This document shows positions 1-64,000 of a stretch of 64,000 nucleotides of DNA, piece after piece (position 1 is the first letter of the stretch; each line of letters starts with the position of its first letter). The translations under genes and the position numbers were made by a program. Origin of the DNA: Cryobacterium adonitolivorans (GTDB lineage Bacteria; Actinomycetota; Actinomycetes; Actinomycetales; Microbacteriaceae); the NCBI RefSeq assembly GCF_004402695.1, contig NZ_SOFL01000036.1, positions 62,001 through 126,000 on the forward strand. Reading direction: 5' to 3'. The notes beneath the pieces are model-generated. The model saw only the letters and a program-made list of their open reading frames with translations. It did not search any database and had not been told where the DNA came from.

Positions 1-1749
1 CGCGATTGTGTTGGGCACGTTGCCGCTGGTGACCTGGAGTACCCGGTACCCGTGCTTGGCCACCCCGCGCACCAGCAGGTCTTCCTCGAAATCGGATGAG
101 TCAGACGGGTGCACTTCAAGGAAGATGATCGGTGAGCCCGGCGGGATATTGCCGAACCGGCGCTCATCACGGCTCTTGTTGCGATACTCAATCTCGGTGT
201 CGTCGTCGGGTTCGTGCGAGATGATGCGGATAACGTCGTAGTCCTCAGCATCCCCGGTCACAAAATCGTGGGCGGCCGGGTCCAGGATGACGGAGGTAGC
301 CCTGATTTCGAAGGAACGACGCACTCGGGAGACCAGCGAGGTCACCATGATGCCCAGGATGAACAGTGCGGCGATGCGGACACCGTCGGGACGTTCAACA
401 ATGTTGACCACGGTCGTGTACACCAAAATCACCGCAATGACTCCGAACCCGACGGTCTGCCAGCGCTGCTGTTTGCGGCGAGCGGAGAGCGTCACCGCGA
501 CAGATGCCGATGTCATCAGCACCAGGACCCCGGTCGCGTAAGCGCCGCCTTGCGCATCGACGCTGGCCTGGAAGGCGATAGTGATCACGAACGCGATCCC
601 CACGAAGACCAGCACGAGCGGCCTCACTGCGCGGGCCCACTGCGGCGCCATGCCGTATCGCGGCAAGTAGCGGGGCACCAGGTTGAGCAGGCCGGCCATC
701 GCCGATGCACCCGCGAACCAGAGGATGCAGATGGTGCTGATGTCGTACACCGAACCGAACAGTGGTCCCAGGTATTCGTGGGCCAGGTACGCCAGGGCCC
801 GCCCATTCGCCGGCCCGCCAGGCTGAAAGGCGGCCTGTGGAATCAGCAGCGTCGTAACAATGCTCGAAGTGATCAAGAATCCGCTCATGATCAGCGCCGC
901 GGTGGTGAGCAGCTTCTTGGTTCCGCGGATCCTGCCTGCGGGATAGTCCTCAGTGTCGGTCCGGCCCCCCTTGACCTGGGGCATGACGGCCACCCCGGTC
1001 TCGAAACCCGATAGACCCAGGGCCAGTTTGGGAAAGACGAGCAGCGCGATACCGACCATGATGAGCGGATTACCGTGTTGCACGGTCAGCGCTGCCCACC
1101 AGTCGGTGATCAGGACAGCGTTCGAGGCCACGTGGCCGATCGATACCACGATGACGACCAAGTTGAGCAGGAGATAGACCGCGACGAGAACAACGGCGAT
1201 ACCGATCGCTTCCTTGAAACCACGGAGAAAAACGATGCCGAGCAGGGTGACCAGGAACAGCGTGACCAGCACCTCCTGGCCGTGCAGCCAGGCCGGCGCG
1301 AACGGGTTCTCGATGGCGTGAGCGGTGGCGTCGGCCGCGGACAGGGTGATAGTGATCATGAAGTCCGTCGCAGCGAATCCGAGCAACACAAGGACGAAGA
1401 TTTTGCCGGACCACCACGGCAGCAGCTTCTCAAGCATCTGGATGGAGCCGGATCCGCGGAAGCTCTCCTCAGCGACCCGCCGATACACGGGCAAGGCACC
1501 CAACAACGTCAGGGCCACCAGGACAATGGTTGCGATGGGCGACAGTAGCCCTGCGGTTAGGGCCGCAATCGCGGGCTGATAGCCCAGGGTCGAGAAGTAG
1601 TCCACGCCGGTCAAGCACATCACCCGCCACCAGGAATGCGTCTTCTCGACCGTGGCCGCAAGCGGGCCTTCCTGAGTTCCCTGACGGTTGCCGCTGTCCT
1701 GTAGCAGCCACGCCCGAATGTTCCTGGACGAAGAGCTCGGTTTATTCAC
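1..1749 (-). CDS. APC-family amino acid permease, 3' end outside window
   Basis: The frame is open from a GTG at 1749 to the left edge, giving at least 583 residues; the stop lies beyond the window. The first 60 residues are soluble, then hydrophobic helices begin at [16 protein letters not shown] and continue for about 12 segments. The stretch [19 protein letters not shown] is characteristic of a large actinobacterial subgroup of the APC superfamily. After the last helix (about residue 490) comes a hydrophilic cytoplasmic C-terminal domain. It probably imports an amino acid or related cation by proton symport. No strong Shine-Dalgarno precedes the GTG, so the exact start is uncertain; a smaller protein starting further in would lose little. 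It is convergent with nothing visible and stands alone. Substrate cannot be told from sequence. Confidence 0.8.
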
Positions 1750-1884
1750 GAGCACACACTACGCCACCCAACACCCGGCCAAGCAACAGAGAGATACTCC
1801 GATTTCGTCGCGGGATCGGGTCACCGGTTCATTTTTCGGTGTGAGACTGGGCATACCGATGCTGTCATAGGGGACAAATCCCAC

Positions 1885-2693
1885 GTGCGAAGGTCTCGGA
1901 GACGGCGATGGGGCGCGATGCAGGCACGAGTGTTGCAGAAGCTTCTGGATGGCGGCGCGCACGTTAGGGCGACCGGTCGTAGCGTCGAGTCGGTTCGGCG
2001 TGTATTCGGCGACCGCGTGGAAGCCGTTGCGCTTGATTTCACCGACGCAACTACCTGGGAAGCCGCCTTTGCTGGGGTGCAGCAAATGTTCCTGATGCGC
2101 CCACCGCGCCTGGGGAGACCGAAAAAACAGATGCTCCCGGCGCTGATATTCGCCCGTAACCAGGGGATCTCGCAAATGGTTTTCCTGTCGCTGCAAGGAG
2201 CAGAAAAGAACACCGTCGTGCCGCACGCGGCGATCGCGGCGTGGCTTCGTGATTCAGGCGTGGTCTGGACATTCGTTCGGGCGTCGTTCTTCCACCAAAA
2301 CCTGTCCACCACCCATCTGACTGATGTTCGCGATCGGGACGAGATCATGGTCCCCGCAGGCAACGGAGCGACGGCATTCGCAGATGTGGAAGACGTCGGA
2401 GCCGTTGCTGCAGCCGCGCTCCTGAACCCGTCCGCGCATGTGAACACCGCATGGACGGTGACCGGGAATGAAGCGCTGAGAAGTTGGTCGGCCTATCCGC
2501 TGCGCTCGGCCCGGTATCCTGCGGTGTATCGTGCATGCCCGCAGGAAGTTGGGTCACTGCGGCGATTTACACCACCGCCCGGCTGGGCATGGCCGCGGGC
2601 CTGACCGACGATATCCGTCAGGTTCTCGGCCGCGACCCAGTCGGGTTCGCAGTGTTCGCCCACCGCGACCGCACGGTGTGGAATCCGCGATAG
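1885..2693 (+). pseudogene. NmrA-like NAD(P)-binding protein, frameshifted remnant
   Basis: The main frame (to about 2480) reads like the body of an NmrA/atypical SDR protein: VLQKLLDGGAHVRATGRS, a hydrophobic beta strand with VFLSLQGAEKN, and WTVTGNEAL near its end. The family's C-terminal part then continues in two other frames: VGRPIRCARPGILR (frame of position 2480) and AAIYTTARLGMAAGLTDDIR (frame of position 2484), ending at 2693. The N-terminal glycine-rich dinucleotide motif is absent; the recognisable similarity starts only around 1915. I therefore read one ancestral gene of about 290 codons with at least two frameshifts and a lost 5' end. A sequencing error could explain one shift but not the missing N-terminus. 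Confidence 0.75.
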
Positions 2694-3261
2694 TCCGAGC
2701 GAACGCGCTCCTCGGTCAATCGCAGAGCGGTACAATCATCCAGCTTCAGGACGAGGTCGGGCTCGTGTCCGTTTGATCCTCGTGAGGACTGTCCCTGTCG
2801 GTGTATTCGCCATGAGGAGCGTTGTTGAATTTCATGAGCTTCTCTCTCGAAGCGAATGCTGAGTTCATCTCCTCTTCTGGTCCGTGAGGAGCTGGCCAAT
2901 TGCCGGAAAAGTGGTTCGGGTCCACCATCGTCGGGCGCCACTCCCCCACCGCCCAAACCACTTCGATTGCACTAAACGCGAACCGCTCACGCGATCCCCA
3001 CTCAGAGCTAAACCTGCCACCGTCGAAATCACTGAGGTGCGTCCCCGTCACAATCAGCACGCATCGCACTGAGCAATGGAAGACTGGCTAATCGTCACGA
3101 CGAATTCGCGGCTTCGCCTGGCTGGTTTGTTCAAGGCGTGCGCGAGAGGATCAAGGCAGACTCCACGATGCCAAACCACTGACCCCGCCTATTTGTCCCG
3201 CGGTCGTCATCCTCCAGGCTCACGGCCGCGTCCGCGAACGCAGAGTCCTGTTTCCTATTTT
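2694..3261. other. Gene-poor stretch; one doubtful ORF on the minus strand
   Basis: No recognisable gene. A minus-strand open frame at 2746-3069 (107 codons, starting MRCVLIVTGTHLSDFDGG) has no family resemblance that I can name and no convincing ribosome binding site; it may be an orphan gene or a fragment of one. The rest shows no coding pattern, hairpin or repeat that stands out. Confidence 0.4.
2746..3069 (-). CDS. Doubtful hypothetical protein
   Basis: An open frame of 107 codons between two pseudogenes. The predicted protein is hydrophilic, with no signal peptide or membrane segment, and the last 30 residues are rich in Asp, Glu, Ser and Thr. I recognise no domain. The surrounding decay makes a relic or chance frame as likely as a functional gene. 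Confidence 0.2.
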   Translation of the reverse strand: MRCVLIVTGTHLSDFDGGRFSSEWGSRERFAFSAIEVVWAVGEWRPTMVDPNHFSGNWPAPHGPEEEMNSAFASREKLMKFNNAPHGEYTDRDSPHEDQTDTSPTSS

Positions 3262-3918
3262 TCAACGCTCTCTGTGGGACTGCTGGGCGATCAGAAAGTC
3301 GTCAAGGTTGGGCAGCGCGTGCTCCAGGGCATGATGCGCGTCGTGCACGATTGATGCCGCCGCCACCGTCGTGGTCGCGTCGATTGCCACGATCGCGGCT
3401 CCCGGGAGCCGGTGGCCTACCCAGCGCAGCTGCGCGCGGTCGACTGAGGTGATCCCGAGCACAGCGAGCAGAGCGGCATTCGCCCACACTGATGCGATAC
3501 ACCGCGACGGCCTCATTGCCGGCGAAGCCGATGATGCCGGCGGCAACGACCCTCCAAAGGTTTTCGAGTGGACGTGGACCCAGGAGTCGAGCGATCGACT
3601 GCCACGCCGCGACGACGGCGGAGAGCCACGACCACGACGATGAAAAGCCCGGCGAGATCCTCAGCCCGGCCCAACCCGAAGGTGTCACGGCGGGATGCGG
3701 CGCGGCGGCCGAGAATGAAGGCGACCCAGAGCGGTACGGCGGTGAGGGAGTCGGAGAAGTTATGGATGGTGTCGGCCAAGAGGGCAACGGACCCGCTGAT
3801 GAGCACGACCCCCAGCTGCAACACGGTGGTGCCTAGGAGCACGACGAGGTTGATCTTCAGCGCCCGCACACCCTCCTTGCTGGCCTCAAATGCGTCATCG
3901 ATCGAGTCGGCGGCGTCG
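3262..3918 (-). pseudogene. CDF-family metal cation transporter, frameshifted and internally deleted
   Basis: Three minus-strand frames together spell a cation diffusion facilitator. The first (about 3640-3918) begins AADSIDDAFEASKEGVRAL and includes GSVALLADTIHNFSDSLTAV, the conserved HxxxD metal site of transmembrane segment 2 and RAEDLAGLF. A second frame continues with ENLWRVVAAGIIGFAGNEAV. The third (3262-3546) supplies the cytoplasmic end, LRWVGHRLPGA through VHDAHHALEHALPNLDD. Between VYRISVGE and the C-terminal domain roughly 100 residues of the family (the second half of the membrane domain with its HxxxD site) are missing. The 5' end is cut at about 3918, where sequence of an unrelated sugar permease begins. 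Normal relatives are about 300 residues. The gene cannot be functional. Confidence 0.85.
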
Positions 3919-4360
3919 TGGCTTGGCGCTGCACTACATGCTCTCCCGCACCAGCTGGGGTCGTTCCGTGTACGCGGTCGGCGGCAACGTCGAGGCAGCG
4001 CGCCGCGCCGGAATCAACGTGCGTTGGGTCTACACATCCGTCTTCATGGTCTGCAGCACGCTCGCGGCGGTTGGCGGCATCCTCGCGGCATCCCGACTAG
4101 CGGCGGCGAGCCAGAGCAGCGGCGCAGGCGACGTGAACCTGAACGCCATCGCCGCGGCGGTCATCGGTGGCACCAGCCTCTTCGGCGGACGGGGAACGGC
4201 CTTCGCAGCGCTTCTGGGAACCATCGTCATTCAATCCATTTCCAGTGGACTTACCCTACTCAACCTCGACTCATCCTTCAGATTCATCGTCACCGGCATA
4301 GTGTTGCTGCTCGCGGTCACTCGGAGTTGCCAAGATTCCACGTCCTGGAGATTCCCCTAG
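3890..4360 (+). pseudogene. 3' fragment of an RbsC/XylH-type sugar ABC permease
   Basis: From about 3922 the frame matches the C-terminal part of monosaccharide ABC permeases: LSRTSWGRSVYAVGGNVEAA (the EAA-like cytoplasmic loop), then TLAAVGGILAASRL, NAIAAAVIGGTSLFGGRGTA and RFIVTGIVLLLAV. The family is normally about 330-400 residues; only the last 135 or so remain and the final residues run into unrelated sequence (after LLLAVT). The 5' part is missing at a sharp junction with the truncated CDF gene on the opposite strand. It is therefore a relic left by a rearrangement, not an active transporter. It is not the missing half of any permease elsewhere in the window. Confidence 0.8.
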
Positions 4361-4426
4361 CTACAGCGATTCACAACTCAATGATCATCCACTCCGCCAC
4401 GACGAAATGCAGCGCCGGCGCAGATT

Positions 4427-5926
4427 TTACAGTTCCGCGATGACTGTCTTCAACTGGGTGTAGTCGTCGAGGCCAAAGGAACCCAACTCACGGCCCCAAC
4501 CCGATTCCTTGTATCCACCACGGGGAAGGGTGACGTCGTCGGCATGCCACGTGTTGAGCCACACCGTTCCCGCTCGCAGGCGTGCACCGACCTTATGCGC
4601 CCGCCCGATGTCACGGCTCCACAGTCCCGCGGCTAGACCGTAACGGGTATTGTTGGCGAGTCGCACTACTTCGTCAACTGTGTCGAATGGCACGGCGGTC
4701 ACGACCGGGCCGAAGATTTCCTCCTGGTGGATAGCCATCTCCTCAGTGACGTTGGTGAAGACCGTGGGCCGCACAAAATATCCCTCGCGATCGACCCGAT
4801 CACCGCCACTCGTGGGCGTCGCGCCGCCGGCGGCACCGTCGCGCAGGTAGCCGAGGACCTTGGTGTACTGCTCGTCGGAGATGAGCGGCCCCATTTCGGT
4901 CTCGGGGTCGAATGCGCCACCGACGCGGATAGCCGTCGCGATGCGGGACACGCCCTCGACGACTTGATCGAACACAGCGCGCTGTACGTAGAGCCGCGAC
5001 CCATTGACGCAACACTGGCCTTGGTTGAAGAAGGCCGCATGGGCGGAACCCACGATCGCCTTGTCGATATCGGCGTCGTCGAAAACGATGTTGGGCGCTT
5101 TGCCGCCCAGCTCGAGTGAAACCTTCTTGAGGTTGCCGCCGGCGGCCGCGACGATCTTCTTGCCGACCTCGGTCGAGCCAGTGAACGCGACCTTGTCCAC
5201 GTCACGGTGCGCCGCGAGCGCTGCTCCCGCGTCACCGAATCCGGGGACGACATTGAGCACTCCCGGGGGCAGACCCGCCTCGAGGAAAAGTTCACCGAGG
5301 CGAAGCGCTGTCAGCGGGGTTTGCTCCGCGGGCTTGAGTACAACAGTGTTTCCCGCGGTGAGAGCGGGGATCACTTTGAAGCACGCCATCACCAGGGGGA
5401 AGTTCCATGGCACGATTCCTGCGACGACTCCGACGGGCTCCCTGCGCGTGTACGCATGAAATTCCCGGATATCACTCGACATCGGGATCGTCGTGCCCTC
5501 CATCTTGGTGGCCCAGCCGGCGAAGTAGCGGAACAGCTCCGCGGCGGTTGCTACATCCCCTTCCTTGGCTGACCCGACAGGCTTACCGTTGTCGAGGCTC
5601 TCAAGCTGTGCGAATTCATCGGCGTGTTGTTCGAGCAGATCGCCCATAGTCCAGAGCAAGCGGGCCCGAGCGCGGGGGGTGAACCTGCTCCATGCCGAGC
5701 CCTCATCGAAGGCACGGCGCGCTGCGGCGACCGCCAGGTCCACGTCGTCTATGCCCGCCTGCGCAACTGACACGAGCGGCCTGGCGGTCGACGGGTCGAT
5801 GGTCTGGAACGACCGACCGTCGGTCGCATCGCGGAACACCCCGTCGATGAGGAGCTGCTTCGGCGACGAGAGGTAACTCGTGACTTTGGGAAGTAGGTCA
5901 ATACGTGACATTTGAATTTGTGACAT
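4427..5926 (-). CDS. NAD(P)-dependent aldehyde dehydrogenase
   Basis: This 499-residue protein has the full aldehyde dehydrogenase superfamily fold: the IVPWNFPLVMACFKV loop, the cofactor-binding FTGSTEVGKK, the general-base Glu in LELGGKAPNIVF and the nucleophile Cys in NQGQCCVNGSRLYV (near residue 300). It most resembles betaine/phenylacetaldehyde-type enzymes. It is the last gene of the kduI-kduD-ABC operon, beginning 31 bases after the upstream permease, so it probably oxidises an aldehyde arising from the imported uronate or a related sugar acid (inference). An AAAGG ribosome site precedes the ATG at 5926; a second Met six codons in is an alternative. Downstream lies only the permease relic. 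Confidence 0.92.
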   Translation of the reverse strand: MSQIQMSRIDLLPKVTSYLSSPKQLLIDGVFRDATDGRSFQTIDPSTARPLVSVAQAGIDDVDLAVAAARRAFDEGSAWSRFTPRARARLLWTMGDLLEQHADEFAQLESLDNGKPVGSAKEGDVATAAELFRYFAGWATKMEGTTIPMSSDIREFHAYTRREPVGVVAGIVPWNFPLVMACFKVIPALTAGNTVVLKPAEQTPLTALRLGELFLEAGLPPGVLNVVPGFGDAGAALAAHRDVDKVAFTGSTEVGKKIVAAAGGNLKKVSLELGGKAPNIVFDDADIDKAIVGSAHAAFFNQGQCCVNGSRLYVQRAVFDQVVEGVSRIATAIRVGGAFDPETEMGPLISDEQYTKVLGYLRDGAAGGATPTSGGDRVDREGYFVRPTVFTNVTEEMAIHQEEIFGPVVTAVPFDTVDEVVRLANNTRYGLAAGLWSRDIGRAHKVGARLRAGTVWLNTWHADDVTLPRGGYKESGWGRELGSFGLDDYTQLKTVIAEL

Positions 5927-5956
5927 TGTGTGCGGAACCTTTCATGGTGGGTGTGT

Positions 5957-6949
5957 CTATTTCATGACCTGAAACTTTGAGCGGTCGATTGTCAGCGATA
6001 CCGCGCCGATGACGAGTACACCGTAAATGATCTGTTCAATCGAGGGATCGACACCCGCAACCGAGAGGCCGACACGCAGGACGGTGATAATAAGCACACC
6101 GATCACGGTGCGTCCGATGCCACCGTAGCCGCCTGTGATCGCGGTGCCGCCAACAACAATCGCGGCAACCACAGGCAGCAGCAAGGAGTCGGCCAGGCCC
6201 GGTGCACCGCTATAGGTGCGGGCCACTAGCAGTCCGCCAGCGAGCCCGGCGCATGCGCCCGATACGGTGAATGCCGCGAGCTTGATCTGGGCAGCGGGCA
6301 CACCCGCGAGCACGGCCGCGGGTTCCGCGCTGCCCACCGCCTCAAACCAGCGTCTCACGGGCGTGAACCAAAACACGGCGGCGATCAGCACCGCGACCCC
6401 TGCGGCGATGAGAGCAGCCGAAGGGATCCGGGCATCACCGATGCGAGTGAATGCCCACTCAAGCGAGTCGCCTTCGACTCCGACCGTCGCGGCGCTTGAC
6501 GCGACGAGCCCGATACCGCTCCAGACAGCAAGGCCACCGAGCGTGACAATGAACGACGGTATTTGGGCAACGACGTGCACGGCACCCTGGATGAGTCCTG
6601 CAGTGGCGCCGACGAGCACCGCGGCGAGCACCGCCCAGCCTCCGAGCGCCGGCACCCAGAGCGCTACGAAGACCGAGCACATCGAGGCGAGCGCCGCGAC
6701 CGACAGGTCAATGCTGCCGCAGAGAATCACAAGCATCGCCCCCGCGGCGAGCACGAGAAGGGGTGCCGCCGAGTCGGCCGCGGTCAGGAGGCTGTTCGGG
6801 CGCAGAAAAAGGGGGTTGGCCAGCGCGACCGCAAGGACGAGCACTACGAGGACGATGCCCGGCATGAAACGGAGGAATAGTGCCCGCGCGTCGCGCACCG
6901 GAATGGCCCGTCGCACCGTTCCGATCTTGTCATCAACTTTGATACTCAT
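5957..6949 (-). CDS. Sugar ABC transporter permease (RbsC-type)
   Basis: A 330-residue integral membrane protein of the monosaccharide ABC permease family with about nine helices. LILCGSIDLSVAALASM, QIPSFIVTLGGLAVWSGIG and AIVVGGTAITGGYGGIGRT mark the family. The open frame extends upstream, but the start is set at the ATG at 6949 because it overlaps the stop of the ATPase gene (ATGA), a coupled arrangement. It acts with the ATPase, the second permease and the binding protein encoded just upstream. Two dissimilar permease genes for one ATPase suggest a heterodimeric membrane domain. Confidence 0.9.
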   Translation of the reverse strand: MSIKVDDKIGTVRRAIPVRDARALFLRFMPGIVLVVLVLAVALANPLFLRPNSLLTAADSAAPLLVLAAGAMLVILCGSIDLSVAALASMCSVFVALWVPALGGWAVLAAVLVGATAGLIQGAVHVVAQIPSFIVTLGGLAVWSGIGLVASSAATVGVEGDSLEWAFTRIGDARIPSAALIAAGVAVLIAAVFWFTPVRRWFEAVGSAEPAAVLAGVPAAQIKLAAFTVSGACAGLAGGLLVARTYSGAPGLADSLLLPVVAAIVVGGTAITGGYGGIGRTVIGVLIITVLRVGLSVAGVDPSIEQIIYGVLVIGAVSLTIDRSKFQVMK

Positions 6950-8466
6950 ATCATCCTCTCCAGAATCTCCAACGGAGAGGGTTTGGATGAGACGGGCGCT
7001 GGAATTTCGGCACTGACTTTTCCGTCTTTCATAACGATCACACGATGGCTCATGGCGATGGTTTCTTCCAAACTGTCCGCGAGAAGCACTATGGCGACAT
7101 CCGTCGCACTGAGAGTGCGGATCAGCTTGTAGACCTCGGACTTTGCGCCAACATCGAGTCCGCGGGTTGGATGGTCCAGAATCAGCACGCGCAAGTCGCC
7201 CGACACCATCCAGCGTGCCAGTACAGCTTTCTGCTGATTGCCGCCGGAGAGCGTAGCGATCGACGCGGCGATCGACGGTGCCTTGACCCGGAGCTTTTGC
7301 ACCCAGTCGTTCACGATCCGTCGTTCGCGGGGGCGATCGAGGAATGGTCCATTGCACACTGTGGTGATGTGCGGGAGGGTCACGTTCTCGGCGATTGTCA
7401 TGGTCGCGACCATCCCCTCCCTGCGACGCTCGGCCGGCACGAAGCCGAAACCTGCTGCGATCGCAGCACGAGGCGAACGAAAGCGCTTGACCTCGCCCTC
7501 AATCGAGATGTGCCCCGAGCTCAGTGTTTCGGCGCCGAAGAGGGCGCGACTCAGTTCCTCACGACCGGATCCTTGCACCCCGGCCAGTCCGACAACTTCT
7601 CCGCGTCGTACGTCGAACGAGACCGCATCACATACTCCCTTGAGAGAGACGCCAGAGACTCGCAGCCGCACTGGCTTCGCGCTTACGTCGACTTGAGCAT
7701 CCTCGTGGTAGTGGCTACCTTGGGCGTCGCGACCGATCATCATGCGTTGAAGCTCGGCTTCGTCAGTCTGGCCTGGCACGAACTCTCCGACGGTCTGCCC
7801 GTTCCTGAGCACATAGACGCGGTCCGCGACCTTCATCACCTCATCGAGTCGGTGGGAAACGAAGACGACGGATGCATGAGTACGCAGGCGCTCGATCTGA
7901 GCGAACAGAATCTCGATCTCGTCGGAGTCGAGCACCGAAGTTGGCTCGTCTAGCAATACCACCGGCTCGGCATGCGTGCGCTCCTCGATCGCGAGCACCT
8001 TGGCAATCTCGACCAGCTGGCGCTGGGCAAACGAGAGGGTGTCGGTGATGGCCATCGGGTCGACCAGGCAGCCGATCTTGTCGAGCTGCACCTGCGCACG
8101 CCGGGCGAGTTCCCGCCAGCGATAGATGCCGCCGCGCACTGCTCCGCCCTCGGCGCCCAGCAGGATATTCTCCGCAACCGTGACGTTGGGGATTAGCGAC
8201 TGCTCCTGAAAGACCATGCCGATTCCGGCCGAGCCGGCGTGCGCCACGGAGCGCAGTTTTACGGCATTGCCGCGCAACTCGATACGACCGCTGTCGGGCT
8301 GCACGAGTCCGACTAGGGACTTAAGCAGCGTCGACTTGCCCGCGCCGTTCTCGCCGATGAGGCCGACGACCTCGTGCGGTCGCACTTCGAAGGTGACGCC
8401 GCCGAGCGCGGTGGTCTCGGCGTACCTCTTCTTGAGGTCGACGACGTTGAGCACAGGAACGCTCAC
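6946..8466 (-). CDS. Sugar ABC transporter ATP-binding protein (RbsA/MglA type, two NBDs)
   Basis: A 506-residue tandem nucleotide-binding protein. The first domain has Walker [13 protein letters not shown] near residue 40 and Walker B VVLLDEPTSVLD. The second domain, as usual in this family, has a degenerate P-loop (GVQGSGREEL) but a good signature [15 protein letters not shown]. Its Walker B reads LILDHPTRGLDVG, with His where the catalytic Glu normally stands; GAC CAT is clear in the DNA. I believe a subset of this family carries this variant, so ATP hydrolysis may rely on site one. Start is GTG at 8466, overlapping the stop of the preceding permease (GTGA). Confidence 0.93.
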   Translation of the reverse strand: MSVPVLNVVDLKKRYAETTALGGVTFEVRPHEVVGLIGENGAGKSTLLKSLVGLVQPDSGRIELRGNAVKLRSVAHAGSAGIGMVFQEQSLIPNVTVAENILLGAEGGAVRGGIYRWRELARRAQVQLDKIGCLVDPMAITDTLSFAQRQLVEIAKVLAIEERTHAEPVVLLDEPTSVLDSDEIEILFAQIERLRTHASVVFVSHRLDEVMKVADRVYVLRNGQTVGEFVPGQTDEAELQRMMIGRDAQGSHYHEDAQVDVSAKPVRLRVSGVSLKGVCDAVSFDVRRGEVVGLAGVQGSGREELSRALFGAETLSSGHISIEGEVKRFRSPRAAIAAGFGFVPAERRREGMVATMTIAENVTLPHITTVCNGPFLDRPRERRIVNDWVQKLRVKAPSIAASIATLSGGNQQKAVLARWMVSGDLRVLILDHPTRGLDVGAKSEVYKLIRTLSATDVAIVLLADSLEETIAMSHRVIVMKDGKVSAEIPAPVSSKPSPLEILERMI

Positions 8467-9509
8467 TTGACCACTCGCATTCGTTCACGCAACGGCCAGG
8501 TGGTGATGGCCACCGCGGCGACCACAATGATCCCCTGCACAGCCTTCTGGACGTACGGACTGACTCCGATAAGCACGAGTCCGTTAGCGAGAACTGTAAC
8601 GATGAGCACACCGACAACCGATTGAATGACACCGCCACGACCGCCGGACAGCAGGGTGCCGCCGACGACCGCTGCCGTGATCGCGGTGAAGTTCTGACCG
8701 GCGCCTGCTGCGACGATGCCCGAGCCGAGCTGGATGGTCACCATCACGCCACCCAGCCCGTAGAGGGCGCCAGCGAGGGTGAAAGCAAGCGTCTTGTAGC
8801 GCGCAACGCGCACGCCCGAGAGCGCCGCGAGATCTTCGGCTCCGCCGATCACTCTCGCATAGCGACCGATGCGCGTGTATCGCTGGATGAGCACTCCGAC
8901 AACGACCACGAAGGCCGCGACAAAGGTCAAGCGCGTAAGGCCGAGCACCTGGCCGTTGGCCCACTCGGCGACGGCCGGGGAGGAGATTGTGGGCTGGATA
9001 CCGCCGAAGAGTACGGTCGCGACGCCGATACCGATGGCTGAGACGCCGAGGGTTGTCATGAATGACGGGATGCGCAACCGTGTAGACAAAAGCCCGTTGG
9101 CCAAGCCAAAGCACGCGCCGAGCGCGACCGCCGCGATGATTGCCACGAAGCCGAGATCCACGTCGTTGCGATTGTTGGCGAGCAGCAGCGCGACGGAAAG
9201 TCCTGATGCCGCCATGACGCCTTCAATAGAGAGGTCGATAGCGCCGAGCAGAAGTACAAATGTCAGGCCGACGGTAATGACCGCGAGCACCGAGGCGGAA
9301 TCGAGCACATTCCGCAGGTTCGTCCAGGTACGAAACTGTGGACTGGCGATCGAGAATGCGGTGCACAGAGCAAGAAGCGCCGCAGGAGGGCCGTACGTTC
9401 CAAGCATCTCCGGCCTTGAGAACAGGCCGGTTGCGGGTGGCTGGACGGGACGCTCGACGGCGCCCCGTCCAGCCGGGGACAAAAGCGTCCCCGGCCGGAG
9501 GGATCTCAT
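8463..9509 (-). CDS. Sugar ABC transporter permease (RbsC-type), second copy
   Basis: A 348-residue membrane protein with a 30-residue hydrophilic N-terminus and about ten helices. The family loop FVLLLGAIDLSIEGVMAAS, IPSFMTTLGVSAIGIG and ITAAVVGGTLLSGGRGG are visible. It is clearly related to, but diverged from, the other permease in the operon, and the two probably pair. The ATG at 9509 sits directly after the stop of the binding-protein gene. It is distinct from the truncated permease relic at 3890-4360. Confidence 0.9.
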   Translation of the reverse strand: MRSLRPGTLLSPAGRGAVERPVQPPATGLFSRPEMLGTYGPPAALLALCTAFSIASPQFRTWTNLRNVLDSASVLAVITVGLTFVLLLGAIDLSIEGVMAASGLSVALLLANNRNDVDLGFVAIIAAVALGACFGLANGLLSTRLRIPSFMTTLGVSAIGIGVATVLFGGIQPTISSPAVAEWANGQVLGLTRLTFVAAFVVVVGVLIQRYTRIGRYARVIGGAEDLAALSGVRVARYKTLAFTLAGALYGLGGVMVTIQLGSGIVAAGAGQNFTAITAAVVGGTLLSGGRGGVIQSVVGVLIVTVLANGLVLIGVSPYVQKAVQGIIVVAAVAITTWPLRERMRVVK

Positions 9510-9511
9510 TG

Positions 9512-10600
9512 CTAGCCCAGTGCCTTGTCGACGCGGTTGAATACGTTGGCGCAGTCAAAGTCGGCGAGGTCAATGCTGGGCGTGAGGTAGTCGGCGGCGT
9601 TGTCCTCGGTTACAAGGAACTGCTTGGCGAAGAACTCGCGGTTCTTATTCGGCTGAGCCGTGACATCAAGCTCGCCGGTGAGAGCGCAGTATCCCATCGC
9701 CAGGCCGATGCCGCCCTGCCAGGGACCGTCGCTCGAAACCGTCGCGGTGATCGCCCCATCCTCGATCGCCTGAACGGCTTCCGGCACGGCGTCGATACCG
9801 ACGACCTTGACCTCGCCGGCCAAACCTGCGGCGTCCAGTGCCTTGAGAGCGCCCAGCGCCATGTCGTCGTTGGCCGCCCACACGCCGCCGACGTCAGCGC
9901 CGTACTTGGTGAGAAGCGTCTTGGTGATATCGAACGCCTTGGTGCGGTCGAAGTCCGCGGCTTGTTGGTCGAGCAGCGTGATACCCGGGTACTCCTCGAG
10001 CGCGAGCTCCAGTCCGGCGAAGCGGTCCTTTGCCGCGGCAGTGGCGAGGATGCCCTGCAGCGCGATCACGTTGCCCTCGCCGCCCATGCTTTCGAACATC
10101 GCCTTCGCGATCTGGTAGCCGGAGTCGACACCGTCGTACGTGATGTGTGCGATCCAGGAGTCATAGCCGTCCCACGGGTGCACGTCGGCGGGTTTGTTCC
10201 ACTGCGTCACCACATGAGCCCCGGCTTCCTCCACCGCCTTGACGATCGGAGTGGTGTCCGAGTCGCTGTTCGGCAGAACGTTGAGGACCATGCACTCGGG
10301 GTTGCCCGTGCTGAGCTCCTGACGTATCTGCTCGAGCTGCTTGGGTGACTCCCCCGCATAGGTGAGGCGCTTCTGCTCGAGATCGAGGGACTCGGCCAAC
10401 TCCTGACCGCCATCGAGCCAGGACTTCTCGTAGGGGTTTGTCTCGTTGCGCACCTGACCGATGAGCTTGATGTCCTCGGGTGCGCACGCGGCACCCGAGG
10501 TCGATCCAACTGCACTCGCGCTACATCCCGCGAGGGCAGCCATTGAGACTGCAATTGTGGCCAGAGCGATTGCCCGGCGCGAACGCGTCATTGTGTTCAC
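9512..10600 (-). CDS. Sugar ABC transporter substrate-binding lipoprotein
   Basis: A 362-residue periplasmic-binding-protein-like (peripla_BP_4, LacI-like fold) lipoprotein. An Arg-rich N-terminus and hydrophobic helix lead to the lipobox LAGC near residue 25, so the mature protein is lipid-anchored outside the membrane. Domain signs include KLIGQVRNETNPYEKSW, VGGVWAANDDMALGALKAL and VKVVGIDAVPEAV. Position between kduD and the permeases suggests that the ligand is a uronate or pectin-derived sugar acid (inference). It is followed immediately by the permease gene. Confidence 0.92.
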   Translation of the reverse strand: MNTMTRSRRAIALATIAVSMAALAGCSASAVGSTSGAACAPEDIKLIGQVRNETNPYEKSWLDGGQELAESLDLEQKRLTYAGESPKQLEQIRQELSTGNPECMVLNVLPNSDSDTTPIVKAVEEAGAHVVTQWNKPADVHPWDGYDSWIAHITYDGVDSGYQIAKAMFESMGGEGNVIALQGILATAAAKDRFAGLELALEEYPGITLLDQQAADFDRTKAFDITKTLLTKYGADVGGVWAANDDMALGALKALDAAGLAGEVKVVGIDAVPEAVQAIEDGAITATVSSDGPWQGGIGLAMGYCALTGELDVTAQPNKNREFFAKQFLVTEDNAADYLTPSIDLADFDCANVFNRVDKALG

Positions 10601-10659
10601 TGTGCCTTCTCCATTTTCTTCTTGGGTGTGTTTGGGTTTTCAGGTGAAGCAGGGCCCGG

Positions 10660-11433
10660 TCATCGGGACATCCATCCGCCATCGACGACGAGGGTGTGCC
10701 CGGTGACATAGTCGGATGCTGGTGAGGCAAGGAATATCGCCGCCCCACCGAGATCCGCTGCTTCTCCCCAGCGCCCGCTGGGAATGCGAGCGAGAATTTC
10801 CGACGAACGCGCCTCGTCAGCCTGAAGCGCGGCCGTGTTGTCGGTTGCGATGTATCCGGGAGCGAGGGCGTTGACCTGCACGCCGTGCTGCGCCCACTCG
10901 TTGGCGAGCGCCCGCGTGAGTCCGAGGATGCCGTGTTTGCTCACGGCGTAGGTCGCCACCGTGCGCCCACCCTGAAAAGCCAGCAGGCTCGCGACGTTGA
11001 TTATCTTGCCCCGGCCCCGGGCGATCATGCGCTCGCCAAAGGCCTGGCTGAGGATGAACGGCGAGTGCAGATTCACCGACATCACGTGGCCCCACGACTC
11101 GACAGTGACGTCGACGCTCGAGCCACGTTCGATTACTCCCGCGTTGTTGACGAGAATGTCAACGTCATGCTCTTGCGCGACGGTGCGCGCGAAGTTCTGC
11201 GTGGCAGCCGTGTCGGAAAGATCGATGTCGATGCACCGCACCTCGGCGCCGAGTGCTTGGAGCTGCTGCCTTGTACCATCTGACGATCCCGGGCGTCCGG
11301 CGAGAATCAGTTGCGCCCCGGCACGGCCGAGCGCGAGCGCGATCGCCTGCCCGATGCCGCGGCCCGCGCCCGTGACGAGCGCCGTGCGGTCCTCGAGGGA
11401 AAATGGGGCACTCACGTTACGCATCGCGCTCAC
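10660..11433 (-). CDS. kduD: 2-dehydro-3-deoxy-D-gluconate 5-dehydrogenase (KduD-like SDR)
   Basis: A 257-residue classical short-chain dehydrogenase: cofactor motif TGAGRGIGQAI near residue 20, NNAG in ILVNNAGVIERGSS, catalytic Ser in NVASLLAFQGG and YxxxK in YAVSKHGILG. LAFQGGRTVATYAVSKHG and RWGEAADLGGAAIFLAS are typical of KduD. KduD reduces 3-deoxy-D-glycero-2,5-hexodiulosonate to 2-keto-3-deoxygluconate in unsaturated-uronate catabolism. The gene overlaps the stop of kduI by four bases, which strongly supports the assignment. An alternative start is the Met three codons in. Confidence 0.9.
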   Translation of the reverse strand: MSAMRNVSAPFSLEDRTALVTGAGRGIGQAIALALGRAGAQLILAGRPGSSDGTRQQLQALGAEVRCIDIDLSDTAATQNFARTVAQEHDVDILVNNAGVIERGSSVDVTVESWGHVMSVNLHSPFILSQAFGERMIARGRGKIINVASLLAFQGGRTVATYAVSKHGILGLTRALANEWAQHGVQVNALAPGYIATDNTAALQADEARSSEILARIPSGRWGEAADLGGAAIFLASPASDYVTGHTLVVDGGWMSR

Positions 11434-12248
11434 CGCAGGTCACTGATCTTGACCGGTTCGAGGTCGGTGTAGTCGGTGTTCTCGCCCGCCATCGCCCAGA
11501 CGAACGAATACGGGGCCGTGCCAGCACCCATGTGCAAGGACCACGAGGGAGCGATGACTACTTCTTCTTCGGCGACAATGAGGTGGCGAGTGTTGTTCGG
11601 CTCGCCCAGCAGGTGCACGACACGGTGATCAGGGCCGAGGCCGGTGTAGAGGTAAACCTCGGTTCGGCGACTGTGACGGTGGGGCGGGAGTGTATTCCAC
11701 ACCGACTTGAGGTCGAGAACTGTCACGCCGAACTGGAGTTGGCACGAGCCGTGGCCGCCGCCCCAGACGTAGCGGTACAAGGTACGGCCGCCGGCGCCAA
11801 GTTCGTCGACGATTGAAACCGGCGCGACCGAGTCACGGGCGATGAGCACCGTTGGGTGGGTTTCGTGCGCGGTGGCCGAGACGAGGTAGAACCGTGCGCC
11901 CTTGCCGCGGAATGACACCTTCGACCCGCGACCGACGTAGAGACCGTCGAGAGGCCCCAGTCGGTACGGCGTGCCGTCGACAATCACGTCGCCCGGTTCG
12001 GCGAGGTTGACCACGCCAAGCTCGCGACGCTCAAGGAGCAGGTCGGTTCCGAGCACGTCTAGTCCACTGGGCTCGATGTCGTGGTCACCCGGCACAACAC
12101 CGGCAACGACTATGCGATCGTCGGCGAGGTAGGTGCCGCGAAACTCGCCCTCAACGAACAAATCCTGAACGAGGAACTTATCGCGAAGGTCCCCCGTGGA
12201 TGCGCCTATCAGGCCATCGGGGCCCGTGGTCTGCCTAACTGAAATCAT
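11430..12248 (-). CDS. kduI: 5-dehydro-4-deoxy-D-glucuronate isomerase
   Basis: A cupin-fold isomerase of 272 residues (E. coli KduI has 278) that converts 5-keto-4-deoxyuronate to the substrate of KduD. The zinc site is visible: HRHSRRTE gives the HxH and Glu ligands with the spacing known from E. coli, and SLHMGAGT supplies the fourth His. The open frame runs further upstream, but the ATG at 12248, preceded by GAGGATGG, gives the normal N-terminus MISVRQTTGPDG. It is the first gene of a seven-gene operon and faces a divergent IclR regulator 83 bases away. Confidence 0.92.
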   Translation of the reverse strand: MISVRQTTGPDGLIGASTGDLRDKFLVQDLFVEGEFRGTYLADDRIVVAGVVPGDHDIEPSGLDVLGTDLLLERRELGVVNLAEPGDVIVDGTPYRLGPLDGLYVGRGSKVSFRGKGARFYLVSATAHETHPTVLIARDSVAPVSIVDELGAGGRTLYRYVWGGGHGSCQLQFGVTVLDLKSVWNTLPPHRHSRRTEVYLYTGLGPDHRVVHLLGEPNNTRHLIVAEEEVVIAPSWSLHMGAGTAPYSFVWAMAGENTDYTDLEPVKISDLR

Positions 12249-12331
12249 GTGGCGTCCATCCTCATCCTTGAGCGACGTTCTGTATCTTGTACGGAGACTA
12301 AGCCTGATGCGCAAACTAGTCAAGTGGGCGT

Positions 12332-13144
12332 ATGCTGTTCCGTATGTTGGATGATTCAATGGACGGCGAGCACGCATCGGGTATGTCGGAGTTCTCGCCT
12401 GTGAAGTCAGCGGACCGCACACTCGAGGTGCTCGAGCATCTCGCGGCGAAGGGCTCTTCGAGCCTGGTGGAGATGTCACGCACCCTCGACATACCCAAAA
12501 GCAGCCTCCACAGCATCCTGAGAACCCTGGAACACCGGGGCTGGGCCGAGTCCGACCCAACCCGATCCACGTATCAGCTCGGCATCAACGCACTGCTCAT
12601 TGGCGCCTCGTACGTCGATCAAGACCTGATCGTGACCCGCACGTCAGAATCACTTGACTCACTGGCTGCCGCGACGGGCGAAACAATCCACCTCGGGCGA
12701 CTCGAGGGTACAGATGTTGTCTACTTGGCAAAGCGGGAGTCGCGGCATCCGCTTCGCATGTTCTCGGCCATCGGTCGCCGATTGCCCGCTCACGCCACCG
12801 GGTTGGGAAAGGCGCTGCTTGCAGAACTCGACGACGAGCGCGTTCTGGCCAGGTTGGTCGATCCCCTGCCCGCGATCACCGAACGGACCATCACCACGAA
12901 AGCCGAGCTGGTGGCACGTCTCGCAACGGTGCGCGCAAGCGGCTACGCGATTGACGACGAGGAAGCCTGTATCGGCATGCGTTGCTTCGCCGTCTCGCTG
13001 CCCTTCGCCAATCCGCCCAAGGACGCCATCAGCTGCTCCGTCCCTTTCGCTCGCCTTGACGAGGACCGCGAAAGGGAGATTATCTCGCTACTGCTTGAGA
13101 CAAAGGTCCAACTCGCCCGCCAATTCAGCGGACGACGATTCTGA
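12332..13144 (+). CDS. IclR-family transcriptional regulator (KdgR-like)
   Basis: A 270-residue regulator. The winged helix-turn-helix spans roughly residues 25-85 (LVEMSRTLDIPKSSLHSILR), followed by the IclR effector domain with HATGLGKALLAEL and DDEEACIGMRCFAVSLPF. Divergent placement next to kduI suggests that it controls the uronate operon and responds to a pathway intermediate, as KdgR does in enterobacteria (inference). The start is unsure: Met codons at 12332, 12344, 12359 and 12383 are all in frame before the HTH, and none has a strong ribosome site. Confidence 0.88.
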   Translation: MLFRMLDDSMDGEHASGMSEFSPVKSADRTLEVLEHLAAKGSSSLVEMSRTLDIPKSSLHSILRTLEHRGWAESDPTRSTYQLGINALLIGASYVDQDLIVTRTSESLDSLAAATGETIHLGRLEGTDVVYLAKRESRHPLRMFSAIGRRLPAHATGLGKALLAELDDERVLARLVDPLPAITERTITTKAELVARLATVRASGYAIDDEEACIGMRCFAVSLPFANPPKDAISCSVPFARLDEDREREIISLLLETKVQLARQFSGRRF

Positions 13145-13155
13145 GGAGAGTACCC

Positions 13156-13383
13156 ATGCCGAATATCACCGTCCAACTTCTCGCAGGGCGCGACATCGAT
13201 CAGCGCCGCGCCTTCGTGCAAGACGTAACCAACAGCGCCGTGGAGACCCTTGGTGCACGCCGAGAGGACGTCCGAATCGTTTTCGAGCAGATCACACCCG
13301 ACATCGTCGCGAACGGTGGAGTCTTTGCAAGCGAAGACGAGAGCCGGTCCGAGGTCGTAAACCGCTTCGTTCCCGAAAGCTAG
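13156..13383 (+). CDS. 4-oxalocrotonate tautomerase family protein
   Basis: A 75-residue protein that begins MPNITVQLLAGR; after Met removal Pro1 would be the catalytic base of the tautomerase superfamily. The helix-strand pattern RRAFVQDVTNSAVETLGAR followed by VRIVFEQI fits the 4-OT monomer. It follows the IclR gene by 11 bases, with GAGGAG as ribosome site, so the two are co-transcribed. A role in keto-enol conversion of an uronate intermediate is plausible but not shown. Confidence 0.85.
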   Translation: MPNITVQLLAGRDIDQRRAFVQDVTNSAVETLGARREDVRIVFEQITPDIVANGGVFASEDESRSEVVNRFVPES

Positions 13384-13680
13384 GTGTTCACGGCCGTCGC
13401 TGTCAATGACATGCGCCTCGGCGCTGACCATCCTCTGCCCAAGTCGACGAAGCTGACAGAGAGACGACAGCAGCGCAGCGAGCTTTACGCTGCTCGCCGT
13501 CACACGGGGAATGGTCGTTGTGGTCGCGGCTGAAGATCGTACTCATGCGCTTGCGCGAATTGAAGGTCGCTGTCGCCGGAGCCGCGAGTGGCCTGGCCGT
13601 CTGAAAGGGGCTCGCAGTCCACAGTTGATCACCTTCCACGACGACGCATCGACGCTCAGATTGCTTGGCGAGGTCCCTAG
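13384..13680. other. Intergenic stretch without a recognisable gene
   Basis: Between the tautomerase and a convergent regulator gene. Short frames on both strands have no recognisable content, and I see no clear terminator hairpin. Confidence 0.5.
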
Positions 13681-14493
13681 CTATTCCATGGCCGCGAGCA
13701 CCGCGAGCCGTTCAGCGGTAAGCGTGTTGGGCTTCGCGTGATATAGAAAGATCGTGTGCCCATCTGTGCCGATTAAGGGCAAGCGAGTGAAATGAAGTGT
13801 CAGAGGCCCGACAAGTGGATGCCGCACAACATGAACGCCGTTCGAGACCTCGATGACATCGTTGCGTCCCCAGAGCTCCCGGAACCGCTCGCTGCGCACT
13901 GTCAGGCCTTCCACGAGCTTGCGTAGCCGCTCGTCATCGCCTCGCTGGCCGAACATCGAGCGGAGCAAAGCGACCGAGCGGGCGCTCAACGCTTCCCATC
14001 CGTCGTGGAACTCACGGTCCGCAGGGTCGACCAGCAGGGAAAGCAAGTTATTTACGCCGACTCGGTAGTTCGGACTTAGTGCGCGCGCAAGCGCGTTCGT
14101 GGCGAGCACGTCGATGTAGCGATTGTGGACGACTGCAGCCGTCATCGGCCACGAATCGATCAGCCACTGCACGCTCTCATCTACCGCATCGCGAGGTTCC
14201 GCAATGCCGGCAGCAGAGGGTCGCGCGAGCCCATGGAGGTAGGCAGCAGCGACGTCGTCCAGTAGGAGGGCACGTGCGAGGGAGTCTAAGACCTGCTTGG
14301 ACGGCTGCGCCTCACGCCCCTGCTCCAGCCGCAGATAGTACTCGGTGCTGATTCCGGCGCGGCCAGCTACTTCTTCGCGGCGCAGCCCCGGAACCCTACG
14401 ACGCTTCACGCTTGGCGGAAGACCGGCATCTTCCGGGAGCACGAGCTCTCGGCGCGCGCGCAGGTACGCCCCTAGCCTGCTCTGCGCGACCAT
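13681..14493 (-). CDS. XRE/MmyB-type regulator
   Basis: A 270-residue regulator: an N-terminal HTH (LGAYLRARRELVLPEDAGL, RRVPGLRREEVAGRAGIS, TEYYLRLEQGRE) and, from about residue 105, an MmyB-like ligand-binding domain (WPMTAAVVHNRYIDVLATN, HHxxGPL-type end PLVGPLTLHFTRLP). Such proteins are common in actinobacteria and often repress or activate a neighbouring oxidoreductase or hydrolase operon. It is the first of four related genes in 7 kb and lies tail-to-tail after the tautomerase. Its target may be the adjoining MFS/FMN-reductase operon, which is transcribed toward it. Confidence 0.9.
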   Translation of the reverse strand: MVAQSRLGAYLRARRELVLPEDAGLPPSVKRRRVPGLRREEVAGRAGISTEYYLRLEQGREAQPSKQVLDSLARALLLDDVAAAYLHGLARPSAAGIAEPRDAVDESVQWLIDSWPMTAAVVHNRYIDVLATNALARALSPNYRVGVNNLLSLLVDPADREFHDGWEALSARSVALLRSMFGQRGDDERLRKLVEGLTVRSERFRELWGRNDVIEVSNGVHVVRHPLVGPLTLHFTRLPLIGTDGHTIFLYHAKPNTLTAERLAVLAAME

Positions 14494-14614
14494 ACTCGAG
14501 GTTACCGAATACCGGGGCGCCTCACCAGTGCGGTGGTCACCGGTCTAGCGGGCTTGCAGTGATTCGGCACGGCGCAGTGTCACGTGTGGGATTTGGTGTT
14601 CTTGAGGATCGACG

Positions 14615-16051
14615 TCAGCGCATTATCCGTGGAGCGAAGGTTGGCGGCAGTGTGAGGATCGCACGGTCGGTGCAGTTCGCCGCGGCTTCAGCCGGAATTG
14701 GAGAATCGCTGGCGGAGCCGTTGCGAATGCCGACGGCAGAGATCACTGACCCGGTTAGGAAGAGGCCAGCAGTCACAGTGAGCGCACGGTGGAAACTGCC
14801 CGTGGTGAGGGCGGAGCCAATGACCGTGCTCATGAAGGCGATTGCCACGAGCCCAGAGATGCGGGCAACGGCGTTGTTCACGGCGGACCCGACGCCGGCT
14901 TGCGTGGCCGAGATGGAGCTGAGGACGGCGGTTGTAAGCGGCGCCACGGTGATCGCGAGTCCTGTGCCGTAGAGAAGGAGCCCGGGGAGTATCTGCCACC
15001 AGAAGTTGATCGGCGATCTGGCGGTGAGCATGAGCAGGAATCCTGCAGCGGCTAGGGCTGGGCCGAGTGTCATAAAGAGTCGGGGGCCATGCTTTCCTGC
15101 GAGCGTGCCAAAGGTGCGGGACAGGGCGAGGGAGATCAGCGCGATGGGCAGCGTTGCCATGCCGGCCATTGTGGCGGTGAATCCGGCCGCTTCTTGGAGG
15201 AAGAGGACGACGACGAGGAGGCCCAACGATACGCCCGCGTAAATGGCCGCGGTCGCCAGGTTGCCGTTGCGGAAATTCTGACTTCGAAACAGCGTGAGCG
15301 GGAGCATCGGGTAAGCGGTGTGTCGTTCCCACAGGATGAACGCGACAAGACATGCCAGACCGATGGTGAGTGGGGCGAGAACGAGCGGGCTGGTCCAGCC
15401 GAGATTCTGTTGTTCGATGAGAGCGAATACCGACCCGGCGAGTCCGAGTGCAGCCAGCGCTGCACCCAGCGAATCGATCGACGCTTGTGTCCGGCGGTCA
15501 GAACTTGTGGTACCGCCTCGTGTGAGGAACAGCGTCACGAGGATCGGTATGACGTTGATAGCGAAGATGTGGCGCCATCCCAAGGTGTCGACCAGGATCC
15601 CGCCGAGAAGCGGGCCGACAATGAACGCGGTGCTTGTCCATGCTGTCCAAGCGCCAATCGCTCGCCCTTTCGCCTCTCCGGAGAATGTCGAAGTAATCAA
15701 TGCGAGCGAGCTGGGTACGAGGAGCGCTGCTCCGATTCCTTGCACGCCCCTCGTTGCGATCAGTACGCTGGCCGTCGGCGCGAGGGCGCATGCGATAGAC
15801 GCGAGACCAAACACACACAGTCCGATGCGAAGGATGCGGAGGCTCCCAAAGGAATCTGCGAGCGATCCGGCGAGGAGGATCAGTGAGCCAAGGGAGAGGA
15901 GGTACGCGTCAAGAACCCACTGCTGAGTTCCCACACCTCCACCGAGGTCTTTGGCTATGGCCGGCAGGGCGACGGTGACGATCGAACCGTCGAGGAACGC
16001 GGCGAACGATGCGAGGATCGCAACGATGAGAGTGACCCGTGGCGTGGTCAT
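14615..16051 (-). CDS. MFS drug/metabolite exporter, DHA2 (EmrB/QacA) family
   Basis: A 478-residue transporter with 14 hydrophobic segments. Motif A-like GSLADSFGSLRILRIG follows the second helix, and the motif C-like region GPLLGGILVDTLGWRHIF lies in and after helix five. N-terminal LIVAILASFAAFLDGSIVTV is typical of DHA2. It starts one base after the FMN reductase stop and is the last gene of the operon that begins with two alpha/beta hydrolases. Export of a toxic small molecule by proton antiport is the family role; the substrate is unknown. Confidence 0.9.
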   Translation of the reverse strand: MTTPRVTLIVAILASFAAFLDGSIVTVALPAIAKDLGGGVGTQQWVLDAYLLSLGSLILLAGSLADSFGSLRILRIGLCVFGLASIACALAPTASVLIATRGVQGIGAALLVPSSLALITSTFSGEAKGRAIGAWTAWTSTAFIVGPLLGGILVDTLGWRHIFAINVIPILVTLFLTRGGTTSSDRRTQASIDSLGAALAALGLAGSVFALIEQQNLGWTSPLVLAPLTIGLACLVAFILWERHTAYPMLPLTLFRSQNFRNGNLATAAIYAGVSLGLLVVVLFLQEAAGFTATMAGMATLPIALISLALSRTFGTLAGKHGPRLFMTLGPALAAAGFLLMLTARSPINFWWQILPGLLLYGTGLAITVAPLTTAVLSSISATQAGVGSAVNNAVARISGLVAIAFMSTVIGSALTTGSFHRALTVTAGLFLTGSVISAVGIRNGSASDSPIPAEAAANCTDRAILTLPPTFAPRIMR

Positions 16052-16052
16052 C

Positions 16053-16583
16053 TCAGCCCACCGTCAGGTCGTCCAGCATTGTGCCCAGGTGTTGTTGTTC
16101 GCCGCTGCTGGCGGAGAACTGGTTGTTTCGCACTCGCGATCGCACGTTTGGAATGGCGAGTGTCAGCGGAGACTGTGTGAGCCCGATCGCGTGCAGGACG
16201 GCGTCCATTGCGCGCACACCCCGTGTGCCCCCTGAGCCTCCGCCGTAGGACACGAAGCCGGCGCGCTTGCCGTGCCACTCCGCGTAGAGGTAGTCGATAG
16301 CGTTCTTGAGTGACGGAGCGTAGCTGTGGTTGGACTCGGGGGTGACAAATAGGAACGCATCGGCCAACGTGACGCGGGCGCTCCACGCGGGGGTGTTCGG
16401 CAATGCGTATTGGGCGAGTCGTGGATGGTTGGGTTCGTTCATCATCGGAAGGTTGAGGGCTGCCAGATCGACGAAGTCCACGTCGAACCGCGTGTCAGCG
16501 GCGACTCGATCTTTCACCCACTGGCCGATCGGTAGCCTGACCCGGCCGGGGTGCACACTTGCGACGAGAACGATGATGTCCAT
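16053..16583 (-). CDS. NADPH-dependent FMN reductase family protein
   Basis: A 176-residue flavodoxin-fold protein. IIVLVASVHPGRVRLPIGQW gives the FMN-phosphate loop, and TPESNHSYAPSLKNAIDYLY and VSYGGGSGGTRGV are the conserved flavin-binding segments (TPEYN is usual; here TPESN). Members reduce FMN, quinones or azo compounds at the expense of NADPH. GGAAG precedes the ATG. It is coupled to the MFS gene one base downstream; 128 bases separate it from the alpha/beta hydrolase upstream. Confidence 0.92.
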   Translation of the reverse strand: MDIIVLVASVHPGRVRLPIGQWVKDRVAADTRFDVDFVDLAALNLPMMNEPNHPRLAQYALPNTPAWSARVTLADAFLFVTPESNHSYAPSLKNAIDYLYAEWHGKRAGFVSYGGGSGGTRGVRAMDAVLHAIGLTQSPLTLAIPNVRSRVRNNQFSASSGEQQHLGTMLDDLTVG

Positions 16584-16711
16584 GATGCTTCCTTCCCATG
16601 GTTACGAGGCGGGTCCTCGTGACGCGGCTTCGTCGGACCGAGACCGCCCCTCATAAGGGACGGTCCCGGATCGGATCGTGTGAAGTGAACGGGGAATCGT
16701 GAACGCTTCGA

Positions 16712-17584
16712 TCAGCGCCGCGGGGACGCCGAATTCGCAGCCGTCACAATGACCCCGGTGACAGCAAGTGGCTTCGCGATCATGGACAGGTGGGAGGCTT
16801 TCACCTCCGTAACCGTCGACTTTGCTCGCGTGGCCATCTCTAGTTGTTTTGCCTGCGGCAGGACGAGGTCCGCAGTACCGACCACGTACCAGCTGGGCAG
16901 AGTTTTCCACGCTGCGGACGTAGCCGGTTCTCCCAACGCGCTCAGGGTGATCGGCTTTTGTGACGCGCCGAGCGCACGAGTGATGGGTTTGGCGACGTCT
17001 GCGGCAAACAAGGTTTCGAATGCGGTCGGCTTCAGGTATGCGTCGAGGTCGCCGGCGGGGGCGTCGGGATAGGCGACGAAACTGAAGACCGTAGTCGGGT
17101 CCGGGACGTTCAGTGCGGAGGTTGATCCCGCGACAATCTGCCCCACGCTCTCGCCCACGTCGGGGACGAAGGCGTCTACGTAGACCAGTGCAGCGACGTC
17201 AGGGTCTGTGAGCGCGGCGTTGCTGATCACCGCCCCGCCGTATGAGTGGCCTACGAGCACGACTGGCCCGTTTGTGGCTTGTTGCAGGAAGGCTGAGAGG
17301 TATGCGGAATCGTTTGAGAGTCCACGAAGGGGGTTGGGTGGCACGAGCACGGTGTAGCCGGCTGTTTGTAGGGCGAGTGTCACCGGTGTCCAGCTGGAGC
17401 TATCCGCCCACGCGCCGTGCACCAGCACGATCGTCGGCTTTGCCGTTTTCGACGGTGTCGACGTCTCTGGCGGGGCGGCTGTTGCAGCGTGATACGGCAG
17501 TACAACCGTCAGTGCGAGGATTGCGGCCCCGACGACGACTCCGAGAAGCCGCGACCCACGCCACCGCGAGACGACGCCGGTCAC
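16712..17584 (-). CDS. Secreted alpha/beta hydrolase
   Basis: A 290-residue hydrolase with a signal peptide (hydrophobic LLGVVVGAAILALTVVL, then ATAAPP), so it is probably exported. The fold is clear: VLVHGAWADSSSW, nucleophile Ser in VLVGHSYGGAV, VYVDAFVPD, WYVVGTADLVL and the catalytic His in KASHLSM. The start is the GTG at 17584, which overlaps the stop of the upstream hydrolase gene (GTGA); the frame is open further upstream but that part overlaps another gene. It resembles esterases of unknown substrate related to the truncated neighbour. Confidence 0.88.
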   Translation of the reverse strand: MTGVVSRWRGSRLLGVVVGAAILALTVVLPYHAATAAPPETSTPSKTAKPTIVLVHGAWADSSSWTPVTLALQTAGYTVLVPPNPLRGLSNDSAYLSAFLQQATNGPVVLVGHSYGGAVISNAALTDPDVAALVYVDAFVPDVGESVGQIVAGSTSALNVPDPTTVFSFVAYPDAPAGDLDAYLKPTAFETLFAADVAKPITRALGASQKPITLSALGEPATSAAWKTLPSWYVVGTADLVLPQAKQLEMATRAKSTVTEVKASHLSMIAKPLAVTGVIVTAANSASPRR

Positions 17585-18162
17585 GATGACACCAGTTCTT
17601 CGGTGGCGCGCGCCGTGGCGACCGCGGCGGTGATGACGGCTGCGACGTCTGCGGGGTTGCTGACCGTTACGGCGTGCGACCCCGCGATCTCGACCACTGT
17701 TGCGTTCATGCGTTCCGCGTTGGCGCGCTGGGAGTCGGGGTGGATAGCGTTGTCGGCTGTTGCTATGACGAACCAAGAGGGCAGACTCTTCCATGCCGGC
17801 TCACCTGTGAGCGATTCGGTGAATGCGCCTGCCGCGACGGGTCGCTGGCTCACAGACATCGGTGCGACCCGGGACGCCGGCAGGTCACCTGCGAACACTT
17901 GGTGGAAAGCTGCCTGTTCAATATAGAGTTCTGGTGCTGGTTCGGCCCCGTTCGGGTACGTCCTGGGCTTTAGGGCACGGCCGAGCAGAGTCGGCGGGTG
18001 CGCGGCGACGTCGTGGGTGAGTCCGCGGAGCGGGTTGGAGATCGCCACCGAGCTGATGCCGGTAGCGTGCAGTTCCGAGATGGCGTCGGCCCAGCTCGCA
18101 CTGTCGGCGAATGCGCCGTGCACTAGAGCGACTGTGACATCGCCTTGGTTGGTATCCATCAC
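17581..18162 (-). pseudogene. Alpha/beta hydrolase with in-frame deletion of the nucleophile region
   Basis: The 193-residue frame starts like the downstream paralog (VALVHGAFADSASW, NPLRGLTHD) and ends like it (WFVIATADNAIHPDS, IAGSHAVTVSN), but the 75-85 residues in between are gone: after NPLRGLTHDVAAHPP the sequence jumps to GRALKPRTYPNGAEP. The lost part contains the GxSxG nucleophile and the following helices, so hydrolase activity is impossible by the usual mechanism although the frame is intact. GTGA overlap with the next gene is kept, so translation may persist for coupling. It could be a dead gene or a repurposed small protein. Confidence 0.75.
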
Positions 18163-18339
18163 TTCTCCTCGGGTGGGTTAGGGGCAGCAGAACGCACGCC
18201 CAATGCTCGTGAAGGTACGTGGTGGTCGTCCGCGTGCGCGTGGCCGCGGTTTGCATAGGAGTGGCAGGGATAGGCCAGACCGCTACCTGTCAGCGGGGGG
18301 GACAGTCAGTCCGCGGATCGCGAAGCTAGGCTCGCCACT

Positions 18340-18867
18340 ATGGAGCATGTCGATCACCTGGTTGTCGAGATGATCGAGTCGCTACCGACGACTCCGGCTT
18401 TTGTGGCGGACGAGAAGTTCGAGGTGCTGAGCTCGAACCGGCTCGCGCTGGCTATCTCACCCAGCTTCCGGGTGGGGACGAACTTGGCGAGAGCGACGTT
18501 CCAGGATCCGAGCGCGCACGACACGCTGCCTCAGTGGTCGGATGCCGCGAGCCAGCTCGTCGCGATCCTGAAGAGGACTGCGGCCTCGGCGGCGCCGGCC
18601 CCCGGACTTGAAGAGCTACTCGGGGAATTGTCTTCCCGCAGTGCGCAGTTCTCGGTCGCGTGGGCAAGTGAGTCCATTCCGATCGACTACGAGTTTGTGC
18701 TTGTGATGGACCATCCCCAGGTCGGACTGTTGGAGATCACTTTTCAGCACCTGCGACTTCCGGATAGCACCCAGACACTCGTACTCGGTCACGTCGCACC
18801 GGGCAGCAAGTCGGAGCGGCGACTGTTCGCGTTGGCGGGTTTGATCGAGTTGCTTGATGAGGAGTGA
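18340..18867 (+). CDS. MmyB-like ligand-binding domain protein without HTH
   Basis: A 175-residue frame that corresponds only to the C-terminal effector domain of XRE/MmyB regulators: ESLPTTPAFVADEKFEVLSS aligns with the domain start and VMDHPQVGLLEITFQHLRLP with its end. The N-terminal HTH that its three neighbours carry (about 90 residues) is missing, and I find no HTH-like sequence in the 180 bases upstream in any frame. It is either a truncated pseudogene or a DNA-binding-free ligand sensor. It is divergent from the hydrolase operon and convergent with the next regulator. Confidence 0.7.
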   Translation: MEHVDHLVVEMIESLPTTPAFVADEKFEVLSSNRLALAISPSFRVGTNLARATFQDPSAHDTLPQWSDAASQLVAILKRTAASAAPAPGLEELLGELSSRSAQFSVAWASESIPIDYEFVLVMDHPQVGLLEITFQHLRLPDSTQTLVLGHVAPGSKSERRLFALAGLIELLDEE

Positions 18868-18874
18868 AGCGCGT

Positions 18875-19672
18875 TCAGGCGGCGAGTGAGCGCAGTGCGT
18901 CATCTTCGGGTGTGCCTGGCACTGCGAACGTAGCCACCAGCATCAGCCGAGGGTCGCTGGGCACGGCCAGGTTTTGCCAGCTGAGCCGGACGAGACCGTG
19001 CTCGGCGATGTAGTACGACCCGGCACCGTTTGAGAAGGTTCCAACGTCGTGCCGCGCCCAGAGACGCGCGAACTCTGGCTCTCGGAGCATGAATTTGCCC
19101 ACCACCTCGTGCAGTCGCGGGTCGTTTGGGTCGGTTCGTTCGCGCATAGAGGCGAGGGCCCGGACCACTTCGTCCTCCCAGTTCGGCAGGAATGCCTTCG
19201 CGCTGTCGCTGAAGATCTGGTCCAGCATGCTTCCACCGGGATAGATCGCATCGGGCAGGAGCCGGCTGGCCAGCAGGTTGCAGGCCAAGACGTCGAGGCA
19301 ACCGTTCAAGACGTACGCCGCGGTGTGATCCCAGGAGCCGAGGAAATCAAACACCTCTTCATCCAACGAGCCGACGGAGGGCGCGAAAACGCGCTCGGGA
19401 ACCGGGGTGACTAGCCGTTGCAAGTAGATGGTTGCTTCATCGTCGAGCAGGAGCGCTCTCGCCAGCGCTTTCAACACCTGATCGGAGGGGTGGGAGTCGC
19501 GGCCCTGCTCGAGGCGCAGATAGTAGTCGCTGCTGATGCCCGCGAGCATCGCAACCTCTTCCCGGCGCAGCCCGAGGACACGCCGACCGTCGTCAACGGC
19601 AAGTCCGACCTGACCGGGATGAACCATCTGCCGGCGCGCTCGAAGAAAATTGCCGACGGTGTTGTCGTCCAT
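18875..19672 (-). CDS. XRE/MmyB-type regulator
   Basis: A 265-residue protein: HTH in residues 1-85 (VGNFLRARRQMVHPGQVGL, REEVAMLAGISSDYYLRLE) and an MmyB-like domain after residue 100 (SWDHTAAYVLNGCLDVLACN, EHGLVRLSWQNLAVP). It ends eight bases from the truncated regulator on the other strand and is divergent from the third full-length copy, with about 103 bases between starts, a likely shared control region. Confidence 0.88.
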   Translation of the reverse strand: MDDNTVGNFLRARRQMVHPGQVGLAVDDGRRVLGLRREEVAMLAGISSDYYLRLEQGRDSHPSDQVLKALARALLLDDEATIYLQRLVTPVPERVFAPSVGSLDEEVFDFLGSWDHTAAYVLNGCLDVLACNLLASRLLPDAIYPGGSMLDQIFSDSAKAFLPNWEDEVVRALASMRERTDPNDPRLHEVVGKFMLREPEFARLWARHDVGTFSNGAGSYYIAEHGLVRLSWQNLAVPSDPRLMLVATFAVPGTPEDDALRSLAA

Positions 19673-19775
19673 CTCGTCACATTAGACCTCGCGGCTCGCA
19701 TTATCGATGGTGCGGCTAAAACGGTAGTAGTAGGGGGGACACGCTGAGCTTGGGAAAGTCTCTTACGATCAGCGC

Positions 19776-20717
19776 ATGGAGACGCTTGCTGACTACCTCC
19801 GTGCACGCCGCACCCTGGTGGAACCCATCGATGTTGGGCTCCCGGCCGGATCGCGTCAGCGGCGCGTCGCCGGTCTCCGTCGGGAAGAGGTTGCGATGCT
19901 CGCGGGCATCAGCAGCGACTACTACCTGCGCCTTGAGCAGGGCAGGGAGCTACATCCTTCCTTGCCCGTGTTGAACGGGCTCGCGCTGGCGCTGCGGCTC
20001 GATCAAGCGGCAGTGGCGCACCTGCACCGACTTGCTCGCCCGTATCTCGGTGAGAGACGTCAGCTCGACGACACGGTGAGCGTCAGCGTACGGACCCTGG
20101 TCGAGCAGATGCCTGCGATTCCCGCGTACGTGCTCAACAGGTACCTGGACATCCTGTACGTCAACGCGTTGGGCCGCGCCCTGAGTGCGGACTTTCGACC
20201 GGGCAACAACCTCGCAAAGCTTGTCTTTTTCGCGACCAGTATTCACGACAAGACGTGGAGGGCGACTGCCCGGCGAACAGCCGCGTATTTGAGGTCTTCG
20301 GTTGATCCGACCGATGATGGCCCGGAAATCACCTCATTGCTTGAGAACCTTCATGCCGGCGGCGCCGAGTTCACCGAAATCTGGAGTCGGCATGAAACGC
20401 TCTCCGCATGGGGTACGCCGACGACGTTCAGCCACCCGGAGGTTGGGCCAATCGAGTTGCGGTACCAGACGTTCGATCTCCCGGCGACCGGCGGCCAGAT
20501 GCTGGGCATGTTCGTGCCGGCTCCGGGAGGGCCCTCCGCCGAATGTCTCCAGATGCTGATGTTGTTTACCCGTGATCCGGCCAATACCGAGGGTGTCCCC
20601 ATCACACCCAGGAACACGGGGACCACGCCCCCTCAGGTAGCAGCGCTCTACCGTCGTAGCATGAGCAAAAACCAGCAGCACCTCGATTCTGCGGGGACGA
20701 CGTGGACCTCGGCCTGA
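19776..20717 (+). CDS. XRE/MmyB-type regulator with long C-terminal tail
   Basis: A 313-residue regulator. The HTH (LADYLRARRTLVEPIDVGLP, REEVAMLAGISSDYYLRLEQ) is nearly identical in key parts to its divergent neighbour, and the MmyB-like domain runs to about residue 265 (HPEVGPIELRYQTFDLP). The last 40 residues (after LFTRDPANTEG) are unusual for the family and end inside the next gene, overlapping it by 16 bases; a recent loss of the original stop is possible. It probably regulates the co-directional SDR and hydrolase genes. Confidence 0.87.
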   Translation: METLADYLRARRTLVEPIDVGLPAGSRQRRVAGLRREEVAMLAGISSDYYLRLEQGRELHPSLPVLNGLALALRLDQAAVAHLHRLARPYLGERRQLDDTVSVSVRTLVEQMPAIPAYVLNRYLDILYVNALGRALSADFRPGNNLAKLVFFATSIHDKTWRATARRTAAYLRSSVDPTDDGPEITSLLENLHAGGAEFTEIWSRHETLSAWGTPTTFSHPEVGPIELRYQTFDLPATGGQMLGMFVPAPGGPSAECLQMLMLFTRDPANTEGVPITPRNTGTTPPQVAALYRRSMSKNQQHLDSAGTTWTSA

Positions 20718-21496
20718 CCGGCAGGATCGCCGTCGTCACCGGCGCCAGCAAGGGCATCGGCCTGGCGGCATGTCGCGCGCTGGTCGCGGAAGGAGCCACC
20801 GTGATCGCCGGGTCGCGCACCGGTTCCGCTGCCCTCGATGAATTGGTGGCTGGCGGTTCGGTCACGTCGGTGCTGGTGGACCTCGGTGAGCCCGAGGGAC
20901 CAGCACGTTTAATCGAGTTTTCCGATGACCTAGGTGGACTCGACATCCTCGTGAACAACGTCGGCGCCGCGAGTCTCCGGTTGACTGGATTCCTACAGAT
21001 CACGGACGAGCAGTGGGCTTCGACGATGGCACTTAACTTCATGTCGGCGCTTCGCGCCACGCGGGCCGCCATCCCGCGGATGATCGCCCGGGGAGGTGGA
21101 AACGTTGTGACTATCGGGTCGGTGAATGCGTTTCTTCCGGATCCGGGAGTCATTGACTACTCGGCAGCGAAAGCCGCCATCTGGAACCTGTCGAAGTCTC
21201 TTTCAAAAGAGTTCGGCGCCCAGAATTTGAGGTTCAACAGCATCAGCCCCGGTCCCGTCGAAACAGCCTTGTGGCTCGGTGAGCACGGCGTTGCGCAGAC
21301 TGTGGCGACCAACACGGGCGTGGACTTCGAAACCGCGAAAGCGCAAGTCGTCGCAAGTCAGGGCGGGTTTTCGACTGGTCGGTTCACCACCCCATCTCAG
21401 GTCGCCGACCTCGTGATCCTTCTGGCCAGCAACCGTGCCGGCAACGTGACCGGCGCCGACTTCCTCATCGACGGCGGACTCGTCAAGACCCTCTGA
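20702..21496 (+). CDS. Short-chain dehydrogenase/reductase
   Basis: A 264-residue classical SDR with TGASKGIGLAA near residue 15, NNVG in ILVNNVGAASLRL, Ser in GSVNAFLPDPG, the YSAAK catalytic pair and the C-terminal GADFLIDGGLVKTL. The GTG start at 20702 overlaps the end of the regulator frame. The substrate is unknown; co-direction with a regulator and an alpha/beta hydrolase suggests a small xenobiotic or secondary-metabolite modification unit. Confidence 0.9.
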   Translation: MDLGLTGRIAVVTGASKGIGLAACRALVAEGATVIAGSRTGSAALDELVAGGSVTSVLVDLGEPEGPARLIEFSDDLGGLDILVNNVGAASLRLTGFLQITDEQWASTMALNFMSALRATRAAIPRMIARGGGNVVTIGSVNAFLPDPGVIDYSAAKAAIWNLSKSLSKEFGAQNLRFNSISPGPVETALWLGEHGVAQTVATNTGVDFETAKAQVVASQGGFSTGRFTTPSQVADLVILLASNRAGNVTGADFLIDGGLVKTL

Positions 21497-21543
21497 CCCT
21501 GCACCCCCACGTCACACCACACACCGGAAAGGGAGACTCACCC

Positions 21544-22383
21544 ATGTCCCACACCACCACCCCGATCGTTTTCATTCACGGCCTCTGGATCCACGCGTCT
21601 GCCTGGCAACCATGGCAGGAGCTGTTCGCCAGCAGAGGGTACGAGACCTCGGCGCCCGGGTGGCCCGGCGACGGCGACACCGTCGAAGCGACCCGCGCCA
21701 AGCCCGACGCGCTCAAGAACGTCGGTATCGAAGCGATCTGCCACCACTACGCGGACCTGTTCACCGAGCAGGGAATCAAACCGATCGTTGTCGGGCACTC
21801 CTTCGGTGGTCTGATCGCCCAGGAACTCCTTGCCAACGATTTCGCTACCGCCGCAGTCGCAATCGATCCAGCCCCCATCAAGGGTGTAAAGATCCTGCCG
21901 TTCTCGCAGCTGAAGTCTGGCTTCCCCGTTCTGGGCAACCCGGCTAACAAGGGCCGCACCGTTTTCCTCAACGCGAAGCAGTTCCGGTACGCCTTCGGCA
22001 ACGCGATCTCCGAAGAAGAATCTGACGCTCTGTTCGAGAAATGGACGATCCCCGGCCCGGGCCGGCCGCTGTTTGAAGACGCCACCGCCAACTTCACCCG
22101 CAACTCACCCGCCGGGTTAGACACGCACCACGGCGTCCGCGGCCCGCTCCTGCTCACATCCGGCAGCGCCGACCACACCGTGCCCAAAGCGGTGACGTTG
22201 GCCGTGGCCAGGCTCTACGCCGACAACACCGCATCGATCACCGAGTACCACGAATACGAGGGCAAAGCGCATTCGCTGACCATCGACGCGGGCTGGACCG
22301 AGGTCGCCGAGGACGTACTAGCATGGCTGGCCGAACACGGCCTCGCGGCCAACACAGCGCCGAGTGAAGAATTCGCGAGCTAA
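21544..22383 (+). CDS. Alpha/beta hydrolase
   Basis: A 279-residue cytoplasmic hydrolase (no signal peptide). PIVFIHGLWIHASAWQPW is the oxyanion-hole strand, VVGHSFGGLIAQ carries the nucleophile Ser, LLTSGSADHTVP supplies the acid and EGKAHSLTID the catalytic His. An AAAGGGAGA site precedes the ATG by 10 bases. It lies 47 bases downstream of the SDR, probably in one transcript. Esterase- or haloperoxidase-like; substrate unknown. Confidence 0.9.
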   Translation: MSHTTTPIVFIHGLWIHASAWQPWQELFASRGYETSAPGWPGDGDTVEATRAKPDALKNVGIEAICHHYADLFTEQGIKPIVVGHSFGGLIAQELLANDFATAAVAIDPAPIKGVKILPFSQLKSGFPVLGNPANKGRTVFLNAKQFRYAFGNAISEEESDALFEKWTIPGPGRPLFEDATANFTRNSPAGLDTHHGVRGPLLLTSGSADHTVPKAVTLAVARLYADNTASITEYHEYEGKAHSLTIDAGWTEVAEDVLAWLAEHGLAANTAPSEEFAS

Positions 22384-22399
22384 TCAATCTTCACCACGG

Positions 22400-22735
22400 G
22401 CGCCGCCGGCCGCCTTCACCGGGTTCGACGTGCAACTGCATGGCGAACACTGGCGAGAGGGCACCGGCGATCACGCGATCGAAGACCTCAACCCCTGGAC
22501 TGAGGAGCCCATCCTCAGAATCCGCAGCGCGAGCCTGGAAGCCTGAGTGCTTGCTTCCATGCCGCAGCTGCAGCGCAGCGGTCTTGGGCACGTCAGCCCT
22601 CCGTGAGCGTGCAGCGGGGATGCGCCGCGCCGCCCAGATCACTGAGCGTCGCAAGGAAGAGGTCATCGGGTGGCTGATCCGCGAATCCGGCGGCATTGCG
22701 GTGAAATGCGCCACGGCTTCTCAACGACTCGTGCC
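22400..22735 (+). pseudogene. N-terminal remnant of an aldehyde dehydrogenase
   Basis: Two plus-strand frames join to the first 100 residues of a benzaldehyde/vanillin-type aldehyde dehydrogenase: GFDVQLHGEHWREG and HAIEDLNPWTEEPIL in the first, then RERAAGMRRAAQITERRKEE and VIGWLIRESGG in the second. The cofactor and catalytic domains are absent. A frameshift lies near 22545 and the 3' side is lost after about 22715. Confidence 0.75.
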
Positions 22736-22786
22736 GACACTCTCTCGCCCCGGCGACGGTCCCCCAGACTTCTTTAGAAGAGGAGG

Positions 22787-22970
22787 TCATAGGTCCGCAT
22801 GTTCTCGCGCCGCCCACCCCTCGACGATCCTTCCGTTGGCGACGGCGTAGATAGCGATTCCTATCCAGTGGCTGACTTGCCGCGCATTCGGGTCTGGTGC
22901 CTCGCCATCGAACTCTGCAGGCATTTTCTCGCGACGATCACTGACCCAGCATTGTGGATAGCATTAGAGG
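22787..22970 (-). pseudogene. C-terminal remnant of a SnoaL/NTF2-like protein
   Basis: On the minus strand an open frame ending in TGA at 22787-22789 reads PDPNARQVSHWIGIAIYAVA and then NGRIVEGWAAREHADL, the typical last two strands of SnoaL-like (ester-cyclase) proteins. Only about 60 residues remain; upstream lies the cupin gene on the other strand and no SnoaL N-terminus is visible. Confidence 0.6.
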
Positions 22971-23318
22971 ATGACCGAGCCGGTAGTGCGGGTAACGCTT
23001 CTAGAGCAATCCTTAGATGACAAAGTGACGGCAGCCGTCCAGGTCCGTCGCATCACGATGCAGCCAGGTGTCGCGGGTGGTCCACACCAGCACAACGGGC
23101 CTGTCTTCGGAGTCATCGAAGCCGGTTCGATTTTCTTCCAGGTCCTTGGAGGCCCCGAGACGGTTCTACACACCGGAGACGTGTTCTACGAGCCTGCGGA
23201 CGTTCTCATCGATCGGTTCGATGCAACTTTCGAAGGCGCAACCTTCCTGGGCTACTTCCTGTCCGGCCCCAATGAGAAACCAGAACTCACTCCGGTCGTT
23301 CGCACGCCCAAGCCCTGA
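22971..23318 (+). CDS. Cupin-domain protein
   Basis: A 115-residue single-domain cupin. The first cupin motif is seen as GGPHQHNGPVFGVIEAG (metal-binding HxH) and the second as LHTGDVFYEPADVLID. Small stand-alone cupins of this type bind a metal and often act as dioxygenase-like or sensor proteins of unknown role. No strong ribosome binding site is visible; GAGGA lies five bases before the ATG in part of the preceding relic. Confidence 0.8.
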   Translation: MTEPVVRVTLLEQSLDDKVTAAVQVRRITMQPGVAGGPHQHNGPVFGVIEAGSIFFQVLGGPETVLHTGDVFYEPADVLIDRFDATFEGATFLGYFLSGPNEKPELTPVVRTPKP

Positions 23319-23438
23319 TACGACTTCACGCCCGCTGGAACCGATCGCGGTTGAACAACTGTCCCCTGTTCTACACACCATCCTCTCCATCGACTAGCCG
23401 ACCGCCGACGCGCCCGGGCCGCCCCCGCCGCCGCGTTT

Positions 23439-23461
23439 TTGCGTTCACATATTGACGGCAA
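23439..23461 (+). promoter_or_regulatory. Candidate ROK-repressor operator, copy 1
   Basis: A 23-bp imperfect palindrome, TTGC-NN-TCA-N5-TGA-NN-GCAA, 27 bases before the ROK gene start. A near copy lies upstream of the ABC operon (24684-24706). Both contain TTGACG in the right half, which could serve as a -35 box, so repressor binding would block transcription. Autoregulation is the likely purpose here. Confidence 0.6.
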
Positions 23462-23487
23462 GAGCGGGATGCTGCACTCTTGATTCC

Positions 23488-24669
23488 ATGCCGGTTCGCC
23501 AACGAAGGAATCCAGGGTCCCAGACTGCTCTGCGACTCTCGAACCAACAGCGAATCCTCTCCAACCTGGTCTCCTCCGGGCCCACGACACAAGCCGATAT
23601 CGCCCGCAACACCGGGCTCTCCGCCGCCACAGTCTCGAACATCGTCAAGGTCCTCGTCGACCGCAGTCTGGTCTCAACGTCGCCTACCACGAGCTCGGGC
23701 CGACGCGCCCAACTGGTAAGCCTGTCGTCGACCAACGGCGCCGTTTCGGTGGGCATCGACTTCGGGCGCCGCCACGTGCGCATCATCGTGGCCACGCTCG
23801 ACTACCGGGTGATCGCCGAGAAGGAAATCGAGATCCCCCTCGGCTACACCGCGGCCGAGGCGCTCGACATCGCGGCCAACCTGCTCACCTCCACCCTGAG
23901 CCACGCCGGGGTGCAACACTCGGCCGTGCTCGGCGTCGGCGTGGGTGTACCCGGGCCTATTGATCGCCGCACGAGCACCGTTGTCAAGGGGGCCATCCTG
24001 CCCGAGTGGGTCGGCGTCACGGTAGGCATGATGGAGGAGAGCTTTCAGGTGCCTGTGCACCTAGAGAACGATGCCAATCTAGGTGTGCTCGCCGAGGCCA
24101 CGTGGGGGCCGCACGCCGGCACTCCCACTGTCGTGTTCGTCAAGGTGGGCACAGGCATCGGCGCCGGACTCATCCTCAATGGGACGCCGTACTCCGGAAA
24201 TATCGGCCTGACCGGGGAGATCGGTCACACTCCCATCTACGAGCACGGGCTGCTGTGCCGTTGTGGCAACCGCGGATGCCTCGAGACGGTGGCCTCGACG
24301 ACCATCATGATCGAGCTGCTGTCCCGCACTCGCGCGCGGCCGGTGCGCACACGCGACATTGTGCGTCTCGTGCTCGAGGGTGACGAACGCGCCATCCGGG
24401 TGGTCGAAGAGGCCGGCTTCGCCGTGGGTCGGTCGATCGCAGCGATCGCCAACCTCGTCAACCCCCACACCATCATCATCGGCGGGCCGCTGACGGATTT
24501 GGGAGAAATGCTGCTACGGCCGATCCGGAGCGGATTTGCACGCTACGCCGTACCGATGATCGTGGAGACCACACAACTGGTGATGTCTTCACTGGGCGAG
24601 CGAGCGGAGGCGCTCGGCGGAGCGTCCCTCGTGCTTCAGGAGTCGGGGATTCATCCAACCGTTGGCTGA
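23488..24669 (+). CDS. ROK-family transcriptional repressor
   Basis: A 393-residue NagC/XylR-type repressor. A winged HTH (TQADIARNTGLSAATVSNIV, residues 30-60) precedes a ROK sugar-kinase-like domain with GIDFGRRHVRIIVA, VGVPGPIDRRTS, the ATP-site-like KVGTGIGAGLILNG and the zinc motif CRCGNRGCLE. ROK regulators bind a sugar and release DNA. The ATG at 23488 is chosen because the frame upstream has only a TTG; 105 bases after its stop begins the sugar ABC operon, its presumed target. Confidence 0.92.
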   Translation: MPVRQRRNPGSQTALRLSNQQRILSNLVSSGPTTQADIARNTGLSAATVSNIVKVLVDRSLVSTSPTTSSGRRAQLVSLSSTNGAVSVGIDFGRRHVRIIVATLDYRVIAEKEIEIPLGYTAAEALDIAANLLTSTLSHAGVQHSAVLGVGVGVPGPIDRRTSTVVKGAILPEWVGVTVGMMEESFQVPVHLENDANLGVLAEATWGPHAGTPTVVFVKVGTGIGAGLILNGTPYSGNIGLTGEIGHTPIYEHGLLCRCGNRGCLETVASTTIMIELLSRTRARPVRTRDIVRLVLEGDERAIRVVEEAGFAVGRSIAAIANLVNPHTIIIGGPLTDLGEMLLRPIRSGFARYAVPMIVETTQLVMSSLGERAEALGGASLVLQESGIHPTVG

Positions 24670-24683
24670 TCGTTGCCAAGTCG

Positions 24684-24706
24684 TTGCGTTTATAAGTTGA
24701 CGACAA
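24684..24706 (+). promoter_or_regulatory. Candidate ROK-repressor operator, copy 2
   Basis: This 23-bp element matches the site upstream of the ROK gene at 17 of 23 positions, including TTGCGTT at the left and TTGACG-CAA at the right. It overlaps the -35 of the promoter proposed for the ABC operon, a position suited to repression. Confidence 0.65.
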
Positions 24707-24725
24707 TGGAAGTAGGGTCTAACTT
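24697..24725 (+). promoter_or_regulatory. Promoter of the sugar ABC operon
   Basis: TTGACG at 24697-24702 and TAACTT at 24720-24725 are separated by 17 bases, close to the sigma-70-type consensus. The start codon of the ATPase gene is 50 bases downstream, leaving a short untranslated leader. Confidence 0.6.
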
Positions 24726-24774
24726 CAAATTCGGGGCCACAAAAGCGTGGTTCCGTCAGACGAGGAGGTCAGCC

Positions 24775-26334
24775 GTGGAGACGGATCGCAGCAGTCACCC
24801 CACCATCCTGGAGATGCAGTCCATCACCAAGGAATTCCCGGGCGTGAAGGCCCTCGACAATGTGTCGCTCACCGTTAGGGCACGAGAGATCCACGCGATC
24901 TGCGGCGAGAACGGTGCGGGCAAGTCCACGCTGATGAAGGTACTCTCCGGCGTCTACCCCTTCGGGACCTACGACGGCGACATCGTCTACGAGGGCGCGG
25001 TGGTGCGCTTCCGCGACATCAGGCAGAGTGAGGCCGCCGGCATCGTCATCATCCACCAGGAACTCGCGCTCATCCCCGAGCTTTCGATCACCGAGAACAT
25101 CTTTCTCGGAAACGAGCCGGGCCGAGCCGGCGTCATCAACTGGGTCGAAGCTCAGCGCCGGGCGATCGAACTGCTCGCCCGGGTGGGACTCGACGACGAC
25201 CCCGACACCCAGATCAAGAACATCGGAGTTGGCAAGCAGCAACTCGTCGAGATCGCCAAGGCACTCAACAAGAACGTGAAGCTTCTCATCCTCGATGAGC
25301 CCACCGCCGCACTCAATGAGAACGACTCGCAGCACCTGCTCGACCTGATCCTCGGTCTCAAAGGCAAGGGCATCTCGTCGATCATGATCTCCCACAAGCT
25401 CAACGAGATCGAGCAGATTGCGGACCAGATCACGATCATCCGTGACGGCAAGTCGATCGAAACGCTCGACGTCAAGGCCGACGGCGTCGACGAAGACCGA
25501 ATCATCCGCGGGATGGTCGGGCGCACACTGGGCAACCGGTTCCCCGAGCACACCGCCGAGATCGGCGAAGTCTTTTTCGAGGTGCGCGACTGGACGGTGC
25601 AGCACCCGCTCACCACCGAGCGCCTCGTTGTGAAGAACTCGAACTTCACCGTGCGCCGCGGCGAGGTGGTCGGCTTCGCCGGGCTCATGGGGGCAGGCCG
25701 CACCGAACTCGCGATGAGTCTTTTCGGTCGCTCCTACGGCAAGTTCATCTCAGGCCAAGTCTTCAAGGATGGCCAGGAGATCAAGTTGCGCACCGTCGCC
25801 GAGGCCATCGGACATGGTATCGCCTACGTGAGCGAAGACCGTAAGTCGCTCGGTCTGAACCTGCTTGACACGATCAAGCGCTCCATCGTGTCGGCGAAGC
25901 TGAGCAAGATTTCCCGCGGCACCGTGGTCAACGAGCTCGAAGAAGCCCAGATCTCCGAAAGTTACCGAAAGAGCCTGCGCATCAAGACTCCCACGGTCGA
26001 GGAGGGCGTCACCAAGCTGTCCGGCGGAAACCAGCAGAAGGTGGTGCTGGCGAAGTGGATGTTCACCGATCCCGACCTGCTCATCCTCGACGAGCCGACC
26101 CGCGGCATCGACGTGGGAGCCAAGGCCGAGATCTACCAGATCATCCGTGACCTCGCCGCGCAGGGTAAGGGCATTATCATGATTTCGTCGGAGCTGCCAG
26201 AACTACTTGGAGTCTCCGACCGCGTCTACACGATCTTCGAAGGCAAGATCACCAATGAACTCCCGGTCGCCGAGGCCGATCCCGAAACCCTCATGCGGAG
26301 CATGACCTCGTCCTCACAGAAAGTAGACGCGTAA
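24775..26334 (+). CDS. Sugar ABC transporter ATP-binding protein (GguA/MmsA/XylG type)
   Basis: A 519-residue tandem NBD protein. Domain one: [45 protein letters not shown]; domain two: [11 protein letters not shown] (degenerate P-loop), [15 protein letters not shown] and [16 protein letters not shown]. The GTG at 24775 is preceded by a strong GAGGAGG site; the longer open frame starting at 24673 would include the promoter. It energises the co-encoded permease and probably transports xylose, arabinose, galactose or glucose, the ligands of ChvE/GguAB-like systems (family knowledge). Confidence 0.94.
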
Positions 26335-27674
26335 TGAGCGCACCCGTAACCGAGAAAAGCGGCGGATTCGACATCCGCGACTTGAAGAAACTGTTCGGCG
26401 GCGGTGGTTCGCTCAAGCAGTTCGGCATCCTCGGGGCCCTCGTCGTGATCATCATCTTCTTTCAGATTTGGACAGGGGGTAAAACGCTGCAGCCCGGCAA
26501 CATCATCAACATCGTGCAGCAGTATTCCTACATCCTGATCCTGGCCATCGGCATGGTGATGGTGATCATCGCCGGCCACATCGACCTCTCGGTCGGCTCG
26601 GTCGCGGCCTTCACCGGCATCATCGTGGCGCTGGCGATGAAGGACTGGAACTTCCCGTGGTGGGCCGCGATTCTCCTGGGCCTCGTCGTTGGCGGGCTGA
26701 TTGGAGCCTGGCAGGGCTTCTGGGTCGCCTACATCGGGGTCCCGGCGTTCATCGTGACCCTGGCCGGCATGCTCATCTGGCGCGGTGGCAACCAGTTCAT
26801 CGGTGACTCGGCAACCGTGCCCGTCGGCACCGGGTTCCAGGTCATCGGCAAGGGCTACCTCCCCGAGGTCGGCCCGAACTTCGGTCTGAACAATCTCACA
26901 ATGCTTCTCGGGATCCTCGTGGTGGTGATCCTCATCGCCCTTGAGGTGCGCGGTCGCCGTACCCGAAACGTGATGCGCGCGTCGTCCGAGCCCATCTGGC
27001 TCAGCGTGCTCCGTGTCGTCATCCTCGGCGGTGTGGTGCTGGTGGCCGCCTACCTGTTCGCCACCGGTCGAGTCGGCACCAGCTTCCCGGTTTCCGGCAT
27101 AATCCTCGCCGTGCTGGTCGTGGCGTACTCCTTCCTCACGAACAAGACGACCATCGGTCGCCACATTTACGCGGTCGGCGGCAACAAGCACGCGGCCGAG
27201 CTGTCGGGCGTCAACTCGAGACGCGTCAACTTCTTCGTGATGATGAACATGTCGGTGCTGGCGGCTCTGGCCGGCATGATCTTCGTCGCTCGTTCGCAGG
27301 CCTCCGGCCCGTTCGACGGAACCGGCTGGGAACTCGACGCGATCGCAGCGGTCTTCATCGGCGGCGCGGCGGTCTCTGGCGGTATCGGAACCGTCGCGGG
27401 CTCCATCATCGGCGGACTCGTGATGGCCGTGCTGTCCAACGGCCTGGCACTCAAGGGCATCCAGTCCGACCTCGTTCAGATCATCAAGGGCCTCGTCCTC
27501 TTAATCGCCGTCGGCGTTGACGTCTACAACAAGTCGCAGGGACGCCCGTCGATCATCGGACTGATGACGCGCAACAAGGGCGGCCAGGCACCGACGGACG
27601 ACGCCACTTCAGCCCTGGTCACGCCGGGCGGCGGAACGCCGGACACCGCGGTGCCAGCCGATCTGAAGAAATAG
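26334..27674 (+). CDS. Sugar ABC transporter permease (GguB/XylH type)
   Basis: A 446-residue permease with about 12 helices, longer than RbsC, as usual in the XylH/GguB branch. VMVIIAGHIDLSVGSVAAF, YIGVPAFIVTLAGMLIWRGG, TIGRHIYAVGGNKHAAELSG and AVFIGGAAVSGGIGTVAGS mark it. The hydrophilic C-terminus (last 45 residues) is rich in Gly, Thr, Pro. Start and upstream stop share a base (TAATG), indicating translational coupling. One permease here presumably forms a homodimer. Confidence 0.94.
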   Translation: MSAPVTEKSGGFDIRDLKKLFGGGGSLKQFGILGALVVIIIFFQIWTGGKTLQPGNIINIVQQYSYILILAIGMVMVIIAGHIDLSVGSVAAFTGIIVALAMKDWNFPWWAAILLGLVVGGLIGAWQGFWVAYIGVPAFIVTLAGMLIWRGGNQFIGDSATVPVGTGFQVIGKGYLPEVGPNFGLNNLTMLLGILVVVILIALEVRGRRTRNVMRASSEPIWLSVLRVVILGGVVLVAAYLFATGRVGTSFPVSGIILAVLVVAYSFLTNKTTIGRHIYAVGGNKHAAELSGVNSRRVNFFVMMNMSVLAALAGMIFVARSQASGPFDGTGWELDAIAAVFIGGAAVSGGIGTVAGSIIGGLVMAVLSNGLALKGIQSDLVQIIKGLVLLIAVGVDVYNKSQGRPSIIGLMTRNKGGQAPTDDATSALVTPGGGTPDTAVPADLKK

Positions 27675-27750
27675 CATCACTCACCCATTTTTACTCCCCG
27701 GAGAATCACCTCCACCCCCTGCACCACACACAGAAAAGAAAGAGATCCCA

Positions 27751-28860
27751 ATGAAGAAGATCCTTTTTGCTGCGACCGCCGTCATGGCAGTCGCCGCACT
27801 CGGCCTCACCGGCTGCTCCTCCGACAACGGACGCGGCAGCGAAACGGGCACGGATGAGGCCGCCAGCGGCTTCTCTGCCGACTCGCTGATCGGCGTCGCA
27901 CTTCCCGACAAGACCAGTGAGAACTGGGTTCTCGCCGGCAGCCTCTTCGAGGAGGGACTCGCCGACGCCGGTTTCGAGGGTGACGTGCAGTACGCCGGTG
28001 CCAGCAACGCTGTCGCTGACCAGCAGCAGCAGATCTCCACCATGGTCACCAATGGGGCCAAAGTCATTATCGTCGGAGCCAAGGACGGCGCGCAGCTGGG
28101 CACGCAGGTTGCTGACGCCAAGGCCGCGGGCGCGATCGTCATCGCGTACGACCGCCTCATCCTCAACACCGACGACGTCGACTACTACGTCGCCTTCGAC
28201 AACTTCAAGGTCGGTCAGCTTCAGGGCCAGGCTCTTCTCGACGGTATGGCCGCGAAGTTCCCGGATAAGACCACCTACAACGTGGAGCTCTTCTCCGGTT
28301 CCTCCGACGACTCGAACTCCGCGGTGTTCTTCGACGGTGCCATGGACGTGCTGCAGCCGAAGATCGACGACGGAACGCTGAAGATCGTCTCTGGCCAGAC
28401 CGAGATCAGCCAGACGGCAACCGATGGCTGGAAGCCCGAGAACGCCCAGCGTCGAATGGACACCCTCATGCAGGGTACCTACCAGGCCGAGGCCGTCGAC
28501 GGCGTCCTGTCGCCGAACGACACCCTCGCCCGCGCCATCATCACCTCGGTGAAGGATGCTGGACAGGCCGAGCTCCCCGTCGTGACTGGTCAGGACTCCG
28601 AAGCTGCTTCGATCCCGCTGATCATGTCCGGCGACCAGTACTCCACCATCTACAAGGACACCCGCGCGCTGGTCAAGGAAGCGATCGCCATGGCGTCCGC
28701 TCTGCAGGCCGGTGACGAGCCCACCGTCAACGACACCGAGTCGTACGACAACGGCAACAAGATCGTCCCCGCCGACCTGCTCACGCCAGTCATCGTCACC
28801 AAGGACAACGCTGCCGAGGCATACGCCGAGAACCCCGACCTTCTCGCACTCACCAAGTAA
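27751..28860 (+). CDS. Multiple-sugar-binding lipoprotein (ChvE-like)
   Basis: A 369-residue solute-binding protein. The lysine-rich N-terminus, hydrophobic stretch and lipobox LTGC near residue 22 predict a lipoprotein. Mature-domain features are IGVALPDKTSENWVLAGSLF, AKVIIVGAKDG, YDRLILNTDDVDYYVAFDN and VDGVLSPNDTLARAII, all typical of ChvE/MmsE-like proteins for xylose, glucose, arabinose or galactose. AAAGAAAGAGA precedes the ATG. It lies 76 bases after the permease and ends just before a strong hairpin; high expression is likely. Confidence 0.93.
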   Translation: MKKILFAATAVMAVAALGLTGCSSDNGRGSETGTDEAASGFSADSLIGVALPDKTSENWVLAGSLFEEGLADAGFEGDVQYAGASNAVADQQQQISTMVTNGAKVIIVGAKDGAQLGTQVADAKAAGAIVIAYDRLILNTDDVDYYVAFDNFKVGQLQGQALLDGMAAKFPDKTTYNVELFSGSSDDSNSAVFFDGAMDVLQPKIDDGTLKIVSGQTEISQTATDGWKPENAQRRMDTLMQGTYQAEAVDGVLSPNDTLARAIITSVKDAGQAELPVVTGQDSEAASIPLIMSGDQYSTIYKDTRALVKEAIAMASALQAGDEPTVNDTESYDNGNKIVPADLLTPVIVTKDNAAEAYAENPDLLALTK

Positions 28861-28877
28861 CACCCGCTAGACACGGC

Positions 28878-28911
28878 GACACCGGTCGGCCCCTCCGGGC
28901 CGGCCGGTGTC
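28878..28911 (+). terminator. Terminator of the sugar ABC operon
   Basis: A 15-bp stem (one G-T pair) with a four-base CTCC loop, arms GACACCGGTCGGCCC and its complement, 17 bases after the stop of the binding protein. There is no proper U-tract, which is common in high-GC actinobacteria. It also insulates the convergent MMPL gene. Confidence 0.85.
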
Positions 28912-29034
28912 ATTGCCAATTTGACCCGCAAACTGCAGTCGCTTGCGAATAAGAATTCGACGCAGGTGTTCATCCGTGAATGGCCACGGTAGCTTCGAAC
29001 TCGATGCACCTCACACACGTGGTGAATGTCGCCT

Positions 29035-31548
29035 TCAAAGGCGAGAGGCTGGGTGGGGCGGTTTCGGGCCCGTGATCGCGAGGTGCTCGAGCGACGCGCC
29101 CTCCACATCGATGTTCGGCAATAGCCCGTCTAGCCGATTCGGAATCCACCAGGCGGCGTCGCCAAGGAGGTGCATGGCGGCGGGGATCAGGAGCATCCGC
29201 ACGATAAATGCATCGAGGAGAACGCCGAATGCCAGACCGAATCCGATTGGTCGGATTGTCGCTGACTCCGAGAAGATGAACCCCGCGAAGACGGCGATCA
29301 TGATGAGTGCTGCGGCTGTGACTACGGGCCGGCCCAGGCGGAGGCCGCGTTGTACCGCGTCCCGTGCTGTGGAGCCGTGCGCGTAGGTTTCTCTCATTCC
29401 GGACACCAGGAACAGCTGGTAGTCCATAGCCAGGCCGAAGAGTACCCCGATTTCGAGTATCGGTAGGAAGCTGAGGATCGGGGCGGGGTCGTGGACTCCG
29501 AAGATCGCGCTGAGCCAGCCGAACTGGTAGACCGCTGTGAGGGCGCCGAGAGTGGCTAAAAGCGAGAGTACGAAGCCGGCGGTCGCGATGATGGGCACGA
29601 GAATCGAGCGGAAGACGACGACAAGGATGATCAGGGACAGTGTCAGGACCACGGCGAGGTAGATCGGGAGAACTTCGCCCAGTTTCTCCGAGATATCGAT
29701 CTGTGCGCTGGCGGTACCTGCAACGCCGAGGGTAACAGCGCCTTCTTCAGTCTCCACGGGGGAAATGTTGCGAAGGTCGTGAACGAGGTCCTCAGTAGCG
29801 ATGCTCGATGGGCCGCCGGTGGAGATGATTTGGAAGGCGATAGCGGTGCCGTCTGACGATATGGCGATGGGAGCGACGGCACTAACGTTGTGTTGGGCCG
29901 CGATTTTCGTGGCGACGGCAACCTGTTGCTGGAGCAAGGCAGATCCCGTGGCTGGTTCCGGGAGATCAGCCACGACAACCAGTGGGCCGTTTTGGCCCAC
30001 CCCGAATTTATCGGCGATGGTGGCGAAGGTCTTGTAAGGGCTGGAGGACGTTGCTTCCGACGATCCATCGGGGAGGCCGAGCCGCATCGTCAGCGCGGGG
30101 AGAGCGACAACTCCCAGAAGCGCGACTCCCGCAACGATGGTGAGCACCGCACGCCCTGTCGACATGGGTACGGCGACGATGGCGGCGGCATCTCCCATTT
30201 GCTTTCGCTCCCTCTTGCGAAGGATGCGTATGCCGGCCAGCGACAGCATCGCGGGAGTGAGGCTGATCGCAACGAGGATAGCGACCGCGACCGAGACAGC
30301 GCCAACCGTACCCATGAGGCCCAGAAACGGAATTCCGGTGATGTTCAAGGCGAGGAGCGCGACGATGACAGTCGTGCCGGCGAAGACGACGGCGTTGCCA
30401 GACGTGCCGTTGGCCAGTCCGATGGACTCAGCTAGCGGCATTCCCCGCTTGAGCTGGGACCTGTGTCTGTTGATGATGAATAGAGAGTAGTCGATGCCCA
30501 CCGCGAGGCCCAGCATGACGGCGAGGAGTGGGGTGATCGAGGTGAACTCGATGAGACCCGAGAACGAGAGAGCGGCAAGGAGAGCGACACCGAGCCCTAC
30601 CATCGCGCTGATAAGCGGCAGCGCTGCCCCCAATACTGTTCCCAGCAGCACGAGCAGCACTACCGCCGCGATGACGATCCCGACGGCCTCACCCGGACCG
30701 ACGAGGTTGGGTGTGCCTTGAACCAGCTCGTTGGATATCGTGACCTCAACACCTGGGATGCGCGCGTCAGCGGCCGCGGCAACGACCTGGGCCTTGAGCT
30801 CAGGCGGCACGACGAAGGCGTTCTTGGTGAATTGCACTGTCGCGAGCGCCGCTGTGCCGTCCTCTGAGACGAAACGGATGTTCTTTGACAGGTCGAAAAG
30901 TGAGGACCCGAGGTCTAGTTGCAAACCGGGCTCCGTCAAGGATTGCGCGGCAGAGTCGAGGTCGGTCTGCTGTGCTGTCAAGAGCGTCCTCTGGGCGTCG
31001 AGGAATTGCTGTTGTTGCGCAAATTGCGCCTCTGCATCGGCGGAATCGCCTGCTTGGGAGCGTGCAGCATCGAGTTGCGTTTGCGCGTCGGTGAGCTGCT
31101 GCACGCCGACGTCGAGCTGGTCTTGCGCCGCGGCGAGCTCGGTCCTTCCGGCATCGAGCTGTGACCGCCCGTCGACGATTTGCTGGCGCTGATCGGCCAG
31201 TTCGGTTTCGATTGTGAAAGGGTTCTTTGCGGCTTTGACGCCCGAGAATCCAGCAATGTCAGTAAGCAGGGCGTGGATCTGCCCCTTATGCGTCTGGGTG
31301 AAGGGCTGACCGCCGGAGGTGGAAAAGACGAGGCTCGCTGTCCCTCCACTCACCGTGGGGAACATCTCCTCAAGCTGTTCGCTCACCTTCGCCGTCGGGG
31401 TGCCCGGGATCGTGATCGAGGACGAGATCGTGCCCGCGCATAGCGCATAACTGGCACCTGATAGCGCAAAAATCACGATCCAGGCGTTGATGACGCTCCA
31501 CCGCCGTCGTGCGGCGAATCTTCCGAGGCGATAGAGAAGATCAGCCAT
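29035..31548 (-). CDS. MMPL/RND-family exporter
   Basis: An 837-residue membrane protein with the MmpL layout: a first helix near residue 20, a periplasmic loop, helices 2-6, a second loop and helices 7-12. The first loop contains a Gln-rich coiled coil of about 70 residues (heptad-like LDAGRTELAAAQDQLDVGVQ). LMGTVGAVSVAVAILVAISL and GLAMDYQLFLVSGMRE with DY pairs are the proton-relay segments. Such proteins export lipids or drugs. A divergent TetR gene with an inverted repeat between them indicates induction by an exported compound. Confidence 0.92.
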   Translation of the reverse strand: MADLLYRLGRFAARRRWSVINAWIVIFALSGASYALCAGTISSSITIPGTPTAKVSEQLEEMFPTVSGGTASLVFSTSGGQPFTQTHKGQIHALLTDIAGFSGVKAAKNPFTIETELADQRQQIVDGRSQLDAGRTELAAAQDQLDVGVQQLTDAQTQLDAARSQAGDSADAEAQFAQQQQFLDAQRTLLTAQQTDLDSAAQSLTEPGLQLDLGSSLFDLSKNIRFVSEDGTAALATVQFTKNAFVVPPELKAQVVAAAADARIPGVEVTISNELVQGTPNLVGPGEAVGIVIAAVVLLVLLGTVLGAALPLISAMVGLGVALLAALSFSGLIEFTSITPLLAVMLGLAVGIDYSLFIINRHRSQLKRGMPLAESIGLANGTSGNAVVFAGTTVIVALLALNITGIPFLGLMGTVGAVSVAVAILVAISLTPAMLSLAGIRILRKRERKQMGDAAAIVAVPMSTGRAVLTIVAGVALLGVVALPALTMRLGLPDGSSEATSSSPYKTFATIADKFGVGQNGPLVVVADLPEPATGSALLQQQVAVATKIAAQHNVSAVAPIAISSDGTAIAFQIISTGGPSSIATEDLVHDLRNISPVETEEGAVTLGVAGTASAQIDISEKLGEVLPIYLAVVLTLSLIILVVVFRSILVPIIATAGFVLSLLATLGALTAVYQFGWLSAIFGVHDPAPILSFLPILEIGVLFGLAMDYQLFLVSGMRETYAHGSTARDAVQRGLRLGRPVVTAAALIMIAVFAGFIFSESATIRPIGFGLAFGVLLDAFIVRMLLIPAAMHLLGDAAWWIPNRLDGLLPNIDVEGASLEHLAITGPKPPHPASRL

Positions 31549-31609
31549 GTCGAGAACCCGTTCTTTTGGGAGGAAGCCGCGGAATCACGAATCCTCATTG
31601 TTATACATA

Positions 31610-31632
31610 CTGTATAGTCCATCACTATACAG
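31610..31632. promoter_or_regulatory. TetR operator between the MMPL and tetR genes
   Basis: A perfect 9-bp inverted repeat, CTGTATAGT - N5 - ACTATACAG, centred between the two divergent starts (62 bases upstream of the MMPL ATG, 68 upstream of the tetR GTG). A related half-site sequence, CTGTACGTGCTGTA, follows at about 31647-31660. AT-rich flanks would hold the promoters. Confidence 0.8.
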
Positions 31633-31699
31633 CGTGTCAGTTTCTACTGTACGTGCTGTAAAGTAACTATGATCGTCAGGAAATTAGGGAGTGTTCACC

Positions 31700-32266
31700 G
31701 TGGCACGAGTAGCCCGCACCACTCGTTCCGAGCAAACGGCTCAGGCCAAGCAGCGCATTCTCGACGTTGCCGGCACGATGTTTGCCGAGCACGGCTATGA
31801 CGGGACCGCCATGCAGGACGTGGCGACGAAACTCGGGCTGACCCGAGCTGCGCTGTACTACCACTACTCGTCCAAGGCTGACATCTTGCGCGAGATCATC
31901 GACGCCGAGACGTCACGATTCTTCGCGACGCTAGACACCATTAGCGCGATCAAGTCCCGAACCGATCGAATGGATACGACGGTAGCGGCGCTGGTCGCTG
32001 CTGGGCTCAATCAGAGACTGCGCATCGTGTTTCTCGTCTCTGACCCCGCTGTGAGCGCCCTCCCGAACACCGCCGACGGTCGCCCAAACGTCGTCGATCG
32101 CGTCGCCAAGGTGATCTACGGCGAAACGCCGACCCCCGAACAGCTGTTCGCTGTGAATGCCGCATTCATGTCGTTTGCGGCAGTATCAGCATTCCCGCAC
32201 CTTACGGATGAGCAGCTCTCGCCCATACTGACGCGTGCACTGCATCGCCTTCTACGGGTTCGTTAG
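31700..32266 (+). CDS. TetR-family repressor of the MMPL exporter
   Basis: A 188-residue TetR protein. The HTH is textbook: RILDVAGTMFAEHGYDGTAM, VATKLGLTRAALYYHYSSKA. The C-terminal ligand domain has no recognisable subfamily. The GTG at 31700 is chosen over the one at 31691 because AGGGA lies nine bases upstream of it and would overlap the other. Divergent from the MMPL gene with a perfect inverted repeat between them, so it very likely represses both. Confidence 0.9.
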   Translation: MARVARTTRSEQTAQAKQRILDVAGTMFAEHGYDGTAMQDVATKLGLTRAALYYHYSSKADILREIIDAETSRFFATLDTISAIKSRTDRMDTTVAALVAAGLNQRLRIVFLVSDPAVSALPNTADGRPNVVDRVAKVIYGETPTPEQLFAVNAAFMSFAAVSAFPHLTDEQLSPILTRALHRLLRVR

Positions 32267-32598
32267 GTTCCTGGCCCGGCATCGCAGGCGGAACAACGAT
32301 CGTCCGTTGGTCCCCCAGGCCCGAATGCTAAGCCACGAGCTGTCGCACCTCGCGCTGCTGTTTGATGGCCAGTGCATCGCTCGCGACCGAGATCGCTTGG
32401 CTCTCATAGAAGTCGGGTGACCGTTGACGGAGTAGACCGATGCGAGACGGGTGCCGCTGCCGCAACGAGCGCCCAGATCGCCCTCCCTTAATGGCTGGGC
32501 AACGATATTCTCCACGCCCCGACCGTCGCTCTCGCCGGAATCGAACAGGTTTGCCAAACCGCTCTGAAGCGTTGTAAGTGTTTTGTATGCAGTGAGTT
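32267..32598. other. Gene-poor stretch with a possible relic on the minus strand
   Basis: No intact gene. On the minus strand, a frame ending at a TAG near 32332 reads IGLLRQRSPDFYESQAIS and then VASDALAIKQQREVRQLVA, which has a protein-like amphipathic pattern, but I cannot name a family and it has no start. It may be the tail of a lost gene. Confidence 0.35.
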
Positions 32599-33364
32599 AT
32601 GGGGCGTCCTGGTGGCGCCTGCCCCTACCGACTGCTGAGCATCCACAACACCCAGGAATGGCCCGACTACTACGACGAGCAGCACCAGGACGAGCTGCGT
32701 CACTTCTTCGACCACTTCCTCAAAGACCACGACAACGGCTGGGAGCAGATGCCCCCCGTGCGCTATTCCCTGCTCGACGTTGAGGGCGGCGACCGGATCG
32801 ACATTTCGACCGAACAGTTTCCACCGACCGAATCCGTGCCCAGGAACTTCTATCTCGACGGCCGCTCGCACGCGCTGACTACCACGGCGCCCGGCGCCGA
32901 ACTGCCGGTGGCGTATACCGTGGCGGCGAATCCGGACGCCGCGTCCTTCCTCACGCGCTTCGCCGACGAGACGGTGCTGGTGGGCTACCCGAAGGCGCAC
33001 CTGTTCGTCGAAGCCCGCGACTGGGACGACATGGACATTCTCGTGCTCGTGCAAAAGCTCGACGCCTACGGCACTCAACTGGAGGCGTTCACGGTTCCGA
33101 ATCAGAGCGCAATCGCACTTGACCTCACCGACCGCGGTGCGACGATTCTGAAGTACAAGGGCTCAGACGGTCGACTGCGGGTCGACGCACGAAGTGCCCG
33201 CACACACCTTCGACCAGGTCGAGAAGCTCGCACCCGGCGAGATCGTCGAAATCGAAATCGACTTGTTGCCGGTCGGGCTGGTGTTCCGCCCGGGCGAGCA
33301 ACTGCGCTTCGTAGTCAGCTCCCGCAACGTGCTCGGCACGATGATGCCCGGTATCCGCGAGTAA
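32599..33364 (+). pseudogene. CocE/NonD-type hydrolase, C-terminal remnant with frameshift
   Basis: The frame reads LLSIHNTQEWPDYYDEQHQD, then HFFDHFLKDHDNGWEQMPPV, as at the end of the hydrolase domain and the start of the PepX C-terminal domain of CocE/X-Pro dipeptidyl-peptidase-like acylases. Near 33185 a frameshift occurs; the next frame continues HTFDQVEKLAPGEIVEIEID, GLVFRPGEQLRFVVSS and stops at 33362-33364 after MMPGIRE. The catalytic alpha/beta domain (about 300 residues with GxSxG) is missing upstream. Confidence 0.8.
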
Positions 33365-33519
33365 ATGACCAACGCCCTGAGGACGAGTAAGTAAGGGCTC
33401 ATTGATGTCGCTCAGCCGCCATCACGCCTACTCAACTGCCGTCCCTGGGCAGTCAGCTGGCCGTCACAATTGACCCGGGCATTGCCCGCGCCGAAGCGGC
33501 GCTCAACGTCGTGGGCGCG

Positions 33520-33981
33520 CTAAATCGAGTCGGGCGCGGCGATGCGATCGAGGGCCTGCCTGAGGTGCTCGACCTGCACGCCGGTGAACGGCTCGATCAA
33601 GTGCCGACGCACAGCTGCAGCGTGGACCGGCTGCGCCACGGCGACGATCTCGATTCCTGCGTCGGTCACCTCGACCTCGACGCCGCCGGTGACCCGCCGC
33701 CTGGTGACCAATCCCCGATCCTCCATCCGGGACAAGTGGTGAGACAGGCGGGTCCTGTCCCAGCCGAGCACGACCGCGAGCTGATTCTGGCGCACCGTCC
33801 CGTCGACGTCGGCGGCGTGAATCAGGATCGCCATGTCGGGGTCTGAAAGCCCTGTAGCCGCCCGAACGTCCTCGGCGACTCGAGTGCGCAGGACTTCGTG
33901 CGCCCGCTTCCACGCGAACCACAACGCCCGCTCGGACAGACTCAAGGGCGTGCTTGCCGGCAGATCTTTGCGTGTTGACAT
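33520..33981 (-). CDS. MarR-family regulator
   Basis: A 153-residue MarR/winged-helix protein: AVVLGWDRTRLSHHLSRMED is the recognition helix and RGLVTRRRVTGGVEVEVTDAG the wing. It is divergent from a DUF2316-aldo/keto reductase pair. Two TGTYG-N6-CRACA elements lie at and just upstream of its start, so it probably represses itself and the divergent pair. Confidence 0.9.
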   Translation of the reverse strand: MSTRKDLPASTPLSLSERALWFAWKRAHEVLRTRVAEDVRAATGLSDPDMAILIHAADVDGTVRQNQLAVVLGWDRTRLSHHLSRMEDRGLVTRRRVTGGVEVEVTDAGIEIVAVAQPVHAAAVRRHLIEPFTGVQVEHLRQALDRIAAPDSI

Positions 33982-33988
33982 ATCGACA
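33973..33988. promoter_or_regulatory. MarR-type operator, site 1
   Basis: Inverted repeat TGTTG - N6 - CGACA overlapping the marR start codon. It shares arm sequence and spacing with the site 30 bases further on, so two dimers would lie on the same DNA face (about three turns). Confidence 0.7.
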
Positions 33989-34002
33989 CAATAGGCGCAT
34001 CC

Positions 34003-34018
34003 TGTTGATAAGACAACA
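34003..34018. promoter_or_regulatory. MarR-type operator, site 2
   Basis: Perfect inverted repeat TGTTG - N6 - CAACA, located 24 bases before the DUF2316 start and 15 bases beyond site 1. Same architecture as site 1; a likely control point for the divergent genes. Confidence 0.75.
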
Positions 34019-34041
34019 CCTGCTTGGTGGGAAAGAAGCTC

Positions 34042-34356
34042 ATGTCCCTGAATCGCTCCGAACGCGGCGACACTTGCAACGAACTGAACGCTAACCTCGT
34101 TCTCTCCGGCCTTACCCCCGAAAACATCGGAGGAGCCCTGGGCTGGACGCTGGACCGTACGACCGCCGCCCTCGCCGTGGCCGGGGCAGCGCCGCGCGAC
34201 GTATGGCTAGTCCGCGACTACATCGACGCGGCGATCATCGCCGCCGGCAAGACCCCTCACCCGTACTCGTCCCTGACCGAGCAGATGCGCAGCGCGGCTG
34301 ACTCCTGGTTCGGACTGATCGACGTCGCCGACGTCATAACCGGAGCCGCACGATGA
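34042..34356 (+). CDS. DUF2316 family protein
   Basis: A 104-residue protein matching DUF2316 in outline: N-terminal MSLNRSERGDTCNELNANLV, then LSGLTPENIGGALGWTLDRT (helix-turn-helix-like) and VWLVRDYIDAAI. The function of this family is unknown. The start at 34042 is preferred because GGGAAAGAAG precedes it and MSLN is the family's usual beginning. It overlaps the aldo/keto reductase start by ATGA and probably belongs to the same MarR-controlled redox response. Confidence 0.75.
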   Translation: MSLNRSERGDTCNELNANLVLSGLTPENIGGALGWTLDRTTAALAVAGAAPRDVWLVRDYIDAAIIAAGKTPHPYSSLTEQMRSAADSWFGLIDVADVITGAAR

Positions 34357-35267
34357 CCGGGCCGACTCCATCAACCGTTTCCCGCCCGACCCCCGGGGGC
34401 ACGTTCCTCCTGGTCGGCCGCCCCACCCCTCGGATCGGGTACGGAATGGGGCAAGTCACCCGGAAGGCCACGGACACTGCGGGACGAGAGAACGCGTTTG
34501 CGGTGCTTCGCCACGCCTTCGACCTCGGCATCACGCACTACGACACCGCACAGTTCTACGGAAATGGCCTCGCCAACGAGCTACTGCGAGACACGCTCGG
34601 CGCAGTCCGCGATGACATCGTGATCGCGACCAAAGCAGGCGCGAAGCCGCTGCCGGATGCCCCGATCCCCCTGGGGGCCGCGCAGACGCCGTTCGAGCTG
34701 CGCGAAGCGGTCGAGCAGAACCTCCGCACCCTCGACACAGACCGGCTCGACATCGTGAACCTGCGTCGCATGGACTTCACCCCCGGCCTGTTGGCCGAGG
34801 GCGACCAGATCGTCCCGTTCGAGGATCAGCTGGCCGAGATGACTGCACTCCGAGACGAAGGGAAGATCGTCGGCATCGGACTCAGCCACATCACCCTCGA
34901 CCAGCTCAGGACAGCTCTGCCCGCAGGGATCGCATGTGTGCAGAACATTTACAACTTGGTCAGCAGGGGCGATGAGGACATGCTCGCCCTGTGCGAAAAG
35001 CACGGCGTCGCGTGGGTGCCGTACTTCCCCCTCGGCGGCGGTTACGGGAGCCTCCGGAAGGTCGTCGACTTACCGACGGTCATCGACACTGCCGCCAAGC
35101 TCCACGCGACCCCATCTCAGGTGGGTCTCACCTGGCAGCTCGCTCACTCACCGAACACCATGATCATCGCCGGCACCAGCAGTATCAACCATCTCAATGA
35201 AAACACAGAGGCGGCACGGCTCGAACTCGGGCCCGGCATGATCTCTGCACTCGAATTAGGAACATGA
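34353..35267 (+). CDS. Aldo/keto reductase
   Basis: A 304-residue (beta/alpha)8 oxidoreductase of the AKR superfamily. HYDTAQFYGNGLANELL holds the catalytic Asp and Tyr, VIATKAGAK the Lys; at the position of the catalytic His the sequence has NLRRMD, as in a known subset of these proteins. KIVGIGLSH and IIAGTSSINHLNEN form the NADPH site. Coupled to DUF2316; probably detoxifies a carbonyl compound under MarR control. Confidence 0.9.
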   Translation: MTGPTPSTVSRPTPGGTFLLVGRPTPRIGYGMGQVTRKATDTAGRENAFAVLRHAFDLGITHYDTAQFYGNGLANELLRDTLGAVRDDIVIATKAGAKPLPDAPIPLGAAQTPFELREAVEQNLRTLDTDRLDIVNLRRMDFTPGLLAEGDQIVPFEDQLAEMTALRDEGKIVGIGLSHITLDQLRTALPAGIACVQNIYNLVSRGDEDMLALCEKHGVAWVPYFPLGGGYGSLRKVVDLPTVIDTAAKLHATPSQVGLTWQLAHSPNTMIIAGTSSINHLNENTEAARLELGPGMISALELGT

Positions 35268-35394
35268 CGGCTGCCTGATAGGCGGCGTCCGCACGGCCTA
35301 AACACGTCGGGCACATGCCGGAGATAGGCGCGGGTATCCCAGCTCTCCTCGGTGGGCTTTCAGCTCGCTCTGCGGGGGCCGATCCGAGAGCGTT

Positions 35395-35422
35395 ATCCCG
35401 GCGGCCAGTCGGCCGCCGGGAT
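35395..35422. terminator. Bidirectional terminator
   Basis: A perfect 12-bp stem, ATCCCGGCGGCC and its complement, with an AGTC loop. It lies between two convergent genes (aldo/keto reductase and the CmpX-like gene) and can serve both. Confidence 0.85.
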
Positions 35423-35435
35423 GACCCAGAACTGG

Positions 35436-36218
35436 CTAGGGGCGGCTACGCGGTCCGCGGTCAGCCGCGACTGCCGTGATGTTCGGCTGCTGAGCTTCCT
35501 GTGTCCGTTGGGTGAGGGACGGCGCGTTCTTGGCCTGCGCGGCGATCTTCGGCACCTCTTCCTCGGCCTTGTTGAGGTAGGACTCCCAACGGGTCTGCAT
35601 CGGCTTGATCAGACCGCCACCAACGCCCACGACGAGGATCCCGACAATGGCAGCCAGGATCGCGATAAGAATCGGGGTGGTGACCGTCACGGCGATGTTT
35701 ACCTGGTTGAGGGCGGCGATTACCCCGATAAGGATGATGAAACCGCTGGCGAGGTTGGCGAGCAGCTTCCCATAGGAGAGACCGCCCAGGGTGCTGATGA
35801 TCAACTCGCGGACGGCGGCTGCGATGGCGAAGGTGATAACGATGATGATCAGCGCTACGAATATCAGCGGCAGGTAGGCGATTATCCCCGCGAGCAGGTC
35901 GCTGATCGGGTTCGGCCCGAACACGCCGAAGGCGAGCTGAAGGACGAACAGGAAAAGGAAGTAATAAACCAACTTCGCGACGATGTCGGACGCGTCGTAC
36001 TTGCTGCGGGCTAGCGCCTTCTTGATGCCGCCTCGTTCCACGGCGCGATCGAAGCCGACCTTCTCAAGGATTTTCTCGATGACCTTGGCAAGCAGTTTCG
36101 CGATGACTAGCCCGAGAATCAGGATCACTAGGAAAAGAAGCAGTTCGGGAAGGAAGGTGATGATGTTTGAGATTGCCACTGCGAAGCCGGATTGGATGGA
36201 TTGAAGGGTGTCGTCCAT
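35436..36218 (-). CDS. CmpX-like integral membrane protein (TM-helix repeat)
   Basis: A 260-residue protein with five hydrophobic segments and glycine-zipper-like helices: FLPELLLFLVILILGLVIAK, then GGIKKALARSKYDASDIVAK, LVYYFLFLFVLQLAFGVFG and a final IAILAAIVGILVVGVGGGL. This is the mechanosensitive-channel-like TM-helix repeat family (CmpX, related to MscS membrane parts without the beta domain). It may respond to envelope tension. AGGAG lies directly upstream of the ATG at 36218. The last 45 residues are hydrophilic. Confidence 0.85.
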   Translation of the reverse strand: MDDTLQSIQSGFAVAISNIITFLPELLLFLVILILGLVIAKLLAKVIEKILEKVGFDRAVERGGIKKALARSKYDASDIVAKLVYYFLFLFVLQLAFGVFGPNPISDLLAGIIAYLPLIFVALIIIVITFAIAAAVRELIISTLGGLSYGKLLANLASGFIILIGVIAALNQVNIAVTVTTPILIAILAAIVGILVVGVGGGLIKPMQTRWESYLNKAEEEVPKIAAQAKNAPSLTQRTQEAQQPNITAVAADRGPRSRP

Positions 36219-36720
36219 GAGGTTTCTCCTAATGCACTCGGCCTCGGTGCGTCCAAGTGGAGCGTGAGGCAGCCAAAAACTGCTCAGCCGAAGGTAGCTG
36301 TTACTTAATAGACGCAATGACCCGCCGCTATGTCACGCCAAAGAAGAACATCTGCTCCCGACAGATCAGTGGGGTCGTGACGGCTAACCCGCAGCTGGCC
36401 AACAAGCTGTTGGCCAATCGCCTGGAGGCTGCATCCCCGTCTTACCCGACAACCTCGATTCGCGAGGATCGTTGTCGGCTCACCCACCGCCGCCGAGCGT
36501 TCGGTCTTCACTCCGGCTCTGCCGGGAAACCACCGGCGGGCAGTGCAGGCGCGCATCGGCGAGGTGGATTAGACCAATGGATTGGGCATTCCCGGGTTGA
36601 GCGGCCCCTCAGCCCAAGGTATCCGCGCGAGGTCACCTATGATGGGCGAGAGTAAAGCCCGGTGACAAAACAAAAACTTAGATGACGGCATTTACCGGAC
36701 CCTGTGGGAGGTAAAAGACC
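36219..36720. other. Intergenic region of 500 bases
   Basis: Open frames exist on both strands (36257-36655 plus, 36305-36556 minus), but both are Arg/Ser-rich shadows without recognisable content or ribosome sites. The region probably holds the divergent promoters of the CmpX-like and ZIP genes. Confidence 0.45.
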
Positions 36721-37476
36721 ATGCCAGCGTGGATGCAGGCTTTGTTCTGGGGAACACTTGCGGGCGCGGCACTGGTCCTCGGCTCAGCATTGTCGTGGTG
36801 GTGGAGGATCCCTCCCAAAGTTGTCTCCCTTGTGATGTCCTTCGGCGCGGGTGTGCTGATCTCCGCCCTAGCCTTCGATCTGGTCGACGAGGCGGCCCGC
36901 GGCGGGGGCCTGTGGCCGACAGCGGCCGGTTTCCTGGCAGGCGCAGTGGTCTACGTCACAGCGAACGCGCTTCTCGCGCGGCGGGGGGCCAAACACCGGA
37001 AGCGCTCTGGCGGCAAGCAGCCCTCGGAACAGGACAGACCAGGCAGCGGTACCGCGATTGCGCTCGGGGCCCTGCTCGACGGCATTCCCGAATCGGTCGT
37101 CCTCGGGCTTGGATTGGTCGCTGGCGGTTCGGTCAGTCCGGCGATGCTGGCAGCGATATTCATCTCCAATGTCCCGGAAGGTCTCTCCAGCACAGCCGGA
37201 ATGAAGAAGGCCGGCCGGAGCGCCGGCTACGTGTTCGGGGTTTGGGGAGGAATAGCCTTAGTTTCCGGAATCGCCTCTCTCATTGGGTACGCCAGCCTGC
37301 AAAGCGCCTCGGCCGAACTTGTTGCGTTCATCACTGCGACAGCCGCCGGTGCCATTCTGGCTATGCTCGCCGACACCATGATCCCCGAGGCCTTCGAAGA
37401 ACATCACGTCCTCACCGGGCTCAGCGCCGCTGTGGGCTTCCTCACCGCCTTCACAATCAGCCAGGCAGGCAAATAA
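36721..37476 (+). CDS. ZIP-family divalent metal transporter
   Basis: A 251-residue protein with eight hydrophobic segments. The metal-binding helices are visible: GALLDGIPESVVLGLGLVAG (helix four) and FISNVPEGLSSTAG (helix five), with the PE dyads typical of GufA/ZupT-like members. A Lys/Arg-rich cytoplasmic loop joins helices three and four. GGGAGG lies eight bases before the ATG. It probably imports zinc or another divalent metal. Confidence 0.9.
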   Translation: MPAWMQALFWGTLAGAALVLGSALSWWWRIPPKVVSLVMSFGAGVLISALAFDLVDEAARGGGLWPTAAGFLAGAVVYVTANALLARRGAKHRKRSGGKQPSEQDRPGSGTAIALGALLDGIPESVVLGLGLVAGGSVSPAMLAAIFISNVPEGLSSTAGMKKAGRSAGYVFGVWGGIALVSGIASLIGYASLQSASAELVAFITATAAGAILAMLADTMIPEAFEEHHVLTGLSAAVGFLTAFTISQAGK

Positions 37477-37651
37477 GCACGCCCTGTGTGTGTCAAGCGC
37501 CAGTCTTCCAGTGTGTGATCGGGCAACCGGAGTAGCTAGCAGCCCGTCACGCCGAGAGTGTCATCCGCTGACGGATTGACTTCGATACCAGAGGTCCGCC
37601 CCTTTGACCTTCGCCACGCCGTTCAGGTGTCCTGGGGAGTTGCAGGGGCGG

Positions 37652-38797
37652 CTACACCAGCGACGGCTCCACCGACGCGGTCTCGGCCAGCAGAGCAGCG
37701 AAGAGTGGGTGACTGGCCTCGATCCCCGTAACCCGGGTCACAAAGGTAGCCGGCGCGTGGCTTGCGAGAAGCGACTGGAGCTCAACCGACTGCGCGTCAT
37801 CGAGCACGTCGAATCGAAGTGCTGCACCGTAAGCCCGGACGAGGGCCGCCGGATCGCCCCCGGACTCGGCAAGTCGCGCGGCGGGAGCAATGAAACGCTC
37901 GGTGCGCGAGATCTTGCGTAACGGTTGCCTGCCGATGCGTATGCAGGTGTCTGGAAGATCCGGATCCTCGAATCGCTTGATTGCTTGTGCGATGTAGGCC
38001 GCGAGTTCCTCAGGATCGAAGCCGTGGCTGTCCACGAGCAGCGCCGAGCTTGCGGCGACTACCGCGTCGACCTCGGCGCGCACTGAGGGAATCGCCAGTG
38101 CATCCGCGATGCTCTCGGCCCCGGCCAGAAAGCCGTAGTAGGCCGTCGTGGCGTGGGCGGTGTTCACCGCGAAGAGCTTGCGCTCGATGAAGGGTGTGAG
38201 GTTGTCGACGTAACGAGCATCGGGAATCTTCGGTTCCGCACCCGTGAAGGGTGTGCGGTCGATGATCCACTCGAAGTGTTCGCCGACAACGACGTCAATC
38301 CCGCCGGATGCCTGGCCAGGGACGATGCGGTCGACTGCAGTGTTCGCGAACACAGTCCTGTTGAAGAGAAGCGCTGTGTCGATCCCGCCGTCGGCGACAT
38401 GCTCGCGCAGCGTGTCCGAAGCACCGATCGCGTTCTCGCATGCGAGAATCGCGAGTTTCGGAGCATCCGATGCTCGCGCCAGGATTCCCGCACGAATGAT
38501 CGGCGCGATGAAGGGCAACACAGTTGCGCCTACCGCACAAGTGACGACGTCGGCCGCGGCGACAGCTCGCGCTGCAGCGTCCGGATCGGTCCGCGAATTT
38601 ATCCCGGAAATGCCATCGACGAGGTGAACGACGCCGATCGGGCCGATCTCGCGGACCTCGTATTTCGACGCCGCGTTGATCGCGTCGATGAGTGTGGCTG
38701 ACACGTCGACGAAGGTGACGTCGTAGCCGGCCCGGTGCAGGGCGAGTGCGATGAAGCCGCGGCCGATATTCCCGGCTCCGAAGTGGACGGCACGCAT
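37652..38797 (-). CDS. mtlD: Mannitol-1-phosphate 5-dehydrogenase-like enzyme
   Basis: A 381-residue polyol-phosphate dehydrogenase (E. coli MtlD is 382). The N-terminal Rossmann motif is HFGAGNIGRGF at residue 5, and the catalytic segment KLFAVNTAHATTAYYGF matches KLFTLNTGHAITAYLG of MtlD, with Gly replaced by Ala. The frame is open further upstream, but the ATG at 38797 fits the family and overlaps the previous stop (TAATG). Being last in an operon with a hexulose-phosphate isomerase and epimerase, it may act on a hexitol phosphate other than mannitol-1-phosphate. Confidence 0.88.
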   Translation of the reverse strand: MRAVHFGAGNIGRGFIALALHRAGYDVTFVDVSATLIDAINAASKYEVREIGPIGVVHLVDGISGINSRTDPDAAARAVAAADVVTCAVGATVLPFIAPIIRAGILARASDAPKLAILACENAIGASDTLREHVADGGIDTALLFNRTVFANTAVDRIVPGQASGGIDVVVGEHFEWIIDRTPFTGAEPKIPDARYVDNLTPFIERKLFAVNTAHATTAYYGFLAGAESIADALAIPSVRAEVDAVVAASSALLVDSHGFDPEELAAYIAQAIKRFEDPDLPDTCIRIGRQPLRKISRTERFIAPAARLAESGGDPAALVRAYGAALRFDVLDDAQSVELQSLLASHAPATFVTRVTGIEASHPLFAALLAETASVEPSLV

Positions 38798-39357
38798 TAT
38801 TCGAGGTTTGCGTGGTTGCGCCACAGCGAGGGCATGTCGAGTTCATCCGCGCGGACGATCATGAGCGCCACAGTATCGCCGAGCAGCAGGAGGCATTGCT
38901 CGAACAGGCTCGTCATGGGCTGGATCGACGGGATCTCGTGAGCGAGGTTGAGCTTGGTCTGCACGGGGATGCGAACGAAGTGATCTGCGTAGTCGCGCAT
39001 TGAGCTTTGAGCGTTGGACCCAATGTGCACAACCCTCGCTCCATGTTTCTTTGCCCGCGCAGCTATCGCGAGCGGGATCGCGCTTTCACCGCTCCCGGAA
39101 CCCACGATCAGTACGTCGCGGTCGGTAATCGCCGGCTCCGTAATTTGTCCGACAATGACCGTGTCGACGCCGAAGTGCGCAAGTCGCTTCGCGATCGCCT
39201 GCAGCGAAAGAAGAACACGCCCTACCCCGACGAAGAACACTCGGTCCGCCGAGCGAACCGCGTCCAGCAAGGTGTCGACATCCGCGGCATCGATCGCACC
39301 CATCGTCGCGGAGACTTCGGCCGTGATGTCCTGCTGGGCCTGACCGAACGCGCTCAT
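38797..39357 (-). CDS. 6-phospho-3-hexuloisomerase-like SIS protein
   Basis: A 186-residue single-SIS-domain protein. FFVGVGRVLLSLQAIAKRLA and LIVGSGSGESAIPLAIA form the sugar-phosphate site, and the end SLWRNHANLE closely follows that of known hexuloisomerases (PHI/RmpB of the ribulose monophosphate pathway). PHI interconverts D-arabino-hex-3-ulose 6-phosphate and fructose 6-phosphate. No hexulose-phosphate synthase gene is visible here, so formaldehyde fixation is not supported; work on a 3-ketohexose phosphate derived from a hexitol is more likely. Confidence 0.85.
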   Translation of the reverse strand: MSAFGQAQQDITAEVSATMGAIDAADVDTLLDAVRSADRVFFVGVGRVLLSLQAIAKRLAHFGVDTVIVGQITEPAITDRDVLIVGSGSGESAIPLAIAARAKKHGARVVHIGSNAQSSMRDYADHFVRIPVQTKLNLAHEIPSIQPMTSLFEQCLLLLGDTVALMIVRADELDMPSLWRNHANLE

Positions 39358-40058
39358 GCGGCCACCTGCACAGCGCGGTCGAGGCCTTCACGGACGGCAA
39401 CGTCGAGCAACAGCTTGTTTTCCGCGAGCGTTGCACCCTTTCGGAACAGGCTAGTGCTCCCGAGGACGAGGTCTCTTGCGCCCGCGGCTACCAGGCTCGG
39501 CACCGACTCCAACGAGACCCGGCCGTCGACCTGCAGCACAACCTCGGACCGCGTCGAGTCGAGGAGCGCGCGGAGCGCACTGATCTTTTTCAATGCGTAC
39601 GGAACCTGCGCCTCGCTCGCATCCGTCGCATAGCCCGGATTGATGAGCATCAGGCACACCTTGTCGACTTCCGGCAGGACCCAGTCGAGAACGTTGAGCG
39701 GCGTCGCCGGGTTCAGCGCGAGGCTTGACTTGGCGCCGGAGCGCTGGATCACGCGCAGGAGACGATCCACGTGCCGGGTGCCCTCGACATGAAACGTCAC
39801 CGAATCCATCCCGATGTTGAGCATTTCTTGCACGAAGTAGTCGTTGTCGGTCGACATGACGTGGGCGTCCAGGGTCATGCTCGTGACCTCGCGGATTCGT
39901 TTGGCCGTTTCCAAACCAATGGGCATGCTCGGGCTGAACCGTCCGTCGAGGATATCGACGTGCAGCGTGGTAACTCCGGCTGCTTCCACGGCTTGAATCG
40001 TCGACTCGAGATTTGCCAGATCGCCCGTCATGACAGACGCCGAATATTGAACGCTCAT
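39354..40058 (-). CDS. Ribulose-/allulose-phosphate 3-epimerase family protein
   Basis: A 234-residue (beta/alpha)8 epimerase. The metal ligands HVDILDG, DAHVM and QVDGRVS (two Asp as catalytic acid/base) are intact, and DGRFSPSMPIG corresponds to DGxFxPN of the Rpe family. AlsE-like members convert allulose 6-phosphate to fructose 6-phosphate. GGGAG precedes the ATG at 40058; the gene overlaps the next by ATGA. It is the first gene of the minus-strand operon and faces the PTS gene. Confidence 0.88.
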   Translation of the reverse strand: MSVQYSASVMTGDLANLESTIQAVEAAGVTTLHVDILDGRFSPSMPIGLETAKRIREVTSMTLDAHVMSTDNDYFVQEMLNIGMDSVTFHVEGTRHVDRLLRVIQRSGAKSSLALNPATPLNVLDWVLPEVDKVCLMLINPGYATDASEAQVPYALKKISALRALLDSTRSEVVLQVDGRVSLESVPSLVAAGARDLVLGSTSLFRKGATLAENKLLLDVAVREGLDRAVQVAA

Positions 40059-40143
40059 GAGCGCTCCCTTCAATAGGGGTCGTCCGCCACTTCGATTCAA
40101 TTCGTCGGGTTGACAGGACGACTATTGATGGCGAGACTATCAC

Positions 40144-40161
40144 ATGAGCGCAGTTGCTCAT
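40144..40161. promoter_or_regulatory. Candidate SorC operator
   Basis: Perfect inverted repeat ATGAGC - GCAGTT - GCTCAT between the divergent epimerase and PTS genes, followed by a further half-site ATGAG. A TTGACA (40110-40115) upstream could be the -35 of the PTS promoter. The SorC regulator gene downstream of the PTS gene is the likely ligand-responsive binder. Confidence 0.6.
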
Positions 40162-40206
40162 ATGAGAAAACTGAGAAGATAGAGCAGCACAGACGAAGGA
40201 GTCTCA

Positions 40207-40272
40207 ATGAAAACGTCCAGTGATCCGGTAGCAGAACGCGCTGCCGGTGTGCGGCAAGGCGCTCACCGATGA
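40207..40272 (+). CDS. 21-residue leader ORF overlapping the PTS gene
   Basis: A 22-codon frame (21 residues plus stop) beginning MKTSSDPVAER has the best ribosome site in this region, GAAGGAG five bases upstream of its ATG. Its TGA overlaps the ATG of the PTS IICB gene (ATGA), which itself has no good site, so PTS translation is probably coupled to the leader. The frame is not in phase with the PTS gene. The peptide has no pattern of attenuation (no codon runs). Confidence 0.55.
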   Translation: MKTSSDPVAERAAGVRQGAHR

Positions 40273-41756
40273 GCGCCAGCACGACCACCACGAAGGCATC
40301 GGGAGGCGGGGTCCGCGCGCGCATCCAAGCGTTCGGCGGCTTCCTCACCGCCATGGTGATCCCTAACGTCGGCGCCTTCATCGCCTGGGGCTTTGTTACC
40401 GCCTTGTTCATCCCGACTGGCTGGATGCCGAATGAAGAATTCGCGCAGCTCGTCGGCCCGATGATCAGCTACATGTTGCCGCTTCTCATTGCGTTCACGG
40501 GAGGGCGTCTCGTCCACGGCGCCCGAGGCGGCGTGATCGGCGCAGTCGGTACCATCGGCCTCATCGTCGGCGCCGGCATTCCGATGTTCCTTGGCGCGAT
40601 GATCATGGGCCCACTGAGCGCCTGGCTCCTGAAGCGAGTCGACAGGTTCTTGGAGCCCCGCATGCGCGCGGGGCTTGAGATGCTTGTGAACAACTTCAGC
40701 CTCGGCATCCTGGGCTTCGGGCTTTGCCTGCTCTCATTCGCCGCGATCGGACCTGGAATCGAAGAGCTCAACAAGTTGCTGTTGGCAGGAATCAACGCGC
40801 TAGTTGCAACAGGCGTCTTGCCGTTGCTCGCACTCCTTAACGAGCCGGCGAAAGTTCTCTTCCTCAACAACGTCATCGACCAGGGCGTCTACTACCCGCT
40901 CGGCCTTCAGCAAGCGGCAACCCAGGGCAAGTCCATCTTCTTCATGGTCGCCTCCAACCCTGGTCCCGGGCTAGGGCTCCTCACGGCCTTCCTCTTCTTC
41001 AGCAAATCGAAGTTGATCCGCCGCAGCACCCCCAGCGCGATCCTGATCCACTTCATCGGCGGTATCCACGAGATCTACTTCCCGTACGTCTTGATGAAGC
41101 CGCTTACGATCGTCGGGATGATCGCAGGTGCCGCGTCCGGGATCGCAACGTTCTCGCTCTTTGACGTCGGACTCGTTGCTGGGCCGAGCCCGGGGTCGAT
41201 CGTTTCCTACCTGCTGTTGACCCCCCGTGGCAACTACCTCGGCGTTTTGACGGGTGTACTCGTCGCTGCGATCGTGACGTTCGTCGTGACGGCCGCGATT
41301 CTGAAGTTCGATCGGTTCCGTAGTGGCTCGACGCTGGACGAGGAGGACGAAGGCCTCGAAGCAGCCCAGAAAAAGAGTTCTTCGATGAAGGCGGAGGGTC
41401 GGGGCCATCTCGCCAGCGCCCTCTCTCAGACCGACGCACGCCCCACCTCCATCGTGTTCGCGTGCGACGCCGGCATGGGAAGCAGCGCAATGGGTGCCTC
41501 GGTATTCCGTAAGCGACTCACCAAAGCGGGCATCACCGATATCGCGGTAACTCACGCAGCAATCGAAAACATTCCGATCGACACAGGTCTAGCGGTCATC
41601 CAGCGAAACCTTGTCGAGAGAGCACGGCGTGTGCACCCGCACCTCACGATCATCCCGATCGCCAACTATCTCGGCGACCCTGCCCTCGACGAACTGCAGG
41701 AGAAGCTCGCGGCCATCCCCGCGCCTGAGGCTTCGCGGGATTCTCTGAACGGCTGA
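40269..41756 (+). CDS. mtlA: PTS mannitol-type transporter subunit IICB
   Basis: A 495-residue protein with an N-terminal IIC membrane domain (about 350 residues; GGIHEIYFPYVLMKP is the conserved MtlA loop) and a C-terminal IIB domain whose phospho-Cys lies in VFACDAGMGSSAMGAS. A linker of about 50 charged residues joins them. There is no IIA domain, and none is encoded in the window. It imports and phosphorylates a hexitol. The ATG overlaps the leader ORF stop. Homology points to mannitol; the neighbouring isomerase and epimerase leave room for another hexitol. Confidence 0.92.
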   Translation: MSASTTTTKASGGGVRARIQAFGGFLTAMVIPNVGAFIAWGFVTALFIPTGWMPNEEFAQLVGPMISYMLPLLIAFTGGRLVHGARGGVIGAVGTIGLIVGAGIPMFLGAMIMGPLSAWLLKRVDRFLEPRMRAGLEMLVNNFSLGILGFGLCLLSFAAIGPGIEELNKLLLAGINALVATGVLPLLALLNEPAKVLFLNNVIDQGVYYPLGLQQAATQGKSIFFMVASNPGPGLGLLTAFLFFSKSKLIRRSTPSAILIHFIGGIHEIYFPYVLMKPLTIVGMIAGAASGIATFSLFDVGLVAGPSPGSIVSYLLLTPRGNYLGVLTGVLVAAIVTFVVTAAILKFDRFRSGSTLDEEDEGLEAAQKKSSSMKAEGRGHLASALSQTDARPTSIVFACDAGMGSSAMGASVFRKRLTKAGITDIAVTHAAIENIPIDTGLAVIQRNLVERARRVHPHLTIIPIANYLGDPALDELQEKLAAIPAPEASRDSLNG

Positions 41757-41770
41757 CCCAACGGTGACCC

Positions 41771-41809
41771 CCGGGCAGGACGTGAAGCACGCACTCACGT
41801 CCTGTCCGG
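41771..41809 (+). terminator. Terminator after the PTS gene
   Basis: A 15-bp stem with one G-T pair and a nine-base loop, arms CCGGGCAGGACGTGA and TCACGTCCTGTCCGG, 15 bases after the PTS stop, followed by CTTTCGTT. It separates the PTS gene from the SorC gene, which is then likely to have its own promoter. Confidence 0.8.
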
Positions 41810-41951
41810 CTTTCGTTACCCACTCAAATGCGCCGACGCCGCCGGTCTTCGCGCTCAGTACGCGCTTAGGATCACAGCTAGGCTGCTTGTGCCGCTCGGT
41901 TTCCGGGCCGAAACCATAAAGCCCACGAACTCCGCGAAGCAAGGACGAGAG

Positions 41952-42938
41952 ATGGACGAAGAATTCAGCCGCGACACGTTGGCTACCGTCGCTCGTCGTT
42001 TCTATCTCGAAGACGTCTCAAAGGTGGAGCTCGCCGCCGAATACGGGATTTCCCGCTTCAAAATCGCACGGATTCTCCAGATCGCGCGCGAGTCCGGCGT
42101 TGTTACGATCGAGATTCACAACCGTGACGACCAGCGGCGCTCCCTCGGGGAACGGCTCGCGACCCATCTCGGACTTGATGAGGTCCTTGTCGTCCCGAAT
42201 GGCGACTCGGAGGACGCAGACCGCCAACGCATCGCTTTCGAGTCCGCCCGATACCTCTCCAGAATCACCCGGCCTAACGACACGATCGGTGTCTCGTGGG
42301 GCCGCACCATATATGCGCTCACCGAGTACCTTCGGGACCTGCCCCCCTGCACTGTCGTCCAGTTGACGGGAACGGTCGGCAACGACGTCTCCCAGTCACC
42401 TATGGTGGTTCTCCACCGCATCGCCGCCAGGCACCCGCTGTCGACAATCGGAATTTTCGCGCCCCTTTTCACCGCGACCCCCCTCGCCGCCCAGGTTCTG
42501 CGCTCAGAGAAGAGCATTGCCGACGCACTCGCGACCTACGACCGGCTGACGACGGCCGTCCTGGCGATCGGCTCCTGGAATCCTCCGATCACTCAGATCA
42601 AGCCGCTTCTCGATCCCGAGGAGCTTGCCGCCCTCGACGCTGAACTCGCTGTCGCCGAAGTCGTCGCGAGTTTTCTCGACGCGGACGGGCGAATCATTGA
42701 TCTTCCGTTCAATCAACGACGAATTGCCATCGAGGTCGAACAGTTGCGTTCCACACCCCGGGTCATCGCTGCCGCTGGGTCGGTCGCGAAAGTACCCGCG
42801 ATACACGCTGTCGCCTCGGCGGGGATACTCACCATGCTCGTCACGGATGAAGCAGCCGCGCGTGAGCTCCTCCTGCTTCCGAAGATAACCGCACCCACCC
42901 GGCCCGCTAACAACTCTCCCCTCGAGCACTCCGCGTAG
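41952..42938 (+). CDS. SorC-family sugar-binding transcriptional regulator
   Basis: A 328-residue regulator: N-terminal HTH (VELAAEYGISRFKIARILQI, residues 25-50) and a SorC sugar-phosphate-binding domain (IGVSWGRTIYALTEYL, VQLTGTVGN, LAIGSWNPP). SorC proteins respond to phosphorylated sugars or polyols. The ATG at 41952 has AAGGACG upstream; the frame extends to 41889 but that part lacks a site. It lies downstream of the PTS gene and probably controls the divergent operons through the ATGAGC repeat. Confidence 0.9.
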   Translation: MDEEFSRDTLATVARRFYLEDVSKVELAAEYGISRFKIARILQIARESGVVTIEIHNRDDQRRSLGERLATHLGLDEVLVVPNGDSEDADRQRIAFESARYLSRITRPNDTIGVSWGRTIYALTEYLRDLPPCTVVQLTGTVGNDVSQSPMVVLHRIAARHPLSTIGIFAPLFTATPLAAQVLRSEKSIADALATYDRLTTAVLAIGSWNPPITQIKPLLDPEELAALDAELAVAEVVASFLDADGRIIDLPFNQRRIAIEVEQLRSTPRVIAAAGSVAKVPAIHAVASAGILTMLVTDEAAARELLLLPKITAPTRPANNSPLEHSA

Positions 42939-43282
42939 GTAAGCGGCATGAATCGGCGCGATCCACGGTTGAAAGGTGGGGGAATTTGTGCTTGAGCCCA
43001 GGGCCGAACCCGGTTTGAAACTCCTCGGCGCGAATGCGAGGCTGAGAGGCTACTAAGGCGAGCGCTCGCACTTGTCGGGCCGGGAACGCTACTCCCCCGG
43101 TACTGTCGGATGTATGAGCAATGCAACTGTGACCAACGACGAAGTGGCCGTGCGAGCACGCGCCTTGTCGTCTGCTTTTCGGGTGGTGCGCCGAGCGCCA
43201 GGCCGGACTCGGCAAGCCGAGTCGCAGAGCAGCTCGTCGACTGCAAGAGCGGACCTCCAGGAGTAATATTGCCGGGATCCCC
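42939..43282. other. Gene-poor stretch with one small doubtful frame
   Basis: No recognisable gene. A plus-strand frame starting with ATG at 43114 (MSNATVTNDEVAVRARALSS, about 50 residues to 43266) could be the N-terminus of a lost regulator, but it ends in low-complexity Ser/Arg sequence. I see no transposon or repeat. Confidence 0.4.
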
Positions 43283-44212
43283 TTAGGGTCTCTGGCCGAA
43301 GGATTGACTTCCCGCAACCCACGCATCGACGTCGCTCCGATACGGGTAGGACAATTGCGCCCCCATCGCCTCAACAGACAATGAGGCCATGGCTGAAGCG
43401 AACTTGACCGCATCACTTAAATTCGATCCGCGTGCCAGCTCGCACGCGGTCGCTCCGACGAAAGCATCGCCAGCGCCCGTGGTGTCGACGACATGAACCG
43501 GGAAGGGCGGCACGGTGTCGATTCCGCCTTGATCGCCGTAGAGGGCGCCAACAGCTCCTAGGGTGATGACGACTGAGCGGACTCCCTGATCGAGGAAGCG
43601 CTGCGCGAGCTCAGGGAAGGAGCTGCTGCCTTCATCATCGAGCAGCGTCCGCGCCTCGTGTTCGTTGACGACGAGCGGGTCGCAGACGGCTAGGGTCTCC
43701 GCAGTGAGCCGTTCAGCGGGGGCCGCATTGAGCAAGACACGAACGCCTCATTTGGCGGCCATCGCCGCGACGTGCTCGACGGTGCGAAGCGGGGATTCGA
43801 GGTTGAGCACGAGGATGTCCGCGTTGGACCATCCGTCAACGGTCGCTTTCGTGAACTCGATGTCGAGGGCGTGGTTCGCCCCGGGAGAGACAACGATGGA
43901 GTTCTCGCCGTCAGGGGTGACGAGGATGACAGTAGTGCCCGTCGGACGATCCACCATGTCGACCCCGCTAACATTCACGCCGACCTCTGCAAGGCGGGAT
44001 CGAATGAGAGCGCCGTTTTCGTCTCTGCCGACACATGCGTAGAAGGCGGTGATGGCTCCGGCTCGCGCGGCGGCGGCGGCTTGATTCCCACCCTTACCTC
44101 CGGCGAACACGCGCAGATCGGATCCGAGCAGCGTCTCACCGGCATCTGGTCTGCGCGGCACTTCCACGACAAAATCGATATTGGCGCTACCCACGACGGC
44201 TACGCGATTCAT
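43283..44212 (-). pseudogene. rbsK: Ribokinase with an in-frame premature TGA
   Basis: The ATG at 44212 begins MNRVAVVGSANIDFVVEVPR, followed by FAGGKGGNQAAAAARAGA, the PfkB/ribokinase start. After VEHVAAMAAK a TGA at 43750-43748 stops translation; the same frame continues without a gap as GVRVLLNAAPAERLT and carries the second signature, VDTTGAGDAFVGATACELA, to the stop at 43283. The lesion is a single nonsense codon (a CGA-to-TGA change would explain it). The product without the ATP site cannot phosphorylate ribose. Readthrough or a sequencing error are the alternatives. Confidence 0.85.
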
Positions 44213-44214
44213 GA

Positions 44215-44720
44215 GAACTGCTCTCTGTCGGAATTGGTTGATGGTTCGGTTGGTGGACTCACGCTGGTACTTGCGTGAGGCCTCGCCGGGTCCGCGCCCT
44301 GATCGCACGGCGCACCGGAGCGCCGCGAGGATCAGTGCGACGATGGTGATGACGTAGGGCGTGAGCAGCGCGAGTGATGAGTTGACGCCCCCCAAGTGCC
44401 AGGCGGTCGGCTAGTCCGTCCGCAGCTCCGAAAATGAGGCAGACGACAAGCGTGGGCAGCGGGCGCCCGGCGGCGAAGATGACCGCCGCCACGACGATGA
44501 AGCCGCGGCCCGAGGTCATTCCGGCGGTGAAGGAGCCGACGCCATTGCGAGTTGCGCGCCGGCGAGGCCGCACAGCGCACCCGACGCGATGATCGAGATG
44601 AATTTGACCTGGAAGACGCGAATGCCTGCAGCAGAGGTGACCGCGACGAGTCCGGACTTGGCGGCCGCGGCGACGATCCTGTCGTCAACCGTGGCGGTGG
44701 ATATAGTCCGATCTCCTTCG
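44215..44720 (-). pseudogene. Decayed nucleoside/sugar ABC permease (YufQ-type)
   Basis: Three frames in series give AGIRVFQVKFISIIASGALC, then GMTSGRGFIVVAAVIFAAGR and ADGLADRLALGG, and finally SLALLTPYVITIVALILAAL. This is the C-terminal third of the simple-sugar/nucleoside (BMP-associated) ABC permease family, with two frameshifts and no N-terminus. It is directly upstream of the broken ribokinase on the same strand, so an ancestral nucleoside-scavenging operon has been lost. Confidence 0.75.
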
Positions 44721-44853
44721 GTGCAGCAGTCCGCGCATCGAACATCCAAGCAAACATTATCCAGGTAAATGGTCAACCGTACTGTTGCTTCGCACAAATG
44801 ACGTGTTAGAGTTTGTCTCTGATCATCTCAGTTCGACTCAAGGGAGAGCGAAG

Positions 44854-46296
44854 TTGTCAACGATTCCCAGTATGAAATCCGCCCCGAATGCCACACTCAG
44901 TTCCGGGCTCAGTAATGGCTCGATCGGCCTCGGTGGAGCGCTTATGCAGTCGATCGCCCAAATCTCCCCCACCCTGGGCATCTTCTATACGATCGCCTTC
45001 ACGACCGGGCAGGCGGGCATATCGGCACCGTTGACATACCTGGCCGCTTTCTTGGTCTGTTTGGTAATAGCGGTGCCAATGCTGGGACTCGCTCGCCACC
45101 TTCCGTCCGCCGGAGGCTTTTACACATACGTGTCTGCTGGCATCGGGCCCAGGTCAGGATTCATTACGGGATGGCTGTACGCCCTCATGGTGACGATCGT
45201 GCCCGCGGCGCTTGCCGCATTCACCGGAGCCGTCCTGCAGGACGAGTTGACCGGCAAGTACGATTTCGCGGTTCCGTGGTGGGTGTACTCAACAATCATC
45301 CTGGCAATCTGCTTCGCCTGTGCTTACCGGGGCATCGTTATCTCAATCAAGTTCCTCATTGTCATGACCATTTTTGAGATGGTCGTCGGACTTGGTCTTG
45401 CCGTTTCGGGGATCCTGAACCCTGGATCTGGTGGGGTGAACCTGGACGGATTCAACCCGGTGAATATCTCCGACGGATCCGGCTTCTTCCTCGCCATCGT
45501 GCTGTCAATCTTCGCTTTTACGGGCTTCGAGAGCGCGGCAGCTGTCGGAGAAGAGTCTCGGAACCCGAAACGCATAATTCCTCAGGCGATTTTTGGCTCA
45601 CTCGTCCTGATCGGGATCTTCTACGTCGTCACTGCCTGGGGATTGCAGATCGGTTGGGGCACCAACGACCTGGAGGCTATGGCCTCGTCACCGACGGCCC
45701 CGGCGTTCGTCCTCGCGGACAGGCTCTGGAGCGGCGCCTCGATTATCGTACTCGTCGCGCTGGTCAACTCGGGCTTGGGCGTGTGCATAGCTTGCACGAC
45801 GAGTGCCACCAGGACCATCTACGGCATTGCCCGCACCGGCGCACTGCCAGCTGCGTTCGCACGAGTTCAGAAGACGCATAAGACGCCGATCACCGCCGTC
45901 GTTGCGCAATCCCTCATTGCCCTGGCCATCTGTCTGGGGGCTGGCCTGCCGCTCGGTCCGTACAACCTTTTCAACGTATTGGGGACCACCGGCACCTTCG
46001 TCTACATCCCGATCTTCGTCATGATGAACATCGCTGCCTTCCGCTACTTCCGGCACAAGCATCCAGAGGAATTCAATGTCTGGGCCTATGTCGTTGCTCC
46101 GATCGTGTCGACGAGCGCTCTGGTCCTGATCGCTTACAACAGCCTCGTGCCGTTGCCTGCCTTCCCGGTCGTTCTCGCACCGTTCATCGCTACTACCTAT
46201 GTCCTGATAGGCGTCGTGATTCTCTTCGGAAGGAATCTTCGGCCAGGAAATCGAGCGTGGATGAACCGAGCTGGCGAACTCCCTGATGTTGACTAG
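44854..46296 (+). CDS. APC-family amino acid/amine permease
   Basis: A 480-residue transporter with 12 hydrophobic segments. ISPTLGIFYTIAFTTGQAG is the broken first helix with its substrate-binding turn, LPSAGGFYTYVSAGIGPRSG the second, and FTGFESAAAVGEESRNPKR the conserved loop after helix six. AGGGAG lies seven bases upstream of the TTG at 44854, which I take as the start; the first ATG is at 44872. It leads a unit containing DeoR, GMC oxidoreductase, double-SIS protein, ROK kinase and phosphatase, so the solute may be an aminated sugar or amino-acid-sugar conjugate (inference). Confidence 0.9.
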   Translation: MSTIPSMKSAPNATLSSGLSNGSIGLGGALMQSIAQISPTLGIFYTIAFTTGQAGISAPLTYLAAFLVCLVIAVPMLGLARHLPSAGGFYTYVSAGIGPRSGFITGWLYALMVTIVPAALAAFTGAVLQDELTGKYDFAVPWWVYSTIILAICFACAYRGIVISIKFLIVMTIFEMVVGLGLAVSGILNPGSGGVNLDGFNPVNISDGSGFFLAIVLSIFAFTGFESAAAVGEESRNPKRIIPQAIFGSLVLIGIFYVVTAWGLQIGWGTNDLEAMASSPTAPAFVLADRLWSGASIIVLVALVNSGLGVCIACTTSATRTIYGIARTGALPAAFARVQKTHKTPITAVVAQSLIALAICLGAGLPLGPYNLFNVLGTTGTFVYIPIFVMMNIAAFRYFRHKHPEEFNVWAYVVAPIVSTSALVLIAYNSLVPLPAFPVVLAPFIATTYVLIGVVILFGRNLRPGNRAWMNRAGELPDVD

Positions 46297-46298
46297 TC

Positions 46299-46315
46299 CC
46301 GTACCGCGGGTACGG
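46299..46315. promoter_or_regulatory. Short inverted repeat between permease and DeoR genes
   Basis: A perfect 7-bp inverted repeat, CCGTACC - GCG - GGTACGG, two bases after the permease stop. It can form a small hairpin (attenuation or mRNA end) or be an operator; there is no U-tract. Confidence 0.45.
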
Positions 46316-46349
46316 CGCCATTCATGCCACCACAAAGAAATGACCGTTA

Positions 46350-47108
46350 ATGAACGCAGAAGTCCGGCAACAAGAAATCCTCACCCAATTGGCCCGCCGC
46401 GGCGAGCTCAGCATCACTGACCTCAGCACCCGATTCGGTGTCTCCGAAATGACCGTGCGCCGGGACGTCAATCAACTCGCAGCTGCAGGGCTCGCGGTCC
46501 GAACCCATGGGCGGGTAGCACCCGCGGCAAGCAGCAGCTTTGAACCACCGTTCAGCCTGCGGACTCGCACGAACGTCGAGGCTAAACGCAAGATCGCAGT
46601 CCTCGCGGCACAGCAGATCATCGATGGGCAAACGATCATCCTCGACGGCGGCAGTACCGGTGTAGCGATAGCCGAGGAACTCATCGGTCGAAATATCACC
46701 GTCTGCGCCCTCAACGTCCGGATCGCGGAAGTCCTGGGCGCCGACCGGGCGACCACGGTCATGATCCCCGCCGGCACCATCCGTACCGGCGAGCTGAGCG
46801 TGATCGGATCCGATGCTGAGGCCTCACTGCGAAGGTTCCGGTTCGACACCTACATCATGACCGCATCCGCAGCCTCGATGGGCAGCGGCTTCACTGAATG
46901 GAATGTGGAAGATGCAGCGGTCAAACGCGCCGCGCTGAGTGCATCCCGGCGAACCCTCGTCGCATTCGACGCCGCCAAGTTCGGCCACGAAGCATTCGCG
47001 AGAATCTGCGAACTTGACGACGTCGACGCCCTCATCACTGACGACACCCTCTCCGCCGAACACCGACAAGAGCTCACGGTCGGTGGCACAGAACTCCTTA
47101 TCGCTTAA
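46350..47108 (+). CDS. DeoR-family regulator
   Basis: A 252-residue DeoR/GlpR regulator: HTH LSTRFGVSEMTVRRDVNQLA at residues 25-45 and a sugar-phosphate-binding domain with ILDGGSTGVAIAEEL and VAFDAAKFGHEAFARI. It lies inside the operon-like unit and probably senses a phosphorylated intermediate made by the ROK kinase encoded downstream. No strong ribosome site is visible. Confidence 0.9.
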   Translation: MNAEVRQQEILTQLARRGELSITDLSTRFGVSEMTVRRDVNQLAAAGLAVRTHGRVAPAASSSFEPPFSLRTRTNVEAKRKIAVLAAQQIIDGQTIILDGGSTGVAIAEELIGRNITVCALNVRIAEVLGADRATTVMIPAGTIRTGELSVIGSDAEASLRRFRFDTYIMTASAASMGSGFTEWNVEDAAVKRAALSASRRTLVAFDAAKFGHEAFARICELDDVDALITDDTLSAEHRQELTVGGTELLIA

Positions 47109-47130
47109 CCCCAATGGAACCAGGAGAACG

Positions 47131-48672
47131 ATGAATTACCCAGGCAACCAACTCCCCGATTCCGTCGAGACCATTGTCATCGGCGGCGGAACAGGGGGCG
47201 CCGCTTTCGCTGGAACCCTCGCTGCGCACAGCGCAGAGACCATACTCCTCGTCGAATCGGGACCGGACTATGGGCCGCAGTCAGAACTGCGATGGCCAAA
47301 CGACATGCTCGATGCCCGATCCATACCTCTCTCCCACGACTACGGCCTCCACACCTCGGCCACAAACGGCATCGGCACCCTGGATCTGCCCCGCGCCCGC
47401 ATCTTGGGCGGCTGCTCAGCTCACAACGGGTGTACCGCGTCGGTTGGTGCCCGACATGACTACGACGAATGGGCGGCCGAAGGAAACCCGGGATGGACCG
47501 CAGCCGAGATCGAGCCCATCCTCGACTGGGTCCGTGACAAATTCCGGGTGCGCCGATACAAGATGGACGAGCTCACCCCACCGCAGCAGGCATTCGTGCA
47601 TGCGGGAATTGCCTCCGGGCTGCCTTTTGCCGATGACCTAGACACCATCGAAGCAGCTGAAGGGATCGGCCCCATGCCGGTCAACGTGCAGGACGGCATC
47701 CGCTACAACAGCGCGTTCGCATTCCTCGACGAAATCCGGGACCGACCCAACTTCACCGTCCTCGCCGACTCGACAGTCACGCGAATTCGGATCGACGACG
47801 GCGTCGCAACCGGGGTATACGTCGACCATCCCGACGGACCAGCCTTCATCGCCGCAAGCCGGATCGTACTCGCTGCCGGGGCCTACCACTCACCTGCACT
47901 GCTTCTCTCATCCGGCATTGGACCGAAGGACGAACTTGGCGATCTTGGCATTGAGGTTCAGCTCGACCTCCCGGGTGTCGGGAAGCACCTCCTCGACCAC
48001 GCCTGCGTTCAGCTCGATTTCACCGGCCAACCCGGACTCGTCGATGAGCTCGCTGCACTGCCGTGGAACCCGGACGAACAAACCGTCGGTCGGGCGAAGT
48101 CGTCGCGGTGCGACGAGGGCCCCTACGACATCCACGTCTTCATGGTCGCGGGCGCCAACAGCGGACATCCAGGCCTGCCACCCATCACCCTCTACGGCGG
48201 TGCGATGCGCGCACGATCCGAGGGCACCGTGACCCTTGGTCCAGACCTCGATGTGAGCCGCCCCATCATCGATCACAGGTACGGAACCGACCCCGACGGA
48301 TACGACCGGCAAGTCCTGAGGGAGTCCCTCGACCTGCTCAACACGATGGTTTCGCAACCCGAGCTTGCCGCCATTCTCGGCGACCCCGTTCCCGGACCCG
48401 GCGGTGACCCGCTGGCAAACATTGTCAATTACTGCCACCCAGCCGGCAGTTGCAAGATGGGTCCCGCTACAGACCCAAACGCAGTGGTCGACCACACCGG
48501 ACGAGTGCACGGGATCGCCGGACTTTTCGTCGCCGACGCCTCGATAATGCCCGCGATCACCCGCGGGAACATCAATCTGCCTACAGCCATGATCGGAGCC
48601 CGCATCGCCGCCGGTCTCCTCGACCTCAGCCCCGCGATGATCGCCCCAACACGCTCCACCCCGAGCGCATGA
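47131..48672 (+). CDS. GMC-family FAD-dependent oxidoreductase
   Basis: A 513-residue flavoenzyme. The FAD motif TIVIGGGTGGAAFAG lies near residue 15, GMC signature one at ARILGGCSAHNG and two at GAYHSPALLLSSGIGP; the active-site His is in YCHPAGSCKMG and the partner Asn in GNINLPTAMIG. GMC enzymes oxidise alcohols or sugars, using oxygen or another acceptor. AGGAG precedes the ATG at 47131, 22 bases after deoR. No signal peptide, so it acts in the cytoplasm. It is an unusual partner for a SIS isomerase and sugar kinase. Confidence 0.92.
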   Translation: MNYPGNQLPDSVETIVIGGGTGGAAFAGTLAAHSAETILLVESGPDYGPQSELRWPNDMLDARSIPLSHDYGLHTSATNGIGTLDLPRARILGGCSAHNGCTASVGARHDYDEWAAEGNPGWTAAEIEPILDWVRDKFRVRRYKMDELTPPQQAFVHAGIASGLPFADDLDTIEAAEGIGPMPVNVQDGIRYNSAFAFLDEIRDRPNFTVLADSTVTRIRIDDGVATGVYVDHPDGPAFIAASRIVLAAGAYHSPALLLSSGIGPKDELGDLGIEVQLDLPGVGKHLLDHACVQLDFTGQPGLVDELAALPWNPDEQTVGRAKSSRCDEGPYDIHVFMVAGANSGHPGLPPITLYGGAMRARSEGTVTLGPDLDVSRPIIDHRYGTDPDGYDRQVLRESLDLLNTMVSQPELAAILGDPVPGPGGDPLANIVNYCHPAGSCKMGPATDPNAVVDHTGRVHGIAGLFVADASIMPAITRGNINLPTAMIGARIAAGLLDLSPAMIAPTRSTPSA

Positions 48673-49730
48673 CTCAGGACACTCCAACCATGACAACAGA
48701 CCTCACGCCCTTCGAAATCGATGTTCTGGAACAGCCGGACGCCCTCAGAGCCCTCGCGCATGCCGCCTCTGAAGTCGGGCTGGATGAACTTGCCCGGCGA
48801 CCGTGGGAGCGGGTGATCCTCACCGGCATGGGTAGCTCCCATTTCGCCGGAATTCCAACCTGGCAAATCCTGGCTCACGCCGGCACGGCTGCATGGGCGA
48901 TCGACGCGGGGCAACTTCTCGATACTCCCGGTTTGATCACGCCACGGTCGCTCGTGATCGCGACCTCGCAATCGGGTGCCAGCGGCGAGATTGTCGAACT
49001 CATTGACCGTCTGGGAGACGGGCGAATTCCGAAGGCCCACCTCGTCGGAATCACGTCCGACCCGGAGTCGCCGCTCGCAACGGCGGCCGACCTTTTCCTC
49101 CCCCTTCACAGCGGTAGCGAAGCGACGGTCAGCACAAAAAGCTACCTCAATTCGCTCGCCGTGCATCGCCAGATCATCGGCGCTTTCACCGGTGAGCACC
49201 GCGACATCATCCGAGAAGGCATCCTCGAGGTCGCAGACAGCGTTGAACGAACACTCGCGACAACTCAGGTCGCTACCCTCGCCGGGCAGGCGCTGAACTT
49301 CTCCCATTACCGATTGGCCACCGTCGGAAAGCGCGACCACGCAGCCACCGCTCTCTTCGCCGGTCTCATTACTAAGGAATCGTCAAAAGTCGCGATTGAG
49401 GGGCATATCGGCGGCCAGTTCCGGCACGGACCCTTCGAACTCGCCGGTCCCGGACTGACCGTATTCATCTACGGCGCGTATCGATCCGACACCGATCTGT
49501 CTATAGCCCACTTGGCGGACGATCTCGTCGCTACTGGGTCGTCGGTCGTACTCATCGGCGACCTGCGCGTCGAGGGCGCAACCACTCTGGGCGACCGCCA
49601 GACCTCTCCCCTGGGAGGGCTGGCAACCGGTGCGGTGATGGCGGAATTGTTCGCCATCGAGCTTGCGAAGGCCAACGGTGTCACACCGGGAGCATTTGCC
49701 TTCGGTAGCAAGATCACCACAGCGCTATGA
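48669..49730 (+). CDS. Double-SIS sugar-phosphate deglycase/isomerase-like protein (FrlB/GlmS/AgaS type)
   Basis: A 353-residue protein with two SIS domains: ILTGMGSSHFAGIPTWQI and VIATSQSGASGEIVELI in the first; the second near residue 190 with LATVGKRDHAATALFAGL. STKSYLNSL and IGGQFRHGPFELAGPG match the GlmS isomerase/FrlB layout. In those relatives the loop reads GE(F/L)(R/K)HGP and its Glu is catalytic; here it is Gln. The ATG at 48669 overlaps the previous stop; a second ATG at 48690 is possible. It probably acts on the product of the ROK kinase, releasing an amine or isomerising the sugar phosphate. Confidence 0.88.
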   Translation: MTQDTPTMTTDLTPFEIDVLEQPDALRALAHAASEVGLDELARRPWERVILTGMGSSHFAGIPTWQILAHAGTAAWAIDAGQLLDTPGLITPRSLVIATSQSGASGEIVELIDRLGDGRIPKAHLVGITSDPESPLATAADLFLPLHSGSEATVSTKSYLNSLAVHRQIIGAFTGEHRDIIREGILEVADSVERTLATTQVATLAGQALNFSHYRLATVGKRDHAATALFAGLITKESSKVAIEGHIGGQFRHGPFELAGPGLTVFIYGAYRSDTDLSIAHLADDLVATGSSVVLIGDLRVEGATTLGDRQTSPLGGLATGAVMAELFAIELAKANGVTPGAFAFGSKITTAL

Positions 49731-50659
49731 GTCCAGAGCCACCCCGCCCGCCAGGCGTTTTTGTCGGGGTTGATCTCGGCGGTACGGCCACGCGGTTCGT
49801 CGTGACGGACGCTCGCTTGCGGGTGCTGGACTCCTACACTGCCTCCACGCCCTCGAATGGATCGGAGAAGGACCTCACGGCCTTCTTCGTAAGCGGCATC
49901 AGCAAAGTGGCAGGGGCCCGCCCGCTCACGGCAATCGGCGTCGGTGCCAGTGGTCCGATCGATCGTGACGGTGTCATCCAGAACCCCGACACCCTTCCCG
50001 CGTTCACCGGCGCTGACATTCCCGGGATCCTGACCGATACCTTTCATCTCCCCAGCTTCATCGAGAACGACGCTGTTACTGCAGCTCTCGGAGAAGCCGT
50101 CTCCGGGGCCGGACGGGGATTCGACACCATCCTGATGGTGACCCTGGGGACAGGAATCGGCGTCAGCATGCTTCAAGGTGGTAAACCCGTCCGCGGCGCC
50201 GACGGGCAACATCCCGAAGCTGGCCACTTGAGCATTGGCGGCCCTGCAGCGCCCTGCTACTGCGGGAGAACGACCTGCTGGGAACAAGCAGCATCCCGGC
50301 AAGCTCTCCAAAGAGCCAGCACAGGCCAGTTACCGCACCCTTCGAACACCTCGGACGACATTCGCGCCGTTGCCGACCTGGCATCCACTGGCGACCGAGG
50401 CGCAATCGAACTTTTAGACAGCTACGGCCTTCGACTGGCCGACGGACTGGCCACCCTCCTGACTATCTACCGACCTGAAATCCTCGTGCTCGGCGGCAGC
50501 GGCGCAACCTACCTCCCGCACTACCGCAGATCGCTTACGGCATCCCTCGACAACCTGACCGATACGTTCCCTCGGCCGACAATCACCGGTGCCGACTTCG
50601 GCGAATACGGTGGGGCGATTGGTGCCGCCGCCTTGGCCCGAACAGGACACCAACTTTGA
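49727..50659 (+). CDS. ROK-family sugar kinase
   Basis: A 310-residue kinase without an HTH: VGVDLGGTATRFVVTDA is the phosphate-1 loop, ASGPIDRDGVI and FIENDAVTAALGEA the sugar site with catalytic Asp, and GTGIGVSMLQGG the phosphate-2 loop. The zinc motif is CYCGRTTCWEQ, a slight change from CxCGxxGCxE. It overlaps the SIS gene by ATGA, so the two activities are coupled: phosphorylation then deglycation or isomerisation. Substrates of the family include glucose, GlcNAc, ManNAc and allose. Confidence 0.92.
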   Translation: MSPEPPRPPGVFVGVDLGGTATRFVVTDARLRVLDSYTASTPSNGSEKDLTAFFVSGISKVAGARPLTAIGVGASGPIDRDGVIQNPDTLPAFTGADIPGILTDTFHLPSFIENDAVTAALGEAVSGAGRGFDTILMVTLGTGIGVSMLQGGKPVRGADGQHPEAGHLSIGGPAAPCYCGRTTCWEQAASRQALQRASTGQLPHPSNTSDDIRAVADLASTGDRGAIELLDSYGLRLADGLATLLTIYRPEILVLGGSGATYLPHYRRSLTASLDNLTDTFPRPTITGADFGEYGGAIGAAALARTGHQL

Positions 50660-50813
50660 GGTTCATCCGCGGTGATAGCTTGTTGAATGGGCACCCCGGA
50701 CCATGAACCAGAATCCACGCCAAACTAACCCCTGCAGTGAACAGGAAACATCGGAATGACATACTCCACCCCTGAATTAACTTGCGTCTTAAGCGAAATC
50801 GTGGTTTTGGGCT

Positions 50814-51506
50814 GTGACCAGCATGCAGCCTGAGCTGGCGGCGGTGCTCTGGGACATGGATGGGACAATAATCCATTCCGAGCCCGTTTGGGGAGAAGCT
50901 CAGCATCGACTCGCTTCGCAACACGATTGTCGATGGACCGACGCGGACGCGACGGCACTGATCGGCTCCACGATGGAGCAGACGGTGCTGGCGCTGCACA
51001 CCGCCGGGATAGGCCTAGACGGTACCGCAATTGCGGAATCACTCGAGACCGCTGTCGTCGACTCGCTTCACGAGCGGATCGTGTGGCGGCCCGGGGCTGT
51101 AGAACTTATCCGAAGCCTTCGACTGGCAGGGATTCCTCAGGCAATCGTAACTACCTCCTCGCAGCGCCTGGTTGACGTCGTTGTTCGGGCCCTCGAAGCC
51201 GAGGTTGCGTTCTCCGCTGTGGTTAGCGGGGACGACGTGTTAGAAGGAAAACCGCATCCTGAACCCTATTTCCAGGCGGCCAATCGCCTTGGCGTCAATA
51301 TCGCGCATTGTGTAGCCATTGAAGACTCCGCCACTGGCCTGAAAGCGGCGATTGCCTCCGGTGCGGTCGCATTAGGGGTACCCTGCGATGCTCCTCTCCA
51401 GGAGGGAGCACACCACACCCAATGGGACACCTTGGCTGGAAGAAATGTAAGGGATATCGAGCAACTGTTCAACGATCGCGTCCGCAGGTCTCACGACCAC
51501 GGATAG
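50814..51506 (+). CDS. HAD-superfamily phosphatase/phosphoglucomutase-like
   Basis: A 230-residue haloacid dehalogenase protein with motif I DMDGTIIHSE, motif II TTSSQRL, motif III GKPHPEPYF and motif IV IEDSATGLKAA; the cap between residues 20 and 95 is the C1 helical type of beta-phosphoglucomutase and sugar phosphatases. The GTG at 50814 and ATG at 50823 are both possible starts; neither has a good site. The 154-base gap after the ROK gene leaves membership of that operon open. Confidence 0.88.
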   Translation: MTSMQPELAAVLWDMDGTIIHSEPVWGEAQHRLASQHDCRWTDADATALIGSTMEQTVLALHTAGIGLDGTAIAESLETAVVDSLHERIVWRPGAVELIRSLRLAGIPQAIVTTSSQRLVDVVVRALEAEVAFSAVVSGDDVLEGKPHPEPYFQAANRLGVNIAHCVAIEDSATGLKAAIASGAVALGVPCDAPLQEGAHHTQWDTLAGRNVRDIEQLFNDRVRRSHDHG

Positions 51507-51858
51507 GTTCTCCCAGTTCTGGAAGGCGATTCTGTCTCGGTCTTCTTGGCCAATCTCTACTTCGGCAAGGGAGCCACGTGCGGCGAAGTCGTGTGCACTA
51601 TTGAAGGGGCAGTCGGTGGCGTGCAATCCGGTCGCGAACGTCGCGCGCATACGGTCCATGCTCTGGTTGTCGGGCATGACCGTGGTGCTATGGATCATCT
51701 CTTTATGCGCATTCTGTCTGTGCAGTGGGGAAAGAATCTCGCGAAATGCCTAGCTGCATCGGATGACTGGCGGGCGCTGACCTCACCGCGCTGTCGGTCG
51801 GCGGAGTAGGACATTCGGCGCAATCTGCAAATTTGTGACTTGGGACCGACTGATTCGC
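51507..51858. other. Intergenic region with an unassigned minus-strand frame
   Basis: Between convergent genes. A minus-strand frame (51372-51698) reads MIHSTTVMPDNQSMDRMRAT and SLAEVEIGQEDRDRIAFQNW; it looks protein-like but has no known family, and half of it overlaps the HAD gene. I do not call it a gene. Confidence 0.35.
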
Positions 51859-53091
51859 TTAGTCGAGAGGAACAGTACGCGCTACCCGGCCCGTCAGTAC
51901 GGAGGCAAATATCACGACCAGCACGGCGGCGGCGGGCACGACGAGCAGGCCGAATCGCAGGGAAGATACGTCAGCTACTGCCCCGACGACGAGAGGCGAC
52001 AACAGGAAACCCACTCGCAGCAACCAGCTGACGATAGTGAGTCCCGTGCCGGGCTTGAACCCCTGCAGTTCGTCCGCAGCGTGCATAGCTGCCGGGATGA
52101 GGGTGGCGACGCCGAGACCGGCAAGTCCGAACCCGACTATCGTCCCCGGGACGGACGGGAACGCCAGCGCAACGCCCATTCCAACGAAGACGACCACGCC
52201 ACCCGTGCGCGCAACCATACGCTGGCCGAATCGGTCGACAAGTCCGTCGCCGAAGATGCGTCCGAGAAACTGCATTGCCTGGAACGCGATGAACCCGATA
52301 CCGGCGATGAACGCGGACGATTGCAGGGAATCCGAGATGTAGATGGCCGACCACGAGCTTCCCGCGTCTTCGACGACGGCACCCGATGCGGCGATCACCA
52401 CGAGGCCGACTAACGCTCCAAACTGGACGAACAGGCGCGGCCGCCACCTTAGGTTCTGCGCCGTGATGCCGGAATCCACGGCAGGTTCACGGTCGTCCGG
52501 CTCTACGCCAGGCAAAAGGAGCGGTTTGGCGACAACCGCGATGACTCCGAACAGTACCGCCGATCCGGCGAGCTGCATCGCCACGGGTATCTCCAGCTGA
52601 GCGGCAAGCGCGCCAATAATCCCGCCCAAGACGGCCCCAACACTCCACAGCGCGTGAAACGAGTTCAGAATGGACCGCTTGTAGAGCCTCTGTACCCGCA
52701 ATCCGTGCGAATTTTGGGCAACATCCGTGATCGAATCCATCGCCCCCGCAACGAAAAGCGCGCCCGCCAAAACGAACCACACGGGCGCCGCCCCGGCGAC
52801 CAGGATCCCTGCGGCAGACATGACCGTTCCACCTATCGCTACCCTCGACGAGCCGTACCGTCGCACCAGCGCCCCGGCCGTCAGTCCCGCCAGCAGCGCT
52901 CCCAGAGCAAACGCGGCCACAGCGACTCCGAAAGCGATGTTCGAAAGGCCAAGTCCCGCCTTTATTTCGGGATATCTCGGGAGGAGGTTCGCGAAGATCG
53001 CGCCGTTCGTGAGGAAGAGCATCGCCACACCGGCACGTGCGCGGACGGCCTCCCGAGGTGGTCGCAAGGTTGCAGTTATTCTGGAAGTCAT
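51859..53091 (-). CDS. MFS transporter (YbjJ/FucP-like)
   Basis: A 410-residue protein with 12 hydrophobic segments. AMLFLTNGAIFANLLPRYPE starts helix one, and LVRRYGSSRVAIGG is the motif A loop after helix two; VEDAGSSWSAIYI and FGDGLVDRFGQRMVARTG are typical of the YbjJ-type subgroup of sugar or unknown-substrate MFS proteins. It stands alone and is divergent from a gene-poor region. Two short palindromes lie just upstream of its ATG. Confidence 0.88.
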   Translation of the reverse strand: MTSRITATLRPPREAVRARAGVAMLFLTNGAIFANLLPRYPEIKAGLGLSNIAFGVAVAAFALGALLAGLTAGALVRRYGSSRVAIGGTVMSAAGILVAGAAPVWFVLAGALFVAGAMDSITDVAQNSHGLRVQRLYKRSILNSFHALWSVGAVLGGIIGALAAQLEIPVAMQLAGSAVLFGVIAVVAKPLLLPGVEPDDREPAVDSGITAQNLRWRPRLFVQFGALVGLVVIAASGAVVEDAGSSWSAIYISDSLQSSAFIAGIGFIAFQAMQFLGRIFGDGLVDRFGQRMVARTGGVVVFVGMGVALAFPSVPGTIVGFGLAGLGVATLIPAAMHAADELQGFKPGTGLTIVSWLLRVGFLLSPLVVGAVADVSSLRFGLLVVPAAAVLVVIFASVLTGRVARTVPLD

Positions 53092-53096
53092 AAGGC

Positions 53097-53146
53097 AGAA
53101 CGTTCTTTCAGATTTTTTCGATATAACGGGTCCCGTGAGCGTTCAC
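53097..53146. promoter_or_regulatory. Palindromes upstream of the MFS gene
   Basis: AGAACGTTCT (53097-53106, perfect) and GTGAGCGTTCAC (53135-53146, arms GTGA/TCAC) lie 6 and 44 bases upstream of the MFS start. They resemble a pair of regulator half-sites; no regulator gene is adjacent. Confidence 0.35.
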
Positions 53147-53871
53147 GAGGAGCGCGGATATTCGCGGACAAAGAGATCTCGTAACTTAGGTCAGGAAGAC
53201 GCGCCTCCTGGTTGATCGAGACAACGACACTCATCCCGACGCAGCGCTGTCGGCCAAGCCTGCAAGCAGACGAAGGCACGCAACCGCGAGAAGGACGCGG
53301 GCTGCAGCGCGAATTCGACAACCTCAGCCGCGCGCTGCGTGACTCGGACACGGCCTTGTTCAGACCATCGACCCATTCGCCTATCGACCAGATGGTTAGG
53401 GAATGTTAGGCCAAGGACGCGCGGATCATGGCGGCCGCACGTTTTCCATCTATCGAGGCTCCTTCAGGTGGAAGTCATCGGACTGGGCCGCAAACCAGGA
53501 GGTGGCAGCAGCCGCAGCTGCCGCCGACCAGGCACAAGCTACGGGTGCGGCTGCGCCAATGATCGCAGCGCCAGCGCGTGCCAGGAACAGAGATATGGAC
53601 GTACGTCGTGCCGGCCAGCTGGTGCGTGGTGCTGGTTGTTGTTGTTTCGAAATTTGTTACTCCTAACGCGTGGGCGAATCAGCGAAACATGTAAAAGGTG
53701 TGGTGGGGCGATGGGCCTGTGACGAGCCAGCCTTATGAGGGCCAGACAACCGGTCCGGCGGCTTGAGGTGTGTCGCTGTGCACTTGGTGTGGCGGCCAGG
53801 AAGCACCGCGTCACAAGCAACCACTTTTATCACCTGCGCTGACCGCCCTTGCTCACCGCGCTATGCATCCT
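53147..53871. other. Long gene-poor stretch
   Basis: About 700 bases without a recognisable gene. Frames on both strands give low-complexity Ala, Arg or Ser-rich products; an Ala-rich segment at 53490-53560 (AAAAAADQAQATGAA) reads like a linker. A short frame (RIMAAARFPSIEAP near 53425) faintly recalls the start of IS21-type IstB ATPases, too short to call. The region may be decayed DNA of a lost element. Confidence 0.4.
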
Positions 53872-53912
53872 TATGTTCACAGTACATGCACGAACGAACA
53901 TAGTAAATGTTC
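53872..53912. promoter_or_regulatory. Clustered ATGTTC repeats upstream of the DeoR gene
   Basis: TATGTTC (53872-53878) and GAACATA (53896-53902) form a 7-bp inverted repeat with 17 bases between; GAACAT - AGTAA - ATGTTC (53896-53912) is a second, tighter perfect one. The three half-sites lie 135-175 bases upstream of the deoR start and probably bind that or another regulator. The locus is AT-rich compared with its flanks. Confidence 0.6.
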
Positions 53913-54046
53913 ATCAAGAATGCAGCGCCCTGAGATTTGGCGCACCGGGGTCCATCTGTCGGGGCCGAGGGCACTGTGAGCCGGATGACTCACAGAGAAA
54001 CTCGCAGCAAAGCTTCAAATGAACACCATGCCTGTATATTCGGGAT

Positions 54047-54805
54047 ATGAGCGGAAACCCAAGACACGAGGCCATCCTGGAAGCACTCCAGGCGCGCGGA
54101 CGTGTGGACGTCCCCGAGGTGGCGTCCGCGTTCTCGGTGTCGGAGGTAACTGTTCGTCGTGACCTTGACCAACTCGCCCGCGCCGGAATTCTCCGCCGCG
54201 TGCGGGGAGGCGCGGTGAGCGTGCGGATGCGAGGCGAGGGTCTGCCCTATGCAATGCGCCGACTTGAGCACGTCGCCGCGAAGGAGCGAATCGCGGCCGC
54301 AGCTGCGGCTCTCGTCGTCGATGGCGAGGCCGTGTGCATTGACAGCGGGACCACGGCCGCCGCGGTGGCTCGGCACCTAGCTGCACGCCGCCTGACGGTT
54401 ATGCCCTTCAGTATCCAGGCTTTGGAAGCGCTGGTAGGAAGCTCGACCGCACGCGTCCTCCTCCCCGGCGGTTCGGTGAATCTTGAGGAGGGTTCGATTG
54501 TCGGCCCTTTGGTCGAGCAGTCGCTACGCGGCCTCCGCTTCGACACGGTCTTCCTCAGCTGCTGCGGCGCTTCGATCGATGAAGGGGTCACTGCGCACGA
54601 CCTCGACGATGCGGCAGCGAAGCGAGCAATGATCGGCGCCGGCCGCCGCATCGTGCTCATCGCAGAGGGTGCGAAGTTCACTCGATCGGCGATGGCCATC
54701 ACGTGCAGCCTCCGTGATGTCGACGTCGTGGTCACCGATGACACCGCACCCGTGGAAGTGCTCGGGGAACTTCGGGCAGCCGGAGTCGAAGTCATCACTG
54801 TCTAA
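54047..54805 (+). CDS. DeoR-family regulator
   Basis: A 252-residue regulator with HTH VASAFSVSEVTVRRDLDQLA and effector domain VCIDSGTTAAAVARHLA, VLIAEGAKFTRSAMAIT. It is a different branch from the DeoR at 46350. It has no intact operon beside it: upstream is gene-poor and downstream is a pseudogene, so its targets are elsewhere or lost. A repeat cluster upstream suggests autoregulation. Confidence 0.9.
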   Translation: MSGNPRHEAILEALQARGRVDVPEVASAFSVSEVTVRRDLDQLARAGILRRVRGGAVSVRMRGEGLPYAMRRLEHVAAKERIAAAAAALVVDGEAVCIDSGTTAAAVARHLAARRLTVMPFSIQALEALVGSSTARVLLPGGSVNLEEGSIVGPLVEQSLRGLRFDTVFLSCCGASIDEGVTAHDLDDAAAKRAMIGAGRRIVLIAEGAKFTRSAMAITCSLRDVDVVVTDDTAPVEVLGELRAAGVEVITV

Positions 54806-55036
54806 CACCCGTGCCGCCCCAGGAAGGCCCGCGAGAACCTGCTCGAATATGCGATCAAAGCAAGTCAAGAGGGCTAAACCATCTAAAACGATCAGTTTCA
54901 GACCGGATCGCAAGGTTGGAGGTATTCGACATATCTGTACTGAGGCAGACGGGCATCGTGCCTTCGGCGAGTGACAAGCGATAGTGACCGGCTTACGGGC
55001 CCGCGAAGGAGGTATCGCTAGCATGGGCCGCTGGTC

Positions 55037-55385
55037 GTGTGGCCGAATGGCACTCATGGCGTCGGGAAGCCGCCCACCGCTGTTCTCGTGCAGCAGCCAA
55101 TCCTCGATTCACGTGTGTTTGATGCCGAGAAGGTCGGCGAAACGCTCATGGACGTCCGCCCGGGGTTACCTGAGACAGATGACTTTCAGAGCTGGCCGCC
55201 GTGGCGGCCTCTCGCGGTCGAGACGGCTCGCCGCATCCTCGACTACACCGGTGCCACTCTTGTAATGCCGATGGCAGTGCTGGTCGAGCCCTACTGGCGG
55301 GAAATCGGCCAAGGTGTAGCCTCCCACGACATCTCGGTGATTTCCATGCCGTGGATCAGGATGCGGTAGTTAGCTCTGGGTCCGT
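55037..55385 (+). pseudogene. TmrB-like AAA kinase, N-terminal remnant
   Basis: The frame reads NGTHGVGKPPTAVLVQQPIL, then VFDAEKVGETLMDVRPGLPE and WPPWRPLAVETARRILDYTG, the start of TmrB-like ATP-binding proteins (tunicamycin-resistance type). In the Walker A loop the residue after GK, normally Ser/Thr, is Pro. Near 55340 the frame shifts (DFHAVDQDAV continues in another frame) and the C-terminal half is absent. A family member has about 180 residues; about 110 remain. Confidence 0.75.
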
Positions 55386-55810
55386 CCGCCCAAGTGACTC
55401 GCCATTGCAGCATGAGTTCGCGGATGCTGGTGAGTTGCTCCGTGGTGAGCGTGGTTCCTTTTTCGGTGGTGTCGGCAGGCGTTGAAGGTCGCGCACTGGG
55501 TTACCAACCATCGCATCGTCGTGTACGGCGCAACCGCAGACGAGGCTCAGCACCGCGCGGGCGTGGCGTGCTTTCGAGACCGACTACCGACTCCTCCTCC
55601 GGGATTTTTTTGAAGAATGCGATCACAGCGCCCGGCCGTCTGTCGGTCAAGCCGCACTCCCCCACACCGCGGCAGGATGACCAGGCGTGCGGGCCGTCGC
55701 GCCAAGGCGATGAAAAGTGCGCGCTATGGGGTTCGGCCGATAGCCGAGTTCGTCGGAGGGTACACAATTGCACCCGAACCGATACAGAGTCATTCATCTC
55801 CGACTTTCAG
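55386..55810. other. Region without a recognisable gene
   Basis: Between the TmrB-like relic and the IclR gene. A short plus-strand frame around 55480-55620 (VAHWVTNHRIVVYGATADEA) looks protein-like but has no identified family and no start. Nothing else stands out. Confidence 0.4.
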
Positions 55811-56692
55811 CTAGGCGACCGGTCCCTGGGCCCGACCAAGGGAACCGAGTGCCCGAGTCACGTCATGCGCTGCTCGGAGTAACAGGCTGCCCAGTTCCGG
55901 CTGCCGATCGGGGCGGAAGCGGGATTCGATGCCGGTGATGCTGAGGGCCCACCCGGGGAGGCCGGTCTGGTCGAAGACGGCGGCGGCCATGCCCCAGCTG
56001 CCTTCGACGATCAGCCCTGGGTTGACGGCGTAGCCCATCTCGCGGGTCAGCCGGATGCGGTCGCGCAGTGCGACGCCCCAGTGTTGGTCACCAAAGCGCG
56101 AGTCCGCGGCCGTGCCGGTGAGATACGCCTCGACCTCGTCGTCGGGTAGATGGGACAGGATCGCGAGTCCAGCCGACGCAACTCCAAGCGGAAATCGGAC
56201 GCCCTCATACAACACGAAGCTGCGTACCGGAAAACTGCCGTCTTCGCGGAGCAGACATACCGTCTCATTGCCTCGGCGGGCGGACAGGAACGCGCTTTCA
56301 CCTGTCTGTGCGGCCAGCTGTCGCACGGTCTCTCGGGCCAGGTCGGAGATGTCGTAACGTTGGGCGGCGACCATCCCGAGAACAAACAACTCCGGTCCCG
56401 GATGCCAGTGGCCTCCGCGGGAGTCGTGGTCGAGGAATCCCTCCGCGGCCAGGGAGCTGAGCAGCCGATGCACTGTGGGCCTGGTGAGTCTGGAACGGAC
56501 CGCAATCGTCGCGGTGCTGGCGCCGCCTGGCGAGTACTCGCTGACCAGGCGGAGAACCAGGCACGCTCGCGCGACCACTTGGGTGCCCTGAACGGTGCCG
56601 CGCGAATGAGCATTTTTGATCGGCGAAGCAGGTGAATTGTCCACATAGTGATCGTAGCTCGACGCAGCGACCACGTTGCGATCAGGTGGCAT
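55811..56692 (-). CDS. IclR-family regulator of the aromatic-acid locus
   Basis: A roughly 293-residue regulator: HTH TIAVRSRLTRPTVHRLLSSL and effector domain (GVRFPLGVASAGLAILSHLP, VNPGLIVEGSWGMAAAVFD, FRPDRQPELGSLLL). The frame extends to 56734; I set the start at the ATG at 56692 but it could be shorter. It is divergent from the CoA-transferase operon. IclR proteins such as PcaR/PcaU control beta-ketoadipate genes, so the pairing fits. Confidence 0.87.
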   Translation of the reverse strand: MPPDRNVVAASSYDHYVDNSPASPIKNAHSRGTVQGTQVVARACLVLRLVSEYSPGGASTATIAVRSRLTRPTVHRLLSSLAAEGFLDHDSRGGHWHPGPELFVLGMVAAQRYDISDLARETVRQLAAQTGESAFLSARRGNETVCLLREDGSFPVRSFVLYEGVRFPLGVASAGLAILSHLPDDEVEAYLTGTAADSRFGDQHWGVALRDRIRLTREMGYAVNPGLIVEGSWGMAAAVFDQTGLPGWALSITGIESRFRPDRQPELGSLLLRAAHDVTRALGSLGRAQGPVA

Positions 56693-56701
56693 CGGCGGGT
56701 A

Positions 56702-56734
56702 TTGACGAGCTGAAAGCCGCTCCTTTAGCGTCAA
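56702..56734. promoter_or_regulatory. Inverted TTGACG pair upstream of the CoA-transferase operon
   Basis: TTGACG (56702-56707) and CGTCAA (56729-56734) face each other with 21 bases between, in the divergent region between the IclR and CoA-transferase genes. They could be an IclR binding site or two -35 boxes of overlapping divergent promoters. Confidence 0.35.
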
Positions 56735-56799
56735 TGCAGGCCGCCTCGCTCACCTTCTGGGCAGCGGGGCACCACTTTATTTCACGAAGGAGTGCCCTC

Positions 56800-57549
56800 A
56801 TGTCCAAAATCTGGTCCCACCCGGGTGATGCGCTGCGCGACGTAATCCGAGACGGCGCGACGGTCGCCGTGGGCGGGTTCGGCCTGAGTGGCAATCCGAC
56901 CGACTTGATCGAGGCTCTGCGAGACTCCAAGGTCACTGACCTCACGATCGTCTCCAACAACATGGGCGTCGATGGTCAGGGCCTCGGTCTGCTGCTCGAG
57001 GCCAAGCAGGTGAAGAAGGTCATCGCCTCCTATGTGGGCGGGAACAAGCTGTTCGCCCGCCAATTCCTCAACGGGGTATTGGAGGTGGAGTTTGTGCCGC
57101 AGGGCACACTCGCCGAGCGGCTGCGCGCGGGCGGCGCCGGGATCGCAGGCTTCTACACCCGCACCGGCGTCGGCACGCTGGTCGCCGAGGGCAAACCGCA
57201 CGCGGAGTTCGACGGCCAGACTTTCGTTCTGGAACGGGGAATTGTCGCCGACGTCTCCCTCGTGCACGCCTATCGGGCGGACATAGAGGGCAACCTCGTT
57301 TACCGACACACAGCCCGCAATTTCAACCCGCTGGTCGCGACCGCCGGCCGCACGACCATTGTCGAGGCTGAGCAGATCATCGACGGCTACCTCGACCCGA
57401 ACGCTGTCGTCACTCCGGGCATCTTTGTCCAGCGCCTCGTTTCCGCCCAGCTACGCGAAAAGGCGATCGAGCAGCGAACGGTTCGGCCGCGTGACCTCAT
57501 CGCGTCTGAACCCAGAAAGCCACGCCTCGAGATGGGACAAACGAAATGA
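56800..57549 (+). CDS. 3-oxoacid/3-oxoadipate CoA-transferase subunit A
   Basis: A 249-residue subunit. [20 protein letters not shown] and [12 protein letters not shown] are the family's CoA-binding start; [18 protein letters not shown] and [20 protein letters not shown] follow. GAAGGAG lies before the ATG at 56800. Together with subunit B it moves CoA from succinyl-CoA to a 3-oxoacid, 3-oxoadipate or acetoacetate. The next gene overlaps by ATGA. A decayed copy of the same gene lies at 60126. Confidence 0.9.
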
Positions 57550-58226
57550 CGTGGACACGGGACGAGATGGCGGCGATCGCCGCGGCCGAACTGAGTGACG
57601 GCGAATACGTCAACCTCGGAATCGGTATCCCCACTCTGGTGGCGAACCACCTGCCGGCCGGGGTAAGGGTCACCCTGCAGAGCGAAAACGGCCTCCTCGG
57701 CATGGGCCCGTTCCCGTTCGAGGGCGACGAGGACGCCGACCTGATCAACGCGGGAAAGCAGACCGTCACGCTTCTGGACGGAGGCAGCTACTTCGACTCC
57801 GCCATGTCGTTCGGCATGATCCGCGGTGGGCACGTTCAGACCGCCATCCTCGGCGCGCTACAGGTCTCCGGCCGTGGCGACCTCGCCAATTGGATGATCC
57901 CCGGCAAGCTTGTCAAGGGCATGGGAGGTGCCATGGACCTGGTGGCCGGAACGCCGCGCGTCATTGTGGTGACCGAACACACCGCCAAGGACGGCAGCCC
58001 CAAAATCGTCGCCGAGTGCGACCTACCGCTCACCGGCGTCGGCGTGGTGCAGCGCATCATCAGCGACCGCGCCGTCTTTGATGTCACCCCGGACGGTCTG
58101 GTGCTGCGCGCCGTCGCCCCCGGTGAGGGCGTCACCGAGCTGCGCTCCGCCACGGGCGCCGACTTCACGGTCGACCTGGACTACACGGTGGTTCCGACGC
58201 TCGCCGGACCGGCGGATCGCTCATGA
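57546..58226 (+). CDS. 3-oxoacid/3-oxoadipate CoA-transferase subunit B
   Basis: A 226-residue subunit. The catalytic Glu lies in [12 protein letters not shown], and [15 protein letters not shown] and [19 protein letters not shown] are typical. [16 protein letters not shown] closes the conserved part. It overlaps subunit A at one end and the thiolase start at the other (four bases each), so the three proteins are made together. Confidence 0.92.
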
Positions 58227-59395
58227 GCGCCATCATCATCGGGTATGCCCGCACACCGTTCGTGAAGTTCAACGGCTTATTCGCGACCCTGCCCGCCACG
58301 ACATTGGGCGGCCACGCCATCGCCGCCGCCCTCGACCGCGCCGGAGTCGCCCCCTCCGACGTGCAGCGGGTGATCGCCGGCCAGGTCCTGCAAGCCACAG
58401 CCGGCCAAAACCCGGCCCGGCAATCCGCGGTGGCCGCGGGCATCCCGCTCACCACGCCCGCGATCACACTCAACGTCGTATGCCTCTCGGGCATGGAAGC
58501 GATCATTGCCGGCGTTCGGCTCATCGATGCCGGCGAAGCCGACGTAGTGGTCGCCGTCGGTCAAGAGTCGATGTCGCGCGCACCGCACGCCTGGTCGGGT
58601 TCACGGGCCGGCCGCAAGTACGGTGCTGTCGAACTCGTCGACACACTCGAGCATGACGGACTGACCGACGCGTTCGAGCACCGTTCGATGGGCGCCTCCA
58701 CCGAGGAATTCAACACTCGGCTCGGCATCGACCGTTCCGATCAAGACGCCTGGGCCGCCGCATCGCACGCCCGGTTGGTCGCAGGAACCGAGTTCCAAGC
58801 CGGCGAGATTGCCCCGGTCACCATCCCCGGTCGGCGCGGCGACACCGTGGTGTCCGCCGACGACGGCCTACGCGCTGAGACCACCGTCGGGTCCCTCGCG
58901 ATGCTGAGGCCAGCCTTCGGGGCGGTCGGCACGATGACGGCGGGCAATTCTTCTCAGATTACGGATGGCGCTGCCGCCGTCGTGCTGATGAGCGAGGCCG
59001 CGGCGGCGTCCCGAGGCCTCCGCGGCATCGCCCGGGTGCTCGCCCACGCGTTCGTTGCCGGCCCGGACATCTCGCTGCACGCCCAACCCGCCGCCGCGAT
59101 CTCCGCCGCGCTGGCCCGGACCCACTACACAGCGTCTGACCTGGGCGCCATCGAAATCAATGAGGCCTTCGCCGCCGTAGCCGTGCACTCCAGTCGCGTC
59201 CTGAGCGTGGACCCCAAGATCGTGAACGCCCACGGCGGCGCGATCGCCCTCGGCCATCCCATTGGCGCGTCTGGCGCCCGCATCGTCGGTCACCTGGCCC
59301 GCCATCTTGCGAACCTCGGCCCAGGAACTGTAGGGGCTGCAGGTATCTGCGGTGGCGGCGGCCAGGGTTCCGCTGTGGTCCTCCAGGCGATGTGA
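58223..59395 (+). CDS. Thiolase (acetyl-CoA acetyltransferase / 3-oxoadipyl-CoA thiolase)
   Basis: A 390-residue thiolase. The acyl-accepting Cys is in [15 protein letters not shown] near residue 90, the His in [12 protein letters not shown] / [17 protein letters not shown] and the second Cys in [17 protein letters not shown]. It completes beta-ketoadipate-like catabolism after the CoA-transferase, giving succinyl-CoA and acetyl-CoA, or cleaves acetoacetyl-CoA. Start overlaps the subunit B stop (ATGA). Confidence 0.92.
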
Positions 59396-59568
59396 CGGTG
59401 TACTCGGTGAACTTTGTGAGTCGGTCCCCGAGAGAGGAACCGCATTCGTTGACGACGGCCGCAACCGATGAAACACCTCTCGCCGAATCCACGCCATTCG
59501 TAGCGTCCGCATCCGAATGCCGTCGCTCAGGGCGGATTCGTGTCGGCTGGGCAGGGCATCAGTAAGTC

Positions 59569-59904
59569 ATGAAGAGAGTTTGGTATTGCGGTGAATCGTT
59601 CCTAACCACCGACGGGGTTGCGGATGCACTCGTGGAGTTGGTGGTCGCGTTTCCGGATGGCCACGGCTCCGAGTTGCTCGAACTACCCGCGGTCGACCGT
59701 GGCGGTGATGAGGTGGTCGTCCAAGTGATCGTCGGACCGGGCAGCGAACTCATCAGCGTTCCGGAAGAATCCATGGCTGGTGAACCCGACACCCTTAAAA
59801 CGGTCGCCCACCTTCGATCTCGAATGCGCACAACAACGGTCGCGCGCGAGCTGACCTACTCAGAGGCGTTGTCCTTCGCAGAGTACGGATGGGACACATA
59901 CTAG
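59569..59904 (+). CDS. Hypothetical protein
   Basis: A 111-residue frame, MKRVWYCGESFLTTDGVADA onward, with acidic composition and good codon use for this genome (G/C third positions), no signal peptide or membrane helix. The pattern of strands and helices (ALVELVVAFPDGHGSELLEL, EVVVQVIVGPGSEL) suggests a small alpha/beta fold. I do not recognise the family. It lies after the thiolase with a weak ribosome site. Confidence 0.5.
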   Translation: MKRVWYCGESFLTTDGVADALVELVVAFPDGHGSELLELPAVDRGGDEVVVQVIVGPGSELISVPEESMAGEPDTLKTVAHLRSRMRTTTVARELTYSEALSFAEYGWDTY

Positions 59905-60125
59905 GTCTAATACGCATTCGGGCTGCGGCGCGCAAAACGCTCGACGTAACACCGCTCCGCGAGTGAAGGAATTCGGGAACTCGGCCAGTTGGATGCGCTC
60001 ATTGACGAACCTGCGGAGCATGCGACGCATTGCGAATGGGCCCCGCGAAAAGTGCCACAGGTCGACCAGTCTCCCCATAGCTCCGCATATCGAGAAGTCG
60101 AGTCCGGATTGTCGTTCAGGGCGAA

Positions 60126-60520
60126 TTACGCTCCGCCACTCGTCCTGAGTGAGCGATGATCGAGACCGTGCCCACCACCGAGCCGGTTACGTCCTTCACT
60201 CGTGCGGTATGCCTGCACCGCCCGCGCGCAACCGCTCGGCGCGTGTGCCCTGGGCCGAGAACTCGACATCGAGCTGCCCGCGAGATATGCCGGGCGGACC
60301 TCTTGTTCTCCCCCACGTACGAGTAGATTACGCGCCGCACCTGCTCGTTCTCGAGCAGCACCCGCCAGCCCCTTCCCGTCGACGCCCATGTTGTTCGAGA
60401 CGTCCGCCAGATCTTTCACGTTAGTGTCGCGCACCGCGTCGATGGGATCGGCGGGGAGCCCACTGAGCCCGAAACCGGGGACCGCGAGTGTCATCCCGTC
60501 GGCGGGCAGGGGGTCGATGG
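60126..60520 (-). pseudogene. Decayed CoA-transferase subunit A
   Basis: Frame one reads MTLAVPGFGLSGLPADPIDA and [15 protein letters not shown], the N-terminus of CoA-transferase A. A frameshift leads to LLENEQVRRVIYSYVGENKR, and a third frame holds the remains of the [13 protein letters not shown] segment. Nothing of the C-terminal half remains. It lies next to the aldehyde dehydrogenase gene and is a diverged relative of the intact gene at 56800, not a recent duplicate. Confidence 0.8.
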
Positions 60521-60578
60521 CCTCTCGCGCGCTCGGCCATAGCTTCGTCCTTGGTCTCCTGCTCTCGAGATGGGAAGG

Positions 60579-62036
60579 TCAGAATGGGTACCTGCCAGGC
60601 TCGCTGCTCATCGTGGTGAGCCTGATCTCAGTGAAGTCCTCGAGCGAGTAGTACCCGGATCGGCCCCAGCCGCTGGCTTTCACTCCCCCAACTGGTAGCG
60701 ATGCTTCGCTGGCCATCGTTGGTGCGTTCACATGGACGATGCCGCTATCGAAGCGCTGGGCGATGTCCAACCCGCGCGCCCGGTCTCCGGTCATGATGGA
60801 TGCGCTCAGCCCGTAGGGCGTGTCCTGGGCATCCCGGAGCGCATCCTCAAGATCGTCGAATGCCTCGACAACCAGAAGCGGCCCGAACGTCTCGTTGCTG
60901 CCGGTGGTGCAGATCGCCCCGGCGGGTACGTGGGCGAGGATCGTCGGTGGATAGAGCCGACCGTCCGCCCGGCCGCCGGTGACCAGCGTCGCGCCTCGAT
61001 CCAGGGCATCCTTGACCCGCAACTGGATCTGCTCGAGCGCACTGTCATTGATGAGTGGTCCGATGATGACGCTGGGGTCTGTCGGGTCCCCCACCTTCAG
61101 ACTCTGCACTCGTGCCGAGAGGGCAGACACGAACTCGTCGTGAAGGGCCCGGGCGACATAGACCTTGCGGGAGTTCATGCACACTTGGCCCTGGTGCAGG
61201 AACGCTCCGAAGGTGACAGCTTTGACCGACTCCACGATGTCGGCGTCGTCGAGGATGATCACGGGGTTGAACCCGCCGAGCTCGAGGACCATGCGCTTGA
61301 GTGCCCGCCCTGCACGTTCGCCGAGGATCCGCGCGGTCTTGTCCGAGCCGGTGAAGTTGATGCAACGCACAGCCGGGCTCTCGAAGAAGACCTCGCCAAT
61401 CGCTGCCGCCTCGCCCGGCGCATTCGTGACAACATTGAAGGAACCAGCGGGGAAGCCCGCCTCCTCGAGAATCTCGGCGTGGATTAGCCCGGAAGACATC
61501 GGTGCCAGCTCCGAGGGTTTGATGACCGTCGTGTTGCCGAAGGCCATGGGGAGCAGGAAGGTTCGCCACGCGAGGTAGAACGCTCCATTCCACGGTGTGA
61601 AACCGGCGACGACTCCGAGCGGCTTCCGGGTGACCAGCGCCATTCTGCCCGGGGTGTCGCTGCGAAGTACGTCGCCCGCAGGAAGGTAGCCCCATCCGGC
61701 GGCCTGCCTCAACATCGCCGCCGACAGTCGAATCTGGAAGGTCGAGAAGGCTCGACTCGCCCCTCCTTCAACCGCCATGAGCTGCACGAGTTCCTCTGTG
61801 CGGCGCTCGACAATGTCGGCCGCCTTCAGGAACAGCGCCTGCCGCGCGCCCGGACCCATGTTGGCCCACGCGGGGAATGCGGCTGCGGCCGCCGCAACGG
61901 CAGCCGCCGCATCCGCCGCAGTTCCCGCCGCCACCTCGGCGACGAGCTCGTCATTGAGCGGATTCGTGACCGCGAACGTTCGTCCGCCCGATTCGGTCCA
62001 CGCACCGTTGATGAAGTGGGAGGTCGTGATGGTCAT
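60579..62036 (-). CDS. Aldehyde dehydrogenase (semialdehyde-type) of the aromatic locus
   Basis: A 485-residue enzyme: VAGFTPWNGAFYLAWRTFLL, the cofactor loop FTGSDKTARILGE, Glu in LELGGFNPVIILDDAD and the nucleophile Cys in HQGQVCMNSRKVYV. It belongs to the benzaldehyde/vanillin/2-hydroxymuconic-semialdehyde branch. The frame opens further upstream, but the ATG at 62036 overlaps the amidohydrolase stop (ATGA). It is last in a minus-strand operon with amidohydrolase, NmrA-like and FAH-family genes, suiting oxidation of a ring-cleavage or benzylic aldehyde. Confidence 0.92.
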   Translation of the reverse strand: MTITTSHFINGAWTESGGRTFAVTNPLNDELVAEVAAGTAADAAAAVAAAAAAFPAWANMGPGARQALFLKAADIVERRTEELVQLMAVEGGASRAFSTFQIRLSAAMLRQAAGWGYLPAGDVLRSDTPGRMALVTRKPLGVVAGFTPWNGAFYLAWRTFLLPMAFGNTTVIKPSELAPMSSGLIHAEILEEAGFPAGSFNVVTNAPGEAAAIGEVFFESPAVRCINFTGSDKTARILGERAGRALKRMVLELGGFNPVIILDDADIVESVKAVTFGAFLHQGQVCMNSRKVYVARALHDEFVSALSARVQSLKVGDPTDPSVIIGPLINDSALEQIQLRVKDALDRGATLVTGGRADGRLYPPTILAHVPAGAICTTGSNETFGPLLVVEAFDDLEDALRDAQDTPYGLSASIMTGDRARGLDIAQRFDSGIVHVNAPTMASEASLPVGGVKASGWGRSGYYSLEDFTEIRLTTMSSEPGRYPF

Positions 62037-62995
62037 GCTGCTCCAATGCGAAGAAGGGACTCTGCGTTGCCGTGCGCGATCTGCTGGCGCTCGACGTCCG
62101 ATACCGGCGCTGACGCCAGATAGCTCGTCGCTTGCTTGCTGTTGCCGAATGGATAGTCGATGGAAAACAGGACCCGATCGACCCCGAACGCGGCAAGCGC
62201 ACACAGCAGTGGCGCGTCCGAGTTGTAGCCGGACGTGGTGAGGTAGAGGTTGCGGCGCAGCGTCTCGGCGACAGTTAGCGACTGCCCGGTGATCACTGGG
62301 CTGAGCATGCTCTCGATGCGGTCGAGGTGGAAAGGCAGGCCCTCGCCCATGTGCCCGACGATGATCTTCAAGTCGGGCAACTCCTCAAACACTCCCGCTG
62401 CGACCATGCGCAGCACGTGCATCCCGCACTCGGCGTGCCAGCCCCATCCTGACGTCGAGAGACACGCCTCGACCTCGGGCGCCAGGCCGGAGAAGTATGC
62501 CTCCTGCACAACGGCGGGCGCGGGCGCCGGATGTAGGTAGATCGGCACGTCGAGACGCACTGCGGCAGCCAGGATCGGCCGGACCGACGGATGATCCAGG
62601 AAGATGTTGCTGGTCTGCCCGTGAATCATCGCTCCGAGGAATCCGAGTTCATCGACACAGCGCGTGAGTTCGTCGACTGCGGCTGAGGTATCGGTCATCG
62701 GCAGCGCCGCGAACGCCCGGAATCGATCCGGGTACGTCACCACCGTGTGCGCCATCCGATCATTCAGCTCGCGGTGCACCGAGATCGAGCCCTCTGGTTC
62801 GAGGCCCTGCACGAAGTAGCTGAGTGCCGAAAGCACTTGGATATCGACGCCGGCGTCGTCCATGACGGCGAGCCGCGCTGCGCCGAGGTCATCGAGCTCG
62901 GCGGCACGCTTGCCCGCACGATCGCCGAGATCAACGCCAGCGGATTGCATGACGTCTCGGGGCAACATGTGCTCCTCAAGCGCGATGATTTTCAT
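62033..62995 (-). CDS. Amidohydrolase-2 family decarboxylase (gamma-resorcylate/ACMSD type)
   Basis: A 320-residue TIM-barrel metalloenzyme. The start MKIIALEEHMLP has the Glu and His of the metal site as in gamma-resorcylate decarboxylase; YLHPAPAP, GHMGEGLPFHLDRIE and SIDYPFGN supply the remaining His and Asp ligands. Members reversibly decarboxylate hydroxybenzoates (2,6-dihydroxybenzoate, 5-carboxyvanillate) or ACMS. The stop overlaps the aldehyde dehydrogenase start. Its substrate is probably a hydroxylated aromatic acid (inference). Confidence 0.88.
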   Translation of the reverse strand: MKIIALEEHMLPRDVMQSAGVDLGDRAGKRAAELDDLGAARLAVMDDAGVDIQVLSALSYFVQGLEPEGSISVHRELNDRMAHTVVTYPDRFRAFAALPMTDTSAAVDELTRCVDELGFLGAMIHGQTSNIFLDHPSVRPILAAAVRLDVPIYLHPAPAPAVVQEAYFSGLAPEVEACLSTSGWGWHAECGMHVLRMVAAGVFEELPDLKIIVGHMGEGLPFHLDRIESMLSPVITGQSLTVAETLRRNLYLTTSGYNSDAPLLCALAAFGVDRVLFSIDYPFGNSKQATSYLASAPVSDVERQQIAHGNAESLLRIGAA

Positions 62996-63870
62996 CGACG
63001 CGACCCTTGATAGCTATCCCACTCGCGACGCACGAACGACTCGAACCCTTTCGGCTCGCGGCCCAACAACCAGGTGAGCACGTTGGAGTTACCGATGAAG
63101 TCATGGGCGCTGTAGCGCGCGGAGATCGAGCGGAGCACCGACAGCTCGTGGGACGCCGTGCTTGGGTCGCGCCCGCCCAGCCACGCGCTGGCATACTCGT
63201 CGGCGTTGATCTGCCGCAGGCCAATGGGACGCCCCGTCACCCGTTCGATGACCGCGCGCAGGTCGTCAGCCGTATAGCGACCGAGACCGACCAGTTCGTA
63301 GGTGGCGCCGACGTGCTGCTCCGGGTACTTCAGCACCTTCGCCACTACCGTCGTCACGTCGTCGAGGTCTACGAGTGACTGGCGACGCTCGAGCGCCCAG
63401 GAGAGCTCAAAGACGCCCCGCTCGAACGCGGGCCGGAGTTTGAGCGGGAGCATGTAGTTCGAGGGCTGAAGGATTGTGAATTCCAGGTCGGAAGCCAGCA
63501 GGTGCTCCTCGATATCGCGTTTGATCTCGTGCTGCACGAGATCGGTGACTATCGAATGCAGGACCGAGCTAAAGACGAAGTGCTCGACACCTGCTGAGGT
63601 CGCGGCGTCGACAAGCCCAATTCCCATCTCCCGCTCGAGCGGATGGAGCGTGGGTCCGACGTGGTAAACGGCGCGCACGCCCTCGAGCACCGAGGCACGC
63701 ACGCGTGCGTCGCCGAGGTCGCCGACAACTGCCTCATCCGCACCGCGTGAGAGCAGCGCCGCGGCCGACTGGTCTGTTTTCACCACTACCCGCACGGGCT
63801 CGCCGGCCGCCAGCAGCTTAGGAAGCAGGAGCTTACCCTGGTTGCCATTGGCCGCAGTGACGAGGATCAC
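62992..63870 (-). CDS. NmrA-like NAD(P)-binding protein
   Basis: A 292-residue atypical SDR. MILVTAANGNQGKLLLPKLL is a Rossmann start of NmrA/quinone-reductase-2 type, and FVFSSVLHSIVTDLVQHEIK and TILQPSNYMLPLKL fit the family; the Ser-Tyr-Lys triad of classical SDRs is absent. It may be a redox sensor or an oxidoreductase for a quinone-like intermediate. The start is GTG at 63870, overlapping the FAH-family gene's stop. An unrelated decayed relative lies at 1885. Confidence 0.88.
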   Translation of the reverse strand: MILVTAANGNQGKLLLPKLLAAGEPVRVVVKTDQSAAALLSRGADEAVVGDLGDARVRASVLEGVRAVYHVGPTLHPLEREMGIGLVDAATSAGVEHFVFSSVLHSIVTDLVQHEIKRDIEEHLLASDLEFTILQPSNYMLPLKLRPAFERGVFELSWALERRQSLVDLDDVTTVVAKVLKYPEQHVGATYELVGLGRYTADDLRAVIERVTGRPIGLRQINADEYASAWLGGRDPSTASHELSVLRSISARYSAHDFIGNSNVLTWLLGREPKGFESFVRREWDSYQGSRR

Positions 63871-64000
63871 GACGACTGGCCCGCAATAAAGCGTTGGGTG
63901 ATCCTGCCGATCCCTTCGATCTCAGTGATGAGAGTCTCACCATCGACGAGGAAGCGCTTCGGGTCGCGGCCTGCGCCAACCCCGGGAGGCGTACCGGTGA
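63867..64000 (-). CDS. Fumarylacetoacetase-family protein, 3' end (start outside window)
   Basis: The last 43 codons of a gene entering from the right edge read GTPPGVGAGRDPKRFLVDGE, then TLITEIEGIGRITQRF, the conserved C-terminal segment of the FAH superfamily (ring-fission hydrolases, hydratases and oxaloacetate-type decarboxylases). It is coupled to the NmrA-like gene (GTGA) and probably acts on a ring-cleavage product. Confidence 0.85.
   Translation of the reverse strand, partial: TGTPPGVGAGRDPKRFLVDGETLITEIEGIGRITQRFIAGQSS

What the first reader, a model, noticed from the sequence alone, without database searches (positions are those of the whole stretch)
44854..51506. Candidate new pathway: permease, DeoR, GMC oxidoreductase, FrlB/GlmS-like SIS protein, ROK kinase, HAD phosphatase
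Seen: gene order and ATGA overlaps tie SIS protein to kinase and to the GMC gene. Known: fructosamine (Amadori) catabolism in E. coli uses an APC permease (FrlA), a double-SIS deglycase (FrlB), a kinase (FrlD, PfkB family) and a regulator. Here the same roles are filled, but the kinase is ROK-type and a GMC flavoenzyme is added. Inference: an Amadori compound, aminated sugar or sugar-amino-acid conjugate is imported, phosphorylated and deglycated, with an oxidation step not in the known pathway.
Basis: partly seen in the sequence, partly recalled or inferred. Interest (0 to 1): 0.75.

Follow-up and report, generated by a model that had tools for sequence, protein, structure and literature searches.

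The report
Likely amino-polyol breakdown gene cluster
Five neighbouring genes found together in unrelated soil and plant bacteria look like an undescribed pathway that takes in an unusual nitrogen-bearing sugar alcohol, oxidises it, tags it with phosphate and strips off the nitrogen to feed central metabolism.

Summary
They form a real unit: 16 of 27 homologous loci carry all five, and Paraburkholderia carries the set with an unrelated GMC. HAD is not part of it (2 of 27). The Amadori reading is not supported: sequence, active-site residues, a tree and a predicted fold place the SIS protein with the GlmS isomerase domain and glucosamine-6-phosphate deaminases, not FrlB. The GMC step looks integral: GMC enzymes of two lineages accompany SIS+ROK, and groups that differ in GMC lineage share a ~50% identical sugar importer. 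Binding proteins tested from GMC-bearing loci rank polyol binders (sorbitol, ribitol) first; those from GMC-less loci rank maltose/trehalose binders first. Best reading: an aminated polyol is imported, oxidised to an amino sugar, phosphorylated, and deaminated to a ketose-6-phosphate. The substrate is inferred, not shown. A plain polyol or a mannopine-like route remain possible. No description of this gene set turned up in the papers searched.

The parts
44738..44744 (+). candidate operator half-site TCGAACA upstream of the permease
   Evidence: CGAACA is the most over-represented 6-mer in 15 regulatory regions of actinobacterial/Deinococcus loci (17 seen, 2.5 expected; z 7.2 against a maximum of 4.3 in 200 first-order Markov simulations). 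It was first noticed by eye, so it is post hoc. The 15 are part of the 22 regions, where 7 of 22 lack it.
44854..46296 (+). APC-superfamily permease (importer)
   Evidence: Pfam AA_permease 142 bits; 68-85% identical orthologues in actinobacterial loci, 48% in Paraburkholderia
46350..47108 (+). DeoR/GlpR-family regulator
   Evidence: DeoRC 137 bits, HTH_DeoR 64 bits; DeoR in 24 of 27 loci
47131..48672 (+). GMC flavin oxidoreductase, choline-oxidase-like; cytoplasmic by the look of its N-terminus
   Evidence: GMC_oxred_N 105 bits and GMC_oxred_C 87 bits. His98 (covalent-FAD His), His436 and Asn482 match choline oxidase and are invariant in 15 sequences.
48669..49730 (+). double-SIS protein of the GlmS-isomerase/NagB-II type; predicted amino-sugar-6-phosphate deaminase/isomerase (start may be 48690)
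49727..50659 (+). ROK-family sugar kinase, predicted amino-sugar 6-kinase
   Evidence: Pfam ROK 179 bits; CYCGRTTCWE motif and END motif in the sequence; ROK in 24 of 27 loci
50814..51506 (+). HAD phosphatase-like gene next door, probably not part of the module
   Evidence: HAD_2 96 bits; beside ROK in only 2 of 27 loci

Best explanation
A DeoR-regulated, horizontally spread catabolic module for an aminated polyol, most simply a 2-amino-2-deoxyhexitol or an N-substituted relative. Step 1: the APC permease (elsewhere an ABC importer with a polyol-type binding protein) takes it up. Step 2: the GMC flavoenzyme oxidises the hydroxyl beside the amine, giving an amino sugar. Step 3: the ROK kinase makes the amino-sugar 6-phosphate. 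Step 4: the SIS protein, working like GlcN-6-P deaminase (NagB-II), releases the amine and gives a ketose-6-phosphate, probably fructose-6-phosphate, for glycolysis. Relatives without the GMC gene (Erwinia, Klebsiella) would import the amino sugar itself. Shown: gene content, conservation, family and active-site assignments. Inferred: substrate, order of steps and products.
For: Unit: the orthologous five are together in 16 of 27 loci, plus Paraburkholderia with another GMC. GMC enzymes of two lineages, 29% identical to each other, accompany the SIS protein: the window's in actinobacteria (with ROK) and Deinococcus (without), and a BetA-like one, with SIS and ROK, in Paraburkholderia, Shinella, Ensifer and Aminobacter. 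The importer links them: the binding proteins of Microbacterium/Phytoactinopolyspora (window-type GMC) are 48-51% identical to those of Shinella/Ensifer/Aminobacter (BetA-type GMC). Polyol: binding proteins of three GMC-bearing loci hit 4rya 'Sorbitol' first or 5iai first and 4rya third; 5IAI holds ribitol (PMC8468352, passages read). The two tested from GMC-less loci hit maltose/trehalose binders first, at 161-174 bits. Amine: APC transporter in 18 of 27. GlmS-type SIS: E237, H253, K348, S155 and K157 are invariant in 25 of 25 and line up with E. coli GlmS; FrlB lacks the Lys and STK. Best folds are GlmS/GFAT isomerase domains and a GlcN-6-P deaminase. In one GMC-less relative the nearest kinase is BadF-type. 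A choline-oxidase-like GMC suits a hydroxyl beside an amine.
Against: No substrate was tested. The polyol link rests on the ranking of distant homologues for three binding proteins, with no such protein in the window itself. 5iai is not exclusive: the GMC-less Erwinia and UBA4005 proteins also hit it at 62 and 84 bits, against 63 bits for the Microbacterium protein, for which a trehalose/maltose binder ranks second. APC names are generic. NagB-II equivalog score is 49 bits against a cut-off of 430. K348 lies in a C-terminal stretch modelled with pLDDT under 50. The choline-ammonium Glu312 is Cys292 in the GMC enzyme. The GMC model is poor (pLDDT 65). Kribbella (no GMC, no ROK), Deinococcus (no APC, no ROK) and UBA4005 (none of the other four) carry incomplete sets. 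The SIS tree has long branches.
Confidence: 0.4

Rival explanations
1. Non-aminated rare polyol pathway. The GMC enzyme oxidises a rare hexitol or pentitol to an aldose or ketose, ROK phosphorylates it, and the SIS protein acts as a plain aldose-ketose isomerase.
For: Polyol-type binding proteins. SIS isomerases of non-aminated sugar phosphates exist (KdsD and PHI models score 48 and 24 bits on the window protein).
Against: APC-superfamily importer in 18 of 27 loci. GlmS/NagB-II active-site set including the C-terminal Lys. Closest folds are amino-sugar enzymes.
Confidence: 0.2
2. Mannopine-like or Amadori route. A 1-amino-1-deoxyhexitol (mannityl or glucityl amine, N-methylglucamine type) is oxidised at C2 by the GMC enzyme to an Amadori compound, phosphorylated and deglycated to glucose-6-phosphate plus amine.
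For: The same logic is known for mannopine: MocC converts mannopine to deoxyfructosyl glutamine and MocD is needed to degrade it further (PMC6341043, passages read). FrlA, too, is a transporter of the APC kind (locus; family recalled). Catalytic Glu and His and the FRHGP stretch are shared with FrlB.
Against: The SIS protein is closer to GlmS/NagB-II than to FrlB or Mas2, and the FrlB and Mas2 rows lack the Lys and the STK motif. MocC itself was not fetched; its family (SDR) is recalled.
Confidence: 0.17
3. Ordinary glucosamine (or other free hexosamine) use: ROK is a glucosamine kinase, the SIS protein a GlcN-6-P deaminase, and the GMC gene serves a side reaction.
For: SIS type; ROK models of GlcNAc and ManNAc kinases match weakly (71-80 bits, below cut-off); S. 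meliloti and Deinococcus relatives of the SIS family sit beside nagA.
Against: Seven of 10 module-bearing genomes searched already hold a NagB-like gene of at least 230 bits, the window's genome among them at 232; 4 of the 10 pass the curated cut-off of 236.9, the window's does not. The GMC association is strong (21 of 27) and involves two lineages. Polyol-type binding proteins.
Confidence: 0.13

Closest known systems
E. coli frl operon (fructoselysine)
   Same: importer (FrlA, APC type as recalled), double-SIS protein, sugar kinase and regulator in one locus
   Different: FrlB-type SIS, PfkB-type kinase (recalled), FrlC epimerase, FrlR regulator; no oxidation step
Agrobacterium mannopine catabolism (MocC/MocD)
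   Same: oxidation of an aminated polyol to an amino-ketose before further breakdown; works like it (PMC6341043, passages)
   Different: MocC is, as recalled, an SDR-type oxidoreductase, and here the oxidoreductase is GMC; the Ti-plasmid SIS protein (Mas2, name recalled) groups with FrlB; moc genes themselves were not fetched
NagB-II glucosamine-6-phosphate deaminase (SIS type)
   Same: SIS fold, catalytic Glu/His/Lys, phosphate loop
   Different: two relatives fetched beside nagA score 278 and 309 bits on the NagB-II model, the window protein 49; no GMC or APC gene is annotated in those two stretches
Choline oxidase (Arthrobacter globiformis, 2jbv)
   Same: best PDB sequence match (176 bits); covalent-FAD His, His-Asn pair
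   Different: choline-binding Glu312 is Cys in all 15 aligned
Polyol ABC binding proteins 4rya (sorbitol) and 5iai (ribitol)
   Same: top-ranked solved relatives of the importer in the three ABC-type GMC loci tested
   Different: distant; the window uses an APC permease instead

Membership tests
Frl-type fructosamine catabolism | APC or ABC importer in the locus | tested here: met
Frl-type fructosamine catabolism | FrlB-family SIS deglycase | tested here: not met
Frl-type fructosamine catabolism | PfkB-type kinase FrlD | tested here: not met
   kinase is ROK. A PfkB/ribokinase-like gene lies 0.5 kb upstream of the permease on the other strand, split by a stop; in the core-gene BLAST over L050-L072 its only listed match was in L071's separate Frl-like set
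GlmS-isomerase / NagB-II SIS enzymes | catalytic Glu, His and C-terminal Lys; SQSG phosphate loop; STK motif | tested here: met
   E237, H253, K348, S100-Q101-S102-G103, S155 and K157 invariant in 25 of 25; GlmS row (GlmS roles recalled)
GlmS-isomerase / NagB-II SIS enzymes | curated NagB-II or GlmS model score above cut-off | tested here: not met
   49 of 430 and 65 of 418 bits
GlmS-isomerase / NagB-II SIS enzymes | deaminase activity on an amino-sugar 6-phosphate | not testable with these tools
   needs assay
GMC oxidoreductases, choline-oxidase-like | both GMC domains, His-Asn pair, covalent-FAD His | tested here: met
   (residue roles recalled)
Choline oxidase/dehydrogenase proper | choline-binding Glu312; curated model score | tested here: not met
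   Cys292 instead; 230 of 605 bits
ROK sugar kinases | ROK domain with zinc Cys motif and catalytic Asp | tested here: met
   CYCGRTTC and END in the sequence (roles recalled)
Mannopine (Moc) catabolism | oxidation of an aminated polyol to an amino-ketose | not testable with these tools
   substrate unknown

The most novel reading that the evidence does not exclude
An undescribed, horizontally transferred route for amino-alditol catabolism (oxidise the amino polyol with a GMC flavoenzyme, phosphorylate with a ROK kinase, deaminate with a GlmS-type SIS enzyme). It would have arisen at least twice from different GMC and transporter stock and would reveal an overlooked amino-polyol nutrient in soil, plants and lichens.
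Probability: 0.32. Interest if true: 0.65.

Novelty: new variant of a known kind. Interest (0 to 1): 0.5.

Why it matters
If right, aminated sugar alcohols would be a carbon and nitrogen source common enough for bacteria in three phyla (Actinomycetota, Deinococcota, Pseudomonadota) to maintain and exchange genes for them, some on plasmids. It would give a function to proteins now named only 'SIS domain-containing', 'GMC family oxidoreductase' or 'choline dehydrogenase'. It would also separate this module from Amadori deglycases, with which it is easily confused.

Tried and rejected
FrlB/Amadori assignment of the SIS protein: rejected on sequence, residues, tree and fold. HAD as a pathway member: rejected (2 of 27). 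Choline as substrate of the GMC enzyme: unlikely (Glu312 to Cys). Known opine genes: two stretches of an octopine Ti plasmid held a SIS/SDR pair (Mas2/Mas1, names recalled) but no gene annotated as moc. S. meliloti pSymB stretch: no annotation. An S. meliloti kinase, SM_b21217, is known to serve glucosamine use (PMC11378808, passages read); the Shinella SIS protein finds no S. meliloti plasmid record at E <= 1e-20, so that system is not the near kin of this one. NCBIfam gave no name to the polyol-type binding proteins and weak MalE/GanS names to the others. An Embleya plasmid with a 37% APC relative has no annotation. Paper searches on this gene combination, on mannopine genes and Amadori deglycases, on S. 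meliloti glucosamine genes (43), on meglumine, aminomannitol and amino sugar alcohols (68, 69, 99) and on the PDB ligands (98): no title or abstract start in the listings described this gene set; most listed papers were not opened, and only CC0/CC BY/CC BY-SA papers are searched. led to a passage that reports provisional N-acetyl-D-galactosaminitol in a soil chitin consortium (PMC9599572, passages read), a weak hint that amino alditols occur there. GMC search over 396 phylum genomes at E <= 1e-110 found only the window's own copy, but few candidates per genome were scored (3 in the rows shown), so it may miss others. Structure model of the GMC enzyme too weak (pLDDT 65) for pocket analysis.
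Full report
Observation. The window lies in an unnamed 3.67-Mb genome. The six genes are present as described. The permease TTG start at 44854 is credible: it follows AAGGGAGAGC and lines up with the orthologue's GTG start. SIS and ROK overlap by ATGA. The GMC/SIS ATGA is real, but the SIS protein may start at 48690.

Is it a unit? SIS orthologues at E <= 1e-100 occur in 5 of 199 genomes of the family (own included); at E <= 1e-30, 6 of 396 in the order sample (own included) have one. The three other genomes of the same genus have no match, so the module is patchy. A scan of the genome collection (84,980 species) gave 20 loci, 18 from actinobacteria and two from Erwinia; plasmid records added Deinococcus, Klebsiella, Paraburkholderia, Shinella, Ensifer and Aminobacter. 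tabulates 27 loci of the main SIS clade: window, L038, L043, L050-L072 and L074. APC is in 18, DeoR in 24, ROK in 24 (only 33-35% identical in L058-L060), a GMC in 21, and the orthologous five in 16. HAD is in 2 and the MFS gene downstream in 2. These loci were chosen by SIS homology, so the counts describe what travels with this SIS protein, not the converse. Gene order varies: in Pseudarthrobacter and Arthrobacter it is DeoR divergent, then SIS-ROK-APC-GMC; this makes the grouping more telling than synteny between close kin.

What is the SIS protein? It scores 51 bits against E. coli GlmS, 37 against AgaS, 30 against FrlB and 25 against the Ti-plasmid Mas2. A profile of 9 orthologues finds GlmS/GFAT structures and GlcN-6-P deaminases high in its list and a FrlB-like deglycase (3eua) last of 31, at 9e-5. 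E237, H253 and K348, with S155/K157 and the SQSG loop, are invariant in 25 sequences. E. coli GlmS has them all; FrlB and Mas2 keep the Glu and His but lack the Lys and STK (roles recalled). In a tree of 35 proteins the main clade (23 rows) is well supported (100/99), and FrlB+Mas2 are split off from all others, GlmS and the nagA-linked deaminases included (95/90); the root is a midpoint and long branches call for caution. The AlphaFold model (pLDDT 87.7, but under 50 in residues 344-353 where K348 lies) has as its 50 best folds GlmS/GFAT isomerase domains, the GlcN-6-P deaminase 7kqa and a putative phosphosugar isomerase, 3fj1 (lower ranks were not shown). It scores far below the curated NagB-II cut-off (49 of 430), so it is a relative that probably works like one, not a filed member.

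What is the GMC enzyme? Its closest solved relative by sequence is choline oxidase (176 bits); by fold, from a weak model, 5-hydroxymethylfurfural oxidase and choline oxidase. The covalent-FAD His (His98), His436 and Asn482 are kept; the choline-binding Glu is Cys292. The proteobacterial loci carry a different, BetA-like GMC (Paraburkholderia: 650 bits on the choline dehydrogenase subfamily model, above its cut-off), 29% identical to the window's. This GMC stands beside SIS and ROK in Paraburkholderia, three Shinella/Ensifer records and Aminobacter; a further record, Shinella zoogloeoides, shows SIS and GMC 1.9 kb apart in the hit lists. GMC enzymes of two lineages beside SIS/ROK pairs argue that oxidation belongs to the pathway.

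What is the substrate? Three transporter types serve the module. The ABC-type loci are informative. Binding proteins from Microbacterium and Phytoactinopolyspora (window-type GMC) are 48-51% identical to those of Shinella, Ensifer and Aminobacter (BetA-type GMC), so both groups probably import the same compound. In the PDB their best relatives are 4rya 'Sorbitol' (97 and 84 bits) and 5iai (63 bits), which holds ribitol (PMC8468352, passages read); a trehalose/maltose binder ranks second, second and third in the lists. The GMC-less loci tested (Erwinia, Micrococcaceae UBA4005) have another binding protein, closest to maltose/trehalose binders (174 and 161 bits); they also hit 5iai at 62 and 84 bits, so the contrast is one of ranking, while 4rya is not among the hits shown (the best 60 of 511; E <= 1e-15). 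NCBIfam names agree as far as they go: none for four proteins from GMC loci, weak MalE/GanS for the GMC-less two. So the GMC gene goes with a polyol-like cargo and its absence with a sugar-like cargo, on five binding proteins tested in the PDB search out of ten seen in the module loci. Nitrogen is suggested by the APC importer and the GlmS-type SIS. Together: amino polyol to amino sugar to amino-sugar 6-phosphate to ketose phosphate plus amine. In L064 the nearest kinase is a BadF-type protein weakly like a GlcNAc kinase (62 of 370 bits). Seven of 10 module-bearing genomes searched also hold a NagB-like gene of at least 230 bits, 4 of them above the curated cut-off, so plain glucosamine is not an obvious reason for the module.

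Regulation. CGAACA is the top 6-mer of 15 regulatory regions (17 against 2.5 expected). It was noticed by eye first, the 15 are a part of the 22 regions, and 7 of those 22 lack it. It is a candidate DeoR operator, no more.

Comparison. The Frl pathway shares roles but not enzyme families, apart from the APC importer and the wider SIS family. The mannopine pathway is the closest in logic: MocC converts mannopine to deoxyfructosyl glutamine, and MocD acts after it (PMC6341043, passages read). The predicted SIS chemistry here is of the glucosamine type rather than the fructosamine type. No description of this gene set was found in the searches named under Tried and rejected.

Verdict. A real, conserved and transferable catabolic module with a twice-recruited oxidation step; a new combination of known enzyme families; substrate predicted, not shown.

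Noticed in passing
window 37652-42938: A second sugar cluster next door: mannitol-1-phosphate 5-dehydrogenase (365 bits, above cut-off), 6-phospho-3-hexuloisomerase (168 bits, above cut-off) and PTS EIIC/IIB, with a ribulose-phosphate-epimerase-like gene and a SorC-like regulator judged by eye; perhaps another hexitol pathway.
   Followed up: partly
window 43283-44395: A PfkB/ribokinase-like gene on the - strand (by eye; 28% match to a Klebsiella PfkB) is read as two ORFs in one frame, 43748-44395 and 43283-43735, parted by a stop.
   Followed up: no
L071 1-5688 and 9029-13370 (Klebsiella quasipneumoniae plasmid): A Frl-like set (SIS, PfkB, amino-acid ABC transporter, TIM barrel) lies about 4 kb from the DeoR/SIS-ROK-MFS module. 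The SIS query hits 103 Klebsiella plasmid records.
   Followed up: partly
L046-L049 (Microbacteriaceae): A related SIS protein (31-33% identical) sits in all four loci with a CUT1-type binding protein of one family and a ROK relative elsewhere in the locus; the two clusters tested carry a GH5-like hydrolase by Pfam. Possibly another amino-sugar pathway.
   Followed up: partly
L084 18142-21000 (Agrobacterium Ti plasmid): The SIS protein taken to be mannopine synthase Mas2 (name recalled) groups with FrlB (95/90), fitting its reverse Amadori chemistry (recalled).
   Followed up: no
window 51859-53091 and L052 10973-12250: An MFS gene downstream has a 65% orthologue right after ROK in Subtercola vilae; possible exporter or accidental neighbour.
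   Followed up: no
L064 2596-8888 (Micrococcaceae MAG): A second, divergent SIS protein, a gene with a weak ROK match (25%) and a BadF-type kinase surround an Erwinia-like CUT1 importer.
   Followed up: partly
L061 6211-10041 (Kribbella antibiotica): APC and SIS without GMC or ROK, but with a zinc-type alcohol dehydrogenase gene just upstream; possibly a replacement for the GMC enzyme.
   Followed up: no
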